From assembly GCA_002389665.1 (NCBI GenBank), contig DGNO01000002.1:764683-828682 (forward strand): a DNA stretch of 64,000 bases, given 5' to 3'. This document shows, piece by piece, positions 1-64,000 of the stretch (the first letter of the stretch is position 1; each line of letters begins with the position of its first letter). Both the position numbers and the translations under genes were made by a program. Source of the stretch: Rhodobiaceae bacterium UBA4490. GTDB taxonomy: Bacteria; Pseudomonadota; Alphaproteobacteria; Parvibaculales; Parvibaculaceae. The notes under the pieces are model-generated. The model was not told the origin of the DNA. It did not search any database and saw nothing but the letters and a program-made list of their open reading frames with translations.

Positions 1-352
1 CTTCGTCATAGCAATAGAAGATGGCAAGCGGATTGAAGGCATAACCGAGCATGCGCGGATGGGCGAGAAGGAGAATGCGCGCCGGGGGCTCGCTGTGCCC
101 GCATTCGCTGAGCACGCTTTCCACCCAGCCGCGCAAATCTTCATCCTGCCCGGTCCCGTGATCTTTCGGATGGAAAGAAAAGAGATTGCGCGCGCCGAGC
201 GAAAAGAACCGCAGCGCCTTATCGAGCAGCGGCAATTCATCCAGATCAAAAAGCCCGTAAAAGACCTTATAGGAAAAGCCGTGAACGCGGGGGCGCAGAC
301 GCCGGTGGAGGACGCTCGCATCGTAAAGCGCGCTGGAAAATTCCCCGCTCAT
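1..352 (-). CDS. DUF1365 family protein (partial, C-terminus outside window)
   Basis: The visible N-terminal 117 residues read SALYDASVLHRRLRPRVHGF, then a KVFYGLFDLDELP segment and a later HPRMLGYAFNPLAIFYCYD segment, all typical of DUF1365. The family is found beside a FAD oxidoreductase and a cyclopropane-fatty-acid-synthase-like methyltransferase in operons linked to membrane lipid modification. The ATG overlaps the stop of the upstream oxidoreductase (ATGA), so the two are co-transcribed and probably translationally coupled. Through the promoter at 1757-1785 it should belong to the sigmaE regulon. No biochemical activity is established for the family as far as I know. Confidence 0.85.
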   Translation of the reverse strand, partial: MSGEFSSALYDASVLHRRLRPRVHGFSYKVFYGLFDLDELPLLDKALRFFSLGARNLFSFHPKDHGTGQDEDLRGWVESVLSECGHSEPPARILLLAHPRMLGYAFNPLAIFYCYDE

Positions 353-1728
353 GCCGCCTCCGCCTGCCGCTCGGGGGCCGGCGCTTCCGGCGGCAGCAGA
401 AGCCGGCTCGAGGGATTGTCGAGATGCCAGGGCCGCATCACGCCGCCAAGCTGTTCGGCGACTGCAAGACCTGCCTGCAAGCCGTCCTCATGAAAGCCCG
501 CACCGAAATAGGCCCCGCAGAACCACGTATTACGCACCCCCTGCAGCTGCCAGAGCGCGCGCTGATTGCGCAGCGCATGGCGGTTGAAGACAGGGTGATC
601 ATATTCGAAGCGCCCGAACACTTGGTCCTCGCGCGGCGCGGCGGAAGGATTGAGCGTGACAAGCACCGGCGTCTTCGTCGGCAAAGATTGCAGCTGGTTC
701 ATCCAATAGGTCACGCAGACCGCCTCACCTTCCCCGCCCATATAATTCCAGCTCGACCAAACCTTCCGGTTTGCCGGCATGAAACGCGTATCGCTGTGAA
801 GATAGGCGATGTTCTTTTGATAAGGAAAGGCGCCGAGCGTTGCTTCTTCCGCCGCGCTCGCATCGCCAAGCAGCGCCAGCGCCTGATCGCTATGGCAGGC
901 AAAGACCACGTCGTCGAAAGGCTCATGCCCATGCTCGGCGCTATGCACGAGAACGCCCAGGCCGGTGCGGGTCACACGCTCGATCTGCGCCCCGAGGCGG
1001 ACATCGGCCTGCATGTCGCTGGCAAGCGCCTCCACATAACGGCGTGAGCCGCCTGCAACCGTGCGCCACATGGGCCGGTCCTTGATGCGCATCAGGCCGT
1101 GATTTTCAAAAAAGCGCAGAAAGGCGAGCGCGGGATATTGCTCCACCTGTTCCACCGGCAAGGACCAGATCGCCGCGCACATGGGCAAAAGGTGATCGCG
1201 CTGGAAGGAGCGCGAATAGCCATGCGCCTCAAGGAAAACCCCAAGCGGCTGCTCGGCCAGGGAAAGATCGCCGGCAAGACGCGGGCCTGCCCGGTAGAGC
1301 TTCAGAATATCCCGGATCATCCGCCACATGCGCGGGCGCAGCACATTGCGCCGGTCGGCAAAGAGGCCTTTCATGCCCGAGCCGGAATATTCAAAGGCGC
1401 CGTTTTCAAGCGAGGCAGCAAAGGACATGTTGCTTTCGGCCGTCGGCACGCCCAGATGCTCGAAGAGCTTTACGAGATTGGGATAATTGGGGGCGTTATA
1501 GACGATGAAGCCGGTATCGACGGGAATGGAACCCTCCGCCAGCGGCACATCCACCGTATGCGCATGGCCGCCCAGACGTTCTTCCTTTTCAAAAAGCGTC
1601 ACCTCATGGCTTTTGGAAAGCAGCCAGGCGGCCGATAGCCCGGAAATACCCGAGCCGATCACGGCGATCTTGCGGAAGGGCTCGGGCCGGCGCGGCGTCT
1701 CTGCAGCCTGAAAAAAAGGGCGGGTCAT
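349..1728 (-). CDS. FAD/NAD(P)-binding oxidoreductase of the amine-oxidase fold, sigmaE-regulated operon
   Basis: About 459 residues. The N-terminus carries a dinucleotide-binding motif (KIAVIGSGISGLSAAWLL) followed by LFEKEERLGGHAHTVDV, where the GGHAHT element marks the subfamily encoded next to DUF1365 and cfa-like genes. A C-terminal FAD-contact segment is visible (FCGAYFGAGFHEDGLQAGLAVAEQL). The frame opens with GTG at 1740, but ATG at 1728 is preferred because GTGAGGA lies a normal ribosome-binding distance before it. In Rhodobacter sphaeroides similar genes are members of the sigmaE-ChrR singlet-oxygen regulon (family knowledge); here the promoter at 1757-1785 supports the same control. 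Its substrate is unknown, perhaps unsaturated membrane lipid. Confidence 0.85.
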   Translation of the reverse strand: MTRPFFQAAETPRRPEPFRKIAVIGSGISGLSAAWLLSKSHEVTLFEKEERLGGHAHTVDVPLAEGSIPVDTGFIVYNAPNYPNLVKLFEHLGVPTAESNMSFAASLENGAFEYSGSGMKGLFADRRNVLRPRMWRMIRDILKLYRAGPRLAGDLSLAEQPLGVFLEAHGYSRSFQRDHLLPMCAAIWSLPVEQVEQYPALAFLRFFENHGLMRIKDRPMWRTVAGGSRRYVEALASDMQADVRLGAQIERVTRTGLGVLVHSAEHGHEPFDDVVFACHSDQALALLGDASAAEEATLGAFPYQKNIAYLHSDTRFMPANRKVWSSWNYMGGEGEAVCVTYWMNQLQSLPTKTPVLVTLNPSAAPREDQVFGRFEYDHPVFNRHALRNQRALWQLQGVRNTWFCGAYFGAGFHEDGLQAGLAVAEQLGGVMRPWHLDNPSSRLLLPPEAPAPERQAEAA

Positions 1729-1756
1729 GAAAATCCTCACAAACTGAATGTAGCCC

Positions 1757-1785
1757 TCTTACGCGGCGGCAGAGCCCGCGGATCA
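1757..1785 (-). promoter_or_regulatory. sigmaE (ECF11-type) promoter of the FAD-oxidoreductase operon
   Basis: On the minus strand TGATCC (1785-1780) is followed after exactly 18 bases by TAAGA (1761-1757). Sequence and spacing are identical to the copy in front of the sigma factor gene at 1877-1905. Transcription would begin about 1751, leaving a short leader before the start at 1728. Confidence 0.8.
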
Positions 1786-1876
1786 TTGGTCCTCAAGCTG
1801 GCGTCATCTAAGTAAAGAAACCATTGCCGCGCATTTTCCGCTCAATATTTAGAGATTGCGGCGATTTGCTTTAGGG

Positions 1877-1905
1877 TGATCCGGCAAATGAGCTTTCCCG
1901 TAAGA
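1877..1905 (+). promoter_or_regulatory. sigmaE autoregulatory promoter (TGATCC-N18-TAAGA)
   Basis: TGATCC at 1877-1882 and TAAGA at 1901-1905 with an 18-base spacer match the promoter known for the R. sphaeroides sigmaE. The inferred transcription start (about 1911-1913) coincides with an in-frame ATG at 1911. That codon would have little or no leader, which favours the downstream ATG at 2016 as the translation start. Confidence 0.8.
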
Positions 1906-2015
1906 GGTGTATGCGTGCGACCCTTGCCCTTGAGACCGATCTTGCAGGCGCCTGGCTTCCGGCAGGCGGCGCGCATTTGTCTGCGCCGCACCGGAACGGC
2001 AAAAAGGGCCGGCGC

Positions 2016-2588
2016 ATGAGCGAGGCCAAAGGCACGGGTTCCGATATCGCCGTCCTCAACGATTGCCTTGGCCGCGTCGCGGCTGCGGCGGATCGCGGCG
2101 CTTTCATGCAGCTTTTCGATCATTTCGGCCCGCGGCTGAAATATTTTCTGCTGCAAAAGGGATGCACGGATGGCGAGGCCGAAGATCTGGTGCAGGACGT
2201 GATGCTGACCGTCTGGCGCAAGGCGAAGCAGTTCGATCCGGGCAAAGCTGCGGCAAGCACATGGATTTTTACCATCGCGCGCAACCGCTTCATCGACACC
2301 AAACGCCGCGAGCGCGTGATGGTCGATTTCGACACCTGCCCGGAAGCCGAGCAGGTGAGCGAGGAAACGGCGGAAGACGAGATCACTCAAAGCGAACTTG
2401 CCGCCGATGTCGCAGTTGCCATGGCCGAATTGCCGCAGGCACAAGCAGAAGTGATCCAAATGGCCTTTATCGACGGTAAAAGCCACAGTGAAATTGCAGA
2501 GGAGCTGGGCGTCCCGCTCGGCACCGTGAAATCGAGGATAAGACTGGCATTTGCCAGATTGCGTGAGGTTCTGGAGTCCCACAGATGA
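2016..2588 (+). CDS. rpoE: ECF sigma factor SigE (ChrR-regulated, singlet-oxygen response)
   Basis: 190 residues from the preferred ATG, the usual ECF length. Region 2 is visible (FGPRLKYFLLQKGCTDGEAEDLVQDVMLTVW, then STWIFTIARNRFID). Region 4 follows (ELPQAQAEVIQMAFIDGKSHSEIAEELGVPLGTVKSRIRLAFARLREVL). The ATG at 1911 would add 35 residues unlike the family and lies at the predicted transcription start, so it is rejected. The stop overlaps the chrR start (ATGA), the standard arrangement for a sigma/anti-sigma pair. Autoregulated from 1877-1905, and expected to drive the divergent operon too. In this family the signal is singlet oxygen or related oxidants. Confidence 0.92.
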   Translation: MSEAKGTGSDIAVLNDCLGRVAAAADRGAFMQLFDHFGPRLKYFLLQKGCTDGEAEDLVQDVMLTVWRKAKQFDPGKAAASTWIFTIARNRFIDTKRRERVMVDFDTCPEAEQVSEETAEDEITQSELAADVAVAMAELPQAQAEVIQMAFIDGKSHSEIAEELGVPLGTVKSRIRLAFARLREVLESHR

Positions 2589-3313
2589 GCGTTGCAAACT
2601 CCCAAACCCTGAAAGCGTCCCAAAACGCGCCCCAAAACATACCTAAGCACCGGCTAGGCGATGAATGGCTGGTGGGGCTGGCAAGCGGCACCTTGAGCGA
2701 AGGTGAAGCGATGTTTGCGCGCACCTGCCTGTCCTTCGTGCCCGAAGCTGCGAACGATCTGGCGCTTGCGCAAACGCTGGGCGGCGCGGCTTTGGAACGT
2801 GCGCCGCAAGCCGCATTGAAGGCCGATGCGCGCGCCTCCCTTCTTGCCGCGCTCGACGGCGCGGAGATGGAACCTGCCACGTCTAGCCCCGCGCCCAGCC
2901 CCGCGCCGCGCAAAGAGCGCCAGCAAGGCGGCGTCATGCCCGCCGTGCTGCAGGACTATGCCGGCGGCGATGTCGACCGGATGAAATGGTCCTATCTCGG
3001 CCCCGGCATGAAAAAAGTGCGGCTCTGGCAGAACGACAAAGGCCAGACGCTCTGGATGCTGCGCGCCCAGCCCGGCGTTAAAATTCCCGAACACACCCAT
3101 GAGGGAACGGAACTGACGCTGGTCCTGAAAGGCAGCTTCCATGATGCCTTCGGCCATTACGGGCCGGGCGATGTGGAAGAGACCGATAACAGTCACACCC
3201 ATGACCTCGTCATCGATGAGGGCGGGGAATGTATCTGCCTGGCGCTGACCGACCGACCGCTCAAATTCAAAGGCTGGATTGCCCGGGCCATGCAGCCCTT
3301 TATCGGGCTCTAA
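2585..3313 (+). CDS. chrR: ChrR-family anti-sigma factor with C-terminal cupin domain
   Basis: 242 residues in two parts. The N-terminal anti-sigma domain (about 20-75) reads HRLGDEWLVGLASGTLSEGEAMFARTC. The C-terminal cupin (about 125-235) contains PEHTHEGTELTLVLKGSF and GPGDVEETDNSHTHDL, which supply the metal ligands. It should hold SigE inactive until an oxidative signal. Oddity: ChrR proteins normally have His-x3-Cys-x2-Cys zinc ligands at the end of the anti-sigma domain. Here that segment reads RTCLSFVPEAAND, so both expected cysteines are missing and the histidine position is a cysteine. The protein is linked to the 3' neighbour only by a terminator at about 3341-3380. Confidence 0.9.
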   Translation: MSVANSQTLKASQNAPQNIPKHRLGDEWLVGLASGTLSEGEAMFARTCLSFVPEAANDLALAQTLGGAALERAPQAALKADARASLLAALDGAEMEPATSSPAPSPAPRKERQQGGVMPAVLQDYAGGDVDRMKWSYLGPGMKKVRLWQNDKGQTLWMLRAQPGVKIPEHTHEGTELTLVLKGSFHDAFGHYGPGDVEETDNSHTHDLVIDEGGECICLALTDRPLKFKGWIARAMQPFIGL

Positions 3314-3340
3314 ACCGGTCTTTCAGGGCAGCACCGCCCA

Positions 3341-3380
3341 AACAAAAACGGCCCCCGGGAAGGGGGCCGTTTCGTTTGTT
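3341..3380. terminator. Bidirectional rho-independent terminator between chrR and aldehyde dehydrogenase
   Basis: AACGGCCCCC and GGGGGCCGTT form a long GC-rich stem with a short loop. It is flanked by an A-rich stretch on one side and a T-rich stretch on the other, so it can serve both convergent genes. Confidence 0.8.
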
Positions 3381-3393
3381 CTGGCAGGATGCC

Positions 3394-4821
3394 TTAGGCC
3401 GCCGTGTAACCCAGCATGGCTTTGACTTCGAGGAATTCCTCGAACCCGTGATCGCCCCATTCGCGGCCATTGCCCGACTGCTTGTAGCCGCCGAACGGCG
3501 CGCCGAAATCGGGCCCTGCGCCATTGATATGCACATTGCCCGTGCGCAGCTGCGCGGCCACTTTGCGCGCATGTTCCGGCTCACCGGACACATAGCCGGA
3601 AAGACCGTAAACCGTGTCATTGGCAATCTCGATCGCCTCGGCCTCATCCTTGTAAGGCAGGATGGTGAGAACCGGGCCGAAGATTTCCTCGCGCGCAATC
3701 GTCATGTCATTGGTGACATTGGCGAAGATGGTCGGGCGCACATAGTAACCCTTGTTCAGTCCTTCCGGACGTCCGACGCCGCCAGCCACAAGCTGCGCGC
3801 CTTCGTCGATACCCTTCTGGATGAGATCCTGGATCTTGTTGAACTGGACCTCGCTGACAACCGGGCCGATCGTCGTGCCTTCGGCGGTCGGATCGCCGGG
3901 CTTGACCTGCTCGGCCGTAGCGCGGGCGATTTCCACCGCCTCGTCGTGACGGCTGGCCGGCACGAGCATACGGCTCGGGGCGTTACAGGACTGGCCCGAA
4001 TTCGTCATCATGCTCATGACGCCCCCAGACACGGCTTTCTGCAGGTCGGCATCTTCCAGAATGACATTGGCCGACTTGCCGCCCAGTTCCTGCGCCACGC
4101 GCTTGACCGTATCGGCAGCGTTTTTCGCGACCGCGATGCCGGCGCGGGTGGAGCCGGTGAAGGAGACCATGTCCACATCCGGATGCGAGGAAAGCGGCAC
4201 ACCGACGCCCATGCCGTCGCCATCAACGAGGTTGAAGACGCCTTTCGGCACACCGGCTTCATCGAAAATTTCGGCCAGGATATGCGCATTGAGCGGGGCG
4301 ACTTCGGAAGGCTTCAGCACCATGGTGCAGCCTGCGGCCAGCGCCGGTGCGACCTTACAAATGATCTGATTGACCGGCCAGTTCCACGGCGTAATGAAAC
4401 CGCACACACCGATCGGCTCCTTGGCGATGCGGGTGGCGCCGCGGTCTTCTTCGAATTCGTAATCCTTCAGGATTTCCAGCGTCTTGGCGAGGTGGCCAAG
4501 GCCGGTTGCGGCCTGCGCGGCTTTGGAGAGCCAGAGCGGCGCGCCCATTTCCTCGGAAATCGTCGTGACGATATCGTCATAGCGCTTCTGATAGACATCG
4601 ATGACCTTCTGAAGCAGCGCCATGCGCTCTTCACGGGTCGTGCGCGAATAGGTCTTGAAGGCTTCCTTCGCGGCGGCGACGGCCTTGTCCACATCGGCGG
4701 CGCTGCCGAGGCTGATCTTCGCGAAAGGCTCTTCGGTCGCCGGGTTGATGACCTCGAAATCGTTCGCCGTTACAGGATCGACCCACTGGCCATTGATATA
4801 GAATTTGCGGCAGTCCTTCAT
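3394..4821 (-). CDS. NAD(P)-dependent aldehyde dehydrogenase
   Basis: 475 residues, full length for the ALDH superfamily. The cofactor segment GFITPWNWPVNQI lies at 141-153, FTGSTRAG at 221-228, the general base Glu245 in AQELGGKSANVIL, and the catalytic Cys279 in NSGQSCNAPSR. It oxidises an aldehyde to the acid in the cytoplasm; the substrate cannot be read from the sequence. With several alkane-type P450s in the window, a role in oxidising hydrocarbon-derived aldehydes is possible but unproven. It is monocistronic, facing away from the MFS gene across 381 bases that hold a 22-bp palindrome. Confidence 0.92.
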   Translation of the reverse strand: MKDCRKFYINGQWVDPVTANDFEVINPATEEPFAKISLGSAADVDKAVAAAKEAFKTYSRTTREERMALLQKVIDVYQKRYDDIVTTISEEMGAPLWLSKAAQAATGLGHLAKTLEILKDYEFEEDRGATRIAKEPIGVCGFITPWNWPVNQIICKVAPALAAGCTMVLKPSEVAPLNAHILAEIFDEAGVPKGVFNLVDGDGMGVGVPLSSHPDVDMVSFTGSTRAGIAVAKNAADTVKRVAQELGGKSANVILEDADLQKAVSGGVMSMMTNSGQSCNAPSRMLVPASRHDEAVEIARATAEQVKPGDPTAEGTTIGPVVSEVQFNKIQDLIQKGIDEGAQLVAGGVGRPEGLNKGYYVRPTIFANVTNDMTIAREEIFGPVLTILPYKDEAEAIEIANDTVYGLSGYVSGEPEHARKVAAQLRTGNVHINGAGPDFGAPFGGYKQSGNGREWGDHGFEEFLEVKAMLGYTAA

Positions 4822-5202
4822 CTCGTCCTCCGTGTGATGCCGTCCCTGCTGGGTCTTGTTGGGCTTTGCCCAGCTCAGACTAATATTTGGCTGGTTACGA
4901 TGGCTCTGGCCTGTCCGCTTTTCAAGCGCCCGCTTTTGCTTTTCCTTCGGGCACCGGGGGAAACCGGAACAGAGCGGTTTGCGTGCCGGAAACCTGACAC
5001 AGAGCCAGCCCGGCGGTCCAGCAAAAATGGGGTAATTACCCCATTTCCATCAGGTAATTTGTGCTTTGTGGCTGCCCGTACAAGGGCTTTAAAGCATAAA
5101 ACAGGCGCAGCCCCGTTGAAACACAAATGAACCGGCGGGTGCATTTTCAGGCGAAGACGCATAGACTGCCGCCCGATAACAAATCCGCGAGTCGCCCCGT
5201 CC
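4822..5202. other. Divergent intergenic region with palindrome, no convincing gene
   Basis: 381 bases between the ALDH (minus) and MFS (plus) starts. A 109-codon frame on the minus strand here has no homology I recognise and runs through the control region, so I do not call it. The notable element is the perfect palindrome at 5025-5046. Confidence 0.6.
5025..5046. promoter_or_regulatory. Perfect 22-bp palindrome, candidate operator
   Basis: The half-site AAATGGGGTAA is followed directly by its exact reverse complement, with no mismatch in 22 bases. Dyads of this size usually bind homodimeric repressors of the TetR, GntR or MarR kinds. It lies 204 bp before the ALDH start and 157 bp before the MFS start and could serve either. 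No regulator gene is adjacent. Confidence 0.5.
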
Positions 5203-6522
5203 ATGAGTTCCCCGCCCCCTGCAGCCGCCCTTTCAGACGCTGACAGCGCCGCGCCCCGTTCAAGGGAAGAGGCGGAAGCGGCCTATGAAGCGCAGGTCTG
5301 GCGCGACCTGCCGCGTAACTACGCCGCTCATCTCGTGCACGGGCTGTTGGGGCAGACGGGTTTCCGCCTCGTCCATGCGCCCACTTTCGTGCCCGCTTAT
5401 ATCTATCTGCTCTCAGGCTCTGAAATTGCCGTCGGCCTCGCTCTTGCCGCGCAATATCTCGGCGCCGCGCTTTCTTCCGTCTTCGGCGCCACCTTGATCG
5501 AACACCGCAAACGCGTGCTGCCTGTGGGCTTCGTCACCGGGGGCCTGATGCGCCTTCAGGTGCTCGGCCTGGCGCTGAGCGGGCTTTTTCTTTCAAGCGA
5601 CTACGCGCTCGCCGCCGCAACGCTGTTCCTTGGGCTGTTCGGCTTTTTCAACGGCATGCAGGCGGTGATGTTCAACTACCTGCTCTCCAAGGTCATTCCC
5701 GTGGCGCGGCGCGGGCGGCTGACGGGCTTGCGCAATTTCCTTGCCGGCATCACCGCCTCGGCAGTCGCCTATTTCGGCGGCTCTTATTTCGTCGAGACGA
5801 ATGCGCTTGGCAACGGCTATTCGGCGACCTTCCTCGTTGCCTTCGCCATGACGAGCGCCGGGCTGTTGATGCTGCTCTTCGTGCGCGAACCGGAACCGCC
5901 GGTCGTGCGCAGCCAGTCGAAATTCGCAAGCCGCCTAAAGGAACTGCCCGCCATGCTGAAGGCGGATCCGGCCTATACGAAATTCTTTCTCGCCCGCGCG
6001 CTTTCCGCCTTCGGCACCATTGCCGTGCCGTTTTACGTGCTTTATGCGGGCCAGCATATCGGCCTTTCCGGTTATATTGTCGGTATTCTCTCCATCGCGT
6101 TTTTGCTGACGCAAACGGCAACGAACCTTGCCTGGGGCGCGCTTGCCGACCGCACCGGCAACCGGCTTGTCTTCATTGCCTCGCTCGCGCTCTGGATCGC
6201 CGCAACGCTTCTTCTCATCGAAGCAAAGGACATCTGGCTCGTCTCCATCGCTTTCGGCGGACTCGGCGCGGGCTTCGGCGGCTGGCAGATCGCTTCGCAA
6301 AATCTCGTTCTGGAATTCGGCGCGCGCGAGGACTTGCCCATGCGCATTGCCGTGTCGAATTCAGCCACCTGGGCGATGATGGCGGCAGGCCCCGCCTTTG
6401 GCGGCGTGCTCGCCTCGAGCGGCACCTTCGAAAGCGTCTTTGCCGTGGCCATGGCCTGCCAAACAGCCGCGCTATTGCTCGTATTTTTCTTCGTGGATGA
6501 ACCGCGCCGCCGCAGAAGTTAA
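5203..6522 (+). CDS. MFS transporter
   Basis: 439 residues with about twelve hydrophobic segments. A basic cytoplasmic loop, VARRGRLTGLRNFLAG (about residues 168-183), matches the MFS loop type, and a central cytoplasmic linker is rich in charged residues (REPEPPVVRSQSKFASRLKELP). The C-terminus ends in a charged tail. It is an inner-membrane secondary transporter; the substrate is unknown. The N-terminal 35 residues are hydrophilic with many acidic and basic residues. It ends 9 bp from the convergent dipeptidase gene. Confidence 0.85.
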   Translation: MSSPPPAAALSDADSAAPRSREEAEAAYEAQVWRDLPRNYAAHLVHGLLGQTGFRLVHAPTFVPAYIYLLSGSEIAVGLALAAQYLGAALSSVFGATLIEHRKRVLPVGFVTGGLMRLQVLGLALSGLFLSSDYALAAATLFLGLFGFFNGMQAVMFNYLLSKVIPVARRGRLTGLRNFLAGITASAVAYFGGSYFVETNALGNGYSATFLVAFAMTSAGLLMLLFVREPEPPVVRSQSKFASRLKELPAMLKADPAYTKFFLARALSAFGTIAVPFYVLYAGQHIGLSGYIVGILSIAFLLTQTATNLAWGALADRTGNRLVFIASLALWIAATLLLIEAKDIWLVSIAFGGLGAGFGGWQIASQNLVLEFGAREDLPMRIAVSNSATWAMMAAGPAFGGVLASSGTFESVFAVAMACQTAALLLVFFFVDEPRRRRS

Positions 6523-6531
6523 AGAACCTGC

Positions 6532-7929
6532 TCAGCCGCCATTCGGCCCCAGCGCATGTTCGGCCGGGGCGATATTTTCATCCGGCAGGAAGGTTTCTTC
6601 GGCGTCCGGCTGCATGCCAGCCTCCGCCTCCCGGCGCTCCGCAAGCCGCACCGCAACTTTCTCCACCTCGCTCCAGACGCGCAGCAGATTGCCGCCCCAG
6701 AGCTTTTCGATGTCTTCGTCGGAATAGCCGCGCCGAATGAGTTCGGCGGTGACATTGACGGTTTCCGCCGCATTGTCCCAGCCCTTCACGCCGCCGCCGC
6801 CGCCGAAGTCGGAGGAAATGCCGACATGGTCGATCCCCATCACCTTCACGGCATGGTCGATATGATCGACGAATTCTTCAAGGCTCGCGCGGTCATAGCG
6901 TGCGCCGATTTCCTTCATGCCATTGACGAAAGCGGGCAGCTTGCCGTGCTTGATATAGCTGAAATGCGCATCCCCCGCAGCCCGCGCAACACGGCTGCGC
7001 AGCCCGCGCTCTTCGGCGGCGCGTGCCGCATCCACCTTCACATAGGCTGAAAAAGCAACGACCTGCATCACCCCGCCAGTGCGCGCCAAGGCCTCCATCT
7101 GCTCATCGGAAAGATTGCGCGGATGGTTGCCAAGCTCGGAGACGGCGGAATGAGAGGCAATGACGGGCGCGGCGGAAACGCGCAGCGCCTCCATCATCGC
7201 ATCGCGGGAAATGTGGGAAACATCGACCATCATGCCGAGCCGGTTCATCTCGGCCACCACCTCGCGCCCGTAAGCGCTGAGCCCTCCATGCTCGATTTCC
7301 GCGTCCCCGAGATGGGAAAGCGGAATGGAACTGTCGCAAATATCATTATGGCCGATATGGGCGAGCGTCATGTAACGGGCGCCGAGATCGTAATATTTCT
7401 CAAGAAGAGAAATATCCTTGCCGATCACATAGCCGTTCTCGATGCCGATCAGCGCGGCCTTTTTGCCGGCCTCATGAATGCGCGTCACATCTTCCGCCCG
7501 GACCCCAAGCTCGATCTCATCGGGATAAAGCTCTTCGGCCATGCGGCGGATAGCAGTGAATTTCAAAAGCGCGGCGTCTTTCGCCGCTTCATAGCCTTCC
7601 GGCGTGCGCGGGCCCTGGCCCACATAAACAATGAAGAAGGCCGCATCCATGCCGCCGCGGTGCATCTTGGGCAGATCGACCTGCATGCCCGTCAGGCGGC
7701 CGGGATCGTGCTCGGGCACTTTCGTATAATCGGGCGGAATATCCACATGGCTGTCGAGCGTGACGATGCGGCGCTGCAAAGCGCGGGCATGAGAGAGAAC
7801 GGACTTTTCGCGCACCGCTTCAGGCAGGCCGTCCTTCAAATGCACGACAAGGGCAATCGGCGCGGCGACAAGCCCGGCAAACCCCAAACCAAAAGCAATT
7901 GCCGCCAATCCCCCAGAGGCTTTCCGCAT
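6532..7929 (-). CDS. Membrane-anchored M19 family dipeptidase
   Basis: 465 residues from an ATG preceded by GAGGA (the frame is open further upstream, but without a ribosome-binding site). A signal-anchor at residues 7-28 (LAAIAFGLGFAGLVAAPIALVV) puts the enzyme in the periplasm. Zinc-enzyme landmarks of renal-dipeptidase-like proteins are seen: LDSHVDIP (HxD), GIENGY (bridging Glu), THE-type LAHIGHND, ASHSAVSELGNHPRN and a late GISSDFGGG. The family hydrolyses dipeptides, some members accepting D-residues or beta-lactams. The C-terminal 40 residues are an acidic extension. Likely monocistronic. Confidence 0.9.
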   Translation of the reverse strand: MRKASGGLAAIAFGLGFAGLVAAPIALVVHLKDGLPEAVREKSVLSHARALQRRIVTLDSHVDIPPDYTKVPEHDPGRLTGMQVDLPKMHRGGMDAAFFIVYVGQGPRTPEGYEAAKDAALLKFTAIRRMAEELYPDEIELGVRAEDVTRIHEAGKKAALIGIENGYVIGKDISLLEKYYDLGARYMTLAHIGHNDICDSSIPLSHLGDAEIEHGGLSAYGREVVAEMNRLGMMVDVSHISRDAMMEALRVSAAPVIASHSAVSELGNHPRNLSDEQMEALARTGGVMQVVAFSAYVKVDAARAAEERGLRSRVARAAGDAHFSYIKHGKLPAFVNGMKEIGARYDRASLEEFVDHIDHAVKVMGIDHVGISSDFGGGGGVKGWDNAAETVNVTAELIRRGYSDEDIEKLWGGNLLRVWSEVEKVAVRLAERREAEAGMQPDAEETFLPDENIAPAEHALGPNGG

Positions 7930-8111
7930 CGCATCCTCGCCTTGCCCGTTCAACGCCGACCGGCCAAGCCTACACACCGCCCGCGCGCTCAAAGCGCGGG
8001 AAGGCTCTTGCCGGTGAATCGGGTGCGATGCTGGCACAGACCCGCCCCCCGCGCCACCCATCCGGCATTTTGACCGGCTGGGCCGTAAGAGGTGCCTGCT
8101 TAGCTTGGTGC

Positions 8112-8543
8112 TTAGCCCTGCATGAGCCGCATGACCTCGAGGCGCAGCACGATGGAAAGCGCCTCGCCCAGCGCCTGGCGGTCCCGCATTTCCAGCCCGC
8201 CTTCTTCCAGCGCCTTCTGCCAGCTCTTGACCCAATCGACGGGCGCGTCTTCCCCCTGCTCATGGGCGCCCGTTCCGCAGAGCTCCCCGCCGCGCAGCAG
8301 CGCGGCATGAAGGACCGGCGAAATGAGCTCGGCAGCCGCCAAATGGTCGGCAAGAACGGCCAGGTGAGACGCCGGCAGGGCACGGACATCATAGCGCCCG
8401 GCAATATGTGCCCAGACGGCAGTCCGTGCCTGTTCCCGGCCGATCAGCCGGACCTGGCCACGGGGTTTGGGAGCGCCCGGATTTGCAGAGTTTTCTGCGG
8501 TTTCAGAAAGGTCTTCGACGAAGAATAGGTCAAGCATGCTCAT
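8112..8543 (-). CDS. Hypothetical protein
   Basis: About 143 residues beginning MSMLDLFFVEDLSETAEN. The ATG at 8543 is chosen because GGAGG lies nine bases before it; an ATG at 8693 would add 50 residues but has no ribosome-binding site. The protein is soluble and helical in appearance, with one tryptophan-rich stretch (DWVKSWQKALEEGG). I do not recognise a family. It is divergent from the P450 at 8765 across 221 bases and is followed by the dipeptidase 182 bases downstream. Confidence 0.55.
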   Translation of the reverse strand: MSMLDLFFVEDLSETAENSANPGAPKPRGQVRLIGREQARTAVWAHIAGRYDVRALPASHLAVLADHLAAAELISPVLHAALLRGGELCGTGAHEQGEDAPVDWVKSWQKALEEGGLEMRDRQALGEALSIVLRLEVMRLMQG

Positions 8544-8764
8544 CAATTCGGGCCTCCATAAGCAGGGTTTGGAAAGAGCATCGCAAGCCCCTTGCCAGTT
8601 TTGGCCCGCTTCGCATCTTGCATCGGCGGGCGCGAAACGCGCGGGATCTCCCCCGCCCCGCACCCCCTTGGCAAAGAGCGCGGGATCGGTCATGTTATTG
8701 ACCAAGTGACAAGTTACAAACACCGGCGCAGACCGGACAATTGTGCTCAGGGGAGGATGGAAGA

Positions 8765-10024
8765 ATGGCGGACCACGCACTCGACAATGAAATGGTGGAC
8801 CCGAGAACCTTCGGGAAAGAAAACCGGTTGCACGAAATCTATAGCGAGCTGCGCCGGGAGGACCCGGTGCATTGGACCGAGCCCGACGAATACCGCCCCT
8901 TCTGGGCCGTGACGAAACATGCCGACATTCTGGAAATCGAACGCCAGTCCGACATTTTTCTGAACGACCCGCGCACCACCCTGCTCACCCGCCAGCAGGA
9001 AGCGGATGTGCTGGAATTTACCGGCGGCAGCCACATCGCCATCCGCTCGCTCGTGCAGATGGACAATCCCGATCACCGCGTCCTGCGCGCGCTGACACAG
9101 TCCTGGTTCATGCCGCCCAATCTGAAAAAGATGGACGGCGCGCTTGCCAGCCTGTCGAAGGAATTCGTGGACAAGATGGAAGGGCTCGGCGGGGAATGCG
9201 ATTTCGTCACCGATGTCGCCGTCTGGTACCCGCTGCGCGTGATCATGAACATTCTGGGCGTGCCGCGCGAAGACGAGCCGCTGATGCTGAAGCTGACGCA
9301 GGAACTGTTCGGCTCCTCGGACCCGGACATGCAGCGCGACGAAAAACAGGCCATGTTCGACACCAATGTCATCACCGACTTCTTCAACTATTTCACGAAG
9401 ATGACGGAAGACCGCCGCGCCAACCCGACCGACGATGTAGCCAGCGTCATCGCCAATGCCACGGTGCATGGCGAGCCGATCAACCATATCGACGCCATGG
9501 GCTATTACATCATCGTAGCGACGGCCGGCCATGACACGACGTCCTCATCGACGGCAGGCCTTCTGCTGGCACTGTTGCAGAACCCGGATCAGATGGCGAA
9601 GCTGAAAGCCGATCTGAGCCTCTTGCCCGGCGCCATTGAAGAGGCGATCCGCTGGGTGACGCCGGTCAAACACTTCTTCCGCACCGCAACGCAGGATTAT
9701 GAGCTGCGCGGCAAGAAGATCAAAAAGGGCGACTCTCTTTTGATGTGCTATCCCTCCGCGAACCGCGACGAGGATGTCTTCGAGAACCCCTTCACCTTCG
9801 ATATCGAGCGCAAGCCCAACAAACATGCCGCCTTCGGCCATGGGGCGCATCTGTGCCTCGGCATGCATCTGGCGCGCATGGAGATCAAGGCGCTATTCAG
9901 CGAGCTCCTGCCCCGGCTCGACCATGTGGAGCTCGCAGGCGAGCCGTCCTGGGTGCAGGCGAATTTCGTCAGCGGCCTGAAGCACCTGCCGATCCGCTAT
10001 CAGATGCAGCGCAAAGCCGCCTGA
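8765..10024 (+). CDS. Cytochrome P450 (bacterial class I type)
   Basis: 419 residues, soluble. The I-helix oxygen-activation motif AGHDTT is at about 254-259, the ExxR of the K helix in IEEAIRWVTP, and the heme loop AFGHGAHLCLGMHLAR has ligand Cys364. The start is supported by GGGGAGGATGG just upstream. The I-helix and heme loop differ clearly from the two CYP153 proteins at 57.9-60.6 kb, so this is another subfamily, closer to P450s acting on terpenes, steroids or fatty acids; the substrate is unknown. No ferredoxin partner is adjacent; the ferredoxin at 60.7 kb could serve it. Confidence 0.9.
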   Translation: MADHALDNEMVDPRTFGKENRLHEIYSELRREDPVHWTEPDEYRPFWAVTKHADILEIERQSDIFLNDPRTTLLTRQQEADVLEFTGGSHIAIRSLVQMDNPDHRVLRALTQSWFMPPNLKKMDGALASLSKEFVDKMEGLGGECDFVTDVAVWYPLRVIMNILGVPREDEPLMLKLTQELFGSSDPDMQRDEKQAMFDTNVITDFFNYFTKMTEDRRANPTDDVASVIANATVHGEPINHIDAMGYYIIVATAGHDTTSSSTAGLLLALLQNPDQMAKLKADLSLLPGAIEEAIRWVTPVKHFFRTATQDYELRGKKIKKGDSLLMCYPSANRDEDVFENPFTFDIERKPNKHAAFGHGAHLCLGMHLARMEIKALFSELLPRLDHVELAGEPSWVQANFVSGLKHLPIRYQMQRKAA

Positions 10025-10060
10025 AGCTTCCGGCCCAAACGCCGGAAAACCGCCAAAAAC

Positions 10061-10095
10061 GCCGCCTCTCCCGGAAACCGGAGGGGCGGCTTTTT
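10061..10095 (+). terminator. Rho-independent terminator after P450
   Basis: GCCGCCTCTCCCGG pairs with CCGGAGGGGCGGC around a short AAA loop and is followed by TTTTT. Confidence 0.8.
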
Positions 10096-10149
10096 CGTGA
10101 GGCTTTATGCCGCTGGAACCCGCCGCGCTTTTGGCGTAGATAGGCGCCC

Positions 10150-11499
10150 ATGAGCGAGACCTTGACCCCCACCGCCCCGCGCCGCCTGGCGAGCGCCCCG
10201 AAGATCGGCATTGTGAGCCTCGGCTGCCCGAAAGCGCTGGTGGATTCCGAACGCATTCTGACGCGCCTGCGCGCCGAAGGCTATGAAGTCTCCCCGACCT
10301 ATGACGGGGCAGACGCCGTGATCGTCAATACCTGCGGCTTTCTCGATAGCGCCAAGGCGGAGTCGCTTTCGGCGATCGGCGAGGCGCTGGCCGAAAACGG
10401 CCGCGTCATCGTGACGGGCTGCATGGGCGGCGACGAAGCCTCGATCCGCGATACGCATCCGGGCGTTCTCGCCGTCACCGGACCCCATCAATATGAAGCC
10501 GTGGTCGCCGCCGTGCATGAAGCCGTGCCGCCCGCGCCCGAACCCTTCATCGATCTCGTGCCCGAGCAGGGGATCAAGCTCACCCCGCGCCATTATGCCT
10601 ATTTGAAGATTTCAGAGGGCTGCAACCACCGCTGCTCCTTCTGCATCATTCCGAGCCTGCGCGGGGACCTGGCGAGCCGGCCCGCCGCCCATGTGCTCAC
10701 CGAAGCCGAGCGCCTTGCCAAAGCCGGGGTGAAGGAGCTGATGGTGATCTCCCAGGACACCAGCGCCTACGGCCTCGATATCGGATATGCGGCAAGCAGC
10801 TGGCGCGGCAAGGAACGGCGCGCCCATATCACCGATCTGGCAGACGCGCTGGGCGAGCTCGGCATCTGGGTGCGGATGCATTACGTCTATCCTTATCCGC
10901 ATGTGGACGATCTTCTGCCGCTCATGGCGGAAGGGAAAATCCTTCCCTATCTCGATATCCCCTTCCAGCACGCAAGCCCCAAAGTGCTCAAAGCCATGCG
11001 CCGCCCGGCCAATCAGGAAAAGGTGCTGCACCGGATCGCCAAATGGCGCGAGATCTGCCCCGATCTCGCCATCCGCTCCACCTTCATTGTCGGCTTTCCG
11101 GGCGAGACGGAAGAAGACGTGGATTTCCTTTGCGACTGGCTGAAGGAAGCCGAGCTCGACCGTGTGGGCTGCTTCAAGTATGAGCCCGTGGAAGGGGCCG
11201 CCGCCAACGAGCTGGAAGGCGCGGTGCCCGAAGACGTGAAACAGGCGCGCTGGGAACGCTTCATGCAGACCCAGCAGGACATCAGCGCCAAGCGCCTTGC
11301 CCGCAAGGTCGGCACCATGATCGACGTCATCGTCGATGAAGTGGACGGCGAAGGCGCGATCGCCCGCTCCAAAGCGGACGCGCCGGAAATCGACGGCAAT
11401 GTCTTTTTGAACGGGGATACGGACGTCAAACCCGGCGACATCGTTCAGGTGCGCGTCGAACATGCCGACGAATACGACCTCTGGGCGATCAGGCCTTAA
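10150..11499 (+). CDS. rimO: Ribosomal protein S12 methylthiotransferase RimO
   Basis: 449 residues with the three expected domains. The N-terminal UPF0004 domain has cysteines 26, 62 and 91 for the auxiliary 4Fe-4S cluster ([34 protein letters not shown]). The radical SAM domain has CNHRCSFC at 158-165. A C-terminal TRAM domain follows. The SLGCPKA and [16 protein letters not shown] signatures distinguish RimO from MiaB. It adds a methylthio group to Asp of ribosomal protein S12 in the cytoplasm. Monocistronic, followed 17 bp later by a convergent gene. Confidence 0.96.
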
Positions 11500-11516
11500 G
11501 ATTTAAGGTTTAAGGC

Positions 11517-12227
11517 TCAAAGCCCTGCCCCATCGAAAAATGCGCCAAGTGCGAGCCGTCCCTGCCGCTCAAGGACGGGCGAATATTTCTCGGTATCGGC
11601 GCGCAGGCCCTGAACGCTTACGCCTTCCGTCGCGTTGATCTCGCCCGTATGCCCGACGAACCAACGCTCGAGCGGGGCGCCGCAGGCTTCCAGATGAAAT
11701 TGCAGGCCGAGTGCATGAGTGCCGATTGAAAACGCCTGCACCGGACAAAGCGGGGTCGAGGCGAGCCGCACCGCCCCTTCCGGCAGATCGCAAATATCCC
11801 CGTGCCAATGAAGCACCGGCGTGATCTCCCCGCTCACATGGGAAAGCGGTGAGCCCGCGCCTTCTTCCGTCAGATCGATAGGCGCCCAGCCGATTTCTTT
11901 TCCCCGGCCGGGGCGCACATCCGCGCCGAGCGCTTTGGCCATAAGCTGCGCGCCAAGGCAAATGCCGAGCACCGGCTTCTGCGCCGCAAGCCGCGCTTTG
12001 ATGAAAGCGGTTTCTTCGGCAAGCCAGGGATAATCCGCTTCCTCGTAAACGCCGATCGGCCCGCCGAGAACAAGCAGCAGATCGGGCGCCAAAGGATCGA
12101 GCCCTTTAAGTCCGCCCATCGGCACGTCCGCATGGGAAAGCGCAATGCCGCGCTCTTCCAGAACGGGCGCGATGAGCCCGGCATCTTCGAAACCGACATG
12201 AATAAGAGCAAGAGCGCTGCGCGTCAT
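11517..12227 (-). CDS. Class I glutamine amidotransferase-like protein
   Basis: 236 residues forming a single class I GATase domain. The nucleophile is Cys90 in VLGICLGAQLMAKALG, preceded by the oxyanion loop VLGGPIGVYEE; the histidine and glutamate of the triad are in LGLQFHLEA. Standalone proteins of this type resemble GMP synthase amidotransferase domains but are often gamma-glutamyl hydrolases of unknown substrate. The start has GAGG four bases before ATG. The last 60 residues may form an extra element. Convergent with rimO, divergent from the SDR gene. Confidence 0.85.
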   Translation of the reverse strand: MTRSALALIHVGFEDAGLIAPVLEERGIALSHADVPMGGLKGLDPLAPDLLLVLGGPIGVYEEADYPWLAEETAFIKARLAAQKPVLGICLGAQLMAKALGADVRPGRGKEIGWAPIDLTEEGAGSPLSHVSGEITPVLHWHGDICDLPEGAVRLASTPLCPVQAFSIGTHALGLQFHLEACGAPLERWFVGHTGEINATEGVSVQGLRADTEKYSPVLERQGRLALGAFFDGAGL

Positions 12228-12369
12228 GGAACCTCATCAAACAAGCGTGACTGAAAAAATCCGCCATATCTTCTTATATAAAGGGCAGCGGCGCGGAATG
12301 AGAAAACCAATCTGAAGATTTCCGCTAGATACAACGGATACGCCAGAGAAGACAAAACGGGAGGACGGC

Positions 12370-13098
12370 ATGAGCGGAAAAGTGGCCATCATATTCGGCG
12401 TCGGCGCGGTGCACGGGCTGGGCGCGGCGCTCGCGCGCAAATTCGCAAGCGAAGGCATGAACGTGCTTCTTGCCGGGCGCACCCAGGAAAAGCTCGATAA
12501 AGCTGCGGGTAGCATTGCCGAAGGCGGCGGCAAGGCGGCAACGGCCATTGCCGATGTGACGCGCCCCGACGAGGTGGCCCGCGCCTTCGATGCCGCCGAA
12601 AAGCTCGGCGAGCTCGAGGCCGTTCTTTATAACGCAGGCAATAACGCCATCATTCCGTTTATGGAGCTGACGCCGGAGCGCTTTGAAGAGTTCTGGCGCG
12701 TCGGCTGCCTTGGCGGGTTTCATGTCGGCCAGGAAGCGGTACGCCGCCTTTTGCCGCGCGGGCACGGCTCCATTCTTTTCACCGGCGCCTCAGGCTCACT
12801 GCGCGGCAAAGCCAATTTCGCGCATTTCGCCTCTGCCAAAGCCGCGCTGCGCAACATGGTGCAATCCATGGCGCGCGAGTTCGGCCCTCAGGGTCTTCAT
12901 ATCGGCCATGTCGTGATCGACGGCGTGATCAACGGGGAGATGGCCCGCTCGCGCTTTCAGGCTTATCTCGACAAGCTGGGCGATGACGGCGCGCTGGAAC
13001 CCGATGCGATTGCCGAGGCTTTCTGGACTTTACATGAACAGCCGCGCAGCGCCTGGACGCACGAACTCGACCTGCGGCCCTTCAAGGAAAACTGGTAA
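12370..13098 (+). CDS. SDR family oxidoreductase lacking the usual catalytic tyrosine
   Basis: 242 residues, Rossmann fold. The N-terminal cofactor motif is IFGVGAVHGLGAALARKF, with NAG in ALYNAG-like VLYNAGNNA and the serine region FTGASGSLRG. The active-site position, normally YxxxK, reads FASAK in HFASAKAALRNMVQ, so the tyrosine is phenylalanine. Several SDR subfamilies carry this change and are thought to be inactive or to use another acid. ATG follows GGGAGGACGGC. Substrate unknown; it is separated by 72 bases from the downstream hypothetical gene and may be co-transcribed with it. Confidence 0.85.
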   Translation: MSGKVAIIFGVGAVHGLGAALARKFASEGMNVLLAGRTQEKLDKAAGSIAEGGGKAATAIADVTRPDEVARAFDAAEKLGELEAVLYNAGNNAIIPFMELTPERFEEFWRVGCLGGFHVGQEAVRRLLPRGHGSILFTGASGSLRGKANFAHFASAKAALRNMVQSMAREFGPQGLHIGHVVIDGVINGEMARSRFQAYLDKLGDDGALEPDAIAEAFWTLHEQPRSAWTHELDLRPFKENW

Positions 13099-13170
13099 GC
13101 GCGCCCTCAAAGCATCTGCGGGATTTTGCCCGGCGGCAATTATGGGTAGGCTGGCAAAAAAGGAAACGCC

Positions 13171-14283
13171 ATGCCAGTCAATCCCTTCGCCCGCATTCTG
13201 AACGAAAAACGCGCGCCCGAAACGCCGGAAGCGGCGATCAAAGCCGCCGCCACGCTCTATCATGCCTGGTTCACCGGCCTGATGCTGCATCTGACCTTAC
13301 GCAAAGGCGCGGAAGTGGCGGGCAAATGGACCTTCCGTCTCTTCCGCCGCCAGCACCTGGAAAAATTCAAATCGAGCTTCGATAAGCTGGGCCTCACTCA
13401 TCTGCCCGATGCCGTGGCAGCGGCGCAATATCACTATCTCTCGAACTCCGTCGGCGGGGTGGAGGTCGAATTCATTCCCGAAAGCGACACCAAAGCCTGG
13501 GTGCATTTTTGCCATCCGCGCTGGATGTTTCAAGGCACCGCGCTTTGCGGCTTGCCGGTCGAAGTGAGCCGCGGCTTCCTGGAAGGCTGGTACGGGCATA
13601 ACGGCGTCTCATTGAACAACCCGCGCCTCGGCTTTGTCTGCGTCAGCGAAGATATGACGGGCCAATACGGCCTTGCCGGGTATTTCAAGGAATTCGGCCA
13701 CGCGCTTGCCCCTCATGAGCGCCTGCAATTTGCGCCGGGGGAGACCGCCCCGCCTTTCGATCCCGGCAAGGCGCCGGGCCTCGATGCGGCAAGCTGGCCG
13801 CCCGCCCGGCTTATCAAAGCCAACCGCAATTATGCGATGGAATATATCAAGACCGGACTCAATGAGCTTTGCGCCCTGATCGGCCCGGCAGAGGCACGCG
13901 ATATTGCAGGTCATGCCGCCGCATTGATCGGCCGGCAATTTTACCGCGAGCTGCAAAGCCTGATGGGTTTGGCGGAAGAAGATGACAGCCCCGCTGCCTT
14001 TGCCCATTTCATGGAGCGCATGGCGGGCGCCCAGGACGATAAGCTTTCATGGGAAGAAAAAGACGGCGCGCTTTTCTTGCACCTCGATGGCTGGCGGCTG
14101 ATGCGCGGACGCGAGAACGTGCCCCATGAAGCCTATGAGGCCTGGATCCGGCTTTGGGAAGGCTGCCTTGCCGTCCATAACCGGTTTTTGAAACTCGAAA
14201 CGATCGCCCGGCAGGATTACGGCGACCCGGAAACCGTGCTGCGCATCCGCGCCGTCAGTGAAAATCGCGCGAGCTTGGCATGA
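13171..14283 (+). CDS. Conserved hypothetical protein
   Basis: 370 residues, soluble, no signal peptide. The central segment EVEFIPESDTKAWVHFCHPRWMF and the following GWYGHNGVSLNNPRLGFVC are rich in Trp, His and Cys and could hold a metal or heme, but I cannot assign a family with confidence; a distant relation to L-2-amino-thiazoline-4-carboxylate hydrolase-like proteins is only a guess. The 3' end overlaps the 3' end of dnaE2 on the other strand by 29 bases, so both reading frames are constrained there. Likely in one unit with the SDR upstream. Confidence 0.75.
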   Translation: MPVNPFARILNEKRAPETPEAAIKAAATLYHAWFTGLMLHLTLRKGAEVAGKWTFRLFRRQHLEKFKSSFDKLGLTHLPDAVAAAQYHYLSNSVGGVEVEFIPESDTKAWVHFCHPRWMFQGTALCGLPVEVSRGFLEGWYGHNGVSLNNPRLGFVCVSEDMTGQYGLAGYFKEFGHALAPHERLQFAPGETAPPFDPGKAPGLDAASWPPARLIKANRNYAMEYIKTGLNELCALIGPAEARDIAGHAAALIGRQFYRELQSLMGLAEEDDSPAAFAHFMERMAGAQDDKLSWEEKDGALFLHLDGWRLMRGRENVPHEAYEAWIRLWEGCLAVHNRFLKLETIARQDYGDPETVLRIRAVSENRASLA

Positions 14284-17200
14284 TGCGCTGATTGCGCGGA
14301 TGCCCGCCCGCCCGGCTTTGGGCGGGAATGGGGCGCATCTCCGCCGGGTCGGGGCCCATGAGCTCGCCCAGAAGATCCGTCCAGTCTTCCATCTGCTCGG
14401 CCACTACATGGGTGACGCCTTCCTGCTTTTGCAGGCGCCCGCGCACTTTCATGATGCGCGCACCCATGACGATGCGCCGGTAGCGTTCGAACACCCGCGC
14501 CCAGATCACGCAATTGACGATGCCGGTCTCATCTTCCAGTGTTACGAAAATCGCCTTGCCGCCGCCAGGGCGCTGGCGCACCAGAACGACGCCCGCCACT
14601 TCGACATATTTGCCGTCCGCCGTCTTTTCGAGCCGCGCCGAGGAATGGATTTTCCGCTCTTCCAAAATGGGCCTTAAGAAGGAAAGCGGGTGCGCTTTAA
14701 GCGAGAGCCGCAGGGTCTGATAATCGGCCACCACATGCTCGGGCAATCCCATGACCGGCAGCGGGACGGAGGCTTTTTCCTCGCCCTCGTCGCGCGCCTT
14801 GGCATGGGCGAAAAGCGGCAGCGGCTTTTCGGTTTTCAGCGCCCGCACTTCCCAAAGCGCCTGACGCCGGTCGAGCCCCATGGAGCGGAAGGCATCCGCC
14901 GCCGCAAGCTTCTCCAGCGCCGCAACAGGCACATCGGAAAGAGCGCGTAAATCGCGCAGATCCGCAAAGCCTTCCCGGCGCGCGGAAATCAGCGCTTCGG
15001 CATGTTCCTCGCTGAGCCCGCTTACCTGCCGCATGCCAAGGCGCAGCGCATGGCGCATGCCCGCCAAAGGCTCGAGCGTATTGTCCCAATCGCTGTGATT
15101 GATATCGACCGGGCGCACCTCCACCCCGTGATCACGCGCGCAAGAGACAATTTGCGCGGGCGCATAGAACCCCATGGGCTGCGCATTCAACAGCCCGCAG
15201 GCAAAAACCTCCGGATAAAAATGTTTCAGCCAGGAGGAAACATAAACAAGCTTGGCGAAGCTTGCCGCATGGCTTTCCGGAAAACCGTAATCGCCGAAGC
15301 CTTCGATCTGCTTGAAACAGCGCTCGGCAAAATCGGGCGGATAGCCGCGCCCGATCATCCGGCTGATGAATTTCTCCCGCAAAGTACCGATCGTGCCGCG
15401 CCGGCGGAATGTTGCCATGGCATGGCGCAGCTCATTCGCCTCATCGGACGTGAATTTCGCCGCCACGATGGCGATCTTCATTGCCTGTTCCTGGAAGAGC
15501 GGCACACCGAGTGTCTTATTGAGCACCCGGCGCAGTTCTTCCGGATCGCCATGTTCGGGCGCCGGGCCTTCTATCCTGACCTCTTCCTTGCCGCTGCGCC
15601 GCCTCAGATAAGGATGGACCATGTTCCCCTGAATAGGACCGGGGCGCACGATTGCGACTTCGATGACAAGATCGTAAAACTTGCAGGGCTTAAGGCGCGG
15701 CAGCATGCTCATTTGCGCGCGGCTTTCGATCTGGAAAACGCCGACCGTATCCGCCTTGCAGATCATGTCGTAAACCGCCGGCTCTTCCGTCGGCACGCTC
15801 GCCAGCGTCCAGCGCTCGCCATAATGCTCTTCGATGAGATCGAAACATTTGCGGATGCAGGTGAGCATACCAAGCCCCAGCACATCCACTTTCAGAATGC
15901 CGAGCGCATCGAGATCGTCTTTGTCCCACTCGACAAAGGTGCGGTCCTCCATCGCCGCATTGCCGATGGGCACGCTCTCGCATAACGGGCCGCGCGTGAG
16001 CACGAAGCCGCCCACATGCTGGGAAAGATGGCGGGGAAAACCCTGCAATTCATGGGCAAGCTCAAGCGTACGGCGCAGATAGGGGTCGTTTGGATCGAGC
16101 CCGGCTTCGGCCACCCGCTCGGGCTTGAAGCTTTGCCCGCCGTAAGAACCCCAGACCGTACCGGCCAGCGCGCCCGTCACGTCTTCGCTGAGCCCCATGG
16201 CTTTGCCCACTTCGCGCACGGCGGAGCGGGAGCGGTAGGAAACCACCGTCGCGGCAATGCCCGCGCGCATGCGCCCATAGCGCCGGTAGATATATTGAAT
16301 GACCTCCTCGCGGCGCTCATGTTCGAAATCGACATCGATATCGGGCGGCTCGGTGCGCGCTTCGCTGATGAAGCGGTCGAAGAGCAGATCCATATCCACC
16401 GGGTCGATGGCAGTGATGCCGAGACAGTAGCAGACGGCGGAATTCGCCGCCGAGCCGCGCCCCTGGCATAAAATGCCCTGGCTGCGCGCAAAGCTGACAA
16501 TGTCATGCACGGTCAGAAAGTATGGCGCATAGTCGCGCTTGGCGATGAGCCCAAGCTCGCGCTTGAGAACGGCGCGCACGTTTTCCGGCACCGCGCCTTC
16601 ATAAATGCGCTGGGCGCCCGCCTCGACAAGATCTTCCAAATGGCTTTGCGCGTCTTTTCCTTCCGGCACCGGCTCTTCCGGGTATTCATAGCGCAGCTCA
16701 TCGAGCGAGAATGTGCAGCGCTTCGCAATCTCCTGCGTTGCTTCAAGGGCTTCTTCATAGCCCTTAAAAAGCCGGGCCATTTCACCGGGGCTTTTCAAAT
16801 GCCGCTCGGCATTACCTTCGAGGCGCAGGCCAGCTTCAGCAACCGTGCAGCCGAGCCGGATGGCGGCCAGCACATCGGCAAGCGGGCGGCGCTCCGGCAC
16901 ATGATAAAGCACGTCATTCGTGGCAAGGGGGCGCAAGCCGCAGCGCGCACCAAGCGCCAAAAGGGCGGCAAGCCGCGCCTTATCATTGCCCCGGTAAAGA
17001 TAGGAAAGCGCAAGAAAGGGCGGCTCCCCTTGAAGCGCGCGCAGCTGCGCCGACATTTCTTCAAGCTGCGCCTCGAAAGCATCGTCCCAGACCGGCGGCG
17101 GCAGGATGATGATTACTTGCCCTTCGGCATGGGCATAAACGTCTTGCAGGTAAAGATGGCAGGCGCCTTTTTCCGCCCGCCCCTTGCCGAGCGTTAAAAG

Positions 17201-17470
17201 CCGGGAAAGGCGGCCGTAGGCAGCGCGATCCTTTGGATAGAAAATCAGGCTCGGCCCGTCTTCAAGATCGAGCCGCGCGCCGACCAGCAGCTTGAGGCCG
17301 CGCGCTTTTGCCGCCACATGGGCGCGCACCATGCCCGAGAGCGTGTTGCGGTCGGCAAGGCCGATGGCGCAAAGGCCGAGCTCGGCGGCGCGCGCCACAA
17401 GCTCTTCGCCGTGGCTGCCCCCTTCCAGGAAACTGAAATTGCTTAAGACCTGAAGCTCCGCGTAACTCAT
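14255..17470 (-). CDS. dnaE2: Error-prone DNA polymerase DnaE2 (ImuC)
   Basis: 1071 residues, the length of DnaE2 rather than replicative DnaE1. A PHP domain opens the protein (MSYAELQVLSNFSFLEGGSHGEEL, GLADRNTLSG). The polymerase core is visible in PPDIDVDFEHERREEVIQYIY and FVEWDKDDLDALGILKVDVLGLGML, and an OB-fold lies near the C-terminus. It carries out translesion synthesis with ImuB and ImuA at UV- or crosslink-damaged DNA. It starts six bases after the imuB stop, last gene of a LexA-controlled operon. Its 3' end overlaps the convergent hypothetical gene. Confidence 0.95.
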   Translation of the reverse strand: MSYAELQVLSNFSFLEGGSHGEELVARAAELGLCAIGLADRNTLSGMVRAHVAAKARGLKLLVGARLDLEDGPSLIFYPKDRAAYGRLSRLLTLGKGRAEKGACHLYLQDVYAHAEGQVIIILPPPVWDDAFEAQLEEMSAQLRALQGEPPFLALSYLYRGNDKARLAALLALGARCGLRPLATNDVLYHVPERRPLADVLAAIRLGCTVAEAGLRLEGNAERHLKSPGEMARLFKGYEEALEATQEIAKRCTFSLDELRYEYPEEPVPEGKDAQSHLEDLVEAGAQRIYEGAVPENVRAVLKRELGLIAKRDYAPYFLTVHDIVSFARSQGILCQGRGSAANSAVCYCLGITAIDPVDMDLLFDRFISEARTEPPDIDVDFEHERREEVIQYIYRRYGRMRAGIAATVVSYRSRSAVREVGKAMGLSEDVTGALAGTVWGSYGGQSFKPERVAEAGLDPNDPYLRRTLELAHELQGFPRHLSQHVGGFVLTRGPLCESVPIGNAAMEDRTFVEWDKDDLDALGILKVDVLGLGMLTCIRKCFDLIEEHYGERWTLASVPTEEPAVYDMICKADTVGVFQIESRAQMSMLPRLKPCKFYDLVIEVAIVRPGPIQGNMVHPYLRRRSGKEEVRIEGPAPEHGDPEELRRVLNKTLGVPLFQEQAMKIAIVAAKFTSDEANELRHAMATFRRRGTIGTLREKFISRMIGRGYPPDFAERCFKQIEGFGDYGFPESHAASFAKLVYVSSWLKHFYPEVFACGLLNAQPMGFYAPAQIVSCARDHGVEVRPVDINHSDWDNTLEPLAGMRHALRLGMRQVSGLSEEHAEALISARREGFADLRDLRALSDVPVAALEKLAAADAFRSMGLDRRQALWEVRALKTEKPLPLFAHAKARDEGEEKASVPLPVMGLPEHVVADYQTLRLSLKAHPLSFLRPILEERKIHSSARLEKTADGKYVEVAGVVLVRQRPGGGKAIFVTLEDETGIVNCVIWARVFERYRRIVMGARIMKVRGRLQKQEGVTHVVAEQMEDWTDLLGELMGPDPAEMRPIPAQSRAGGHPRNQRIMPSSRDFH

Positions 17471-17476
17471 GAAGCC

Positions 17477-19156
17477 TCACGCAAAAAAGCCATGCAGGAA
17501 CCAGGAAGGCGCGCCGCCCGGAAAGGTGCGGTCCTGGGCACGAGCCTGGGCACGGTCCTGATAAAGCCCGGCGCGAAAGACCCAATAGCGCCGCCCGCGC
17601 ACATCCTCGATGCGGAAATAATCGCGCACTTCTTCAAAGATACCGTCCTGGAGACGCCACCATTCCGGCGCGATCCGCTCCGGCCCTTCGGCGCGCGTTA
17701 CCTGATGAGGCACATGGCGCCAGCGAAAATGCATGGGCGGGCCGTCCGGCACTTCCGCCATCACCTCGATCGGCTCGGGCTTCGTTAAAAGGCGCAGCGG
17801 CCGCAGCGGGCGCGGCGGCGGGCTGCGCAGGGGCGCGGAAGGAAGAGAGGGAGAAGAAGACCAGGCAGCTTCTTTCATGGCCGCCCCCTCCAGCGCCGGG
17901 CGGCTGTGCACAGCGCGCTCGGGCACATGGCTGTCGCACGGGCCTTGCAGGCGCAGCGCCTCGGCGCCAAGGCGCACGGATAGCCGGTCGATAAGCCCGG
18001 CCAGCGCCTCATCCTGCCCGCTCGCGCTCCCCCCTTCCTCGCTCTCTGCCCAGCTGCCCTGGCTTTGCGTAAAAGGCACCGCTTCATCGGCTGAGAGAAT
18101 GAAATATTCCGCCCCGAGCCCGAGATCCATCTGCTCGAAACGCTCTTTGAAAAGCCGTGCGAGATGCGCCTCCTCGCGCACCGGCTGCGCGGTGCGCAAA
18201 GAAAGCGCCGCCACTTGCCCGTCCACCCGCAGCGCCCGGAAAGTCCAGCGCGTGCCGCCCTGTCCTTCACGCACCAGCATGGATTTCAAATCCGCGCTCA
18301 AGCGGCGCAGCACTTCCGGCAGAAAACTCAAATCCTGCACCGGCTCGCTATAGCCTGCATGAGCGCGGAAGGACGGGGCCGGATGCAGCGGGTTCAGACT
18401 TTCTGGCTGGCGGCCGAGCGCCTGATCGAGCCGGAAAAGCACCGCTTCTTCGGCAACGCGCGAGCGGAACCTGCGGGCAAGCGCCAGGCGCGGCATGGCG
18501 TAAAGCTGACCGATCTTCGTCAGACCAAGACGCTGCAGCAGGAGCAGCACCTGCGGTTCGAGCCGCAAAGCCGCCATGGGCAAAGCGGACAAGGCCTCGC
18601 TGACGCCGCCCTGCGGGGCGATGGCGCGGGGCGGGCCGAAACGGGCAAGCGCGCTTGCCGCGCCCACCGTCTGCGCCATGCCGAGATAGGCTTTAAGCCC
18701 CAGCTTTGCGAACTGGCTTTCCATGCGCGCCAGCATCGCCTCTTCCCCACCGAAAAGATGCGCGCAGCCCGTCGCATCGATGAGAAGCCCGTCCTCCCCA
18801 TCTGCCGCCACGAAAGGGCTGTAACGCAGACACCATTCGGCCAGCCCTTGAAGAGCGGTGCGGTCGCCTTCCATATCTGCGGGGGCATGAAGAAGACCGG
18901 GCAGCCGCGCCTTGGCATCGGTCAGCATCATGCCGCGCGCCAGCCCAAGCCGTGCTGCCGTCTCATCCACCGCATGAAGGCGCACCGCGCTTTGCTCCTG
19001 CACGGTCAAAACGAAAGGCGGAACTTCTTTTGCCTTAGCCGGTGCGCGCGAGGGGGAGAATGGCGGCCTCTCCCGCAGGCGGGCTTTCCGTTTTTGGTGC
19101 CGCCGGAAGCGCTCGATCGGCCAATGGGGCAACCATATGGAAACAATGCGTCTCAT
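17477..19156 (-). CDS. imuB: ImuB, catalytically inactive Y-family polymerase-like protein
   Basis: About 559 residues from MRRIVSIWLPHWPIERF, the canonical ImuB N-terminus. The open frame extends 32 codons further upstream but without family similarity. The preferred start lies inside imuA, an overlap of about 122 bases. Y-family palm and little-finger regions are recognisable (LGLARGMMLTDAKARLPGL, LLIDATGCAHLFGGEEAML, LTKIGQLYAMPRLALARRF). ImuB is the bridging subunit that binds the beta clamp, ImuA and DnaE2. The very long C-terminal part is Arg/Pro rich. Confidence 0.92.
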   Translation of the reverse strand: MRRIVSIWLPHWPIERFRRHQKRKARLRERPPFSPSRAPAKAKEVPPFVLTVQEQSAVRLHAVDETAARLGLARGMMLTDAKARLPGLLHAPADMEGDRTALQGLAEWCLRYSPFVAADGEDGLLIDATGCAHLFGGEEAMLARMESQFAKLGLKAYLGMAQTVGAASALARFGPPRAIAPQGGVSEALSALPMAALRLEPQVLLLLQRLGLTKIGQLYAMPRLALARRFRSRVAEEAVLFRLDQALGRQPESLNPLHPAPSFRAHAGYSEPVQDLSFLPEVLRRLSADLKSMLVREGQGGTRWTFRALRVDGQVAALSLRTAQPVREEAHLARLFKERFEQMDLGLGAEYFILSADEAVPFTQSQGSWAESEEGGSASGQDEALAGLIDRLSVRLGAEALRLQGPCDSHVPERAVHSRPALEGAAMKEAAWSSSPSLPSAPLRSPPPRPLRPLRLLTKPEPIEVMAEVPDGPPMHFRWRHVPHQVTRAEGPERIAPEWWRLQDGIFEEVRDYFRIEDVRGRRYWVFRAGLYQDRAQARAQDRTFPGGAPSWFLHGFFA

Positions 19157-19862
19157 GATCCCATTCCATCGTGACCCTGAAGGGCATGGGCCCTGCCTTC
19201 GCTTTTTCCAGCTCCACCTGCCAGCGCGCGGCGCCGGGCGCTGCAGGATCATGCACCTGGCGCCCGCTCGGTGCCGGGCGGATGCGCAGCCGGGTCAGCG
19301 CGGCACTCGCCTCTTTGCGTTCAAGCGGGCGGATGAGCCAGCAGGGCATCCGGTGCTCCGCTGCCAAAAGCGACAGCCGGCGGCTTTCGGTGAGCCCGAC
19401 ATCTCCTGCCTCCCCAAGCGCCCCGGCAAGCGCGCCTGCCTTTAAGCCCTCTTCCAGCGCCCAAAGCACATCGAGGCTTGAGCGCGCATAAAGCGTGAGA
19501 AGCCGCTCCGGCGACACCCCCGCATCCAAAAGCCCCGGCCCGTATGGCGCGCCGAACTCACGCCGGTCTTCAAGCCGCATCGCCCATAAAAAGACGGCTT
19601 GCCCCCTTCTCTGCCTTTGCCGCTGCCGGGCCGCCAGCATGGCAAGGGCAAAACCGCGCGCCGCACTCATATCCTCATAAGAAGCGGTCAGTTCATGCAG
19701 CCCCGGCCGCAGGATGAGCCGCGCCGGGTCCGCCGCTTCTTCACGCGGCAGGGCAGCCGGTGCCTCTTCCAGAACCGGCGCGCTCTGCTCGATTTCGGCA
19801 ATAGACTGCCGAAGCCGCGCCATAAGGGCGCTGCGGGATGTGCCGCGGGTCTCCCCGGACAT
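19035..19862 (-). CDS. imuA: ImuA, RecA-like mutasome accessory protein
   Basis: 275 residues, first gene of the imuA-imuB-dnaE2 operon. Features of the family are visible: an N-terminal helix (LMARLRQSIAEIEQ), LRPGLHEL, a degenerate RecA-like core (RGQAVFLWAMRLEDRREFGAPYGPGLLDAGVSPERLLTLYARSSLDVLWALEEGL) and the LTESRRLSLLAAEHRMPCWLIRP strand-helix region. A LexA box lies 29-43 bases upstream. ImuA is thought to limit or target RecA at damage sites. Confidence 0.88.
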   Translation of the reverse strand: MSGETRGTSRSALMARLRQSIAEIEQSAPVLEEAPAALPREEAADPARLILRPGLHELTASYEDMSAARGFALAMLAARQRQRQRRGQAVFLWAMRLEDRREFGAPYGPGLLDAGVSPERLLTLYARSSLDVLWALEEGLKAGALAGALGEAGDVGLTESRRLSLLAAEHRMPCWLIRPLERKEASAALTRLRIRPAPSGRQVHDPAAPGAARWQVELEKAKAGPMPFRVTMEWDHETHCFHMVAPLADRALPAAPKTESPPAGEAAILPLARTG

Positions 19863-19890
19863 GGGCTTACCTCTTTCGATATTCCCTTAT

Positions 19891-19905
19891 GTTCTTATTT
19901 TGTTC
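19891..19905. promoter_or_regulatory. LexA (SOS) box of the mutasome operon
   Basis: GTTC-N7-GTTC exactly (GTTCTTATTTTGTTC), the direct-repeat SOS box used by alphaproteobacterial LexA. It lies in the imuA promoter region, 29-43 bases before the start, so LexA would block transcription of all three genes until DNA damage. Confidence 0.88.
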
Positions 19906-19956
19906 TCATGCTGGAGTCAAGCCGCCAGGAATCCGGAACAGCGACAGAAAGAGGGC

Positions 19957-20979
19957 TTAAAGCAGCCGCAGCACCGCCTCGACATCCGCTTTTTCAGTGG
20001 AAAAAGAGGCAACGAAGCGGGCAAGCGGCCGGCTTTCCCCGGCAATATCCCAGGGCGCGAACTCTACGCCCGCTTTGAAAAGCGCCCGCTGCTGCTCTTT
20101 GGAGAGGAACGCAAAAACCTCATTGCCCTCTGCGGGATAGGCAAGCGCGATGCCCTTTTCCTGAAAACCCGCGGCAAGCAGCGCGGCCATCTCGTTCGCC
20201 TGCCGGGCGAGCCGCAGCCAGAGGCCTCCTTCCAGATAGGCCTCCATCTGCGCGGCAAGGAAACGGCCCTTGGAGAAAAGCTGCCCGCCGCGTTTGCGCA
20301 GCCGGGCAAAATCGCGCGCTTTTTCAGGATCGAAAAAGATCACCGCCTCGACGCCAAGCGCGCCGTTCTTCGTTGCCCCGAAACAAAGAACATCCACCCC
20401 TGCCTTCCAGCTCATTTCGGCGGGCGTGCAGCCAAGCGCAGCGAGCGCATTGGCAAAGCGCGCGCCGTCCATATGAACGGCCATATCCTTTTCATGCGCA
20501 AGGGCGCTTAAGGACCGCAATTCATCGAGGCTGTAAAGCGTGCCCGCCTCGCTTTGCTGCGTCAGGCTCAAAAGCGCGGGCTGCTGGCGGTGCACACCGC
20601 CGGAGCTCCAGAAGGTCAGCGCTTCTTCCAGCGCGGGGCGGGTGATGCGCCCCGCCTCCCCGCCCACGGGCACAAGCTTTGCGCCATGGGTGAAAAACTC
20701 CGGCGCGCCGCATTCATCCACATGGATATGGCTTTCTTCATGGCAAAGCACGGCGCGGTGCGGAGGCACATAAGTGGAGAGCGCCAGGGAATTGGCCGCC
20801 GTGCCCGTTGCCACCAGAAAGGCGGAAAGCTCGCACTCGAAAATCTCGGCAAGACGCGCCTCGACACGTTTCGTGATCTCATCGCTGCCATAAGAGGCGC
20901 TATAGCCGCCCGCCGCCTTTGCCAGCGCTTCGATAATCTCCGGCGCAGCCCCGCTCGTATTGTCACTGCCGAAATGCAT
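19957..20979 (-). CDS. ltaE: Low-specificity L-threonine aldolase
   Basis: 340 residues, aminotransferase class V/fold type I PLP enzyme. SDNTSGAAPEIIEAL at the start, VHMDGARFANALAALG and the PLP lysine K204 in LCFGATKNGALGVEAVIFF are standard threonine aldolase landmarks. It cleaves L-(allo-)threonine to glycine and acetaldehyde in the cytoplasm. Some homologues act on phenylserine. Monocistronic; the 3' end is 52 bases before the LexA box of imuA. Confidence 0.9.
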   Translation of the reverse strand: MHFGSDNTSGAAPEIIEALAKAAGGYSASYGSDEITKRVEARLAEIFECELSAFLVATGTAANSLALSTYVPPHRAVLCHEESHIHVDECGAPEFFTHGAKLVPVGGEAGRITRPALEEALTFWSSGGVHRQQPALLSLTQQSEAGTLYSLDELRSLSALAHEKDMAVHMDGARFANALAALGCTPAEMSWKAGVDVLCFGATKNGALGVEAVIFFDPEKARDFARLRKRGGQLFSKGRFLAAQMEAYLEGGLWLRLARQANEMAALLAAGFQEKGIALAYPAEGNEVFAFLSKEQQRALFKAGVEFAPWDIAGESRPLARFVASFSTEKADVEAVLRLL

Positions 20980-21009
20980 GCGCGCTCCAAAACAAAAGAG
21001 GGAGAAAAA

Positions 21010-21675
21010 TCAGGCTCGGTCTTCCGGCGGAAAAAGCGGTTCGGGATCGCCGCTTTTCCATTGCGGATATTTTTTCATCACAGCCGCAAAAAGCGCGCTG
21101 GACAAGAAGTTTTCCAGCCAGCGCTGCACGCGCGGCAAAGATTGTTCATCGAACCAGGCTTTGTCCACGAAAGCGAACTGGCGCACGAAAGGCGCGATCG
21201 CGATATCCGCATAAGATTTTTTAGCACCGAAGAGAAAAGGCTCATCACCAAGACGCGCCTCGAGCCTTTGAAGAAAGGTAAGGCCTGCCTCCCGGTGTTC
21301 TTCCGGCTCCGCGCCTTCATAGCGGTTTGCGTATTTATAGCGGTCGAGATGCGGTTTGAACTCTTCTTCCGTCTCAGCGATCAGCGCTTCGGCTTCTTCA
21401 CGTTCGCCCGGCGAGAGCGCCATCAAGCCTTCCGGATCACGCTGTTCCAGCGCCCAGCGCATGACATCGAAACTTTCTTCCACCACTTTGCCTTCCGGCA
21501 GGACAAGCACCGGCACTGTGCCCTTGGGCGAGGCTTCAAGCATTTCGGCCGGCTTGTCGCGCAGCACCACTTCGCGCAAGCGGCAAGGAATGCCCGCGGA
21601 GAAAAGCGCCATGCGCGCGCGCATCGCATAAGGACAGCGGCGGAAGCTATAAAGAATGGGAAGCGGGGCATCCAT
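21010..21675 (-). CDS. Glutathione S-transferase family protein
   Basis: 221 residues. Thioredoxin-like N-terminal domain (ILYSFRRCPYAMRARMALFSAGI, with CPYA in place of a CxxC, and the TVPVLVL cis-proline plus EESFDVMRW glutathione contacts) and an all-helical C-terminal domain. The CPYA motif resembles omega-class GSTs and glutaredoxin-like reductases rather than detoxifying classes. The start overlaps the trhO stop by one base (TGATG), so the pair is translationally coupled. Confidence 0.87.
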   Translation of the reverse strand: MDAPLPILYSFRRCPYAMRARMALFSAGIPCRLREVVLRDKPAEMLEASPKGTVPVLVLPEGKVVEESFDVMRWALEQRDPEGLMALSPGEREEAEALIAETEEEFKPHLDRYKYANRYEGAEPEEHREAGLTFLQRLEARLGDEPFLFGAKKSYADIAIAPFVRQFAFVDKAWFDEQSLPRVQRWLENFLSSALFAAVMKKYPQWKSGDPEPLFPPEDRA

Positions 21676-22640
21676 CAGGAGGCCTCTTTCTTCAAATCCA
21701 GCTTCTTCTTCAAACCCAGCTTCTGGCCCGGCTTGTCGCCCAGATGCACCTCGCCGCGCGCTTCGGCAAGTTCCATCTGCATCTGGCGCTGGGCGAAGCG
21801 GTAGCGCTGTTCCTCGCTCAAATCCGCATGGCAATGCGGGCAGGAAACGCCTTCCATATAATGAGGCGAGGCTTTGTCTTCCGCGCTGATGGGATGGCGG
21901 CAGCCATGGCAAAGATCGTATGTTCCCTCGCCAAGGCCGTGCGTGACCGCGACGCGCTGATCGAAGACGAAACATTCCCCGCGCCAAAGGCTTTCGTCTT
22001 CGGGCACGGTTTCCAGATATTTCAAAATGCCGCCTTCAAGGTGATAGACCTCATCGAAGCCCTTTTCCTTCATGAAAGCCGTTGCCTTTTCGCAGCGGAT
22101 GCCGCCGGTGCAGAACATCGCCACCTTCGGCTTGTTCTTCAGCGCCGTGGTCTCTTCCACCCAGGCGGGAAACTCCCGGAAACTATGAGTGCGCGGATTG
22201 ACCGCGCCCTCGAAGGTGCCGATCTCCACCTCATAATCGTTGCGCGTATCGATGACGATGACATCGGGCGCGGAAATGAGCGCGTTCCAGTCTTCCGGTT
22301 TAACATAAGTGCCGACATTGCGGACGGGGTCGAGCCCCGGCACGCCAAGCGTGACGATCTCTTTCTTCAGCCGCACTTTAAGGCGCAGGAACGGCATCTC
22401 CGCCGCCCAGCTTTCTTTATGCTCAAGGCCTGCGAAACGCGCATCCTCGCGCAGCCAGGAAAGAAACCCGCGCATCGCCCGCTCAGGCCCGGCAATGGTG
22501 CCGTTGATCCCTTCATGGGCAAGCAGCAGCGTGCCCTTGATGCCGCCGGCACGCGCCATTTCCTCGATCTTCGGCTGCAGCGCGGCAAAATCCGGCAGGT
22601 CCACGAACTTATAAAGAGCGGCGACCAGAAAACGGCTCAT
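21675..22640 (-). CDS. trhO: tRNA uridine(34) hydroxylase TrhO (rhodanese-related)
   Basis: 321 residues from [13 protein letters not shown]; the frame could begin five codons earlier but this start fits the family. N-terminal UPF0176 domain ([19 protein letters not shown]) and a rhodanese domain with active-site cysteine in [19 protein letters not shown]-terminal segment has paired cysteines ([19 protein letters not shown]), probably a zinc knuckle. TrhO hydroxylates the wobble uridine of tRNAs to ho5U using prephenate-independent oxygen chemistry. First gene of a two-gene unit with the GST. Confidence 0.93.
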
Positions 22641-22720
22641 CGCAAAATCCCTCACAAACTCCGGCCCTTATAGCTCTTTGGCGGGGAAACGTAAAATACC
22701 GGCGCCTGGAATGAGACACG

Positions 22721-22750
22721 AAAAAGCCGGGCAGAACGGCCCGGCTTCAT
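22721..22750 (-). terminator. Rho-independent terminator of the envelope/stress operon
   Basis: AAGCCGGGC and GCCCGGCTT form the stem, and on the minus strand the hairpin is followed by TTTTT. It lies just after the stop at 22772. Confidence 0.8.
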
Positions 22751-22771
22751 CGCCCCTATTGGGAAACAGCG

Positions 22772-23542
22772 TTAATGGCGCAAGAGCCCGTCCCGCGCCT
22801 GGTCCAGCTTCTCGCTGGCCTTGCGCATGGCCTCGGCGGCCTTTTCATCCGCCGCACGGGCATAGCGCGAGCCTTCTTCCTTGGCTTCGCGCATCACCGC
22901 GTCGCGGGCCTCGCCCATCGTCACGTCCTCGGCTCTTGTGCGGGAGAAATACCCGGCCAGTGCCGCCCCGGCGGCAAGGCCGATAAGGCCCGTGACGAGG
23001 GGGTGGGCCTCATAGGTTTCCTTCACCTTGCGCCCGGCCTGGCGGGAAGCTTCGGCGGCTTCTTCGCCCGCATGACGGGCACGTTCCTGCGCGGCGCGCA
23101 TTTTCTCGCGTCCGGCAGCCGCCGCCCTTGAAACGGGCCCATGGCCGTTAAGGCGTTCCGCTTCGTAACGCTCATCTTCCGCCGACGGGCTTTCATAAAC
23201 AAAACCGTCATCGGCGCGCTCATCCGCACTGCGGGTACGTGCCGCTTCTGCCGCGCGTTTCGGTTTTTGCGTGCCCAGCGAATAGGCGAGCCAGGCAATG
23301 CCCGCCGCCGTCAGAGCGGAGGGAAGCGGGTGTTCCTGCACCGTGCGTTTGGCTTGATCCATCATCTTTCCGGTATCCACATCTCTCAGGCTTTCCAGCG
23401 CGAAATCCACGATCTGGTTCGCCGAAATCGAATTTCTGAGCTCGTCGAAGTCGGATTGCACGGCCGAGCGGGCCGCACGCACCTGCGCTTGTGCTTCTTC
23501 GGCGGTCTCTTTCGGGAAGTCGTTCACCTGTCGCTTATTCAT
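22772..23542 (-). CDS. Conserved hypothetical membrane-associated protein (DUF3618-like)
   Basis: 256 residues. The N-terminal part (residues 10-65) resembles DUF3618, with KRTVQEHPLPSALTAAGIAWLAYSLG at about 66-90 forming one membrane segment. A second segment, HPLVTGLIGLAAGAALAGYF, lies at about 181-200. Between and after them are long charged helices very rich in Ala, Arg and Glu, likely coiled coils. Last gene of a three-gene operon; its start overlaps the upstream stop by four bases (ATGA). Related operons in alphaproteobacteria are tied to starvation or general stress. Confidence 0.75.
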   Translation of the reverse strand: MNKRQVNDFPKETAEEAQAQVRAARSAVQSDFDELRNSISANQIVDFALESLRDVDTGKMMDQAKRTVQEHPLPSALTAAGIAWLAYSLGTQKPKRAAEAARTRSADERADDGFVYESPSAEDERYEAERLNGHGPVSRAAAAGREKMRAAQERARHAGEEAAEASRQAGRKVKETYEAHPLVTGLIGLAAGAALAGYFSRTRAEDVTMGEARDAVMREAKEEGSRYARAADEKAAEAMRKASEKLDQARDGLLRH

Positions 23543-23937
23543 GAGAAATTCTCCTTTATTGCCGATTTGTCGCGTCTGAATTCACGGATCGTGCGGCGGG
23601 GCAGAAGGTTCTCGCGCCGGAGCCGGCTAAGGCCCCAATAGATGCAAACCGCACCGATACTGCCGACCCCGACCGCAACGAGGAGCGCGGCCCAAGGCAG
23701 ACTGAGACCGGCATCCACCAGCACCGCGATGAGCGCGGCGATAAGGCAAAGCAGCGCCGCCAGCGCCAGAAGGAACCCGGCCAGCACGGCCAATCCGGCC
23801 CGCACAAGCTGCGATGACTTTTCTTCCGCCTCCCGCTTGAGCAGATCGAATTCCTGCTCAAGGAGGCGGGAAAGGTTACGCAACAGATCGCTCAGGATCT
23901 GGGTGATGCCGCGCGGCTCTTTCGGATCTAAGGCCAT
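23539..23937 (-). CDS. Phage-holin-superfamily/holin-X-like membrane protein
   Basis: 132 residues. A basic/acidic N-terminal helix (ITQILSDLLRNLSRLLEQEFDLLKREAEEK) is followed by two membrane helices at about 47-70 and 79-100 and a basic tail. This layout is typical of the PF07332-type holin-X family, which is chromosomal and not linked to phage. Probable role in envelope physiology. Middle gene of the operon, 10 bases after the upstream stop. Confidence 0.78.
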   Translation of the reverse strand: MALDPKEPRGITQILSDLLRNLSRLLEQEFDLLKREAEEKSSQLVRAGLAVLAGFLLALAALLCLIAALIAVLVDAGLSLPWAALLVAVGVGSIGAVCIYWGLSRLRRENLLPRRTIREFRRDKSAIKENFS

Positions 23938-23947
23938 AGTGCCTCGC

Positions 23948-24355
23948 TCACGCGCGCGGCGGCCGGCTGTTCAAGAAACGCATGAGCACGAAGCCCGCTG
24001 CTGCCGCTCCAAGCGCAAATTCCACGGGCCGCTCTTCGGCAAATGCCGATGCCTTGCCGTAAAGCTCGCGCGGCGAGGAGCGGTCCAACTCCCGCGATAC
24101 TTTATCGAGCAGCACCGCCACTTGCTCGGCGCAAGCGCCGATCATGGCATCTTCCGGCTCGACCGTGCGCGCCACTTGGCGGAAATGATCGCCATAGCCG
24201 CGCGCAAATTCCGCCGCCGGATGAAAAGGCTCATCCAAAAAGGAACGGGCCTCTTCCTTGGCCTCTTGCGCGTGCTCCCGGAATTCCTTCCAGGCCTCGC
24301 TGCTTTCCTGAAACTGCGAGGCGGCGAAATCTTCTGCTTCTTGGCGCGTGACCAT
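23948..24355 (-). CDS. Hypothetical protein, nutrient-deprivation-induced-protein type
   Basis: 135 residues. A long acidic amphipathic helix (ASQFQESSEAWKEFREHAQEAKEEARSFL) precedes one hydrophobic helix near the C-terminus (EFALGAAAAGFVLMRFL) and a basic end. First gene of the operon with the holin-like and DUF3618-like proteins. I did not find a clear sigma-EcfG promoter (GGAAC-N16/17-CGTT) in the 140 bases upstream. Confidence 0.7.
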   Translation of the reverse strand: MVTRQEAEDFAASQFQESSEAWKEFREHAQEAKEEARSFLDEPFHPAAEFARGYGDHFRQVARTVEPEDAMIGACAEQVAVLLDKVSRELDRSSPRELYGKASAFAEERPVEFALGAAAAGFVLMRFLNSRPPRA

Positions 24356-24496
24356 AGCTGCCTCCCGTCTCTTCAGACATTACGCGCACCTGCCAAAGCA
24401 CCGGGCACAAGACGCCGGGCCCGGCAGGCCGTCTAGGAAATAAACGCGCCACAGCCTGTGCAGTTCACGGAAAGAGGCTGCAAAACGGGAGAGAGA

Positions 24497-25054
24497 TCAG
24501 GCCGCGCGCTGGTGGCGGCCTTCTTCCACTTCTTCCACGATTTTGGCAATGAAATGGGAAAGGTCATCCGGCTTACGGCTCGTCACGATGCCCCAATCGG
24601 ACACGACGGGTTCGTCCGTCCATTTACCGCCCGCATTTTCCATATCTGTGCGGATCGAATGATAAGATGTGACTTTGCGCCCCTTCACGAGACCTGCCTC
24701 GATGAGAAGCCAGGGCGCATGGCAGATCGCGCCGATCACCTTGCCCTTATCGGCAAACGCCTTGATGAGCTCCAGCGCCTGCGGATTGACCCGCAAGAGA
24801 TCCGGATTGATCTGCCCGCCGGGCAGAACCAGCGCATCATAGTCAGCCTCACTGACCTTGCTGAGCGGCACATTGACGGGCACCGCCGCGCCCCAATCGC
24901 CGCCATCCCAGCCGCGAATTTGCCCTTCTTCCGGCGAGGCGACGTCCACCTTCGCGCCCTTCGCCCGCAGCTCTTCCAGAGGCTTGAGAAGTTCGCTCTG
25001 CTCGAACCCATGCGTAGCAAGAATAAGGATTTTCGCATTACCTATCTTCGGCAT
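24497..25054 (-). CDS. DJ-1/PfpI family protein (protease/chaperone/glyoxalase type)
   Basis: 185 residues from an ATG preceded by GGAG. Flavodoxin-like fold with the nucleophile in VIGAICHAPWLLIEAG and an upstream acidic residue (LATHGFEQSEL). The length and the KVTSYHSIRTDMENAGGKWTDEPVV segment fit the PfpI/YhbO/HchA-related group of deglycase or stress proteins. Monocistronic; a terminator lies between it and the convergent-side BCCT gene. Exact activity cannot be assigned from sequence. Confidence 0.88.
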   Translation of the reverse strand: MPKIGNAKILILATHGFEQSELLKPLEELRAKGAKVDVASPEEGQIRGWDGGDWGAAVPVNVPLSKVSEADYDALVLPGGQINPDLLRVNPQALELIKAFADKGKVIGAICHAPWLLIEAGLVKGRKVTSYHSIRTDMENAGGKWTDEPVVSDWGIVTSRKPDDLSHFIAKIVEEVEEGRHQRAA

Positions 25055-25098
25055 AACCAGCTCCTTGGATTCTGTGTCAGCTATGCCAGGAAAACGCA

Positions 25099-25132
25099 AA
25101 AAGGGCTCTGCCTGTTCCGGCAAAGCCCTTTC
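25099..25132 (-). terminator. Rho-independent terminator after the BCCT gene
   Basis: AAGGGCTCTGCC with GGCAAAGCCCTT form a stem flanked by A and T tracts. It lies between the transporter stop at 25158 and the PfpI start. Confidence 0.7.
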
Positions 25133-25157
25133 CTTACCGGATTGCGATGGTTGGGCG

Positions 25158-27167
25158 CTAAGCGCGCACCATATGCAGGAACTGCGCGTGGCGCTCATAT
25201 TGGGCGAGCGCATCGGCAATGATCTGATCCTGCGTATAGCCCATCACATCGTAATGCTGGCTGCCTTCGGGCAGGAAAACCTCGGCCCGGTAATAATGCC
25301 GCCCCTGCTGGCTGCGCACATGGCGCTGCTCGACCACGAAGGAAGGCGCTTCATAATCGTGCAGACGGACGGAATAATAAAAATCCTGCTCGCCGCCATG
25401 GCTGACTTCGATGTAACAGGTCCGCCCTTCTTCCGCATCGACACTCGCTTCATAGCCGAGTTTCGAGAACTCTTCCGCCGCCCGCTCAAGCGCGGGGCGC
25501 ACCGTCTCGCGCAGGAAACGCTGCGCCTCGGGTAATTGCGGATGGTGCAGAAGCGCGCGCAAGCGCTGCTCCCAAGGGATATTCACCCCCTGCACTCCCG
25601 CGCTCGAGGCAGACGCAATATCGAGACTGTTGCGCCGGACCGCTTCCAGATCGAGCGCCTTGTAAAGTCCGTAGCAGATGAAAAGCATAATGACGGAGAA
25701 AGGCAGCGCCGCCGCGATCGACGCGGTCTGCAATGCCCCGAGCCCGCCGGCAAGCAGCAGTCCCGCCGCAACAAAGCCTTCGGTAAAGGCCCAGAAAACC
25801 CGCTGCCAGACCGGCGCATCGTCTTCGCCGCCGGAGGTGAGCATATCGATCACCAAAGAGCCTGAGTCCGATGAGGTGACGAAAAACGTCACCACCAAAA
25901 TGGTGGCCACAACCGAGGTGATCCCGGCAAAAGGCAGATATTCGAAAAACTTGAAAAGCGCCGTTGCGGTATTTTCCGACACGGCGGCAGCAATCGCCCC
26001 GCCGGCAACGCCAAGATCAAGCGCAATCGCCGTGTTCCCGAAAACCGTCATCCATAAGAACGTGAAGCCAACGGGAATAAAAAGCACGCCGGTGACGAAT
26101 TCCCGGATCGTGCGCCCCCGCGAAATGCGCGCGATGAACATGCCCACGAAAGGCGACCAGGCAATCCACCAGGCCCAATAGAAAAGCGTCCAGCCGCCGA
26201 TCCAGCCCTTCTTCTCATAGGCGTAAAGATTGAATGTCTTCTGCACCACCTCGGAAAGATAAGTGCCGACATTCTGGAAATAGGCTTCGAAGAGGAAAAG
26301 CGTCGGCCCGGCAATCAGCGTGAAGAGAACCAGAACCACCGCAAGACCCAGATTGAGCTCGGAAATACGCCGGATGCCGCCATCGAGCCCCATCACCACC
26401 GAGCCCGTGGCGATCAGCGTAATGACCGCGATCAGCACGAGCTGCACGCTCACCGTCTCCGGCACGCCGAAGAGATAAGCAAGGCCGGAATTGACCTGCG
26501 AGACGCCGAAGCCGAGCGACGTCGCCACGCCGAACATCGTGCCGAGCACCGCGAAAATATCCACCGCATGGCCGATGGGGCCATAGATGCGGTCGCCGAT
26601 AAGCGGATAGAGCGCGGAGCGGATGGTCAGAGGCAGGTTGTGCCGGAAGCCGAAATAGGCAAGCGACAGACCGATCACCGCATAGATCGCCCAGGCATGG
26701 ATGCCCCAATGAAAGAAGGTGATGGAGAGCGCCTCACGCGCCGCTTCCACCGAGCCGGGTTCACCCACGGGCGGCGCCATGAAATGCTGCATGGGCTCTG
26801 CCACGGAAAAAAACATAAGCCCGATGCCCATGCCCGCGCTGAACAGCATGGCAATCCACGACCAGTAGGAAAATTCCGGCACCGAGCCGTCCGGCCCGAG
26901 CTTCACTTGCCCATGGGTGGTGAAAGCGAGAAAAGAAACAAAGGCCAGAAAGGCGGCAACACAGAAAATGTAGAACCAGCCGAATGTCGAGACGATCCAG
27001 TTCTGCACGACCCCGAAGATACCGCTGGCAAGCTCCGGCGCACTTACCCCCCAAATAACGAAGCCCAAGATCAGGATCGCCGAACCGAAAAAGACCGGCG
27101 GATTGATGATTGCTTTCGGTTTCTTTTCTTCACCGGAAAGATCGCTGCCTTCGCTGCGCATATCCAT
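25158..27167 (-). CDS. BCCT family (betaine/carnitine/choline) transporter
   Basis: About 669 residues; ATG at 27167 has AAAGGG upstream, while the open frame could begin nine codons earlier. Twelve membrane segments, with the family signature around WTLFYWAWWIAWSPFVGMFIARISRGRTIREF and the substrate-site GMGIGLMFFSVAEP. A cytoplasmic C-terminal domain of about 170 residues extends beyond the last helix, as in BetT-type, which are proton- or sodium-driven choline/betaine importers. Upstream on the same strand, 44 bases away, lies an outer-membrane protein, suggesting joint uptake of a quaternary amine. Confidence 0.92.
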   Translation of the reverse strand: MDMRSEGSDLSGEEKKPKAIINPPVFFGSAILILGFVIWGVSAPELASGIFGVVQNWIVSTFGWFYIFCVAAFLAFVSFLAFTTHGQVKLGPDGSVPEFSYWSWIAMLFSAGMGIGLMFFSVAEPMQHFMAPPVGEPGSVEAAREALSITFFHWGIHAWAIYAVIGLSLAYFGFRHNLPLTIRSALYPLIGDRIYGPIGHAVDIFAVLGTMFGVATSLGFGVSQVNSGLAYLFGVPETVSVQLVLIAVITLIATGSVVMGLDGGIRRISELNLGLAVVLVLFTLIAGPTLFLFEAYFQNVGTYLSEVVQKTFNLYAYEKKGWIGGWTLFYWAWWIAWSPFVGMFIARISRGRTIREFVTGVLFIPVGFTFLWMTVFGNTAIALDLGVAGGAIAAAVSENTATALFKFFEYLPFAGITSVVATILVVTFFVTSSDSGSLVIDMLTSGGEDDAPVWQRVFWAFTEGFVAAGLLLAGGLGALQTASIAAALPFSVIMLFICYGLYKALDLEAVRRNSLDIASASSAGVQGVNIPWEQRLRALLHHPQLPEAQRFLRETVRPALERAAEEFSKLGYEASVDAEEGRTCYIEVSHGGEQDFYYSVRLHDYEAPSFVVEQRHVRSQQGRHYYRAEVFLPEGSQHYDVMGYTQDQIIADALAQYERHAQFLHMVRA

Positions 27168-27211
27168 AAGACGGCCCTTTCTTTTTATTGGCACATGCCG
27201 GCGCTTCGGCC

Positions 27212-28399
27212 TTAGAAGTAAAACCCGACATTGATATTGAAGCGGTGCTGCCAGCCGCCATCCGTGGCGCCCGGCCCGAAGGCAGTGCCGTAATCGGGGC
27301 TGGCATAGGCGTGATTGCGCCCGCTCAAAAGATCGACATAGACGAAGGCGGGGCCTTCGAAATCGAGCGAGACGCCAAGTACGTTTTGCTGCGTGTCGGC
27401 GAACCCGGAGGCGGTTTTCTCCATATAGGCGTAGTCGTCATAAAGCGTGAGACCTTCAAGGCCGAGCACGTTCATCTCCCAGCTATGAGAAAGCCCGGCG
27501 GAATAGACATAAGCCTCGGAGGCCACCTGATAGGGAAAGTCATAAGCGCCCATGACGACGAAGCGGTCGTCCTGGCCCACCGGGTTCTTCAAATCGATAT
27601 CGTAGTAAACCGCCTCGGTGATGATATTCCAGGGACCGAAATCGCCGACCCAGTGCAGGCCCGCCGCAACGCGCGATCCGGTCTCCCCTGTAGCCCCGTT
27701 TGGAATTTCTCCATAGAGCAGCGAGAGCCCCGCCTCGCTCGTCGCGTTACCTGCATGATTGAACTTATAGGCAGCGCGGCCCGTCAGCTGGTTCTCTTCT
27801 TTGTTGGAGCGGCCCATATCCGAGACGATGTCATAGGAATAGCGCGCACTGTCATTCGACTTGCCGTGATAATTGCCTTCATCGGAAAGGAAATAGGCCG
27901 CATCGAAGCTCCAGGCGCCCTGCTGCGTATGATAGGCAAGGCCGAGATCGTAATCGTCCTCAAGGCCGAGATAATAAAAGATGGAAAAGAAATAGCTGTG
28001 CGAGGCGAAGGGCAGCGGACCGAAAGGCACCTTCTGCACCCCGGCGCGCACATAATCGGTTTCGGAAAACCGGTATCCCGCCCAGCCGTGATGCAGGAAA
28101 TGCGAGCTGTAATCGGGATCGGCATAATAATAGAGGCGGTATTGCGCCGAGGCTTCCCAATTGCCGTCGGAATAATCCACATCCAGGATCGCCGTATCGA
28201 AGTCCCAATAATCCCGGGGCTTCGTCTCATCGACCCAGCTTTTATCGAAAAGATTGACGCGGACCGCGCCGCCGATTTCCACCGGCCCGAGCTTCAGCGG
28301 CTCGCTGTGAGCAGGCAAAGCCGCCAGTAAAAGCCCCGCCGGAAGGAGCATACGCAGACAAAAACGCTTCCGGCTGCGGGGAGCGAATGCACGCCGCAT
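27212..28399 (-). CDS. Outer-membrane beta-barrel protein (porin-like)
   Basis: 395 residues. A signal peptide (RMLLPAGLLLAALPAHS) is followed by alternating hydrophobic/polar strands with many Tyr, Asp and Gly, ending in the aromatic terminal residue NVGFYF that is typical for BamA-folded barrels. It has no match I can name beyond a short-chain porin type. ATG has GAGG six bases upstream, and that GAGG is in a hairpin stem (28404-28428). Followed by the BCCT transporter, so it probably passes the same solute. Confidence 0.8.
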   Translation of the reverse strand: MRRAFAPRSRKRFCLRMLLPAGLLLAALPAHSEPLKLGPVEIGGAVRVNLFDKSWVDETKPRDYWDFDTAILDVDYSDGNWEASAQYRLYYYADPDYSSHFLHHGWAGYRFSETDYVRAGVQKVPFGPLPFASHSYFFSIFYYLGLEDDYDLGLAYHTQQGAWSFDAAYFLSDEGNYHGKSNDSARYSYDIVSDMGRSNKEENQLTGRAAYKFNHAGNATSEAGLSLLYGEIPNGATGETGSRVAAGLHWVGDFGPWNIITEAVYYDIDLKNPVGQDDRFVVMGAYDFPYQVASEAYVYSAGLSHSWEMNVLGLEGLTLYDDYAYMEKTASGFADTQQNVLGVSLDFEGPAFVYVDLLSGRNHAYASPDYGTAFGPGATDGGWQHRFNINVGFYF

Positions 28400-28403
28400 G
28401 ATG

Positions 28404-28428
28404 CCTCACACTTATTTTTGCTGTGAGG
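28404..28428 (-). promoter_or_regulatory. Hairpin covering the ribosome-binding site of the porin gene
   Basis: In the minus-strand mRNA, CCTCACA pairs with TGTGAGG around an 11-base AU-rich loop. The second arm contains the GAGG that lies before the ATG. The 7-bp stem could limit translation at low temperature or be opened by a factor. Confidence 0.4.
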
Positions 28429-28549
28429 TGAAGCGTAGAACAAAAAAGAGCCGGGCACAACGCCGCCCCCCGCCCACATGACGCCGCGTCATGATGGCTC
28501 AAAACATCGCACGCAAAGAAGCGAGTCACCACAAACTTTTCAGCAAGGC

Positions 28550-29785
28550 CTAAATACCAGCCACGAAATTCAGATCGGCTTTGCAGACTTGCGCCACCTC
28601 GCGCGTCGACATGAAACGGCTGAGCTCACCGAAAAGCGATGCCACGCTGACGGGTGCGCCTTGCTTGTCATAAAAGAGCCAGCGATTGGCACGGGCTGCC
28701 GAAGGCAGAATGGAGGCAGCCAACGTGCCCGCCGAAGTTTCGCGTGTGCGGATCAGCTTAACCGCGCCCCCCGCGCCGAAAACATGGGCCGCATAAAGCT
28801 CGCCGTGATTGGGCGTACGGCCCAGCATCCGCTCCAGCGCCTTGCGGTTGGAGACGGTAAGCTCACCGGCCATCAAAGCCGCCGCATGAGGATCGGAACG
28901 CAGCACAAGGAGCTTTTCTCCCGCCTCATCCGAAACGGGCCGGTAGCGTCCGCCCTCTTCTTCAAGCATCCGCGCCTCTTCCGCAAAGCCGTGCTTGGCG
29001 CCATGCGCGCCCAGCATCTGATACCAGGTCTGGCGCACGAACTGAAAAGGACCATTGGCCGAAGACGTCGGCGCCTGGGCCGTCAGCACCAAACCGCTTT
29101 CGCGCATGGCGATGTGAAGAAGATAGCCGGAATTGGCGCCCGTCGCTTTGGAGGCGGCAACGATTGCGCTGAGAAGATCAGGGCCCAGCAAATCGATCGC
29201 ATCTTCCACAAGCTCCGTATCGGCAGGTTTTGCTTCAGTGGGAACATCGTCCGGCCCCGCAAGGCTGGCCATCTCAGCCGCCGGGTCATCGCTGCCGGGT
29301 TTTTCAGCCGGTTCGGAAAGTCCTGCCGTCTCACCCGCAGCTTCTTCCTTTTCTTGGGCAATTGCGGTGCTTGCCTGCTGCAATTCGGCAAGCGCCTTGG
29401 CAATCGCCGTAATGTCATCGGCGGATAGTTGGTGGCGCTTGTCGCCGGGCGGCGGAGGCGGCACGATTGTAAGGCCGGAAGAGGCATCAGACGAAACGTT
29501 CAAGGAAGAGGTTTCATCGGTCTGCGCCTCGGCCGAGGCAAGTTTGACCGGCTCACCCTTTGCTTTGGAGGCCAGCAAGGTTGCCGTTGCCAAAGCCGAC
29601 TCCGAGGCAAAGTCCGACACATCGCGGGCGAGCGATCCGTCTTTCACGTATTCCACCGCCTCGGCCACCGGCTCGATTTTCATCAGCTCGGTTTGCGCGC
29701 GGCCAAGAGCCGATTGGCCCTCGTCTGCCGTAGCATAGTCCCATGCCAGAAAGGCGATCAGGAGGAAGGAAAATTTCATCCACAT
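28550..29785 (-). CDS. Lytic transglycosylase (SLT domain), secreted
   Basis: 411 residues from an ATG with AGGAG eight bases upstream; the open frame runs 23 codons further. A signal peptide (MKFSFLLIAFLAWDYATA) leads to a low-complexity Ala/Ser/Glu/Thr-rich stalk with PPPPPG at about 110. The C-terminal transglycosylase domain shows IAMRESGLVLTAQAPTSSANGPFQFVRQTWYQMLGAHG, where the glutamate is catalytic, and GELYAAHVFGAGGAVKLI. It cleaves peptidoglycan in the periplasm. Ends just before the porin gene and is on the same strand. Confidence 0.88.
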   Translation of the reverse strand: MWMKFSFLLIAFLAWDYATADEGQSALGRAQTELMKIEPVAEAVEYVKDGSLARDVSDFASESALATATLLASKAKGEPVKLASAEAQTDETSSLNVSSDASSGLTIVPPPPPGDKRHQLSADDITAIAKALAELQQASTAIAQEKEEAAGETAGLSEPAEKPGSDDPAAEMASLAGPDDVPTEAKPADTELVEDAIDLLGPDLLSAIVAASKATGANSGYLLHIAMRESGLVLTAQAPTSSANGPFQFVRQTWYQMLGAHGAKHGFAEEARMLEEEGGRYRPVSDEAGEKLLVLRSDPHAAALMAGELTVSNRKALERMLGRTPNHGELYAAHVFGAGGAVKLIRTRETSAGTLAASILPSAARANRWLFYDKQGAPVSVASLFGELSRFMSTREVAQVCKADLNFVAGI

Positions 29786-29980
29786 AGCAGGTGCTCCTTT
29801 TAAAGCGTGGCGCTGCTGCGCCGTCCTGCCCCCAGTTCGGGATGAAACTATCAAGCCGTCTGTGAACGCCTGCTGGTAGGCCTATTCATCTCGCCTTTAT
29901 AAAGCGGCCGTTTCATTGCCGAATGCAAAATATTCGCTCGCAATCTGCAAGAATCTCGCGGCGCTTGTTGGCGAGGCCCA

Positions 29981-31258
29981 TCACTCCGGTTGCGGTGTAC
30001 AGGTCTTCAACGCGCCGACAGCGAAAAAGTCGTCCGGCAGAAGCACCGCCTTGTTGAGCACGCCGTTGCGCGTCTCGTCATAGCGGTTGTTATATTCCCA
30101 AAGCGGCGCGCCGTCTTTGCTGACCATGAAAGCGCGGCCATGTTCCGCCTCGACAATGAGCTGGTCGCCATTGCCGAAAAGCTGATGCTTGCCGCGCCGC
30201 CAGCTATAGAAGGGCACATCGTCCGTCCCCTCAAAGACAACCTGCGTTTCCATGGTCGCCGGATCGATCGTCACGATCTGCGAATGCTCGAAGCCCATAT
30301 TATTGTTGTAAACAGAGATCGTGCCGTCGGGAGCAAAATGCGGTTCATGCTGGCGGTGCCAAGGCCCGATGCTGAACCATTTGATGTTGAACGTGCCGGG
30401 ATCGAGCACCGCGATCATATTCAAAGAACGCATGGAAATGAGAAGATCGCCCGCGTTGAACATGGGGAAGGCCGCCGCCATCTCCGGCGTCAGCGCTTCG
30501 ATATGATTGAGATGGAAGGGATCGGGCGACATGCGCAGCCCCGCCGGCCCTTCTTCGGATTGAATGGCCAGTACGCCCTGCAGATTATGCTTCTTGAGCA
30601 CATCCACCATCATGCCGGCTTCCTTGAGGATGGTCCCGCTTTCCGCGTCGGCCTGAACGAGCTTGTCGTCCCGCAACGTCCAGAGCGTACCGTCGAAAGA
30701 GCGCGTCACGGCATGGTGGAAATTACCTTCCGTCTTCCACATCACTTTGCCGCAAGAGTTAAGCCGCGCCAGCACACGCCCGGAATCGAAATTGACGACG
30801 ATGGAGCCGTCCTCAAAGACATCGAGCCCGTGCAGGAAAACGTTTTCAGGCCCCGGCCCTTCCGGATCGATCTCGCTGTAATTGACCGGCCATGCATGAA
30901 CCTCCTCGCCCTTGGCATCGAGCAGCAGCACGGAATTAAGCGCTTCGCGCTCCGGCGTGAGGCCGGAAACCATGAGGAGGCGCCCTTCGTAAGCGCCCTC
31001 GCCGAAAATGCGGAACCGGGCCTCATGCCCCTCGCGCATCGGCACAAGATGGCGGTTCGCCTCGAGCCCGAAATCGTTTTTCCAATAACGCTGGAGATCG
31101 CGCACATTCTCGTAAAGCTTCCAGACCTGATAGGCCGGCGGCAGGTTCCAGATACCCGCGACGATGCCGTAGGAAAAAGCCGAGAACACCAAAGCAAAGA
31201 CGAAGAGATAGACGGGGAGCTTGTCTTTCGTCTCTTCACTGATTTGAGGCATCTTCAT
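29981..31258 (-). CDS. Arylsulfotransferase-family (ASST-like) membrane-anchored protein
   Basis: 425 residues. One N-terminal membrane segment (LPVYLFVFALVFSAFSYGIVAGIW) places a beta-propeller domain in the periplasm. HHAVTRSFDGTLWTLRDD, FHLNHIEALTP and EPHFAPDGTISVYNNNMGFEHSQIV match the arylsulfotransferase (PF14269-like) fold, including histidines that hold the sulfuryl group in ASST. The donor and acceptor are unknown. Last gene in a four-gene operon with a PAPS-type sulfotransferase, starting 17 bases after its stop. It may not be a true sulfotransferase. Confidence 0.8.
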   Translation of the reverse strand: MKMPQISEETKDKLPVYLFVFALVFSAFSYGIVAGIWNLPPAYQVWKLYENVRDLQRYWKNDFGLEANRHLVPMREGHEARFRIFGEGAYEGRLLMVSGLTPEREALNSVLLLDAKGEEVHAWPVNYSEIDPEGPGPENVFLHGLDVFEDGSIVVNFDSGRVLARLNSCGKVMWKTEGNFHHAVTRSFDGTLWTLRDDKLVQADAESGTILKEAGMMVDVLKKHNLQGVLAIQSEEGPAGLRMSPDPFHLNHIEALTPEMAAAFPMFNAGDLLISMRSLNMIAVLDPGTFNIKWFSIGPWHRQHEPHFAPDGTISVYNNNMGFEHSQIVTIDPATMETQVVFEGTDDVPFYSWRRGKHQLFGNGDQLIVEAEHGRAFMVSKDGAPLWEYNNRYDETRNGVLNKAVLLPDDFFAVGALKTCTPQPE

Positions 31259-31275
31259 CGAAGGCGGATCCTGCG

Positions 31276-32382
31276 TTAGGGAATGGAAGGAGAGGCGGCA
31301 AAAAGCGGCCCGAAGGCCCGGTAAATCTCTTCGGCGCGGTTGAGCCGCGCCGGATCGTAATCTCCAGCGGCCTCATAAGGCGTCGGCGCGCGGAAGCGGG
31401 AGGCAGCGGCATCGAGGCGCGTTTCTTCAAGCCCGCATACCCGCGCAAGGCGCGCAAGACCCGGTGAAGGGTTCCGGCAAAGCCCGTCATAATCAACGAA
31501 GAGCACATGCGAGGAGGGCGTACTGAGAAGCGCGTCATGCGCCGCGGCCCAATAGGCAAGCCAGAAATCGAGCCCCTCTGGATTAAACGCCGGCGGATCA
31601 AGCCCCTCACCTTCCTGCGCCATCCAGCCGCGGAAATCGATAGGCTTCAGCGCCGCGCCAAACTCGTAGTGACCGAGCCATTCCATATAGCGGCGGGCAA
31701 ATGCGTCTTCGGCATGGAGCGCGCTGAACTGCACATGCTGGCGGCGGAGCGAGCGGGCATGATCGAGCGGGCTGCGCACCGGCACGATGATGCGGCAATC
31801 GGGGAAAAGTTCGGGAAGCAGGGAAAGCCGCGCGATATTCGCATTGTTCTTACACAGATAGCGTGGCGCCGCGCCCCCTTCCGCCGCCGAAAGCGCAAGC
31901 ACTTTGCGGATATGCTGGAGGTAAAACGCTTCGAAGTCATCGTTCCGGTCTTCAGCCCCCCAAAGCCCGATCGAAGCCTTGCCGTATTTCTCCCGCCAAT
32001 AAGCTTTCCAGACGACTTCCTCAAAGGCTTCGGGACTGTCGAACCCCACCGCCACGCCGTCCCCATGCGCGCGCTCGGCAAGCGCGGCTTCCTTGCGGAA
32101 CGAACCCGAGAGCCGGTTCCAGGTAAAGGGGCAGAGAAGAAACGGCATGTGCCGGTAGGTATGAGAGGTAAAGTCGGGCAGCTCCGCCAGAATTTGCAGA
32201 AGCAGCGTCGTGCCTGCGCGCGGCAGCCCGGCGACGAAAAGCGGGCGCTCGATAGTGACACCCGCGCTCGAACCGAAAAGCCCTTCCTCGATATCGGCCA
32301 GCGCGATTTGCGCGGGCACGGAGGCGAACGCCAACCGGTGCAAAAGCCGCTCGGCCCGCGAATAGGATTCCGGCCCGCTCAT
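31276..32382 (-). CDS. Sulfotransferase family protein
   Basis: 368 residues. The 5'-PSB loop for the PAPS cofactor is RPLFVAGLPRAGTTLLLQIL with AGLPRAGTT at 51-59. The 3'-phosphate contact resembles CRIIVPVRSPLDHARSLRRQH, and a late FVDYDGLCRNPSPGLARLARVCGL matches the family C-terminal block. Substrate unknown. Start overlaps the upstream stop by four bases. In the same operon as an arylsulfotransferase-like protein, so both sulfo-transfer chemistries are co-expressed. Confidence 0.85.
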   Translation of the reverse strand: MSGPESYSRAERLLHRLAFASVPAQIALADIEEGLFGSSAGVTIERPLFVAGLPRAGTTLLLQILAELPDFTSHTYRHMPFLLCPFTWNRLSGSFRKEAALAERAHGDGVAVGFDSPEAFEEVVWKAYWREKYGKASIGLWGAEDRNDDFEAFYLQHIRKVLALSAAEGGAAPRYLCKNNANIARLSLLPELFPDCRIIVPVRSPLDHARSLRRQHVQFSALHAEDAFARRYMEWLGHYEFGAALKPIDFRGWMAQEGEGLDPPAFNPEGLDFWLAYWAAAHDALLSTPSSHVLFVDYDGLCRNPSPGLARLARVCGLEETRLDAAASRFRAPTPYEAAGDYDPARLNRAEEIYRAFGPLFAASPSIP

Positions 32383-32750
32383 CGCGTAAGCCGCCAGGCG
32401 GCGATCATGACAAGGCTCGAGACGATAATGAACACCCAGTCCGTTGCCGCCGCTTCCGCCTCGCCTAGCGAGACAAGCCCGGCGAGATCGGCAAGGTAAG
32501 CCGCGCCGAGCGGCACGGCGAGCGCGACAGCTACCGAGAGCGTGATGAGGAAAAAAGCGCCGAACATGGCAAGCGCCGCCTTCTGCACCGCCGCCTCCTT
32601 TTCATCGTCACTGAGCAGCGGGTTTCGCATGACGGCAAGCGCGCGGCGCCCCGCCGCCCCCGCCGCTTCGACGCGGGAAACGAGGCGGGTCATTTTCAGA
32701 CAAGCCACGAAAAGCAGAAGGCACAGCGCGAGGAGGCCGTAAACCAGCAT
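32379..32750 (-). CDS. Hypothetical membrane protein
   Basis: 123 residues with an N-terminal helix (VYGLLALCLLLFVACLKM), a charged cytoplasmic loop (RNPLLSDDEKEAAVQKAAL), then two helices (about 62-90 and 105-119). I recognise no family. It overlaps the sulfotransferase start by four bases and starts 10 bases after the stop of the small membrane protein upstream. It is probably an accessory membrane subunit of the sulfotransferase unit. Confidence 0.7.
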   Translation of the reverse strand: MLVYGLLALCLLLFVACLKMTRLVSRVEAAGAAGRRALAVMRNPLLSDDEKEAAVQKAALAMFGAFFLITLSVAVALAVPLGAAYLADLAGLVSLGEAEAAATDWVFIIVSSLVMIAAWRLTR

Positions 32751-32760
32751 GGCCCTGCCG

Positions 32761-33051
32761 TCAGGGCTTGCGGGAAGAGGCAGCGTTCTGGGCGCTCTCC
32801 TCCCCTGCGCCCGGAGCGCTGGAAGGGGAAATGGCGCCCGCGCCGGGTTTTTTACGGAAAAGCCGTTTTAGCGGGTACCAGACGAACCCCACCAGCGCGA
32901 GACCCACCGCTGCAATCAGCGCCAGAATTGTCCCGATGGCCGATAGGCCCGTCCCCGGCCCCACATAGGCGAAGCTCGTGCCCGGCACGATGAAAAACGC
33001 CGAACTGGCTGCCGCCAGGACAAAAAAATCTCTACGCCGCATGGCCTTCAT
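32761..33051 (-). CDS. Small membrane protein with YVGPGTGLS motif
   Basis: About 96 residues, first gene of the operon. Signal-like N-terminus (RRRDFFVLAAASSAFFIVPGTSFA), then YVGPGTGLSAIGTILALIAAVGLALVGFVWYPLKRLF, a glycine-rich membrane helix followed by a basic end. Such YVGPG proteins occur next to arylsulfotransferase- or phosphatase-like genes in several bacteria; no function is known to me. The start among ATGs at 33072, 33051 and 33042 is uncertain; AGGAG lies three bases before the one chosen. Confidence 0.65.
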   Translation of the reverse strand: MKAMRRRDFFVLAAASSAFFIVPGTSFAYVGPGTGLSAIGTILALIAAVGLALVGFVWYPLKRLFRKKPGAGAISPSSAPGAGEESAQNAASSRKP

Positions 33052-33072
33052 TCGCTCCTGAAGAAATGGCAC

Positions 33073-33462
33073 GTCTCACGACTATGTAAACGGCAATATA
33101 CGCAGAAAGTGCCATAAAAGTGGCGCGAAAAAGGAAGCTCCAAGGCAGACAAAAATGCCGCAGCCGCCCCTGCTTTCCTCGCCCTGCCCCAGTTCTTGCC
33201 GGATGGGCGCTTGACGCCCCCGCCGACCTCCCCGCACACGCATCCCACCGGCACGCAAAAGTTGCAAGTTGCAGCCTCACAGGCTCTCACACGAGCTTGA
33301 TGGAATTGGAAGCAACGTGATTTCCAATCGCCGGACCCCCTCCCCATTATTTAGAAGCAGAGAGCGCGGTTCCCCCCTTTGCCGCGCCCTGACTGAGTTG
33401 AGTGAGTACCTCGTGTGAGTACCCCCGAAAACGTTTCAAAAAACACTGGATAGGAGAGATCC
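33073..33462. other. Intergenic region between the sulfotransferase operon and bufA
   Basis: 390 bases without a credible gene. It must hold promoters for both divergent operons. The clearest element is the direct repeat at 33402-33423 just before bufA. Confidence 0.6.
33402..33423 (+). promoter_or_regulatory. Direct repeat GTGAGTACC upstream of bufA
   Basis: GTGAGTACC occurs at 33402-33410 and 33415-33423, 13 bases apart, 40-61 bases before the bufA start. The string AGTACC, about 15 bases, CGAA (33405-33429) loosely resembles ECF promoters of the SigF group that drive buf operons in Caulobacter; the match is weak, and the repeat may instead bind an activator. Confidence 0.35.
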
Positions 33463-33750
33463 ATGAACCCGAAGACCTCTGCCCTGGCGCTTGCCGGTGC
33501 CGTTGCCGCCGCGCTGACGCTGTCGGCGAACACCTCCTTCGCCGCTGACGCAGCGGGCATGGAAAAGTGCTACGGCATTTCCCTCGCCGGCAAGAACGAC
33601 TGCGCCGCAGGCCCGGGCACGAGCTGCGCCGGCACGTCGAAAGTCGATTATCAGGGCGATGCCTGGAAGCTGGTTCCGGCCGGCACCTGCACCGACATCG
33701 AAACCCCGTTCGGCCCCGGCAGCCTTGAGCCTGTCGACCGCCCGGCTTAA
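33463..33750 (+). CDS. bufA1: Bufferin precursor BufA1 (DUF2282 family)
   Basis: 95 residues. Signal peptide (residues 1-28, [24 protein letters not shown]). The core has four cysteines, C36, C47, C55 and C76, in the pattern [17 protein letters not shown], and VPAGTC, which is the DUF2282/bufferin hallmark. In characterised bufferins, MNIO enzymes turn cysteines into thiooxazoles and the exported peptide binds copper. A clear TAGGAGAG ribosome-binding site precedes the ATG. First gene of buf operon; bufB follows 30 bases later. Confidence 0.92.
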
Positions 33751-33780
33751 TTGACGCCCGGACGCCGGAGCCTGTTGCCC

Positions 33781-34755
33781 ATGTCTTATCCCCCTCAGAC
33801 ATCCCCCCCAGCGGCAACCGTGCCCGATCTTTTGATCGGTGCGAAGAAAGCTCCGGCGTCCACCCCCGCTCCCGCCAAAATTCCCTCCGTCACCGGCGTG
33901 GGCCTGAAATCCGATCATTACCGCGACATTCTGGAAGCCGGCCCTGAGGACATGTCCGCCGCCGGCTGGTTTGAAATCCACGCGGAAAATTACATGGGCG
34001 AAGGCGGCGCGCCCCATGCCTATCTCAGCGCCATCCGCGAACGCTTTCCCCTGTCCATTCACGGTGTCGGATTATCGCTTGGTAGCAACGGCCCGCTCGA
34101 TGAAGCGCATCTGAAGCGGCTGAAGGGATTGGTGGAGCGATACCGGCCCGGCCTCATTTCCGAACATCTTGCCTGGTGCAGCGCCGGGGGAACGTTTTTC
34201 AACGATCTTTTTCCCGTGCCGCTTACCCATGAAACGCTCCGGAAAGTCGGCGATCACATCAATCAGACGCAGGATTATCTTTCCCGGCGCATCCTGATCG
34301 AAAATCCCTCGACATACCTCAAGACCGTCGACGATGAGATGAGCGAGCCGGAATTTCTGGAATTCCTGAGCGAGCGCACCGGCTGCGGCATCCTGCTCGA
34401 CCTCAATAATGTCGCCGTCTCCTGCGCCAACAAGGCCGAAAGCACGGCGGATTATCTTGCGCATTTCCCGGGTTCCGAAGTCGGCGAGATTCATCTGGCC
34501 GGTCACAGCATCGATACAGGCCATGATTGGGAGCTGCGTATCGACGATCACGGCAGCCGGGTCAGCGAAGAAGTCTGGGCACTGTTCCAGGCCTTTTGCG
34601 AGCGCTGGGGTCCCCGGCCCACCCTGATCGAATGGGATACGGACGTACCCGCCTTCCCCGTCCTTTTGGAAGAAGCAGGCAAAGCACGCGAGATCATGCA
34701 GAACGCGGCGGCCTTCGGCCCCCTCATGGGAAATTCCCATGCCGTCACTCGCTGA
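33781..34755 (+). CDS. bufB: Multinuclear iron oxidase BufB (DUF692/MNIO family)
   Basis: 324 residues, TIM-barrel MNIO family (MbnB and TglH relatives). Likely iron ligands: His94 in LSIHGVGLSLG, His129 in SEHLAW, Glu174 in ENPSTYL, Asp207 in LLDLNN, His238/His242 in EIHLAGH, and Glu284 in TLIEWD. An N-terminal Pro/Ala-rich extension of about 38 residues precedes the conserved GVGLKSDHYRDILE. It modifies BufA cysteines with the help of BufC. The open frame reaches a TTG at 33751, but ATG 33781 has an upstream GGAG. Confidence 0.93.
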   Translation: MSYPPQTSPPAATVPDLLIGAKKAPASTPAPAKIPSVTGVGLKSDHYRDILEAGPEDMSAAGWFEIHAENYMGEGGAPHAYLSAIRERFPLSIHGVGLSLGSNGPLDEAHLKRLKGLVERYRPGLISEHLAWCSAGGTFFNDLFPVPLTHETLRKVGDHINQTQDYLSRRILIENPSTYLKTVDDEMSEPEFLEFLSERTGCGILLDLNNVAVSCANKAESTADYLAHFPGSEVGEIHLAGHSIDTGHDWELRIDDHGSRVSEEVWALFQAFCERWGPRPTLIEWDTDVPAFPVLLEEAGKAREIMQNAAAFGPLMGNSHAVTR

Positions 34756-35569
34756 TTTTCAGCGCAATTTCGTGCGCGCCCTCCAGTCCTCTCCCAATCA
34801 TTCGCTACGCCGGCGCATGAGCGCGCCGGGCGGTGCGCCGCTGGAGCAGCGCTTCGCCGTTTACCGCAACAATGTCTATCACTCGCTGACCGAGGCCTTG
34901 AGCGCGGCCTTTCCCGTGATCCGCCGTCTGGTGGGCGATGAGTTTTTCAAGATAACGGCGCGCACCTTTCTCGACCGCGAAATGCCGGGCCGCCCGACAC
35001 TGATTGGCTATGGGGAGGGTTTCCCCGAATTTCTGGAAAGCTTCCCGCCCGCCCAGAACCTGGCATATCTCGGCGATGTGGCGCGGCTTGAGCTTACCTA
35101 TCTCAGCGCCTATCACGCCGCCGACGCCGAGGCGCTGAGCGGAGAAGCCTTTGCGCAAATCCCGCCCGAGGCGCTGGAGACGGCGCGGATCACGCTGCAT
35201 CCGGCGCTGCGCCTCATAACCTCGCCCTATCCTGTTTTCGACATCTGGCAAGCCAATCAGGACGGCGCGGCAGCGCCCGATAAACCCATCAAACTTGCCC
35301 ATGCCGGCCAATGCGGGCTCTGCGCCCGACCCACACTGTCCGTTATCCTGAGCATTTTGCCCGAAGGGGAATATGCTTTTTTCAGCGCGCTGAAAGAGAG
35401 AGCGCCGCTTGGCGAGGCGGCAGGAAGCGGCGCAGAGGTGGATCAAGATTTCGATCTTGCCGGCGCGCTTGCCCGCGCTTTTCAGCTCGGCCTTTTCGCC
35501 AAAATCGAAGGGCCCGGCATTCCTCTCTCCTCCCCCCAAGGACGCACCAAGGACCCAGCCAAGGACTAA
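34739..35569 (+). CDS. bufC: Bufferin maturation partner BufC (DUF2063)
   Basis: 276 residues. The N-terminal DUF2063 domain is clear ([76 protein letters not shown]). The rest would recruit the precursor to BufB. The gene overlaps bufB by 17 bases, so the two are coupled, as is normal for the BufB-BufC complex. Cys-rich spot [11 protein letters not shown] near residue 200. Confidence 0.9.
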
Positions 35570-35574
35570 AACCC

Positions 35575-36045
35575 ATGACCGACACACGCCTCACCCAAGC
35601 CCAGGGAAGCGGCCCCGCCGCTCTCGTCTCCAGCCTGATCGCCCTTGCAGAACGCGTCCCCGCCTCGGTTTACGCGCTTGCCATGCGCGCCGCGATCGCC
35701 TCCGTGTTCTTCCTCTCCGGCCGCACCAAGGTGGAAGGGTTTCTCACGCTGAAGTCGAGCACGTTTTATCTCTTCGAACATGAATATGCGCTGCCGGTGA
35801 TCTCTTCCTCGCTTGCCGCGCATCTAGCGACCTATGCCGAGCACCTCTTCCCAGCTCTGCTGGTGATCGGCCTTGCCAGCCGCTTTTCCGCCGCCGCGCT
35901 CCTTACCATGACGCTGGTCATTCAGATTTTCGTTTATCCGGGCGCCTGGTCCACGCACCTCCTCTGGGCCTCGATCCTGCTTTACCTCATCGCCCGCGGC
36001 CCCGGCGCACTCTCGCTCGATCATGCGATTGCCCGGCGCATGTGA
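35575..36045 (+). CDS. DoxX family membrane protein of the bufferin operon
   Basis: 156 residues with four membrane helices ([61 protein letters not shown]). The start at 35575 is five bases after the bufC stop. DoxX proteins are frequently the last gene in buf operons; their role in bufferin export or redox chemistry is unproven. Confidence 0.88.
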
Positions 36046-36169
36046 TCGCCCGGCGCCTATGATCGCCCTGCATTTGGACGGCGCTTGAGACTCCCACAAG
36101 CGCCGCAGCGCCTCTTCCTGCCAGATTTAGCCCCAGGCCGGAAGAGGCGCGCCCTTGCAGGAAAATCCC

Positions 36170-36841
36170 TCAGCTTCCACCCGCAAAGCGGGCTTTGAAC
36201 TCAATCTCCAAGATGCAACTTTGCGGCGAAAGTCCGCTGCCTTCCGCAGGCGCCGCATAATAATCCCCCTCCAGCGCCACATGAGCGCGCGCAGGTTCAG
36301 GATAAGGCGCGCGGTAAGCGGCGATATCGTTCGTGACGGCCGGCCTGATATCGATAGGCCACTGAACTGCGCTCTCATCGAGATAGTATCGCCCGCCAAG
36401 AGGCGTTTCATGCCAATGGGACGCGGGCGGCCGTTCGGCTTCGAAAGGATCGCTCATCCGGCCATAGGTCATTTCAAGCGCGGCAAGCACAGCGCTAAAG
36501 CCTTGCGCGCAGGCGGAAGGCGCCTTGCCGCCCGCCACATGCTTCAAACTGAGAACGCCAAGCCGCCCGCCCGGCGCGAAAATCGCCACCGGCTCGAACA
36601 TCCTGCCTGCTACCTCCGCCCGCTCATCGCTTAAAAGCCAGCAGCTCTTTTCCGGAAGCTGCGCCTTGCATTCCTTAACGCTTGCCGCCCTCCAGCTTAC
36701 GCCGGGAGAGGCGGCGAGCGTTTCTTCCAGTTCCATGCCAGGCGTAAGCCCCCGCCAACCGGGCCCCTCAGCCCGCACGCTGCCCGCCGCGCAGAACAGC
36801 GCCAGAACCGCCGCAAACGCACCTTTCGCAATCTCCTTCAT
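36170..36841 (-). CDS. Hypothetical secreted protein, paralogue of 42259-42858
   Basis: 223 residues with a signal peptide (GAFAAVLALFCAAGSVRA). The mature start GWRGLTPGMELEETLAASPGVSW and the end SGLSPQSCILEIEFKA recall the protein at 42259-42858, which reads GWDAYRFGMTLEEAAAVPGLSF and AQTCEITISYEG. Four cysteines (KECKAQ, KSCWLL, SACAQG, QSCILEIEF) may form disulfides. No catalytic motif visible; a periplasmic or surface role is likely. Its start overlaps the stop of the upstream membrane protein by four bases. Confidence 0.75.
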   Translation of the reverse strand: MKEIAKGAFAAVLALFCAAGSVRAEGPGWRGLTPGMELEETLAASPGVSWRAASVKECKAQLPEKSCWLLSDERAEVAGRMFEPVAIFAPGGRLGVLSLKHVAGGKAPSACAQGFSAVLAALEMTYGRMSDPFEAERPPASHWHETPLGGRYYLDESAVQWPIDIRPAVTNDIAAYRAPYPEPARAHVALEGDYYAAPAEGSGLSPQSCILEIEFKARFAGGS

Positions 36842-37224
36842 GAGGGTCCCGCATAGCGGTTGAGGACCCAGCGGTACCCAAGCCCGATGAGCAGGCAGGG
36901 AAGAGAGAAAGGCAGCGCCACCATGAAAAGCCCGATGGCGAGCATCGGCAGGTTGAAGGGCGAGAGCACATTGATCGCGAGAAACGCGCTGATGAGCGGG
37001 GCAAGCGCCCCGGCGGCACCGGCGCGCGCGAAAGAGACGGGCGGGCGCATCAGGGCCCAGGAGATAAATCCGCCGAAAAAGGCAGACAGCGCGAGAAAGG
37101 CGGGAAAGTCGAACATATCCGGCGTCCCGATGCCCATATCCGCGCTTGCCGCGAGCATAAGCAACCCGGCGGTCAGCGCCCCTATAAGCCCGAAGCCGAG
37201 CGCGTGGAGATACCGTTCATCCAT
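36838..37224 (-). CDS. Hypothetical four-helix membrane protein
   Basis: 128 residues, with membrane segments at about 7-25, 39-60, 67-88 and 92-115. There is no recognised family. Start chosen at MDERYLHALGFGLIGAL, the beginning of the hydrophobic core; a long upstream extension of the frame is the antisense of the response regulator gene and is rejected. First gene of a two-gene unit with the secreted protein. Confidence 0.7.
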   Translation of the reverse strand: MDERYLHALGFGLIGALTAGLLMLAASADMGIGTPDMFDFPAFLALSAFFGGFISWALMRPPVSFARAGAAGALAPLISAFLAINVLSPFNLPMLAIGLFMVALPFSLPCLLIGLGYRWVLNRYAGPS

Positions 37225-37290
37225 GGCGGCCCCTTTCACTCCTGCACCTTTTAGCCAAGGCCGAGACTGGGATGGCATTTTACACCCGGC

Positions 37291-37311
37291 AACTAGTACA
37301 ATTGCCGTAAT
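37291..37311 (+). promoter_or_regulatory. Regulon motif copy 1 (upstream of the LuxR-type regulator)
   Basis: Sequence ACTAGTACAATTGCCGTAAT (37292-37311). It is 54 bases before the GTG start at 37366. It shares 16-18 of 21 positions with copies 2 and 3 and fewer with copy 4. Position in front of the regulator gene suggests autoregulation. Confidence 0.6.
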
Positions 37312-37365
37312 ATGAACGCGGCGCATTCGCTGGCAGATTTGGGGCAACGCAACCTGGAGAGTAAA

Positions 37366-37983
37366 GTGCGCAGCGGCCGCATCATTATTGCAGATGACCA
37401 TCCGGTGTTCCGGGATGGCTTGAGACGGATCGTGCAAAAAGCCTGTCCGTCGGCCGAGATCGTCGAGGCGGATACGTTCGAAGGCGTCGAGGAACTTGCC
37501 GAAGGGGGCGAGAGCGCGCCGGACACCTTCGTGCTCGATCTCTCCTTTCCCGGTTTCGAGCAGGCCGCCTCGATCAGCAAATTGCGCCGCGCCTATCAGC
37601 AATCCTCCATCATCATCGTTTCCATGAGCGATGATCCGGCAACGATCGAGACGGTCATGGCGGCAGGCGCCGACGGCTTTATCGGCAAGGCGGTGCTGCC
37701 CGGGGAAATCGGCGAGGCGATCAAAGCCATTCAGGAAGGCGAGATCATCGTCAAACGGGTTTCCGACGGCCCGGCGCAGCGCGAGGACCCGTTTGCCCAT
37801 TTGCCGCCCCGCCAGCTCGAAGTGCTGCGCTTCATCGCGCAAGGCAAGTCCAACAAGGAAATTGCCCGCGAGCTCGACATTTCTCCCTTTACGGTCAGGG
37901 TGCACGTCTCCGCGCTTTTGCGCGCGCTCAACGTCTCCTCCCGCGCAGCAGCGGCAGCCCTCGCTGCCGAAGCCGGGTACTAA
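37366..37983 (+). CDS. LuxR/NarL-family response regulator
   Basis: About 205 residues. GTG at 37366 has TGGAGA six bases before it, and the receiver domain begins right after ([19 protein letters not shown]). Phospho-acceptor Asp in FVLDLSFPG, and the conserved Lys in FIGKAVLPG. The C-terminal HTH reads [45 protein letters not shown]. An ATG at 37312 is in frame but overlaps the regulatory motif. Converges on the hybrid kinase with five bases between stops, so they form a cognate pair. Likely activator of the four-site regulon. Confidence 0.88.
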
Positions 37984-37988
37984 GCGCG

Positions 37989-39842
37989 CTACTGGGCGGC
38001 CGTGCGGCCTGCCTCCATCATCAGCTTTTGCGCCGTGATCGTGGAGCGCAGCTGCGCCGGGCGCACGGGTTTGGCAATCACCGGCACCGCGTCATCGCCA
38101 AGCTGCTTGCGCACTTCTTCCTCGCCATGGCCGGTGATGATGACGGCGGGAATATCCGCCCCTTCCAAAGCGCGGATATCTTTCAGGCACTGCGCCGCCG
38201 TATAATCGCCGCCAAGATCGAAATCCGTCACGATAAGATCGCAGCCGGTTCTCTCCTCCGGCAGGCGCGAGGCTTCCGAAACCACGCAGCCCCATTTTGC
38301 AAGCAGCATGGCGGTTGCCGCGAGCACGCTTTCATCATCATCGATCAGCAGGATATGAAGCCCCCGCAAAGGATGCGCCGGCAAAGCCGGGCCCTGGCGC
38401 GGCCCGGCGCCGCGCGCACCGGCCAGGGCGAGCCCGTCGATCATGACGCGTGTGCCCTGCCCGCGCACGGAGCGCACCTTCACCTCAAGGCCTTGTAGCG
38501 CGGCAAGGCGGCGGACGATGGAAAGCCCGAGCCCCAGCCCTTCCTGCGCCCGCTGGGCCGGCTCGTCGACGCGGTAGAACTCATCGAAAATCTTGGCGAC
38601 ATCCGCTTGAGGAATGCCGGGGCCCTGATCGCAGATTTCAACGCTCAAGCGGCCGCCCCGCCGCCGGCAGCCGATCAGCACCTTGCTGCCGGGCGCATAT
38701 TTGATCGCGTTGGAAACGATATTCTGCACCATCGTGGCGAGCAGCGCCGGGTCCACGCTGACCCAAAGATCGCAGGGCACACGGGTAAGGCGAATGCCTG
38801 CATGACCGGCAAGCTGCGCATTCTGCCGCGCCACATCTTCCAGAACCTCGCCGATCGCGACGGGCACGAGCTTCGCCTCCACCTTGCCGACATCAAGCGC
38901 GGCAATATCGAGCAGCGAACGGAAAAGCCCTGAAACACTGTGCAGCGAGCGGTCGATATTATCGACCATTTGCTGTTCTTCCGCGCCGAGCCCGGCATCG
39001 CGCAGGCAGGCGGTGAAAAGGCTGATCGCGTGAATGGGCTGGCGCAAATCATGGCTTGCCTGCGCCAGGAAACGGGATTTCGAGAGGTTCGCCTCTTCCG
39101 CATCCCGGCGCGCGAGATCAAGCTCGCGGGTGATTTCCGTCATCTCCACCAATTGCCTGTCAAGACGGCGGGTCAGTTCCACATTGGAAAGCAGAAAATC
39201 GTTCATCCGCACGGAAAGGATGGTCAGGATCAGCGCATAAAGAACGATGAGCGAGGCATTCACCGCGGAAGGCGGGAAATTGGCATGCATGAAATGCGCG
39301 CCCGCCAGAAGCGGAATGGAGGTCCACAGGCTGATGAAACAGGAGCGCAGCATCGCATGCTGGGAGGAGACGGCGCCGAGCGCCGTGCCGCCCAGCGCCA
39401 GCGTATAAATGAGCAGCACCTGAAAAGAGCCTTGCGCGGCGCCGAAGGCCCCACCGCCCCAGAACAGCCCGACCAGCGCCGTGAGCGCGCTATGGGCCCA
39501 GCCCGCTTTCAGCGCCAAGGGTAAAGGCACCGGCTGGCGGCTGACATAGACCCGGCAGAGCGCAGCAAGACTTGCGGAAAGCACCGCCATGCCCGCGCCC
39601 CAGAACAGCACCCAGGGCGCATAATCGAAACTATACGCCAGAAAGAAGCTTGTCAGCGCGATGACGCCCATATGCACGACCCAGCCCTGGAAGCCGAGAT
39701 CGAATAGATAATCGAGCTGCCATTTCTCGACCGAGGCAATGCGCCGGCGCGCCTCGCGCAGCCGGTCTTTCGTGCTTTGTGCGCTCACGTTCTCATCCCC
39801 AAAACGTGCCTCAAGTCTGCCTGCGGCAAGGCCGGGGCTCAA
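37989..39842 (-). CDS. Hybrid sensor histidine kinase with receiver domain
   Basis: 617 residues from the TTG at 39842; a GTG at 39788 with GGGGA upstream is an alternative. Six membrane helices occupy about 54-215. A short linker coiled coil leads to the dimerisation/phospho-acceptor domain (SKSRFLAQASHDLRQPIHAIS, His264), the ATPase lobe (NAIKYAPGSKVLI, DQGPGIP, GLGLGLSIVRRL) and a C-terminal receiver (LIDDDESVLAA at 499-510, Asp540 in IVTDFDLGG). The architecture resembles kinases that partner with LuxR-type regulators in alcohol- or quinoprotein-sensing circuits. The signal is unknown. Confidence 0.88.
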   Translation of the reverse strand: MSPGLAAGRLEARFGDENVSAQSTKDRLREARRRIASVEKWQLDYLFDLGFQGWVVHMGVIALTSFFLAYSFDYAPWVLFWGAGMAVLSASLAALCRVYVSRQPVPLPLALKAGWAHSALTALVGLFWGGGAFGAAQGSFQVLLIYTLALGGTALGAVSSQHAMLRSCFISLWTSIPLLAGAHFMHANFPPSAVNASLIVLYALILTILSVRMNDFLLSNVELTRRLDRQLVEMTEITRELDLARRDAEEANLSKSRFLAQASHDLRQPIHAISLFTACLRDAGLGAEEQQMVDNIDRSLHSVSGLFRSLLDIAALDVGKVEAKLVPVAIGEVLEDVARQNAQLAGHAGIRLTRVPCDLWVSVDPALLATMVQNIVSNAIKYAPGSKVLIGCRRRGGRLSVEICDQGPGIPQADVAKIFDEFYRVDEPAQRAQEGLGLGLSIVRRLAALQGLEVKVRSVRGQGTRVMIDGLALAGARGAGPRQGPALPAHPLRGLHILLIDDDESVLAATAMLLAKWGCVVSEASRLPEERTGCDLIVTDFDLGGDYTAAQCLKDIRALEGADIPAVIITGHGEEEVRKQLGDDAVPVIAKPVRPAQLRSTITAQKLMMEAGRTAAQ

Positions 39843-39889
39843 GAAACATTCGCCCGCATCGTTAAGGCGCGTTTGGCCTGCAGGCGCTG

Positions 39890-40393
39890 CTAGGGAGAAA
39901 GACAGGCTTTGAGATTGCCGATCGCCTCATCCGCGCCGTCGAGCGAGAAGCGCGCCGCCACGTCCCCGCGGTAAATCACCTGAAGCCGTTTCCCCTGCCG
40001 CATTTTTTCCACGTAAAAAACAGGCGGCATGGCGCTGCTGAGGCAGCCATGTTCGCCGCCGAAACATTCGAAGCTCTGATCGAAGAGCGCCTCATCCACC
40101 GCAAGCTGCATGAGAAGGGGGCCGGCAAGCTCCGGCGGCGCCTCGCTTTGCACGGGATCGGGGAAAAGCCCGAAAGCCGGCCCGCCGCCATTGCCACATT
40201 CCACCTCGAACCGCTGACCCGCATCGTTTTGCGTATAGGCGATACCTTCAAGGCCGGGGCGCGACTCATAGATCCAGGCGCCGCTCTCAACGATGCGCGC
40301 TTCTTCCGGCACGCAGGCAAAAAGCCCGCCGCTTGCCAGCACCAGGAAACCCCGCAAAACCGCCTTGCCCGTCACTCTCATCATCGCACCCAT
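39890..40393 (-). CDS. Putative lipoprotein or secreted protein, regulon member
   Basis: 167 residues. The signal sequence ends in GGLFACVPEE, a lipobox-like LFAC with Cys27. The mature part contains the paired cysteines ECFGGEHGCLSS and single ones in VECGNGG and NLKACLS. I do not recognise a family. Upstream motif copy 2 (40445-40465) is oriented towards it and lies 51 bases from the ATG. Several in-frame ATGs exist in the first five codons. Its stop lies 47 bases from the HK gene start (39842). Confidence 0.75.
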   Translation of the reverse strand: MGAMMRVTGKAVLRGFLVLASGGLFACVPEEARIVESGAWIYESRPGLEGIAYTQNDAGQRFEVECGNGGGPAFGLFPDPVQSEAPPELAGPLLMQLAVDEALFDQSFECFGGEHGCLSSAMPPVFYVEKMRQGKRLQVIYRGDVAARFSLDGADEAIGNLKACLSP

Positions 40394-40444
40394 CGCCGCA
40401 CCGGCCTTTCAGCGCAAGCTTGCCCGGGAGGACGCACAAAGGCG

Positions 40445-40465
40445 ATTACGCCAAATGTGCTAGTC
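40445..40465 (-). promoter_or_regulatory. Regulon motif copy 2
   Basis: Read on the minus strand: ACTAGCACATTTGGCGTAAT, 51 bases before the start at 40393. Matches copy 1 at 17 of 21 positions. Confidence 0.55.
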
Positions 40466-40560
40466 GTCCTGCAGCCGGCACCGGCTCAGCGCCATAGGAT
40501 AAAAAACACCTTCAAATCCGCCCGGACCGCCCACGAAAAACCCTACTTTTTGGCGGTTTT

Positions 40561-40594
40561 TTGCAGATGCTCCTTATTGATTTGCAGATGATCC
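40561..40594. promoter_or_regulatory. Direct repeat TTGCAGATG(C/A)TCC
   Basis: TTGCAGATGCTCC (40561-40573) and TTGCAGATGATCC (40582-40594) differ at one of 13 bases and are 21 bases apart, two turns of the helix. Lies in the 329-base intergenic region between the lipoprotein and the DUF4142 gene, about 130-160 bases before the latter. No protein-coding gene is seen in the rest of that region. Confidence 0.4.
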
Positions 40595-40722
40595 GGGAGC
40601 GCGCCCGCTCAATTGATTACTTCTCCCGCCCCGCCCAATCTCCTCCCCGTCGACGGATGCAGCAATCCCTTCAGGTCCTGCCGATCCGACAGACATGAAA
40701 CGAACCGGGAAAGGAACTCTCC

Positions 40723-41250
40723 GTGATTAACAAGAAAACCTGTGCGGCTGCCCTCGTGGCCTTCACCTTCTCCATGCCGGCTGTTGCCGAAGAGCCGATG
40801 AACGATCTGGAAATCGCACACACCGCCTATACGGCCGGTCAGATCGACATCCGCTATGCGCATCTGGCGCTGGCCCTCTCGCAGAACGAAGACGTGCGCG
40901 CCTTCGCCGCCACGATGGTCCGCGACCACACAGCTGTGAACGACGCTGCCGGCGCGCTCATCACCGAGCTCAACGTGACGCCCCAGGATAATGCCCTCAG
41001 CCAGGCGCTGGTGAAAGGTGCTGGCGAGAAAGTCGAAGAGCTGACCGGCCTGCGCGGCAAAGCCTTCGACTGTGCTTACGCAACGAACGAGCTCGGCTAC
41101 CACCAGGTCGTCAACCAGACCGTGGAAGGCAAGTTCATTCCGAACACCACCGTCGAGCCGCTCAAAGACCTGCTGACGGACGCGCTTGCCACGTTCAAAC
41201 AGCATGAAAAACATGCTGAAAACATGGTCAGCGGCCTGAAGTGCTCGTAA
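40723..41250 (+). CDS. DUF4142 family secreted protein
   Basis: 175 residues. Signal peptide (KKTCAAALVAFTFSMPAVA), then the four-helix DUF4142 domain: IDIRYAHLALALSQNEDVRAFAATMVRDHTAVNDAAGALITELNV, ferritin-like in pattern with H/E/D in helices. In homologues the domain has been called PF13628. Two cysteines near the ends (DCAYAT and LKCS). It overlaps the cupredoxin start by 10 bases. Translation follows GGAAAGGAACTCTCC. Probable periplasmic role in envelope or copper stress. Confidence 0.87.
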   Translation: MINKKTCAAALVAFTFSMPAVAEEPMNDLEIAHTAYTAGQIDIRYAHLALALSQNEDVRAFAATMVRDHTAVNDAAGALITELNVTPQDNALSQALVKGAGEKVEELTGLRGKAFDCAYATNELGYHQVVNQTVEGKFIPNTTVEPLKDLLTDALATFKQHEKHAENMVSGLKCS

Positions 41251-41597
41251 AGCGCACATATACCCGCAGGCAGGCCGGCGCCCTTCTGGGTGCCGGCTTC
41301 GCCGCGCTTTTCCTCTCCGGTGCCCCGCGCGCCGGCGAAGCGCCGCGCACCCACAAGATCGATATAAGGAAGTTCAAATTCGCGCCCGCCGCGCTGATCA
41401 TCAAAGCCGGCGACAGCGTGGAATGGACCAACCACGATATCGCCCCCCACACCGCCACCGATGAGGAAGGCGACTGGGACACAGGCACGCTCTCCCGCAG
41501 CCAAAGCGCCACCCTCACCTTCAAGACGCCCGGCACCTACAGCTATTTCTGCGCCTTCCACCCGCAAATGACGGCCACGCTTACCGTCGAGGCGTGA
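41241..41597 (+). CDS. Cupredoxin (plastocyanin/amicyanin-like, type 1 copper)
   Basis: 118 residues from a GTG inside the DUF4142 gene. N-terminal RRQAGALLGAGFAALFLSG is Tat-like. The copper site is seen as His in HDIAPHTATD, then Cys, His and Met in YSYFCAFHPQMTATLTV. It transfers electrons or holds copper in the periplasm. The overlap with DUF4142 implies coupled translation. The bufferin operon and a cupredoxin in one window fit a copper-handling theme, but no copper regulator is nearby. Confidence 0.88.
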   Translation: MLVKRTYTRRQAGALLGAGFAALFLSGAPRAGEAPRTHKIDIRKFKFAPAALIIKAGDSVEWTNHDIAPHTATDEEGDWDTGTLSRSQSATLTFKTPGTYSYFCAFHPQMTATLTVEA

Positions 41598-41618
41598 GAT
41601 TAGTGCATCTGTCTTAAT
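41598..41618 (+). promoter_or_regulatory. Regulon motif copy 4
   Basis: ATTAGTGCATCTGTCTTAAT (41599-41618), the most divergent copy, located directly after the cupredoxin stop and 54 bases before the ATG at 41673. It keeps the TAG, CA, TG, C and TAA positions shared by all copies. Confidence 0.45.
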
Positions 41619-41672
41619 TCCCTGACGTCTGAAAGCAGACCAAGCTGGCCTCTGAAACGATGAAAGAGGCAG

Positions 41673-42251
41673 ATGATGAGACGGATCCTTGCCCTTGCCG
41701 CGCTCCTTACAGCGCTCCCCTTAGCATTCAGCGCTGCCGAGGCCGCGAACCTTTCCGGCACCTATCTGATGTTCGGCGATCTGGACGGCAGATGCGCCAA
41801 TGAAAACTGGAACCGGCAGGGCTTTGCCCGCGCTTGCGCCGGCGTCAATCTGCGCGTCCAGCGTTCCGGTTCAGCCTGGGTGGGTAAGGTCGTTCACGCA
41901 CCGCCGCGCGGGCCAGCGGGCTATCAGAACCGCGGCATGGGCTGGATGGCCTTCAACGTGAGACCGAACATGTCCGGCCCCTCTTCATGCATGGCGGGGG
42001 GTCAGTCCGCCGCGCTGCTTTATGGCAGTGTCTTCGATCAGGTAAGCGGCGTGATGAAAGCGGGGTATATTCTCGCCGTGCCGCGCAGCACCACCTACGG
42101 TGCGGGCGCCGATATGGAGATCTATTTCCTGCCGGGTGTGAGCGACCCCGTTCTGCCGGGCGGTCAATGCAACAACCGCGCAACTTACGGCAAAGACCGC
42201 TTCACCAAACTGACACCGGATACGGGGCCGATGCCCTGGCACGGCAACTAG
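41673..42251 (+). CDS. Hypothetical secreted protein, regulon member
   Basis: 192 residues with signal peptide (LALAALLTALPLAFSAAEA). Mature domain begins NLSGTYLMFGDLDGRCANENWNRQGFARACAGVNLRV, with aromatic and glycine repeats and cysteines that could pair (RCANENW/ACAGV, SSCMAGG/GQCNNRA). I do not recognise a family. Its stop lies 8 bases from the convergent end of the 42259-42858 gene. Preceded by motif copy 4. Confidence 0.72.
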   Translation: MMRRILALAALLTALPLAFSAAEAANLSGTYLMFGDLDGRCANENWNRQGFARACAGVNLRVQRSGSAWVGKVVHAPPRGPAGYQNRGMGWMAFNVRPNMSGPSSCMAGGQSAALLYGSVFDQVSGVMKAGYILAVPRSTTYGAGADMEIYFLPGVSDPVLPGGQCNNRATYGKDRFTKLTPDTGPMPWHGN

Positions 42252-42258
42252 GACGACG

Positions 42259-42858
42259 TTAGAACTCGCGCCCGCCCGCTGCAGGTTTTTTGGCGGGCGG
42301 CTGGCCGCCTTCATAGGAAATAGTGATCTCACAAGTCTGCGCCTTGGTACCGGAGGGCTCCTCGCTCCATCCGGTATCGACGGCAAATTTCTTGAAACCG
42401 TTCTCCTTGCTCCACCATTGTATGAAGGCCGAATAGCGGGAGAAACGGTGTTCGGTGTCGCGGTGCTCATCGCGTTTCAGAGAACCGTAGCGCGTACCGA
42501 CCCGCTCCAGAATCTCACCATGTTTTTGCGCGCAGCGTGCCTCTGAAATATCCCCGCGCTGCCAGGACAGACGGATGGCGCTTAGCCAGCCTTCAGCGAA
42601 CTCTTCCCCCACCGTAAAATCGAGAAAGACCCGGAAGGGCGTCCCGCCCACCTCCACATCACTTGCCGAATGCAAGGTCTTTTGCGCCTCACCGCTCCCC
42701 GTCTCTTCCTCGAAAGAAAGGCCGGGCACGGCCGCCGCCTCTTCCAGCGTCATACCGAAGCGGTATGCGTCCCAGCCCGGAGGCGCCTCTTGCGCATGGG
42801 CAGGCACAGCCGCAAACACCAGGAGGGATACTGAGCAAAGCAATGAGCGCGATGTCAT
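42259..42858 (-). CDS. Hypothetical secreted protein, paralogue of 36170-36841
   Basis: 199 residues with signal peptide ending PAHAQEA. Mature start GWDAYRFGMTLEEAAAVPGLSFEE and the closing TCEITISYEG match the layout of the secreted protein at 36170-36841. Two cysteines are conserved in relative position (ARCAQKHGEILE and AQTCEITIS). It is the second gene of a unit with DUF4424 and starts nine bases after its stop. Pro/Lys-rich tail of 15 residues. Confidence 0.74.
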   Translation of the reverse strand: MTSRSLLCSVSLLVFAAVPAHAQEAPPGWDAYRFGMTLEEAAAVPGLSFEEETGSGEAQKTLHSASDVEVGGTPFRVFLDFTVGEEFAEGWLSAIRLSWQRGDISEARCAQKHGEILERVGTRYGSLKRDEHRDTEHRFSRYSAFIQWWSKENGFKKFAVDTGWSEEPSGTKAQTCEITISYEGGQPPAKKPAAGGREF

Positions 42859-42867
42859 GGCAGGTCC

Positions 42868-43881
42868 TCACTCCATTTCAAGATGCGGGGAATAGGTCAT
42901 GAAGATGATGTCCTCTTCCGGCGTAAAATTTTTGGCGGAAAACTCAAGACGCTGCGGGCCCGTCTGTTCAAGCGGATGCGGCCAGCAGCTGGCAAAAACG
43001 GCACCGGGCGCGCCAGTGTCGATGGTCAGATGAAAATGCCCGATAGGGCCGTTCCAGTTCGCCCCGCTCGTCAGCACATAGCCCACTTCGCGCGCAAAAT
43101 GAGAATAACGCTCCTCTTCGGGCAAAGCGGCGAGCGCCGTAAACTCTTCGTCGCCAACACAGTAGCGTTCGCGAAACCAGCTATCGAACGCATCGAGTTT
43201 TTCCGCTTCCTGCCAGTTGCGCATGAAGGAGAGCATGAAGGCCCCGGCAACGGGCTTGTAGCTGTGCCGCACTTCCACTTTCTCACCGGCGGGAAACACC
43301 GCCTCCCAGAGATAGGTGATACGTGTTTTCCATTTGCGGCTTTCGAAATTACCGAGAAGGCCGAGCTCGGCCATGCGCTCTTTTATGGGCGCCGTGCGCG
43401 CCTCATCCCCGTACCAGGTCGAGGGCTGCCAAAGATCGTCATAAGGCGCGAGCGGCCAGCCTTCTTCGCGGAAAAGCGCCGTAATATTCTCTCCCTCAAG
43501 GGAAATGATCTCCACGACTTCCCGCGCCTCGGTAGGCTTGCCGTCAAAGGTGGTGGTAAAATCGATAAACCGGACTTTTTCCGGCGCCGGCGGCCACTGC
43601 TCGCCAATGTCATCGGCAAATGTGTCGGGAAACGGAAAGGCGATAGTGAGCGCCGCATCCTCTTCCGTCACGTTTTCAAATTCATAGGCAACCTCGATAC
43701 GCGAGGGGGAAAGAAACAGATCCTCCCGCGCAAGGCGCACAGCCTCATTCTCCTCCAGCACGATACCGCCCGCCACGATACTGGCCGCGCTGTCATTGGC
43801 ACGCGCGGGGAAAGCCGCCATCCCGGTAAAGAGAACGGCAGTGACGAGAGAAAACCGCAGAAAGGCCGGACTGTTTTTCAT
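42868..43881 (-). CDS. DUF4424 family secreted protein
   Basis: 337 residues from MKNSPAFLRF, with AAAGGG-type ribosome-binding site before the ATG; the open frame extends 15 codons further. Signal peptide (FSLVTAVLFTGMAAFPARA). SIVAGGIVLEENEAVRLAREDLFLSPSRIEVAYEFENVTEEDAALTIAFPFPD is diagnostic of DUF4424. C-terminal block GNGPIGHFHLTIDTGAP and FSAKNFTPEEDIIFMTY. Exported; function unknown. Divergent from the amine oxidase, sharing a region with motif copy 3, which is oriented away from it. Confidence 0.85.
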   Translation of the reverse strand: MKNSPAFLRFSLVTAVLFTGMAAFPARANDSAASIVAGGIVLEENEAVRLAREDLFLSPSRIEVAYEFENVTEEDAALTIAFPFPDTFADDIGEQWPPAPEKVRFIDFTTTFDGKPTEAREVVEIISLEGENITALFREEGWPLAPYDDLWQPSTWYGDEARTAPIKERMAELGLLGNFESRKWKTRITYLWEAVFPAGEKVEVRHSYKPVAGAFMLSFMRNWQEAEKLDAFDSWFRERYCVGDEEFTALAALPEEERYSHFAREVGYVLTSGANWNGPIGHFHLTIDTGAPGAVFASCWPHPLEQTGPQRLEFSAKNFTPEEDIIFMTYSPHLEME

Positions 43882-43971
43882 GGATAGAACCCTTTCCGGC
43901 AAAGCTTCAATGGCGCCTGCCCGCATAACGGCCTTTTATCCATCAGCCTGACCGAGGCGGCAGCAGGGAAC

Positions 43972-43992
43972 AATTAGTACAGATGCCGTAAC
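43972..43992 (+). promoter_or_regulatory. Regulon motif copy 3
   Basis: ATTAGTACAGATGCCGTAAC (43973-43992), 66 bases before the ATG at 44059. It matches copy 1 at 17 of 21 positions. Lies in the divergent region between DUF4424 and the amine oxidase. Confidence 0.58.
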
Positions 43993-44058
43993 GGGGTGGA
44001 AGGAATTTCATAAGAAACACTGCCTTTCGCTCAGCACAGCGCTTAAACTCCCGCCAAG

Positions 44059-45423
44059 ATGAGCAGACCACCGGTATTCCGGAAAGAGCGGCGGCGGATA
44101 ATCGCCCAAATGAGCGCGGCCGGCCTTTTGGCGGCTGCCGGCAGCGGAGCGCGGGCAGCCTCTCGCCCTGCCGCGCCCATCCTCATCATAGGCGCAGGCC
44201 TCGCCGGCCTTGCCGCCGCAAGAGCGTTGAAGAACGCAGGACACGACGTGCTCATCCTCGAAGCACGCGGCAGAATCGGGGGCCGTCTTCATACCTCCCG
44301 CCTCTGGCCGGACATGCCCATGGATCTGGGCGCAAGCTGGATCCACGGGATACGCGGCAACCCGCTTAGCGCCCTCGCGCGCGCAGCAGGCGCAGCGCTG
44401 GCCGAAACGAGCTATGGCTCTTCTCTGCTGCTTGGACCGGACGGTGCCCCCTTCCGCGGCAACACCGGCAAAGCCGAAAAGATTCTGCGCCGCGCCCTTG
44501 AGGCAGCAAGCACGCGCAAGAGCGACATCTCCGCCGCACAGGCGCTTGAGGCCTCGCCCGGCTGGCGCGGCGCCTCGGCTGACGAGCGGCGCCTGATGCA
44601 GTACCTCGTCAACAGCACGCTCGAACATGAATATGGCGCGCCCGCACGGCAGCTTTCAGCCTGGTACGGCGATGAAGATGAAACATTCTCCGGACCGGAT
44701 GCGCTTCTGCCCGGCGGCTTTGACCGGCTTGCCGCATACCTCGCGCAAGGTCTCGACATCCGCTTTCAAAGCAAGGTGAGCGGCATCGCCCCCGGCCTTG
44801 TAACGCTTGCCGACGGCAGTGCGTTCAAGGCAAGCCGCATCATCTGCACCCTGCCGCTCGGCGTACTTGCCGGCGGCAATGTCCGGTTCGCCGAGCCGCT
44901 TGCGCCCGCGCGCCTGAAAGCGATAGAGGCGCTCGGCATGGGGCTCCTCAACAAATGCCTTCTCAGGTTCGAGAAGCCTCACTGGCCGGAAGGTCCCGAC
45001 TGGATCGGCTGGCTGGGCGAGACCCCAGGCCTTTGGGGAGAATGGGTCTCCCTCTCGCCAAGCCTCGGCATGCCGGTTCTCGTGGGCTTTAACGCAGGGG
45101 ATGAGGCGGAAGCTATCGAAAATCTGAGTGACCGCGACACGGTGGCCTCCGCGCATGCGGCTTTGAAAGCCATGTTCGGCACGCAGTTCCCCCCGCCAGG
45201 CAGCGCGCAAATAACCCGCTGGGGAAAAGACCCGTTCAGCCTCGGCAGCTACAGCTTCAATGCCGTCAGCACAAACGGCCAAACCCGCCGCGCCCTTTCC
45301 GGTGCAGACTGGGACGGCGGGCTCTGGTTCGCCGGGGAAGCAACTATGGCGGACTATTTCGGCACCGCCCACGGCGCTTTTCTCTCAGGCAAGCAGGTGG
45401 CCGAAGCCATTCTTTCCGGCTGA
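44059..45423 (+). CDS. Tat-exported flavin amine oxidase
   Basis: 454 residues. A twin-arginine-like signal [24 protein letters not shown] suggests folded export. FAD dinucleotide motif [44 protein letters not shown], substrate region [12 protein letters not shown], and C-terminal FAD contact [23 protein letters not shown]. Members oxidise polyamines, monoamines or lysine/tryptophan side groups. Member of the four-site regulon. Its stop lies 25 bases from the convergent PAP2 gene. Confidence 0.9.
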
Positions 45424-45447
45424 GGGGCGCCATGGGGCGTGGCCGCG

Positions 45448-46158
45448 CTAGGCATCGCTGACACGCCGCTCCTCTTTCATAAAAAGCGCCATGATGAGGC
45501 TCGATATGCCCCAGGCAAGCAGCATGCTGACAAGCGTGTGTGAAAAATAGTGCTGGCCGCGCGCCATCTGGAAGAGCCCCATGAGCCAGCCCATGGTAAT
45601 CCCCGGCAACCAGTAAATAGCCGCTGGCAAGGCAGGCATACGCAAAGACTGCAAGAACCTCACCCCGAGCAGGGCAAACCCGCCTGCGGCATGCCCCGCC
45701 GGCCAGCACTGAAAATGCGCAGAAGAAGAAAGCGGTGCCGCCAGCCGGTCCCAGATACTGAAAGCCCCGTAAGGCCCGCCGAAGGAGAGCTCCTGCACCG
45801 GACAGGAAACGCCCGTCACACCCTTCAATAGCCCCGCCGCAAGCGGCACCAACGCCAGAACGAGCAAGGCAGCCCAAAGCGCGCGGGCATGGGAGCAGGG
45901 ACGGCCGGCAAGGCGCCTTGCGCAAAGATAGAGAACAAGGAGCGAAGCCGAGGCGACAAGCAGAATTTTCGGCAACTTATAAAACGCCCAGAATAAGAGC
46001 CCGCGCTCTTCAGGTTGGACGAGCCATCCGCCTGCCGCCGGGTCGAAGAAAAAGCTTTGCAGCCATCTGTCGAGGAGCTGAAGCTCAGGCAGCATAAGAA
46101 CGAGCACGATAAGTGCCAGACAAATGGCGCTTTCCAGAAAAAGCCGGCTCTTTCGCAC
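45448..46158 (-). CDS. PAP2 superfamily membrane phosphatase
   Basis: 236 residues, about six membrane helices. The PAP2 triad is recognisable: KGVTGVSCP, then CWPAGHAAGG in place of PSGH, and ARGQHYFSHTLVSM. Members dephosphorylate undecaprenyl-pyrophosphate or transfer phosphate to lipid A. GTG start. It begins two bases after the stop of the phosphoethanolamine transferase, suggesting an LpxT/LpxE-like role alongside it. Last of the long operon. Confidence 0.87.
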   Translation of the reverse strand: MRKSRLFLESAICLALIVLVLMLPELQLLDRWLQSFFFDPAAGGWLVQPEERGLLFWAFYKLPKILLVASASLLVLYLCARRLAGRPCSHARALWAALLVLALVPLAAGLLKGVTGVSCPVQELSFGGPYGAFSIWDRLAAPLSSSAHFQCWPAGHAAGGFALLGVRFLQSLRMPALPAAIYWLPGITMGWLMGLFQMARGQHYFSHTLVSMLLAWGISSLIMALFMKEERRVSDA

Positions 46159-46160
46159 GC

Positions 46161-47918
46161 TTAAGCCCCGTGACCGCCGGGTTGCGGCGCAGCTTTTTCT
46201 TCCGCTGCGTCCGCCGCAAAAAGATCGAGCGCGCGGTCGTAAAGCTCGGTCTCCACGTTAAGAGCGCCCAATATCGTATGGAAGATCGCATCATGGGTTG
46301 CCGGCAGCCGGGCCCGGCGGGAAAGCGCTGCCCGCTCGACCCCCAACCGCGCCGCATAGCCATCCGATATCCAAAGCAGGAAAGGGATGTGCCGCTGCAC
46401 ATCCGGCGAAAACGCATATGGCAGGCCGTGCAGGTAAAGCCCCATCTCGCCAAGCGACTCGCCATGATCGGAAGCATAGAGAAGGGCGGTGTCGGCATCG
46501 GCCCGGTGATACTCTAGTACACCGATCACACCGGCCAGAACATGGTCCGTATACCGGATGGAATTGTCATAAGTATTGCGTATCTCGTCCGAAGAGCAGG
46601 ACTGCAAATTCACCGTGCTGCAAACCGGCGCAAAGATGCCGAACCGGGCAGGATAGCGCTTGTAATAGGCCGGCCCGTGCGAACCCATCTGATGCAGCAC
46701 GATAACCGTATCCCGCTTCAACGTGCGTACCCGCCGTTTCAGTGCCTCCACCAGCACTTCATCCGGGCAGCCGGCCTGCGTGCAAAGATCCGGATAGGTT
46801 TTTGCGTTCGGCAGCTCCGTCTCGACCCGCGCGCAAACGCCTTTACAGCCGGAATTGTTCTCGACCCAAAGAACATCGACATCGGCGCGCTTGAGAATGT
46901 CGAGCGCGTTTTCCGAGCGCATGGCATCGGCCCGATCATAAGCCCCCCGCCCGGCGGCGGAAAACATGCAAGGCAGGGACTCGGCCGTAGAAGTGCCGCA
47001 TGAATAAGCGTTTTTGAAACTGACAACGCCGAGCGCCGCCAGTTCAGGGTTTGTTTCACGTTCATAGCCGTTAAGGGAAAAATCGGCGGCCCGCGCCGTC
47101 TCGCCCACCACCACGACAAAGAGAAGCGGCTTGCCGGGCCCGCCCATTCCTTTCCCGCGACGCACAGTTTTTGCCAGACGGCGTATCTCCCCGCCGCCCG
47201 CACGGCCCCGCTCGCCTTCCGTGAAATATTTCGCCGAATAATAAATCGGTGAGGTCGGGTTGATCATATGCCGGAGATATCGGTTGTTCCGGACGAGCGA
47301 AGCATAGTCCTGAAAGAAGAATGCGCCGCTCAATCCGATAATGACAAGGCAGGTAACGAGGCCGCCTGCGCGCAGGAAAAGCTCGCGCCGCCAACCCGGC
47401 CAGCGCAGCGGCACCCGGAAAATCAGCGCAGCCGGAAGAACGCCCAATAAGAGCATATGAAGAAGAAAGGGGACTGAGAGAAGATCGCCCGCCTCGCCCC
47501 TATCGGTTTCAACGATATTGGCAATCATGGTCTGGTCGAACATCACCCCGTAGGAGGAGGTAAACCAGGAGGTAGCTGCCGCCAGCAGAAAAAGTACGGC
47601 CAAGACAGGCTTCATAATGCGCGGCAGCGCGGCGAGCTGCAGCAGAAGAAAAAACAAAGCGCCCAGAACAAGACCGAGAGAGCCGAGAAAGGCATAGTCT
47701 TCCAGAGAGCGTCCCGGCCAGGCCTGCCAAATGGTCTGCCATAGCCGGACATTATAAAAAAGCAGCAGCGCCGCGCTTACGCCAAACGCGAGAAGGAGCG
47801 GAGGCACCCCTTGTTCTTGCCCGCCCGCGCTGCCTGCCGAACGCCGGCGAAGGCGCGCACGGACCATGCCCCGATAAGCGCGTTTGAACGCGCGCGATAT
47901 AGTGGTTTTACAGATCAT
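46161..47918 (-). CDS. Phosphoethanolamine transferase (EptA/PmrC-like)
   Basis: About 585 residues. Five N-terminal membrane helices (about 45-190), then a periplasmic sulfatase-fold domain: LFVVVVGETARAADFSLNGYERETNPEL holds the metal-binding Glu, SFKNAYSCGTSTAESLPCMFS the catalytic Thr, and LYASDHGESLGEMGLYLHGLPYAF metal Asp/His. Many paired cysteines stabilise it. It adds phosphoethanolamine to lipid A, lowering polymyxin binding. ATG at 47918 preceded by AAGG; TTG at 47930 is also in frame. Five to seventeen bases follow the cytochrome gene. Confidence 0.92.
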   Translation of the reverse strand: MICKTTISRAFKRAYRGMVRARLRRRSAGSAGGQEQGVPPLLLAFGVSAALLLFYNVRLWQTIWQAWPGRSLEDYAFLGSLGLVLGALFFLLLQLAALPRIMKPVLAVLFLLAAATSWFTSSYGVMFDQTMIANIVETDRGEAGDLLSVPFLLHMLLLGVLPAALIFRVPLRWPGWRRELFLRAGGLVTCLVIIGLSGAFFFQDYASLVRNNRYLRHMINPTSPIYYSAKYFTEGERGRAGGGEIRRLAKTVRRGKGMGGPGKPLLFVVVVGETARAADFSLNGYERETNPELAALGVVSFKNAYSCGTSTAESLPCMFSAAGRGAYDRADAMRSENALDILKRADVDVLWVENNSGCKGVCARVETELPNAKTYPDLCTQAGCPDEVLVEALKRRVRTLKRDTVIVLHQMGSHGPAYYKRYPARFGIFAPVCSTVNLQSCSSDEIRNTYDNSIRYTDHVLAGVIGVLEYHRADADTALLYASDHGESLGEMGLYLHGLPYAFSPDVQRHIPFLLWISDGYAARLGVERAALSRRARLPATHDAIFHTILGALNVETELYDRALDLFAADAAEEKAAPQPGGHGA

Positions 47919-47935
47919 GAAGCCTTGCAAGAAAC

Positions 47936-48640
47936 TCAGGAGCGCCGTTTAAAACCTGACACCATGGCGCGCGGCAAATTCTCCCGATGCGCGATGCTGG
48001 AGGCGGCCACCCCCGCCAGATGCAGGAAAACCAGAGCGAGCGTCAGATTGGCGGCAAGCTCATGGATTTCTTCCAAGAGCTCCGCACCTTCATGGCCTTC
48101 ATGGCTACCATCCGTTTCATAGTCATCATCGGCACGGGCCGGCGTGATGAAGGAAATCTCCCGCATCTGGCCGTTGGCAAAAAGCGGGGCAAGCGGCCCC
48201 TCGCCTTCTTCGGCGGCAAGCAATGCCATGCCGCTCAGGGCTGTCACGGCAAGCATGAAAAGAAGGGCGATTACCATTGCACCGCCCGCCGGGCTGTGCC
48301 CGAGATGGCGCTGCGCGCTGCCTGTCAAAAGGCCGCGCAAATAGCCCAGCACCGCGCGCGGCGGCGCGATGAAATTCGCAAAGCGGGCGGGGGTCGGCCC
48401 GGCAAATCCCCAAAGAACCCGCAGCATGACATAAGCGCCGATCCCGTACCCCGCCCAGCTATGCAGCCACAAAGGCTCGCCTTCGCTCAGATAAGCCACG
48501 GCAAAGCAAAGCGCCAGAAACCAGTGCCCATAACGCACGAGCGGGTCCCACACACGGACCTGATCCTCATCCTTTGCGTTCACGCCCGATCCCGCCTCAA
48601 ACGGGCGCGGGCCGCTTCCTGTCTCTGATTTTACGGACAC
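47936..48640 (-). CDS. Cytochrome b561/b-type membrane protein
   Basis: 234 residues. VRVWDPLVRYGHWFLALCFAVAYLSEGE opens a four-helix heme b domain, with His in GHWFLAL, LWLHSWAGYGIGAYV and LALVFLHLAGVA. There is a His/Asp/Glu-rich insertion (DDDYETDGSHEGHEGAELLEEIHELA), periplasmic, possibly metal-binding. It would transfer electrons at the inner membrane. GTG start one base after the outer-membrane protein stop. Linked with the outer-membrane protein and EptA-like genes. Confidence 0.85.
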   Translation of the reverse strand: MSVKSETGSGPRPFEAGSGVNAKDEDQVRVWDPLVRYGHWFLALCFAVAYLSEGEPLWLHSWAGYGIGAYVMLRVLWGFAGPTPARFANFIAPPRAVLGYLRGLLTGSAQRHLGHSPAGGAMVIALLFMLAVTALSGMALLAAEEGEGPLAPLFANGQMREISFITPARADDDYETDGSHEGHEGAELLEEIHELAANLTLALVFLHLAGVAASSIAHRENLPRAMVSGFKRRS

Positions 48641-48641
48641 C

Positions 48642-49412
48642 TTAAAACTCCAGCTCGTATTCCAACATCCATTTGACGGTGTCGTCCGCCGTTGCCCCGG
48701 TCAGACCGCGCAGGTAGCCGACCTCGGCCTTGATCTCGCCGGGCACACCGTCAAGCTCGAACGCGCCGCCCAGAACGGGGCCGGCCCGGTGTTCCTGATC
48801 CTTGCTGCTTTTAAAATCGTGCACAGGCCCCAGCGAGCCGAAGGCCTCGATCCCGGCATAGAAGTCATCGGAGAATTCGTAGTGAATGCCCGCGCCATAT
48901 TCGACGCCGAGCCCGCTATCGCGCCCTGCGCCTATCTCGCGCTCGAAAAGCAGATTGGCCCGGGTCACGGTATTACCGATACGCTTTTCGATGAGCGGGC
49001 CGAATTCGAATTTATCGGGCTGCCCGCCATCGCCTTTGAGATATTCGACCAGCAAACCGAGATCGACGAAATGCGAACCGTCGCCAATGATTTCCAGACG
49101 GTTCTCCCATTTCGTGGCATCGAACCGGGTGTTACCCGTTCCCGGATCGCGCACCCGTTCCCCGCCGATCTCGGCAAACCAATAATCGGTCAGCCCGTAG
49201 CCGATGCTTGCCGAATAGAACTGCTCGTTATCGAGACTGCTCTTGCTGTCACTGGTCACGAAGCCGCGCTGCTCGATTTCCAGCGCGCCTTCTTCGACGA
49301 GCGGCGAATAAAGCTTCGTGCCCGCCAAAGCCGGGGAAGGAACACAGGCGCAAACCGCTACAACAGAGGCGGCCAAAGCCAGCGCGCGGGACCCTGCTAT
49401 ACATGTCATCAT
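48642..49412 (-). CDS. Hypothetical outer-membrane protein
   Basis: About 256 residues from ATG at 49412, preceded by GGGGGC. Signal peptide ends PALAG. The mature chain consists of amphipathic strands (YSASIGYGLTDYWFAEIGGER, FVDLGLLVEYLKGDG, GAGIHYEFSDDFYAGIEAFGSLG) and ends KWMLEYELEF with a terminal Phe, a beta-barrel hallmark. No named family. Sits between the SDR and cytochrome genes. Confidence 0.75.
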   Translation of the reverse strand: MMTCIAGSRALALAASVVAVCACVPSPALAGTKLYSPLVEEGALEIEQRGFVTSDSKSSLDNEQFYSASIGYGLTDYWFAEIGGERVRDPGTGNTRFDATKWENRLEIIGDGSHFVDLGLLVEYLKGDGGQPDKFEFGPLIEKRIGNTVTRANLLFEREIGAGRDSGLGVEYGAGIHYEFSDDFYAGIEAFGSLGPVHDFKSSKDQEHRAGPVLGGAFELDGVPGEIKAEVGYLRGLTGATADDTVKWMLEYELEF

Positions 49413-49426
49413 CTGCCCCCGATACA

Positions 49427-50248
49427 TCACGATACGCGTGCCTCCCTTTCGCCGCCGCCAGCCGCAGCGCCGCGATAGGCGGTAAATTGTTTGATGAGCC
49501 CCCCATCCACGGCACCCGGCAGAAGGCGCTGAAGCAGCACGAAGAAGCGCTCGGGACCCGCCGGATAGACACTGCGCTTTTGCTTTTCCGCCGCCCGCCA
49601 GATGCGCCGCGCTACTTTGGCCGGATCATCGAGTTTCATCGCGAACGGCTCCACCAGCTCCTCGAAAGACTGTGCCGCCGGCGTGCGCACCGCGCGCGGG
49701 GCGGCGTATGTCACCCCCACACCGTCAGGCGCAAGCTCGCGGCGCAGCGCATCGGAAAGCCCGCGCAAGCCGAATTTCGTTGCCGAATAGGCGGCAAAAA
49801 GCGGAAAGGCGATATCGCCGAACATCGAGCCGACATTGACGATGCGCGGCGCGGCGGCGCGTTTGAGGAAAGGCAGCAGATCCCGGCTGAGAAGCAGCGG
49901 CGCGGCAAGATTGGTCTGCAGCATTTCCATCACCGCAGCCTCCGTCATGCCCGCGATGGAGCCGGTGCGCACCGCGCCTGCATTGTTGATCAATATGTCG
50001 AGTTTGCCGCCAGCACCTGCAACCGCCTCGGCAATCGCCGTGCGCCCTTCCGCTTTCGTGATGTCCGCCTGAACCAGTATGGGCTCAGAGCCGGTGGGAA
50101 GCTGCGCAGCCGTTTCTTCCAGCGCCTCCTTGCGCCGCCCGGCAAGAATAAGCCGCGCGCCCGCGCGCGCCGCCTCTCCGGCAAGCGCCGCGCCGATACC
50201 CGAACCTGCCCCGGTAATGACGACCAGCCGGTCTTTCTTACGCCGCAT
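49427..50248 (-). CDS. SDR family oxidoreductase (thermostable-hemolysin operon)
   Basis: 273 residues. Classical Rossmann SDR: TGAGSGIGAALAGEAARAG, NNAG, serine in VNVGSMFGD and the catalytic YSATKFGLRGLSDALRRE with intact Tyr and Lys. PAGPERFFVLLQRLLPGAVDGGLIKQF at the end recalls acyl-acting SDRs. It overlaps the upstream stop by 11 bases. Likely reduces or oxidises the product made by the ligase and the TenA-like protein. Confidence 0.88.
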   Translation of the reverse strand: MRRKKDRLVVITGAGSGIGAALAGEAARAGARLILAGRRKEALEETAAQLPTGSEPILVQADITKAEGRTAIAEAVAGAGGKLDILINNAGAVRTGSIAGMTEAAVMEMLQTNLAAPLLLSRDLLPFLKRAAAPRIVNVGSMFGDIAFPLFAAYSATKFGLRGLSDALRRELAPDGVGVTYAAPRAVRTPAAQSFEELVEPFAMKLDDPAKVARRIWRAAEKQKRSVYPAGPERFFVLLQRLLPGAVDGGLIKQFTAYRGAAAGGGEREARVS

Positions 50249-50924
50249 GCTGCGCCTCCCCAAGCCCGGCATCGCGGGCGAGCTTGGCGAACATCTCCCC
50301 CCAAAGCCGGTACACCATGTTTGCCGTATCGATGACGGCGCGCCGATTCTCCTCTCCCTCGACCTGATCGACGAGTTTCTCAAAAAAGGCGATATGGTCC
50401 TGATCGAGCGCACCATGCGAGGTGAGGTATGTGAAGCCCTTGGCTTGACCCTCCATCCCGAGGCGCTTGCGCACCGCATCGGCTCCTGCCGACGCGATAT
50501 CGACGGACGTGCCTTCCAGCACCAGCACCATGCCCAGCATGGAATAGGGATTGACGAACTGAACGGCGTAATAAACGAATGCCACCATCGCGCGCACCGG
50601 CCAGTCGCCATCTCCGGCCCGCACCCGCTCCGCGTCTCCGCCGAGATGGGCAATATCGTTCAGAATCCATTCTTCGTGCCCTTGCTCTTCGGAAAGATAT
50701 TCCAGAAGCGCGCTGCGGTAGGTCCTGTCGCCTTTCGGGCAGTGGGCGAGCGCATGCGCCAGAAGCGGGCATGTGTGTTTGACGTGATGATAGGCTTCGG
50801 TCAGATAGGCGATATAGAGATCGCGGTCGACACCGTTCTGCGCCGCCTCCAGCACGATGGGGATGGAAAAAAACGCATCCCGCGCGGCCTGCGTCTCCTG
50901 AAGAAGTGTATCGTAAAAACTCAT
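50238..50924 (-). CDS. TenA/heme-oxygenase-like (iron-containing redox) family protein
   Basis: 228 residues, all helical. SIPIVLEAAQNGVDRDLYIAYLTEAYHHVKHTCPLLAHALAH, EYLSEEQGHEEWILNDIAHLGG and TSHGALDQDHIAFFEKLVD present Glu/His ligands of the heme-oxygenase-like diiron fold (as in UndA-type enzymes), more likely than thiaminase. Such enzymes oxidise acyl or amino-acid substrates. Start overlaps the ligase stop by four bases. Confidence 0.8.
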   Translation of the reverse strand: MSFYDTLLQETQAARDAFFSIPIVLEAAQNGVDRDLYIAYLTEAYHHVKHTCPLLAHALAHCPKGDRTYRSALLEYLSEEQGHEEWILNDIAHLGGDAERVRAGDGDWPVRAMVAFVYYAVQFVNPYSMLGMVLVLEGTSVDIASAGADAVRKRLGMEGQAKGFTYLTSHGALDQDHIAFFEKLVDQVEGEENRRAVIDTANMVYRLWGEMFAKLARDAGLGEAQHAA

Positions 50925-52432
50925 GCGGACTTTTCCTCCATGCGTGAGGCGGTTTTGAGCCGGGCCTGACCTTCCGGCCCCTTGATCCAGGTTTCGATTT
51001 CCTTGCGCCGCGGACGTCCATTGGGGCTGAGAAGACCGAATGCCTGCATCTCATCGCCCGTCAACACGGCGAAACTGCGCGGCAACGCATAATCCGGCAT
51101 GCCCGTCAAAATGCCCTGCAGCGCCTCAATGATTGCCGCAGGTTCCGCTGTCTGAAAAAAATCGCCGGCAAAAACGCCCGGCACGATGAGCGTTATGGGA
51201 TAAGGGGCGCCATGGCCGCACAGCACCGCGCGCAAAATACGCGGGTCGCCCTGAAGCTGGGCCTCGATCCATTCCGGCTGCACATTGCGCCCATAGGCCG
51301 TCACCAGCATCGCGTCTTTCCGGCCCTCAATGATGAGATTACCCGCCGCATCGAACCGGCCAAGATCGCCCGTGCGCCATGGCCCCTGATGATCTGGGGC
51401 CCCTGCATAACCGCTCATGACGCTCGGGCCCGACACCGTGATCTCACCCTCTTCGATCGTGACGGTAAGTCCGTCCAGCACCTTGCCGGCCGTTCCGGCG
51501 GCGGCAGCGCCCGGCCGGTTGACCGCGACGACCGAGCCGCATTCGGAAAGCCCGTAACCTTCAAGACAGGGAATGCCGAGCGAGGCGGCCGCCTGAAGCA
51601 CTTGCGGCGGTACCGGCGCGCCGCCCACCGCAACGGCGCGCAGAGAGGAAGGCGCGTGGGCGTCTGCGAGCAACAGCGCGCCCACCCAGGCACGTAAAAG
51701 CTCGGGCACCAGCACGCTCACGCTGGGGCGCACCTCTTCAAAGGCAAGGCGGATTGCATCGAGATCGCCGCCCGCGCAGGCCCCGGCGACATGGCGCCGG
51801 ATAACGGAAAGCCCGCCAACGAGAATGGGCACGTGAATGCCGCACAGTTCTTCAAGCAGCAGAGGGAAGGGAAGAATGGAAAGATAACTATCCGCGCTGG
51901 TCGCCGAAATGGCGCGGGCCAAGGCAGCGGAAATATGATCGAGCTGCCGGTCGCCGAGCCGCACCCCTTTCGGCCTGCCGGTCGAACCGGAGGTATAAAT
52001 AATGCGCTGGCCGGGCCGGGGCGCGCGCAGCAGCCCGGTATCCGCCTTGCCAATTACATCCGGCCCGAAAAGCGTCTCGACCGGGGCAAGGCGGGCCGCG
52101 CGGGCTTTGTTGTCCTCATCGCAAAGAATGAGAGAAAGCCCCGCATCCCCTGCTACATGGGCAAGCTGGTCATCGGAAAAGAAAGGCGGCAGCGGCACGA
52201 GGCAGCGGCCCGACGCGGTCACCGCAAGATCGGCCACCACCCAGTCGATACCGTTCGCCGCCATCAATCCGACGGGGCCGGCGCCTTCGGTCAGCCTTTC
52301 CGCCGCCCCCGCCACACGAGCGGCAAGCTCAAGGAAGCTACAGGACGTTTCATCGTCACGAAAAGCGGTCCGGTCCGGCCACGTTTCTGCGGCGCGCGCC
52401 AGGGCGGCAATAACCTCAGCCATGAAGAGCAC
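50921..52432 (-). CDS. AMP-dependent synthetase/ligase
   Basis: 503 residues, adenylate-forming family. The P-loop IIYTSGSTGRPKGVRLGDRQL lies at about 143-163, A5-like GYGLSECGSVVAVNRPG at about 290-306, and GPWRTGDLGRFDAAGNLIIEGRKDAML covers the late motifs. It activates a carboxylate, most likely a fatty acid, as an acyl-adenylate or CoA ester. GTG at 52432 or ATG at 52423 can start it. It overlaps the thermostable-hemolysin gene by 8-17 bases. Confidence 0.9.
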   Translation of the reverse strand: MLFMAEVIAALARAAETWPDRTAFRDDETSCSFLELAARVAGAAERLTEGAGPVGLMAANGIDWVVADLAVTASGRCLVPLPPFFSDDQLAHVAGDAGLSLILCDEDNKARAARLAPVETLFGPDVIGKADTGLLRAPRPGQRIIYTSGSTGRPKGVRLGDRQLDHISAALARAISATSADSYLSILPFPLLLEELCGIHVPILVGGLSVIRRHVAGACAGGDLDAIRLAFEEVRPSVSVLVPELLRAWVGALLLADAHAPSSLRAVAVGGAPVPPQVLQAAASLGIPCLEGYGLSECGSVVAVNRPGAAAAGTAGKVLDGLTVTIEEGEITVSGPSVMSGYAGAPDHQGPWRTGDLGRFDAAGNLIIEGRKDAMLVTAYGRNVQPEWIEAQLQGDPRILRAVLCGHGAPYPITLIVPGVFAGDFFQTAEPAAIIEALQGILTGMPDYALPRSFAVLTGDEMQAFGLLSPNGRPRRKEIETWIKGPEGQARLKTASRMEEKSA

Positions 52433-53045
52433 ATTCTTTCAAAGGGGAAGAAAAGGCGGCCGCCGGAGAGGAAGCCGGCGTCAGAGCGGGCACGGAAAGG
52501 CTCGCCCGCGGAAAAACAGCATGCGCCGGGTCGCGCATCAAACAGACCCAGGGGTCCATCTCATAATAGCTGCCCCAGCTTTGCGCGTTGCCGATCCGCT
52601 CCGCCCGTGCCGGGACAAGTGCCGTGAAGGGAATGCCAAGCCGCAGGAAGAGCGCACGCAGCGGGGCGGTGATCGTGAAAAGTCCGGCGGTCAGCCCGCG
52701 CGCACGGCCATAGTCGAGCAGCGCCGCCATGAGCGGAAAAAGCGCGAAGGGCGAGGCGCTGACCAGCGTGGTAATTTCGATAAAGGCGTGGGAGGACGGA
52801 CCGCCCCAAAGCTCCGCCGCGATGTCGCAAAGCGGCTTGTCGAGATAGGCTTCGGAGAAAAAACCGTCCGCGGCAAGGCGAATACCGGCCCCGGCAAGCG
52901 GCGCGCCGCCATTACGCTGAACGACACAGAGCTGTGCGGGAAAATTTTCAAGCTGCGCGCCATAAGCCTGCGCATAACCGGCTTTCAGGAACGCTTCCGC
53001 TTCTGCGCGGCCACTGCTCGCCCGGCCCAAAATCGTGGCTTGCAC
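52416..53045 (-). CDS. Thermostable hemolysin family protein
   Basis: About 209 residues from a GTG with GGAGG seven bases before it; ATG at 53066 is less likely. The family (PF12261) marks are EAEAFLKAGYAQAYGAQLENFPAQLCVVQRN, YLDKPLCDIAAELWG, FIEITTLVSASPFALFPLMAALLDYGRARG and WGSYYEMDPWVC. The fold resembles GNAT/acyl-homoserine-lactone synthase acyltransferases, so it may be an acyltransferase rather than a toxin. First of the biosynthetic gene set. Confidence 0.82.
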   Translation of the reverse strand: MQATILGRASSGRAEAEAFLKAGYAQAYGAQLENFPAQLCVVQRNGGAPLAGAGIRLAADGFFSEAYLDKPLCDIAAELWGGPSSHAFIEITTLVSASPFALFPLMAALLDYGRARGLTAGLFTITAPLRALFLRLGIPFTALVPARAERIGNAQSWGSYYEMDPWVCLMRDPAHAVFPRASLSVPALTPASSPAAAFSSPLKECALHG

Positions 53046-53114
53046 CTTTCCGCCTCCGTTACACATGAGCCCTTTAAGACAGGCTCATGCTGGAGGGGCC
53101 GGCTTACACCAACC

Positions 53115-54554
53115 TTACGGCGCGGAAGGGGCCGCTTCATGGGTAGACGGGTCGGCGGAAAACTCAGGGAAAACAAGCGTGAACAGCGCGCCGCCGCCTG
53201 GATTTTGCGCAGCCTCCGCCCGCCCGCCATGGGCCGTCATGATCTGCTGAACGATAGAAAGGCCGAGACCCGCGCCATCCTCCACCTTGCGGTCAGCACG
53301 CCAGAAACGGTCGAACACGAGGCCGAGCCGGCTCTTCTCGATGCCGCAGCCCCGGTCGATCACGCTTATTTTTCCGGGCCGTTCCACCCTCACCGTCACA
53401 GCCTCCCCTGCCGGGGAATATTGCAACGCGTTTTCAATCAGATTGCGCAAGGCAACGGCGATGAAGGACCGGTTACCGCGCACGAAAAGCGCGCCCTCCG
53501 GCGCCTCGAGCGCAACCTCCTGACCTCGCTTCAAAGCAAAAGGCGCGAGCGCCGCCACCGTTTCTTCAGCCACCTCGTGAAGATCCGTTTGTTCATGCAG
53601 CGCCAATTGAAAATTATCCGCCTGCGCAAGATGCAGGAATTGCTGCACAAGGCGCTCCAGCGCGCGCACTTCCCCCAAGGCTTCAGCGCGGTCGAGCTCG
53701 CGGTTTTCCAAATCCGCCCGCAAAATGGTCAAAGGCGTGCGCAGCTGATGGGCGGCATTGGCGGTAAACTCCCGCTGGCGCCGGTACCCGTCCTCGATCT
53801 TGCGCAGCGCCTCGTTGACCGCCTCGACGATCGGCAGGACTTCCGACGGGATGCCCCGCGTTTCAAGCCGCGCATCGAGAGAGGCCGGCCCAAGCGAGCG
53901 GGCAACGCGCGAAACCGCGCCAATGGAGCGCAAGGAGAGACGCACCGTCAGCACCACCGTTGCAATGATGGCCACAAGAAAAAGCAGAAAAGCCCACCAC
54001 TGGCGCTCGAAAAACTCTTCGATCACCGTATCGGCCAGCACATCGGAATGAACGGGGCCTTGCGCGACCTGCACCGTATAAGGTTGCTCCCCGAGCCACA
54101 CCCGCATGCTCGCGCCATAAAAGGTTTGCCCGCGCTCCAGATCGCGGAATTCGAAATAGCTGACGCGCTGCCTTCCCGCGCCCGTATCGAACCAGTCTTC
54201 CGGCAAGTGACCGGCAAGGCGCATCCCGTAATTGGAATGCATCAGCGGCGCGCCCTCCGCATCGGAAATCAAAAAGAGATACTGCCCGTCCGGCGCGCTA
54301 TAGGCTTTTTCAAGTTCAGGCGGCAAGGCGAGCTGCACCTCGCCCGCTTCCCTTCGCAAATGAACCGCCACATCCTTCGCCTGCCATTCAAGCGACCGGT
54401 CGCGCAGCGTATCCTGCTCCACCGCCATTTGCACCGAGAGCACACCGAGGATGATCGCCACGGCCCCGATGACGATGAGAGAAAGAGAAACGGAGAGCCG
54501 GCCGGTCAGCGAGCTCATCCAGCGCGGGCCTTTCAGCTGCAGCGGCGCCTTCAT
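53115..54554 (-). CDS. Sensor histidine kinase (QseC/TctE type)
   Basis: 479 residues. Membrane helices at about 19-42 and 187-206 enclose a periplasmic sensor domain of about 140 residues. HAMP-like linker, then REFTANAAHQLRTPLTILRADLEN with phospho-acceptor His269, and ATPase blocks LRNLIENALQYSP, DRGCGI and GAGLGLSIVQQIMTAHGG. It overlaps the response regulator by four bases. Periplasmic ligand unknown. In QseBC/PmrAB-like systems the output includes lipid A modification genes, which fits those further down the operon. Confidence 0.9.
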   Translation of the reverse strand: MKAPLQLKGPRWMSSLTGRLSVSLSLIVIGAVAIILGVLSVQMAVEQDTLRDRSLEWQAKDVAVHLRREAGEVQLALPPELEKAYSAPDGQYLFLISDAEGAPLMHSNYGMRLAGHLPEDWFDTGAGRQRVSYFEFRDLERGQTFYGASMRVWLGEQPYTVQVAQGPVHSDVLADTVIEEFFERQWWAFLLFLVAIIATVVLTVRLSLRSIGAVSRVARSLGPASLDARLETRGIPSEVLPIVEAVNEALRKIEDGYRRQREFTANAAHQLRTPLTILRADLENRELDRAEALGEVRALERLVQQFLHLAQADNFQLALHEQTDLHEVAEETVAALAPFALKRGQEVALEAPEGALFVRGNRSFIAVALRNLIENALQYSPAGEAVTVRVERPGKISVIDRGCGIEKSRLGLVFDRFWRADRKVEDGAGLGLSIVQQIMTAHGGRAEAAQNPGGGALFTLVFPEFSADPSTHEAAPSAP

Positions 54555-55237
54555 GAGCCCACCGCTTCGTTCTCGCTCAGCAGATAGCCGACGCCGCGCA
54601 CTGTGTGGATGCCGACGCTGGCGCCTGCTTTTTCCAGATTGCGCCTGAGCCGGTAAACGCAGACTTCCACCGAGTTGGAAGCGACTTCATCGCCGAAGGC
54701 ATAAAGATTTTCTTCGATCGCCGATTTCGATACGACGCGGCCCGCCCGCCGCATCATCAGCTCGAGAAGATCGGTTTCCCGGCGTGAAAGCACGAGGGGC
54801 GCCTCTCCTACCGCGACGCTCCGGCCCGTCGTGTCGAGACGGACATTGCCGCAGGCAAGCTCAACGCCGAGCGCGCCCCCCGGGCGGCGCAACAGCGCCC
54901 GGACCCGCGCGGCAAGCTCTTCCGGCGCAAAGGGTTTGGTCAGATAATCGTCCGCGCCGAGATTGAGCCCTTCGACCCGCTCCTTGATATCGTCACGTGC
55001 GGTGAGGATGAGAACGGGGATATCTTTTCCTTCCTGGCGCAGGCGGCGCAGGAAAACGAAGCCGTCCGTATCGGGCAAGCCGAGATCGAGCACCAGCACA
55101 TCGTAGCGCACACCGGAAAGCGCGAGGGCGCCGTCTTCCGCCGTCATGCAAATATCCGCGACAAGACCGGCGCCCTGGATCGTCTCAGCGACGATCCGGG
55201 CGATCCGGTCATTGTCTTCGATAATAAGCGCCCGCAT
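54551..55237 (-). CDS. OmpR/PhoB-family response regulator
   Basis: 228 residues. Receiver domain with Glu7/Asp8 in LIIEDNDRIARIV, phospho-acceptor Asp51 in VLVLDLGLPDTDG, TARDD and YLTKPF. Winged-helix DNA-binding domain ends with SNSVEVCVYRLRRNLEKAGASVGIHTVRGVGYLL. Pair with the kinase at 53115-54554. It probably controls the operon it begins. Twenty-one bases follow the DUF6134 gene. Confidence 0.92.
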   Translation of the reverse strand: MRALIIEDNDRIARIVAETIQGAGLVADICMTAEDGALALSGVRYDVLVLDLGLPDTDGFVFLRRLRQEGKDIPVLILTARDDIKERVEGLNLGADDYLTKPFAPEELAARVRALLRRPGGALGVELACGNVRLDTTGRSVAVGEAPLVLSRRETDLLELMMRRAGRVVSKSAIEENLYAFGDEVASNSVEVCVYRLRRNLEKAGASVGIHTVRGVGYLLSENEAVGS

Positions 55238-55258
55238 GAAGACCGCTATCCAGTGAAC

Positions 55259-55906
55259 CTACTGGAGAATATAGCTGATCTGCGACCCATCCGAACCGGC
55301 AAACTGCACTTGCACGAGCACGCCGTTCGCATCGTACCAGAGCTCCCGGTTGAGCTGTCCTGTCACCGAATAATGCGTCGCACTTACATTGCGCCCGCCC
55401 GCCTCGACGATTTCCGCGCCGACCCGCGTCACGGTGACCGGCATATGGCTGCCATCGAGCGTGTTGAGAAGCGCGCTTTGCTTGACGAGTTCCTCGTTCC
55501 AGAGAGAGGCGGGAATGACGCCGGGCTCTTCCGGGCCTTGGCGGCCATCACCGTCCACAACCAGCTTGCCGTCTTCCAGGCGGACGGCGAGATGATGCGC
55601 CTTACCGTCGTCATTGGTTTTGGAGTTGAGCTGCACAAGCTGGCCGTCGCGCCAGACCTCATGCCCCTCATGCTCGAACCGGTAAAGCGCGATGCCGAGC
55701 ACCTTCACCGCCACATCGGTCTCGATTTCAACTTCAAGCGCGCCGCTTTTCTGCTCGAACTCGATCTCATGCGTGCCGATTTCATCGCCTTCGCGCATCA
55801 CCGTGAAATGCAATTGGCCGCTCGCCGGCACCGCCGCGCCCGCCGCCTGGGCCAGGCCCAAGAAAAGCCCCGCACCCAGCACCGCCCCGGCAATTTCCCT
55901 TTTCAT
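55259..55906 (-). CDS. DUF6134 family secreted protein
   Basis: 215 residues from ATG at 55906, which has AAGGAG eight bases upstream; the frame opens six codons earlier. Signal peptide (AGAVLGAGLFLGLAQAAGA). Mature chain is beta-rich: SGQLHFTVMREGDEIGTHEIEFEQ, then YRFEHEGHEVWRDGQLVQLNSKTNDDGKAHHL, VTGQLNRELWYDANGVLVQVQF. DUF6134 genes are commonly next to this two-component/thermostable-hemolysin set. Role unknown; first gene of the operon. Confidence 0.82.
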   Translation of the reverse strand: MKREIAGAVLGAGLFLGLAQAAGAAVPASGQLHFTVMREGDEIGTHEIEFEQKSGALEVEIETDVAVKVLGIALYRFEHEGHEVWRDGQLVQLNSKTNDDGKAHHLAVRLEDGKLVVDGDGRQGPEEPGVIPASLWNEELVKQSALLNTLDGSHMPVTVTRVGAEIVEAGGRNVSATHYSVTGQLNRELWYDANGVLVQVQFAGSDGSQISYILQ

Positions 55907-56169
55907 GCAAAGCTCCTTCCGCATCGCTGTTTGGCCGCATCAGAGCCCGGCTCGCTTACGGCATCCTTACGGGGCGCACCAAAAGGCGGCCCGGCACGAA
56001 GGATCAGCCGCCAACCCACGATGCGAGCAATCAGGAGAGTTTCCAGAGGCCGCAAGAAAGTGCATAGCCAAAGCCTGCGGCCTGCTGCGGAGTTTCTATT
56101 TTTGGGAAATTGGGCTGGAATTAACGCCGCCGCCGATTCTCGAGGCGGGCTGCAATCTCGGCCCTGCCG

Positions 56170-56209
56170 GCGAGTCCCCCGGATATAATGGTAATTCCAA
56201 GGGACTCGC
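56170..56209. repeat. Inverted repeat downstream of tRNA-fMet
   Basis: GCGAGTCCC and GGGACTCGC can form a 9-bp stem immediately after the tRNA on the minus strand. It lacks a clear T-tract, so it could be a terminator or an RNA-processing structure. Confidence 0.45.
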
Positions 56210-56216
56210 TTAGCAG

Positions 56217-56293
<77 letters not shown>

Positions 56294-56465
56294 TCAGTGG
56301 AGAGGCCGCTTTATAGCAGCTTTGTCAGATTTGTGAACACCTATCGGCGGAATTTCCGAAAAAATATTTCTTCAAAAAGCGGTTATTTTTTAGGGGCTTA
56401 AGCCCCCTGACCGAGGAGCAGGCCCCGCCGCCGGTCTCCGTCCGATTTTGCGCTCCGCCATGCGA

Positions 56466-56491
56466 AAGGGGGCTGCCTTAGCAGCCCCCTT
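56466..56491 (-). terminator. Strong hairpin, probable terminator
   Basis: A perfect 11-bp stem (AAGGGGGCTGC with GCAGCCCCCTT) with a 4-base loop. On the minus strand it is followed by a short T stretch only, so it is a moderate terminator for a transcript covering the short ORF at 56590-56670. Confidence 0.55.
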
Positions 56492-56589
56492 GAGACTTCC
56501 CCGGCCCTGCCGGGCCCGCATCACAAAGCGGAATGAAGCCGTGAGATCGCAGTCTTTAAGTCTCGAAGGGTATCAAACCCCAAGGCGTG

Positions 56590-56670
56590 TCAGACGGACG
56601 GTGAAGGCTGCTCCGCCGCCGTGCAAGACCCGCTAAGCCTCAAAGACACGAACGAAATCCCACTAGACAT
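56590..56670 (-). CDS. Candidate 26-residue short ORF with near-perfect Shine-Dalgarno
   Basis: The minus strand reads AAAGGAGGTGATCCG immediately before ATG, complementary over 14 bases to the 3' end of 16S rRNA, with a normal 7-base spacing from GGAGG. The ORF encodes a 26-residue Ser-rich peptide starting MSSGISFVSLRLSG, with one Cys. It may be a leader peptide or a small protein; nothing in its sequence gives a function. Downstream hairpin at 56466-56491 closes the short unit. Confidence 0.35.
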   Translation of the reverse strand: MSSGISFVSLRLSGSCTAAEQPSPSV

Positions 56671-56796
56671 CGGATCACCTCCTTTCGATTGTTGCACCAA
56701 GCCCTGACGCATCAGGTTCCGGAATCATGACGCAGAAGAAAGTGATTTGCCAAGCCCTGCGGCGGCGTCCCCTTAACACGCAGCGCTAAAACGGCG

Positions 56797-57675
56797 TCAA
56801 ACTGCCAAATATTGTTTGAGAAAATCGAGCTCACGCGCGGCGACATCCTCAAAGAGCGCGCCCTGATAGACCCCGAAATGGCCGCAGTCATATGAGGCGA
56901 TAGCAACTTTCTGCATTTTATCCGCCGCCTCGCGCGCCAGGTCCGGCGGCGTGATCTGATCTTTCTCCGCCAGCACGATAAGCGCGGGGCAGCGCACGTT
57001 CTCAGCCACCTTGCGCGGCTCATAGGCGCCGAGCTTGGTGAGAATGCGCGCCGGCACTTTGTTTTCCCAATTCGAGTCCGGCGGCACGAGATCCAGAAAT
57101 TCTTTTGCCTCCTCCGCCATCATGCAGCCGAACTGCCCAGGCGCGCCGACGGCAGGGATCATATGCGCCCCGCCAAAAGCCCCTTTGACCTTATCTTTCA
57201 GCACCGCGAGGGCCGCTTTCACCTTCATCGGCAGGGAAAGCGTAATTTTCACACCGCCCACATAAGGCACTTGCGCGACAAGCGCTTTGATTTCGGGATG
57301 GCGCGCGGCCATTTCAATGACATGCCCGCCGCTGAAGGAAGACCCCCAAAGAGCAAGGCGCGCGCCGTCCACCTCCGGCAGGTCTTTGACGCAGACAATG
57401 GCCGCCTCCCAATCCTCCAGATGCCGGGCGGGATCGACAAGATTGCGCGGCATGCCCGAACTGTCGCCAAAATTGCGGTAATCGAAAACAAAAACCGCGA
57501 TCCCCGCTTCGGCGAATTTTTCCGCGTAAGCCGGCAGGCGGAAGCTGCGCTCGGCGGAAAAGCCATGCGCCATAACAAGGACCGGTGGTCTTACCGTCCC
57601 CTCAGGCAGATAAAGCCAGGCTGTACAGATGTCACCGCCGACACGGAAATAGCGGTTCGAACGGACAAAGCGCAT
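56797..57675 (-). CDS. Alpha/beta hydrolase (dienelactone-hydrolase/acetyl-xylan-esterase-like)
   Basis: 292 residues from MRFVRSNRYF, with GGGGAG upstream of ATG; the long open extension is rejected. Core features are VLVMAHGFSAERSFRLPAYAEKFAEAG, FDYRNFGDSSG, the nucleophile Ser in LALWGSSFSGGHVIEMA, Asp in VLAEKDQITPPDLAREA and His in YDCGHFGVYQG. Cytoplasmic hydrolase of unknown ester or amide. Separated from the CYP153 gene by 199 bases with a terminator. Confidence 0.88.
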   Translation of the reverse strand: MRFVRSNRYFRVGGDICTAWLYLPEGTVRPPVLVMAHGFSAERSFRLPAYAEKFAEAGIAVFVFDYRNFGDSSGMPRNLVDPARHLEDWEAAIVCVKDLPEVDGARLALWGSSFSGGHVIEMAARHPEIKALVAQVPYVGGVKITLSLPMKVKAALAVLKDKVKGAFGGAHMIPAVGAPGQFGCMMAEEAKEFLDLVPPDSNWENKVPARILTKLGAYEPRKVAENVRCPALIVLAEKDQITPPDLAREAADKMQKVAIASYDCGHFGVYQGALFEDVAARELDFLKQYLAV

Positions 57676-57826
57676 TTTTTCTCCCCTTCTTGGCCACCCC
57701 ACAAACGCCTGCCGGCCCGCCAAGTTGCGCGGCCCCTGCCGGCCTTTGCACTGTGCACAACCGGAGGGATGGACAAGGCAAGAATAGGCCAAGCGGGACA
57801 AGGAAAGAAATCTTACCTGCCAAAAC

Positions 57827-57857
57827 AAAAAAGCCCGGCGAAACCGCCGGGCTTTTG
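57827..57857 (-). terminator. Rho-independent terminator after the first CYP153 gene
   Basis: AAAAGCCCGGCG with CCGCCGGGCTTTT around an AAA loop, with a T tract on both sides. It follows the stop at 57875. Confidence 0.85.
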
Positions 57858-57874
57858 TCCGTAACCGGGGGAGG

Positions 57875-59137
57875 TTACTTCTTCGGATGCACGCGCACCG
57901 GAAGATCGGTAATGCCGTGCACGAAGACGGATTTCGTATAGGCAGGCTCGCCCACAACTTCCACGAAGTCGAACCGCTTCATGATCTCTTCCCAGAGAAT
58001 GCGGATCTGCAGTTCCGCCATGCGGTTGCCCATACAGCGGTGAATGCCGAAACCGAAGGCCAAGTGCTTGCGCGCATTCGGGCGGTCGATCAGGAATTCA
58101 TAAGGCCGGTCGATCGCTTCTTCATCGCGGTTGCCGGAGACGTACCACATGGCGAGCTTGTCGCCCTTCTTGATGGTTTTACCGCCCAGCTCCACATCCT
58201 CGAGCGCGGTGCGGCGCATATAGGCAAGCGGCGTACGCCAGCGGATGATCTCGGAGACCATGTTCGGGATCAGCGAGAGATCGTTGCGCAGCTTGTCATA
58301 TTCCGCCGGGAACTGGTTGAGCGCCAGAACGCCGCCGGACATGGAATTGCGCGTCGTGTCGTTGCCGCCCACGATGAGCAGCATCAGATTGCCGAGCAGT
58401 TCCATCGGCTCCATGCCCTGCATGGCCGGGTTATGAGCCATGAGCGAAATGAAATCGTTTTTCGGCGGCTGGTTGGCGCGCTCCACCCAGAGGCCTGCGA
58501 AAGTCTCAAGGCACTCGCGCAGCTCCGCGCGGCGCTCTTCATCGTTCAGCCCCGTGTCGCCGCCGTCAGGCCCGGCCGTCGTCACATCGGACCACCAGGT
58601 CAGCTTGCGGCGCTGCTCGAAGGGAAAGTCGAAAAGCGTCGCCAGCATCTGCGTAGTGATTTCGATGGAAACGAGGTCCACCCAGTTGAAGGTCTCGCCC
58701 ACGGGCAGGCTGTCCAGCACCTTGCCGACACGCTCGCGGATAAGGCTTTCCAGATCGGCCAGCGCGGGCGGCGCAACGGCAGGGCTCACCACCTTGCGCT
58801 GCACATCGTGCTTGGGCTGGTCCATCGCGATGAACATCTTCACGTTGAAGTCTTCTTCCGGGTCGGGAAGCACGATCGCAGGCTCGGACGAGAACTGCTT
58901 GTGGTTCGTGTCGACCGCAACGATGTCGCTATATTTCGTGATCGACCAATAGGGACCGAATTCCGGCGACTCGGCGAAATGCACCGGGTCTTCCTTGCGC
59001 ATGCGGTCGAAGAGCACCCAGTGCTTCTGCTCGCTGAAATATTCGGGCACCGCGATATCGAAGCCTTTCAGATCGACCGTGGCCGGATCGAAATTCGTAT
59101 CGACGGGTTTCTCGGGTGTAACGGCGGCCTGACTCAT
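57875..59137 (-). CDS. Cytochrome P450 of the CYP153 type (alkane/fatty acid terminal hydroxylase)
   Basis: 420 residues, soluble. I-helix [14 protein letters not shown] at about 257-270, ExxR in SEIIRWRTPL and heme loop [17 protein letters not shown] with Cys368. [18 protein letters not shown] and [13 protein letters not shown] are CYP153 signatures. It hydroxylates medium-chain alkanes or fatty acids at the terminal carbon, using the ferredoxin encoded at 60.7 kb. Own promoter with an inverted repeat over the -35 (59220-59249). About two-thirds identical in appearance to the other CYP153 copy. Confidence 0.92.
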   Translation of the reverse strand: MSQAAVTPEKPVDTNFDPATVDLKGFDIAVPEYFSEQKHWVLFDRMRKEDPVHFAESPEFGPYWSITKYSDIVAVDTNHKQFSSEPAIVLPDPEEDFNVKMFIAMDQPKHDVQRKVVSPAVAPPALADLESLIRERVGKVLDSLPVGETFNWVDLVSIEITTQMLATLFDFPFEQRRKLTWWSDVTTAGPDGGDTGLNDEERRAELRECLETFAGLWVERANQPPKNDFISLMAHNPAMQGMEPMELLGNLMLLIVGGNDTTRNSMSGGVLALNQFPAEYDKLRNDLSLIPNMVSEIIRWRTPLAYMRRTALEDVELGGKTIKKGDKLAMWYVSGNRDEEAIDRPYEFLIDRPNARKHLAFGFGIHRCMGNRMAELQIRILWEEIMKRFDFVEVVGEPAYTKSVFVHGITDLPVRVHPKK

Positions 59138-59219
59138 GGGGGCTCCTCCAGTTGCTATGCGTGCCCCGCGCCAACGCTCTTAAGGGCGTTTCAGCTTACG
59201 CAGGGTTTACTTGAAATAT

Positions 59220-59249
59220 TCTATATAGGAAAAATGACGCCTGCGTCAA
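59220..59249 (-). promoter_or_regulatory. Promoter and overlapping inverted repeat of the first CYP153 gene
   Basis: On the minus strand TTGACG (59249-59244) and TATAGA (59225-59220) have an 18-base spacer. TGACGC-CT-GCGTCA at 59235-59248, an exact 6-bp dyad, overlaps the -35, so a repressor could block polymerase. Confidence 0.6.
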
Positions 59250-59330
59250 CTTTAACCCGTATGCGCTTAGGGTGATTTTCTTCACATCCCGCCCAAATCG
59301 GCGCTTTCCGGGCACAAAAAGACCCGGCGG

Positions 59331-59345
59331 AAACCGCCGGGCCTC
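59331..59345 (-). terminator. Weak terminator between the CYP153 genes
   Basis: GCCCGGCGGTTT-type stem CCCGGCGG with CCGCCGGG around AAA, followed by a short T/C-rich stretch (TCTTTTTGTG). It separates the two CYP153 transcripts. Confidence 0.65.
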
Positions 59346-59368
59346 ACTGCATCTGTAAACTAGATATT

Positions 59369-60616
59369 TCAGTGACGATGCAAAACCACCGGCAGATCCG
59401 AATAGCCCATCACGAAATTGGAGCGCACACGGGTCGGCTCGCCCACCACTTCAACCTGTTTGAAGCGTTTCATGATCTCTTCCCAAAGGATCTTAAGCTG
59501 CATTTCGCCCAGCCGGTTGCCCATGCAGCGGTGAATGCCGAAGCCGAAGGAAACGTGGTGGCGCGCATTCGCCCGGTCCACGAGATACTCGTTCGGCCGC
59601 TCGATCACTTCATCGTCGCGGTTGCCGGAGATGTACCACATGACCACCTTGTCGCCCTTCTTGATGGTCTTGCCGCCAAGCTCCACATCCTCCAGCGCAT
59701 TGCGGCGCATATGGGCCAGCGGCGTCTGCCAGCGGATCGTCTCGGAGACCATGTTCGGAATGAGCGAGGGGTCGGCGCGCAGCTTGTCATATTGTTCGGG
59801 ATATTTGTTCAGCGCATAGACGCTGCCCGACATGGAATTGCGCGTCGTGTCGTTGCCGCCCACGATCAGCAAGATGAGATTGCCGAGGAATTCCATCGGC
59901 TCCATCTTCTGCATGGCCGGGTGATGCGCCATGAGCGAGATCAGATCGTTCTTCGGTTCCTGGTTTGCCCGCTCCTGCCAGAGCCGGCCGAAATATTCCA
60001 GGCAATGCTGCAATTCTTTCTGCCGCTCTTCGGCCGACAGCTCACCGCCCACCGTGTCGCCATTGGTGGAAACGTCCGACCAATAGGTCAGAAGCCGCCG
60101 GTCCTCGAAGGGAAAGTCAAACAGCGTTGCCAGCATCTGCGTCGTCAGCTCGATCGAGACTTTATCGACCCAATTGAAGCTTTCCCCTTCCGGCAGGCTG
60201 TCGAGAAGATTGCCGACACGCTGACGGATCAGCGGCTCGACCTCCTGAAGCTGCATGGGCGAGACGGCGGGCGTCACCGCCTTGCGCTGCACATCGTGTT
60301 TCGGCTGGTCCATGGCGATGAACATGGGCGGCTGAAACTCTTCGCTGTCGCCGATCACGATCGTGGGCTCGGAGGAAAATTCCTTGTGATGCGTATCGAC
60401 GAAAACGATGTCGTTAAACTTCGTGATCGACCAGTAAGGCCCGAACTCGCTGTCCTCGATGAAATGCACCGGGTCTTCCTTGCGCAGCCGCTCGAAATAC
60501 GCCCAGTGCTCCTGGCGCTCGAACAGGCCGGCATCGGAAACATCCAGCTTCTCGATCGGTATGGAATAAGGATCGACGCTGTGATCCTGCGGAAAATCGC
60601 TTGCCGCTACGCTCAT
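59369..60616 (-). CDS. Second cytochrome P450 of the CYP153 type
   Basis: 415 residues from [11 protein letters not shown]; a much longer open frame upstream overlaps the ferredoxin gene and is rejected. [12 protein letters not shown] at about 253-264, [10 protein letters not shown], and [17 protein letters not shown] with Cys364. It is a tandem paralogue of the previous gene: the helices [18 protein letters not shown] and [13 protein letters not shown] are nearly the same. Follows the ferredoxin by 107 bases, likely one operon with it. Different chain-length preference between copies is a plausible reason for duplication. Confidence 0.92.
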
Positions 60617-60723
60617 TCTTTCCTCCCGCGCCTTGCAGCGCTCCTCTTGGGTCCCCGGGGCTTGCGCCCCCTTTTCGCGTGTTGCGTCTCTCAGTCTTGT
60701 GTCTCTTAGTGCTGGGCTTCTTA

Positions 60724-61044
60724 TTAGTGCTGAGCTTCCGGCATCCGCACGATCAGCCCGTCCAGTTCGGCGCTCATTTTGATCTGGCAGCCGAGCCGGC
60801 TGTTCTCTTCCACCTCCGCGGCGAAATCGAGCATGGATTCTTCCATCTCGCTGCGCTCGCCCGTTTTGGCGAGCCAAGCCGGGTCCACATAGACATGACA
60901 GGTGGCGCAGGCGCAGCTGCCGCCGCAATCCCCGTCAATGCCCGGAATGGCATTGTTGATGGCTCCTTCCATCACCGAATAGCCGTCTGCCACCTCCACT
61001 TCGTGGACCGTTCCATTGTGCTCGATATAAGTCACCTTCGGCAA
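60724..61044 (-). CDS. 2Fe-2S ferredoxin (adrenodoxin type)
   Basis: 106 residues starting with TTG at 61044, which has GGAGG at the right distance; an ATG at 61059 lies within the ribosome-binding site and is less likely. Cluster ligands are Cys40, Cys46, Cys49 and Cys86 in [14 protein letters not shown] and RLGCQI, with an extra Cys44. It donates electrons to P450. A possible promoter (TTGACA at 61157-61162, with TCAAAT 17 bases later) precedes it. No ferredoxin reductase gene occurs in the window. Confidence 0.9.
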
Positions 61045-61186
61045 AGCGTGCCTCCTCATCCCGTTCCGTTTGCATCCCTGCATAGTCTGGCCCTTGAGGG
61101 CTCTTTTGCGTAGTGCTGATACGCACTTTCTATATTTGAGGATATTTCGGGGGGGCTGTCAATAAGGACGGCCTCCCGCCCTCAAA

Positions 61187-61215
61187 ACAAAAGCGGCCCC
61201 CAAAAGGAGCCGCTT
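61187..61215 (-). terminator. Terminator after the thioesterase gene
   Basis: AAAGCGGC pairs with GCCGCTTT around an 11-base spacer, flanked by A and T rich ends. It closes the ADH-thioesterase unit before the ferredoxin promoter. Confidence 0.65.
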
Positions 61216-61241
61216 TATCCGGGCCGGGCGGAAAGACGGTG

Positions 61242-61664
61242 CTAAGCCGCCGCCTTCCCTTTAGCGGAGACCTTAAAGGTCGCATTCGCCCGGGCGCAGG
61301 GCTTGCCGTCCGCGGTGACGAAGCATTGCGCGAAATCGAGGCTGCGGCCCGGTTTCACGAAGCCCGTCTCCACCTCGATCCATTGGCCAAGCTCGGCGGA
61401 GCCGAGAAAATCGACCGTCAGGGTGACGGTGACGAGACCGCGAATATCTTCATGATGCTTGGCGCAGGAAAGCCCCATCGCATTATCGGCAAGCGCACTC
61501 AAAAGCCCGCCATGCACGAAGCCGCGTGAATTGGTATGCGCGGGCCCGGCGCGGAAGCCGATGATCACCGCTTTATCCGTCTCTTTCGAATAAAGCGGCT
61601 CCCAGGGATCGGTAAGCGGGCTCTTGCGGAAATGCGGCGCGAAACCTTCGGGTATATCGCTCAT
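61242..61664 (-). CDS. PaaI-type hotdog thioesterase
   Basis: 140 residues from ATG at 61664 with GAGG upstream. Hotdog fold: GPAHTNSRGFVHGGLLSALADNAMGLSC holds the catalytic Asp/Asn-type region, followed by VTLTVDFLGSAELG and the strand VETGFVKPGRSLDFAQCFV. It hydrolyses acyl- or aryl-CoA thioesters. Seven bases separate it from the alcohol dehydrogenase, so they are co-transcribed. Confidence 0.87.
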   Translation of the reverse strand: MSDIPEGFAPHFRKSPLTDPWEPLYSKETDKAVIIGFRAGPAHTNSRGFVHGGLLSALADNAMGLSCAKHHEDIRGLVTVTLTVDFLGSAELGQWIEVETGFVKPGRSLDFAQCFVTADGKPCARANATFKVSAKGKAAA

Positions 61665-61671
61665 AGCTGCC

Positions 61672-62700
61672 TCACGCGTCATAGAGGGAAGGGCGGTGCG
61701 CGGCGCTGCGCATGGAAAGATCCATCCAGGCCTCTGGCGCCGCATCGAAATCGTAGACCTCGGTCGTGACAAGCTCCGGCCGGAAGCCATGCGCCCGGCA
61801 ACAGGTGAGCACATCCTCAAAGGCGGGGCGCAGATTGGGCCGGCCCGTCACATAGGTGATGCCCTTGTGATACATCTCGCGCTGCGGCACCGCCGTCATC
61901 TCCGAAAGCTGCATACAGACGCTCGTGACGATCGCTTCAGGCTCGGCATGGCGGATGGCTGTGACCAGCATCTGCGCATCGCCCGAGGCATCGACGACGA
62001 TGGAGTATCCCTCGGCAAGCGCGCCCGGATCCGTAATCACCCGCGCGCCGTATTTCGCTGCCTCCGCGCCGCGGGCAGGGTTCTCATCCCAATAATCCAC
62101 CTGCCCTGCGCCCATCGCCTTAGCGATGCCGGCCGCGTAAATCCCGATCACCGAGGCAAGCCCGCCAGCTATGAGCACGCCCGCGCCCGGCCGGGCTTTG
62201 AGATGCGGGCCGACGGCGCGCCAGGAATCGAGCGCCATATCCGCAACGCCGATGAGGGCGAGCGGGTCTGCCCCTTCCGGCAGCGGCACCATCATCGCGC
62301 CCGCATAAGGCACATAAACGAGATCGCCCGCCGAAGAACCGAAGCCGCCTGCCCGGCCCATGCCGAAAGAAGCGCCGAAGGGCACGCTCTCACAGCGGCC
62401 CGTATAGCCGCGTTTGCAATTCGTGCAGGTCCCGCAAAAGATCTGCGCGGTAACGAAGACTTTCTGGCCTTGCCTGAAGCCCTTTACCTGATCGCCAAGT
62501 TCGACGATCTCGCCGATCATCTCATGGCCGATCGCCTCCCCCGGCGCCATCGGCACGAACCCGTGCACGAAACCGGCATCCAGATCGCAGCGCCCGAGCG
62601 CCAGGGGCCGAACAATTGCGCCCCCATCATGGACGAGCCGGGCATCCGGCACCTCCCGCCATTCGACCTTGCCGTCCCCGGCAAAAACCAGCTGCCTCAT
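61672..62700 (-). CDS. Zinc-dependent alcohol dehydrogenase (MDR superfamily)
   Basis: 342 residues. Catalytic zinc region GRCDLDAGF and APGEAIGHEMIGEI; structural zinc cysteines in IFCGTCTNCKRGYTGRCES; cofactor domain GVLIAGGLASVIGIYAAGIAKAMGAG. It oxidises an alcohol to an aldehyde or ketone. With the CYP153s it could act on hydroxylated alkanes. Transcribed divergently from the TetR gene; a 20-bp palindrome overlaps its promoter region. Confidence 0.9.
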   Translation of the reverse strand: MRQLVFAGDGKVEWREVPDARLVHDGGAIVRPLALGRCDLDAGFVHGFVPMAPGEAIGHEMIGEIVELGDQVKGFRQGQKVFVTAQIFCGTCTNCKRGYTGRCESVPFGASFGMGRAGGFGSSAGDLVYVPYAGAMMVPLPEGADPLALIGVADMALDSWRAVGPHLKARPGAGVLIAGGLASVIGIYAAGIAKAMGAGQVDYWDENPARGAEAAKYGARVITDPGALAEGYSIVVDASGDAQMLVTAIRHAEPEAIVTSVCMQLSEMTAVPQREMYHKGITYVTGRPNLRPAFEDVLTCCRAHGFRPELVTTEVYDFDAAPEAWMDLSMRSAAHRPSLYDA

Positions 62701-62730
62701 CACTTACTCCATGCGTTTTCAATGTTGATC

Positions 62731-62750
62731 TTTATAGACTAGTCTATAAA
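62731..62750. promoter_or_regulatory. Perfect 20-bp palindrome, TetR operator candidate
   Basis: TTTATAGACTAGTCTATAAA, an exact dyad, 31-50 bases before the ADH start and 35-54 bases before the TetR start. The core TAGACTAGTCTA is the kind of site bound by TetR-family regulators. It should control both divergent genes. Confidence 0.75.
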
Positions 62751-62784
62751 ATAAAAGAACGTCAAGCACATGAAGAGAGGCTGC

Positions 62785-63354
62785 ATGACCACGCGCGCGA
62801 AACACCGCCCCGCCCTCATTGAAGCGGCAGCCCGCCTGTTCCGCCAGCAGGGATATGCGGCGACCGGCACGAACGAGATCCTGGCCGAAAGCGGCGCGCC
62901 GCGCGGCTCGCTCTATTACTACTTTCCCGAAGGCAAGGAGGAGATTGGCGCGGCGGCCCTCGAGGCGGCAGGTAAAACCGTCACCCGTACGCTCACCGCC
63001 CTTGCCGCTGAGGCATCGTCGCCGGCGGATTTCGTGCGCGCTTATCTGGAGCTTCTGGCAGGCTGGCTCGAACAGTCGGATTACCGGGACGGCTGCCCCA
63101 TATCGACCACCTTGCTGGAAACCGCGCCCGCATCTCAGAAGATTGCCGCAGCCGGGCAAACCGCCTTCCAGCATTGGCAGGCGGTCATCGAAGAGGTGCT
63201 GACCCGGCACGGCTGGCCCGAAGCGCGGCGCGCGGGCACGGCCAATCTCATTTTGTCGGTGATCGAAGGCGCGCTCATTCTAGCCCGCGCAGCTCAATCC
63301 CCCGAACCGCTCAACGCCGCTGCAGAGGAACTCGCTCTTATTCTCGAACACTAG
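62785..63354 (+). CDS. TetR family regulator (LmrA/YxaF-type C-terminal domain)
   Basis: About 189 residues from MTTRAKHRPALIEAA. HTH: AARLFRQQGYAATGTNEILAESGAPRGSLYYYFPEGKEEI. Ligand domain with the CPISTTLLETAP motif typical of the LmrA/YxaF group, whose members respond to electrophilic or lipophilic compounds. It would repress itself and the divergent ADH-thioesterase operon through the palindrome at 62731-62750. An upstream ATG at 62770 is possible. Confidence 0.9.
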   Translation: MTTRAKHRPALIEAAARLFRQQGYAATGTNEILAESGAPRGSLYYYFPEGKEEIGAAALEAAGKTVTRTLTALAAEASSPADFVRAYLELLAGWLEQSDYRDGCPISTTLLETAPASQKIAAAGQTAFQHWQAVIEEVLTRHGWPEARRAGTANLILSVIEGALILARAAQSPEPLNAAAEELALILEH

Positions 63355-63390
63355 CTTGCGTTGGAATATTGGCGGGACAGTTGACGCACA

Positions 63391-63428
63391 ACAAAAACGC
63401 CGCCGGGGCGAACCCAGGCGGCGTTTTG
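63391..63428. terminator. Bidirectional terminator (tetR and rRNA operon)
   Basis: ACGCCGCC and GGCGGCGT stems with flanking AAAA and TTTT serve both the plus-strand TetR gene and the minus-strand rRNA operon. Confidence 0.8.
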
Positions 63429-63485
63429 ATAGTGTTTACATCGTCAGAAGGGATCATCTCACTCGTACCGCTCTGCGCTTAGCAG

Positions 63486-63601
63486 ACCTGGCGGCGACCT
63501 ACTCTCCCACACCTTAAGATGCAGTACCATTGGCGCTGAGGGCTTTCACGGCCGAGTTCGGGATGGGATCGGGTGTAGTACCCTCGCTATAACCACCAAG
63601 T
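63486..63601 (-). rRNA. rrf: 5S ribosomal RNA
   Basis: About 116 nt. The minus strand starts CTTGGTGGTTATAGCGAGGG, contains CCCGAACTCGGCCGTGAAAG in the central loop region and ends GGTCGCCGCCAGGTC. Conserved loops A-C are intact. It lies 85-90 bases after the 3' end of 23S rRNA. Confidence 0.95.
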
Positions 63602-63689
63602 CGGCAAAGAGCAAAGCAGCAACGAGTTAATCAGAAAAATTCACTGTGTTCTTCTCGTCCGTGTGGGCCACGGACATAAGTAATGAGAG

Positions 63690-64000
<311 letters not shown>

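What the first reader, a model, noticed from the sequence alone, without database searches (positions are those of the whole stretch)
37291..43992. Four-copy motif AYTAGYRCANNTGNCKTAAY defines an unnamed regulon of exported proteins
Copies at 37291-37311, 40445-40465 (minus), 41598-41618 and 43972-43992 keep twelve invariant positions. All point towards a start codon 51-66 bases away: a LuxR-type regulator, a lipoprotein, a secreted protein and a Tat-exported amine oxidase. The regulator and its convergent hybrid kinase are therefore a likely controller, with autoregulation.
Basis: partly seen in the sequence, partly recalled or inferred. Interest (0 to 1): 0.75.

Follow-up and report, generated by a model that had tools for sequence, protein, structure and literature searches.

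The report
Two-component switch for exported proteins
Four copies of a short mirror-image DNA sequence next to a bacterial sensor-regulator pair are very probably the regulator's own binding sites, and related bacteria use the same switch in front of quite different exported proteins.

Summary
The genome (3.45 Mb) has four exact copies of the motif, all within 6.7 kb. They are imperfect inverted repeats, TAGYRCA-NN-TGNCKTA, the 7-2-7 geometry of NarL-type regulators.

Comparative evidence is strong. A matrix of these and related sites finds operators (score >=15) at 12 of 15 held-out loci with the same regulator clade, against 4 of 59 with more distant regulators (10 of 15 and 4 of 59 at >=16). 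In Parvibaculum-like relatives the operator is CTGTACA-NN-TGTACAT. It occurs 7 times in 40 genomes, each time between the regulator gene and a divergent long gene, of autotransporter type in the 6 scanned. All seven of those regulators have a different recognition helix (SPVTARMHVSALL). So the regulator very probably binds the sites and controls itself.

The regulator-kinase pair recurs, but is rare and patchy. Its targets differ: autotransporters, lipoproteins, small secreted proteins, a few double-glycine peptides with exporters. Here they are an orphan lipoprotein, a near-orphan secreted protein and a flavin amine oxidase. Binding, phosphorylation, signal, and activation versus repression are inferred. 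Seven literature searches found no description.

The parts
37292..37311 (+). operator 1, ACTAGTACAATTGCCGTAAT, 54 bases before GTG of the response regulator (autoregulation)
   Evidence: exact match; matrix score 23.1
40445..40464 (-). operator 2, ACTAGCACATTTGGCGTAAT, 51 bases before ATG of the lipoprotein gene
   Evidence: exact match; matrix score 19.1
41599..41618 (+). operator 3, ATTAGTGCATCTGTCTTAAT, 54 bases before ATG of the secreted-protein gene
   Evidence: exact match; matrix score 22.8
43973..43992 (+). operator 4, ATTAGTACAGATGCCGTAAC, 66 bases before ATG of the amine oxidase gene
   Evidence: exact match; matrix score 21.4
37366..37983 (+). NarL/FixJ-type response regulator (receiver with D58, LuxR/GerE helix-turn-helix); proposed operator-binding protein
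   Evidence: Pfam Response_reg and GerE; aligned to NarL 1a04; D58
37989..39788 (-). convergent membrane hybrid histidine kinase (HisKA-HATPase-REC); proposed partner of the regulator
   Evidence: Pfam; core closest to NF041832 NahK/ErcS family but below its cut-off; N-terminal 200 aa match no Pfam family
39890..40393 (-). target 1: small lipoprotein (lipobox LFAC by eye), no relatives found outside its own cluster
   Evidence: no Pfam or NCBIfam family; one cluster only, 100% identical, in the 5.8-billion-protein search
41673..42251 (+). target 2: small secreted protein (signal peptide by eye), near-orphan
   Evidence: no Pfam or NCBIfam family; 2 clusters found, at 97% and 49% identity
44059..45423 (+). 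target 3: flavin amine oxidase, exported by its N-terminus (by eye)
   Evidence: PF01593, E 7.2e-66; PDB relatives are LSD1/LSD2 and polyamine or spermine oxidases

Best explanation
The four sites are operators of the adjacent NarL-type response regulator. A membrane hybrid kinase, encoded convergently, receives an unknown envelope signal and phosphorylates the regulator on D58 (inferred). The regulator then binds the 20-base palindrome as a dimer, one recognition helix per TAGYRCA heptamer, with two bases between (geometry shown; binding inferred). It most likely activates transcription from just upstream of the -35 region, since the sites end 51-66 bases before the start codons. It acts on its own gene (positive feedback) and on a small local set of exported proteins. 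Across Alphaproteobacteria, and in a few Beta- and Gammaproteobacteria, the same kinase-regulator-operator module is kept while the exported cargo is exchanged. The confidence given is for the regulator binding the sites and controlling the genes behind them; that it activates rather than represses I hold at about 3 to 1 given that.
For: (1) Only four exact sites in 3.45 Mb, all beside the regulator. In 40 family genomes the relaxed pattern gives 4 here and 2 in the other 39. (2) Held-out loci not used to build the matrix: the plasmid loci (10 of 22 hit records fetched) have 18 sites >=15 in 9 of 10 loci, with 0 in the reversed-sequence control (3 at >=13). Leaving out L152, a 99.4% copy of a training locus, makes 8 of 9. 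Six further stretches have sites in 4 of 6, with one reversed-control site (L167). Together 12 of 15, against 4 of 59 loci with more distant regulators, Fisher p 3e-8; at >=16, 10 of 15 against 4 of 59, p 3e-6; at >=18, 9 of 15 against 2 of 59. (3) Sites lie 44-61 bases before the regulator gene in L037, L045, L047, L144, L146 and L148. (4) Operator and recognition helix change together. All 7 Parvibaculum-like regulators with SPVTARMHVSALL have CTGTACA-NN-TGTACAT, and the 3 other family regulators read the same way (L117, L124, L125) have neither. The pattern occurs 7 times in 40 genomes, only at these genes, control 0. It lies 62-67 bases before the regulator start in the 5 of 7 where a start was picked, and 68-116 bases before a divergent gene of 1017-2032 codons in 7 of 7. 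Of 6 such genes scanned, 5 have the autotransporter beta-domain and 5 have passenger repeats above cut-off. (5) NarL binds inverted heptamers separated by 2 bases and activates from upstream 7-2-7 sites (PMC4549865 and PMC7419079, passages).
Against: No binding or expression data. 15 of 48 clade rows in the tree (near copies included) have no operator in the DNA held. Six of them have the usual SPFTVR helix: L015, L042, L043, L049, L165, L167. This is not only short DNA: L042, L043, L165 and L167 are 16-20 kb, and the longer stretch for L015 (L124) reaches only 14.2. The 60% identical regulator of G004 (L117) has no site >=15 (best 9.0); its helix is SPYTVRSHVSALL. Three of the held-out sites (two in L164, one in L172) score only 15.0-15.5. 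L146 and L150 share 2.6 kb at 75% identity, so they are not fully independent. Activation rather than repression is not shown, and no clear common -10 box could be seen by eye after the four sites.
Confidence: 0.88

Rival explanations
1. The motif is bound by the neighbouring regulator but as a repressor site: the protein silences exported proteins until a signal comes. (A variant of the best explanation, so its odds lie inside those.)
For: NarL represses from a 7-2-7 site near the start site at frdA (PMC4549865, passage); no start sites are mapped here.
Against: The 51-66 base distance to the start codon leaves room for a promoter downstream of the site, and upstream 7-2-7 sites of NarL are activating at yeaR, napF and ogt (passages).
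Confidence: 0.22
2. The motif is bound by another transcription factor or is a promoter element of an alternative sigma factor; the regulator lies nearby by coincidence.
For: No binding experiment. The four window sites are asymmetric, with only 10-12 of 20 positions self-complementary, and all have the same half facing the gene.
Against: The matrix follows the regulator clade across species on held-out loci; many relatives' sites are nearly full palindromes; recognition helix and operator change together.
Confidence: 0.06
3. The four sites are copies of one promoter segment duplicated recently, not independently kept operators.
For: All four lie within 6.7 kb.
Against: Flanks of 80 bases are at chance identity (17-27 of 80) while the core keeps 14-17 of 20; the downstream genes are of different kinds.
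Confidence: 0.02

Closest known systems
NarX/NarL of Escherichia coli and its 7-2-7 operators
   Same: Same regulator family (NarL 1a04 is the best PDB match), inverted heptamers with 2-base spacer, outer TA in both halves (engineered site TACCCCT-AA-AGGGGTA in PMC4549865, passages), sites upstream of promoters.
   Different: Heptamer TAGYRCA instead of TACCCCT; kinase is a hybrid of another class; targets are exported proteins, not nitrate respiration; NarL and NarP models hit far below cut-off.
NahK/ErcS hybrid kinases with AgmR/ErbR (PedR1) regulators of Pseudomonas
   Same: HisKA-HATPase-REC core of the kinase is closest to NF041832; a LuxR-type regulator is encoded in the same cluster (PMC12997753, passages).
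   Different: Below the NF041832 cut-off (307 of 400 bits), unrelated-looking membrane N-terminus; no gene named for PQQ or alcohol oxidation in the eight plasmid stretches that carry annotation.
ErdR/MctR-type NarL-family regulators (NCBIfam NF041830, NF052445)
   Same: Same overall architecture and detectable similarity.
   Different: 99 and 100 bits against cut-offs of 390 and 300; not members.
Double-glycine peptide (class II microcin-like) export systems: C39-peptidase ABC transporter with HlyD
   Same: Loci L144, L146 and L173 hold such exporters and GG-leader peptides behind the same operator.
   Different: The window has no strict GG-leader frame; the link is to the regulator family in a few loci, not to this locus.

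Membership tests
NarL/FixJ response regulators | receiver domain with phosphorylatable Asp plus C-terminal LuxR/GerE helix-turn-helix | tested here: met
   PF00072 and PF00196 above cut-off; D58 aligned with NarL VLDL/LLDL
NarL/FixJ response regulators | binds inverted heptamers with 2-base spacer as a dimer (as NarL does) | tested here: inconclusive
   site geometry fits and co-varies with the recognition helix; binding not tested
NarL or NarP orthologue | NCBIfam equivalog cut-off (250 or 343 bits) | tested here: not met
   118 and 122 bits
ErdR or MctR | NCBIfam cut-off (390 or 300 bits) | tested here: not met
   99 and 100 bits
NahK/ErcS hybrid kinases | NF041832 cut-off 400 bits | tested here: not met
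   307 bits in the window; 251-304 in six relatives
two-component pair kept together | regulator and hybrid kinase adjacent across species | tested here: met
   kinase homologue near the regulator in 18 of 21 clade loci L037-L057 (13 convergent, 4 same strand, 1 divergent; none found in L042, L053, L054) and convergent in 10 of 10 family stretches
double-glycine peptide export island | GG-leader peptide plus C39-ABC and HlyD | tested here: not met
   no strict GG-leader frame in the window; none of the 17 window proteins scanned with Pfam is such an exporter; the rest of the window was not scanned for them

The most novel reading that the evidence does not exclude
A previously undescribed, horizontally spread regulatory module: a hybrid-kinase/NarL-type pair with its own operator code (TAGYRCA-NN-TGYRCTA, and CTGTACA-NN-TGTACAT in Parvibaculum-like relatives) that serves as a general switch for fast-changing exported 'payload'. 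The payload includes giant autotransporters, double-glycine (microcin-like) peptides with their exporter, lipoproteins and orphan secreted proteins, so the switch plausibly serves contact with, or competition against, neighbouring cells.
Probability: 0.45. Interest if true: 0.75.

Novelty: new member of a known kind. Interest (0 to 1): 0.6.

Why it matters
The operator code makes an unnamed regulator family predictable: candidate targets can be listed from sequence alone in genomes that carry it, including unannotated secreted proteins and double-glycine peptides. It gives a natural case of recognition helix and operator changing together inside the NarL family. It also points to lineage-specific exported proteins of unknown function that are deployed together.

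Tried and rejected
Structures of the two orphan targets: the lipoprotein model has mean pLDDT 39.6 and the secreted protein 49.3, so neither was used for a fold search. Protein search for the lipoprotein found only its own cluster.

GG-leader peptides: my first pattern found 8 frames in 41 clade loci, none near a site; it missed real-looking leaders. A loose pattern gave 68 frames in 31 clade loci with 4 within 300 bases of a site, and 205 in 59 distant loci with none near a site; four is not far above what chance placing would give (my rough estimate is about 2, from no call). A strict leader pattern gave 9 frames in 37 clade loci (6 within 600 bases of a site), 3 in 59 distant loci and 4 in 10 family stretches (none near). 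Those six come from two loci, L144 and L146; the other three (L051, L166, L167) look like chance. The peptides of L150 and L173 come from the looser patterns. So the peptide link rests on few loci.

OmpA-DUF4892 proteins (L051, L057) were first taken for targets; in L051 no site lies directly ahead of the gene and in L057 the site scores only 11.6, so I do not count them. The pilus-like operon of L173 starts about 360 bases after its site and its family matches are below the Pfam cut-offs; not counted. One-mismatch places elsewhere in the genome (4 places, 46 matches of the backwards pattern) are not above background; the one at C4:645313 lies 80 bases before an AhpD-like gene and stays open.

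Kinase N-terminus: no Pfam family and one chance-level PDB row, E 0.6. A likeness of the N-termini in some relatives to the sensor kinase RpfC is recalled, not tested. Literature: no paper describing this pair or motif was seen in the searches, of which I saw listings and abstract beginnings only (one search was for NarL sites); passages of three papers were read.

Full report
WHAT WAS CHECKED. The four-copy motif is real. The only exact matches to AYTAGYRCANNTGNCKTAAY in the 3.45 Mb genome are the four reported, all in 6.7 kb; two more places match with 2 mismatches, against 8 matches of the backwards control at the same tolerance. Within the window no other place matches even with 3 mismatches. 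The twelve invariant positions and the 51-66 base distances are as stated, with site coordinates one base shorter than given. The flanks of the four sites are at chance identity, so they are not copies of one duplicated segment.

WHAT THE MOTIF IS. The sites read TAGYRCA-NN-TGNCKTA: two inverted heptamers, two bases apart. That is the arrangement bound by the NarL dimer (7-2-7 sites; PMC4549865, passages). The gene behind site 1 encodes a NarL/FixJ-type response regulator (Response_reg and GerE; NarL is its best PDB match). The convergent gene encodes a membrane hybrid kinase whose core is closest to, but below the cut-off of, the NahK/ErcS family.

COMPARATIVE TEST. Relatives of the regulator were collected. 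In 13 of the 21 closest named loci (L037-L057) sites of the same kind turned up, many closer to a perfect palindrome, YTAGYRCANNTGYRCTAR. That palindrome with at most 2 mismatches has 16 matches in these 21 loci (327 kb; reversed pattern 4) and 1 in the 59 more distant loci (808 kb; reversed pattern 12); with 3 mismatches it no longer stands out. A symmetric matrix was built from the 4 window sites and 17 of these. In the window it scores the four sites 19.1-23.1 and nothing else above 8.4; 30 random sequences of the same make-up reach 13.1 at most. For loci not used in training, 10 of the 22 plasmid records found were fetched: 18 sites >=15 in 9 of 10, 0 in the reversed-sequence control. One of these, L152, is a 99.4% copy of a training locus, which leaves 8 of 9. 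Of ten further stretches, four are near copies of loci already held (L168-L171); of the six others, four have a site (L164, L166, L172, L173; those of L164 and L172 only 15.0-15.5) and two do not (L165, L167); the reversed control has one, in L167. So 12 of 15 loci have a site, against 4 of 59 loci with more distant regulators of the same family (Fisher p 3e-8; at >=16, 10 of 15 against 4 of 59, p 3e-6). L146 and L150 are partly alike (75% over 2.6 kb).

A SECOND OPERATOR TYPE. Seven regulators of Parvibaculum-like relatives have no TAG-type site. Each instead has CTGTACA-NN-TGTACAT ahead of it. Across 40 family genomes this pattern occurs 7 times, all 7 at these regulator genes, with 0 matches of the control pattern. 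In each case the site lies between the regulator gene and a divergent gene of 1017-2032 codons starting 68-116 bases away; the regulator starts 62-67 bases away in the 5 of 7 where a start was picked. Six of the divergent genes were scanned: five carry the autotransporter beta-domain and five carry passenger repeats above cut-off (L118 repeats only; L120 beta-domain with repeats below cut-off; L126 was not scanned). The recognition helix differs too. SPFTVR opens it in 21 of the 26 clade rows with a TAG-type site (the rest: L041, L044, L057, L145, L172). It is SPVTARMHVSALL in all seven regulators of the other type, and something else in the three other family regulators read. L055 has SPLTARMHVSALM, and its best site ahead of the regulator is ACAAATGCACCTGTACAAAT. 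The more distant regulators mostly have EITVKLHVTAIL-like or EGTVKLHVTAIL-like helices. In the tree the 48 clade rows (near copies included) hold 33 with an operator and the other 20 rows hold 1. Fifteen clade rows have none in the DNA held. Six of these have the SPFTVR helix (L015, L042, L043, L049, L165, L167), and most of those loci are 13-20 kb long, so some regulators of the clade either act elsewhere or on unlike sites.

TARGETS. In the window: a lipoprotein found only in its own cluster, a secreted protein with one distant relative at 49%, and a flavin amine oxidase related to LSD1 and polyamine oxidases. The DUF4142-cupredoxin pair (40723-41597) between sites 2 and 3 has no site of its own. 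In other loci a gene after a site is, besides the regulator itself: autotransporters (L047, L052, L145; in L145 the annotated start lies 394 bases from the site, a longer frame 132), lipoproteins (L039, L040, L050, L148), small secreted proteins (L037, L044, L045, L147), a signal-bearing ankyrin-repeat protein (L045), a 1075-residue secreted protein (L057), GG-leader peptides (L144, L146, L150, L173) and in L173 an HlyD plus C39-ABC exporter pair about 90 bases after the site. Other sites were not assigned or are ambiguous (among them L148 5513, L149 both, L147 9428, L051 three, L153 two, L050 7616, L052 7533, L164, L166). Start codons and signal peptides were chosen by simple rules, so these are leads, not annotations.

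DISTRIBUTION. The close clade (E <= 1e-38 or 1e-40; few candidates scored per genome in the large samples, so lower bounds) is found in 5 of 385 genomes of the class, the window's own included, 7 of 298 of one family, 1 of 5 of another and 11 of 40 of the window's own family. The other genome of the window's genus has none at that level. Relatives also occur on plasmids (22 records at E <= 1e-30) and in Pseudomonas, Castellaniella and Enterobacter. This patchiness suggests horizontal spread.

MECHANISM. Shown: site geometry, restriction to the regulator's neighbourhood, occurrence with the regulator clade, joint change with its recognition helix. Inferred: kinase-regulator pairing (kinase near the regulator in 18 of 21 named clade loci and 10 of 10 family stretches), phosphorylation at D58, dimer binding, activation from just upstream of the -35 region, positive autoregulation, envelope signal. 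NarL activates from a single upstream 7-2-7 site at yeaR and from sites at -44.5 and -77.5 at ogt (PMC7419079, passages), which fits the spacing here; no start sites are mapped.

KNOWN OR NEW. As a protein family the regulator is ordinary. I found no description of the operator, the regulon or the pair (listings; open-licence papers only). I file it as a new member of a known kind, with the shared-operator, changing-cargo reading as the most novel case not excluded.

Noticed in passing
window 33463-36045 (+): Cluster of DUF2282, MbnB/TglH/ChrH-type DUF692 enzyme, DUF2063 and DoxX genes, the make-up of copper-binding 'bufferin' peptide operons (name recalled), just upstream of the regulator locus and without an operator site.
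   Followed up: partly
G000:C4:645313-645330 (locus L134): Nearly palindromic one-mismatch site CTAGCACATATGTACGAA, 80 bases before an AhpD-like gene (recognised by eye) and ahead of a divergent acetyltransferase-like gene; possible fifth site, not above background.
   Followed up: partly
window 36170-36841 (-) and 42259-42858 (-): Two proteins with signal-like N-termini and no Pfam family that share a similar stretch (GLTPGMELEETLA / YRFGMTLEEAAA) by eye; possibly one unnamed family.
   Followed up: no
L118-L123, L126: In Parvibaculum-like genomes one TGTACA-type site sits between the regulator and a divergent gene of 1017-2032 codons in 7 of 7 loci; autotransporter-type in the 6 scanned.
   Followed up: yes
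L144 2729, 9949, 10627, 10831; L146 9417, 9785; L150 10862; L173 10654: Double-glycine leader peptides beside the regulator, in L144, L146 and L173 with C39-ABC/HlyD exporter genes; candidate microcin-like peptides.
   Followed up: partly
L051 5745-6257, L153 7939, L165 6981: A recurring small membrane protein close to the regulator in three species, behind a site in two of them; unnamed, likeness by eye.
   Followed up: no
L037 11737-16391: Next to the regulator locus of Nitratireductor lies what looks by eye like a Cas9-Cas1-Cas2 set.
   Followed up: no
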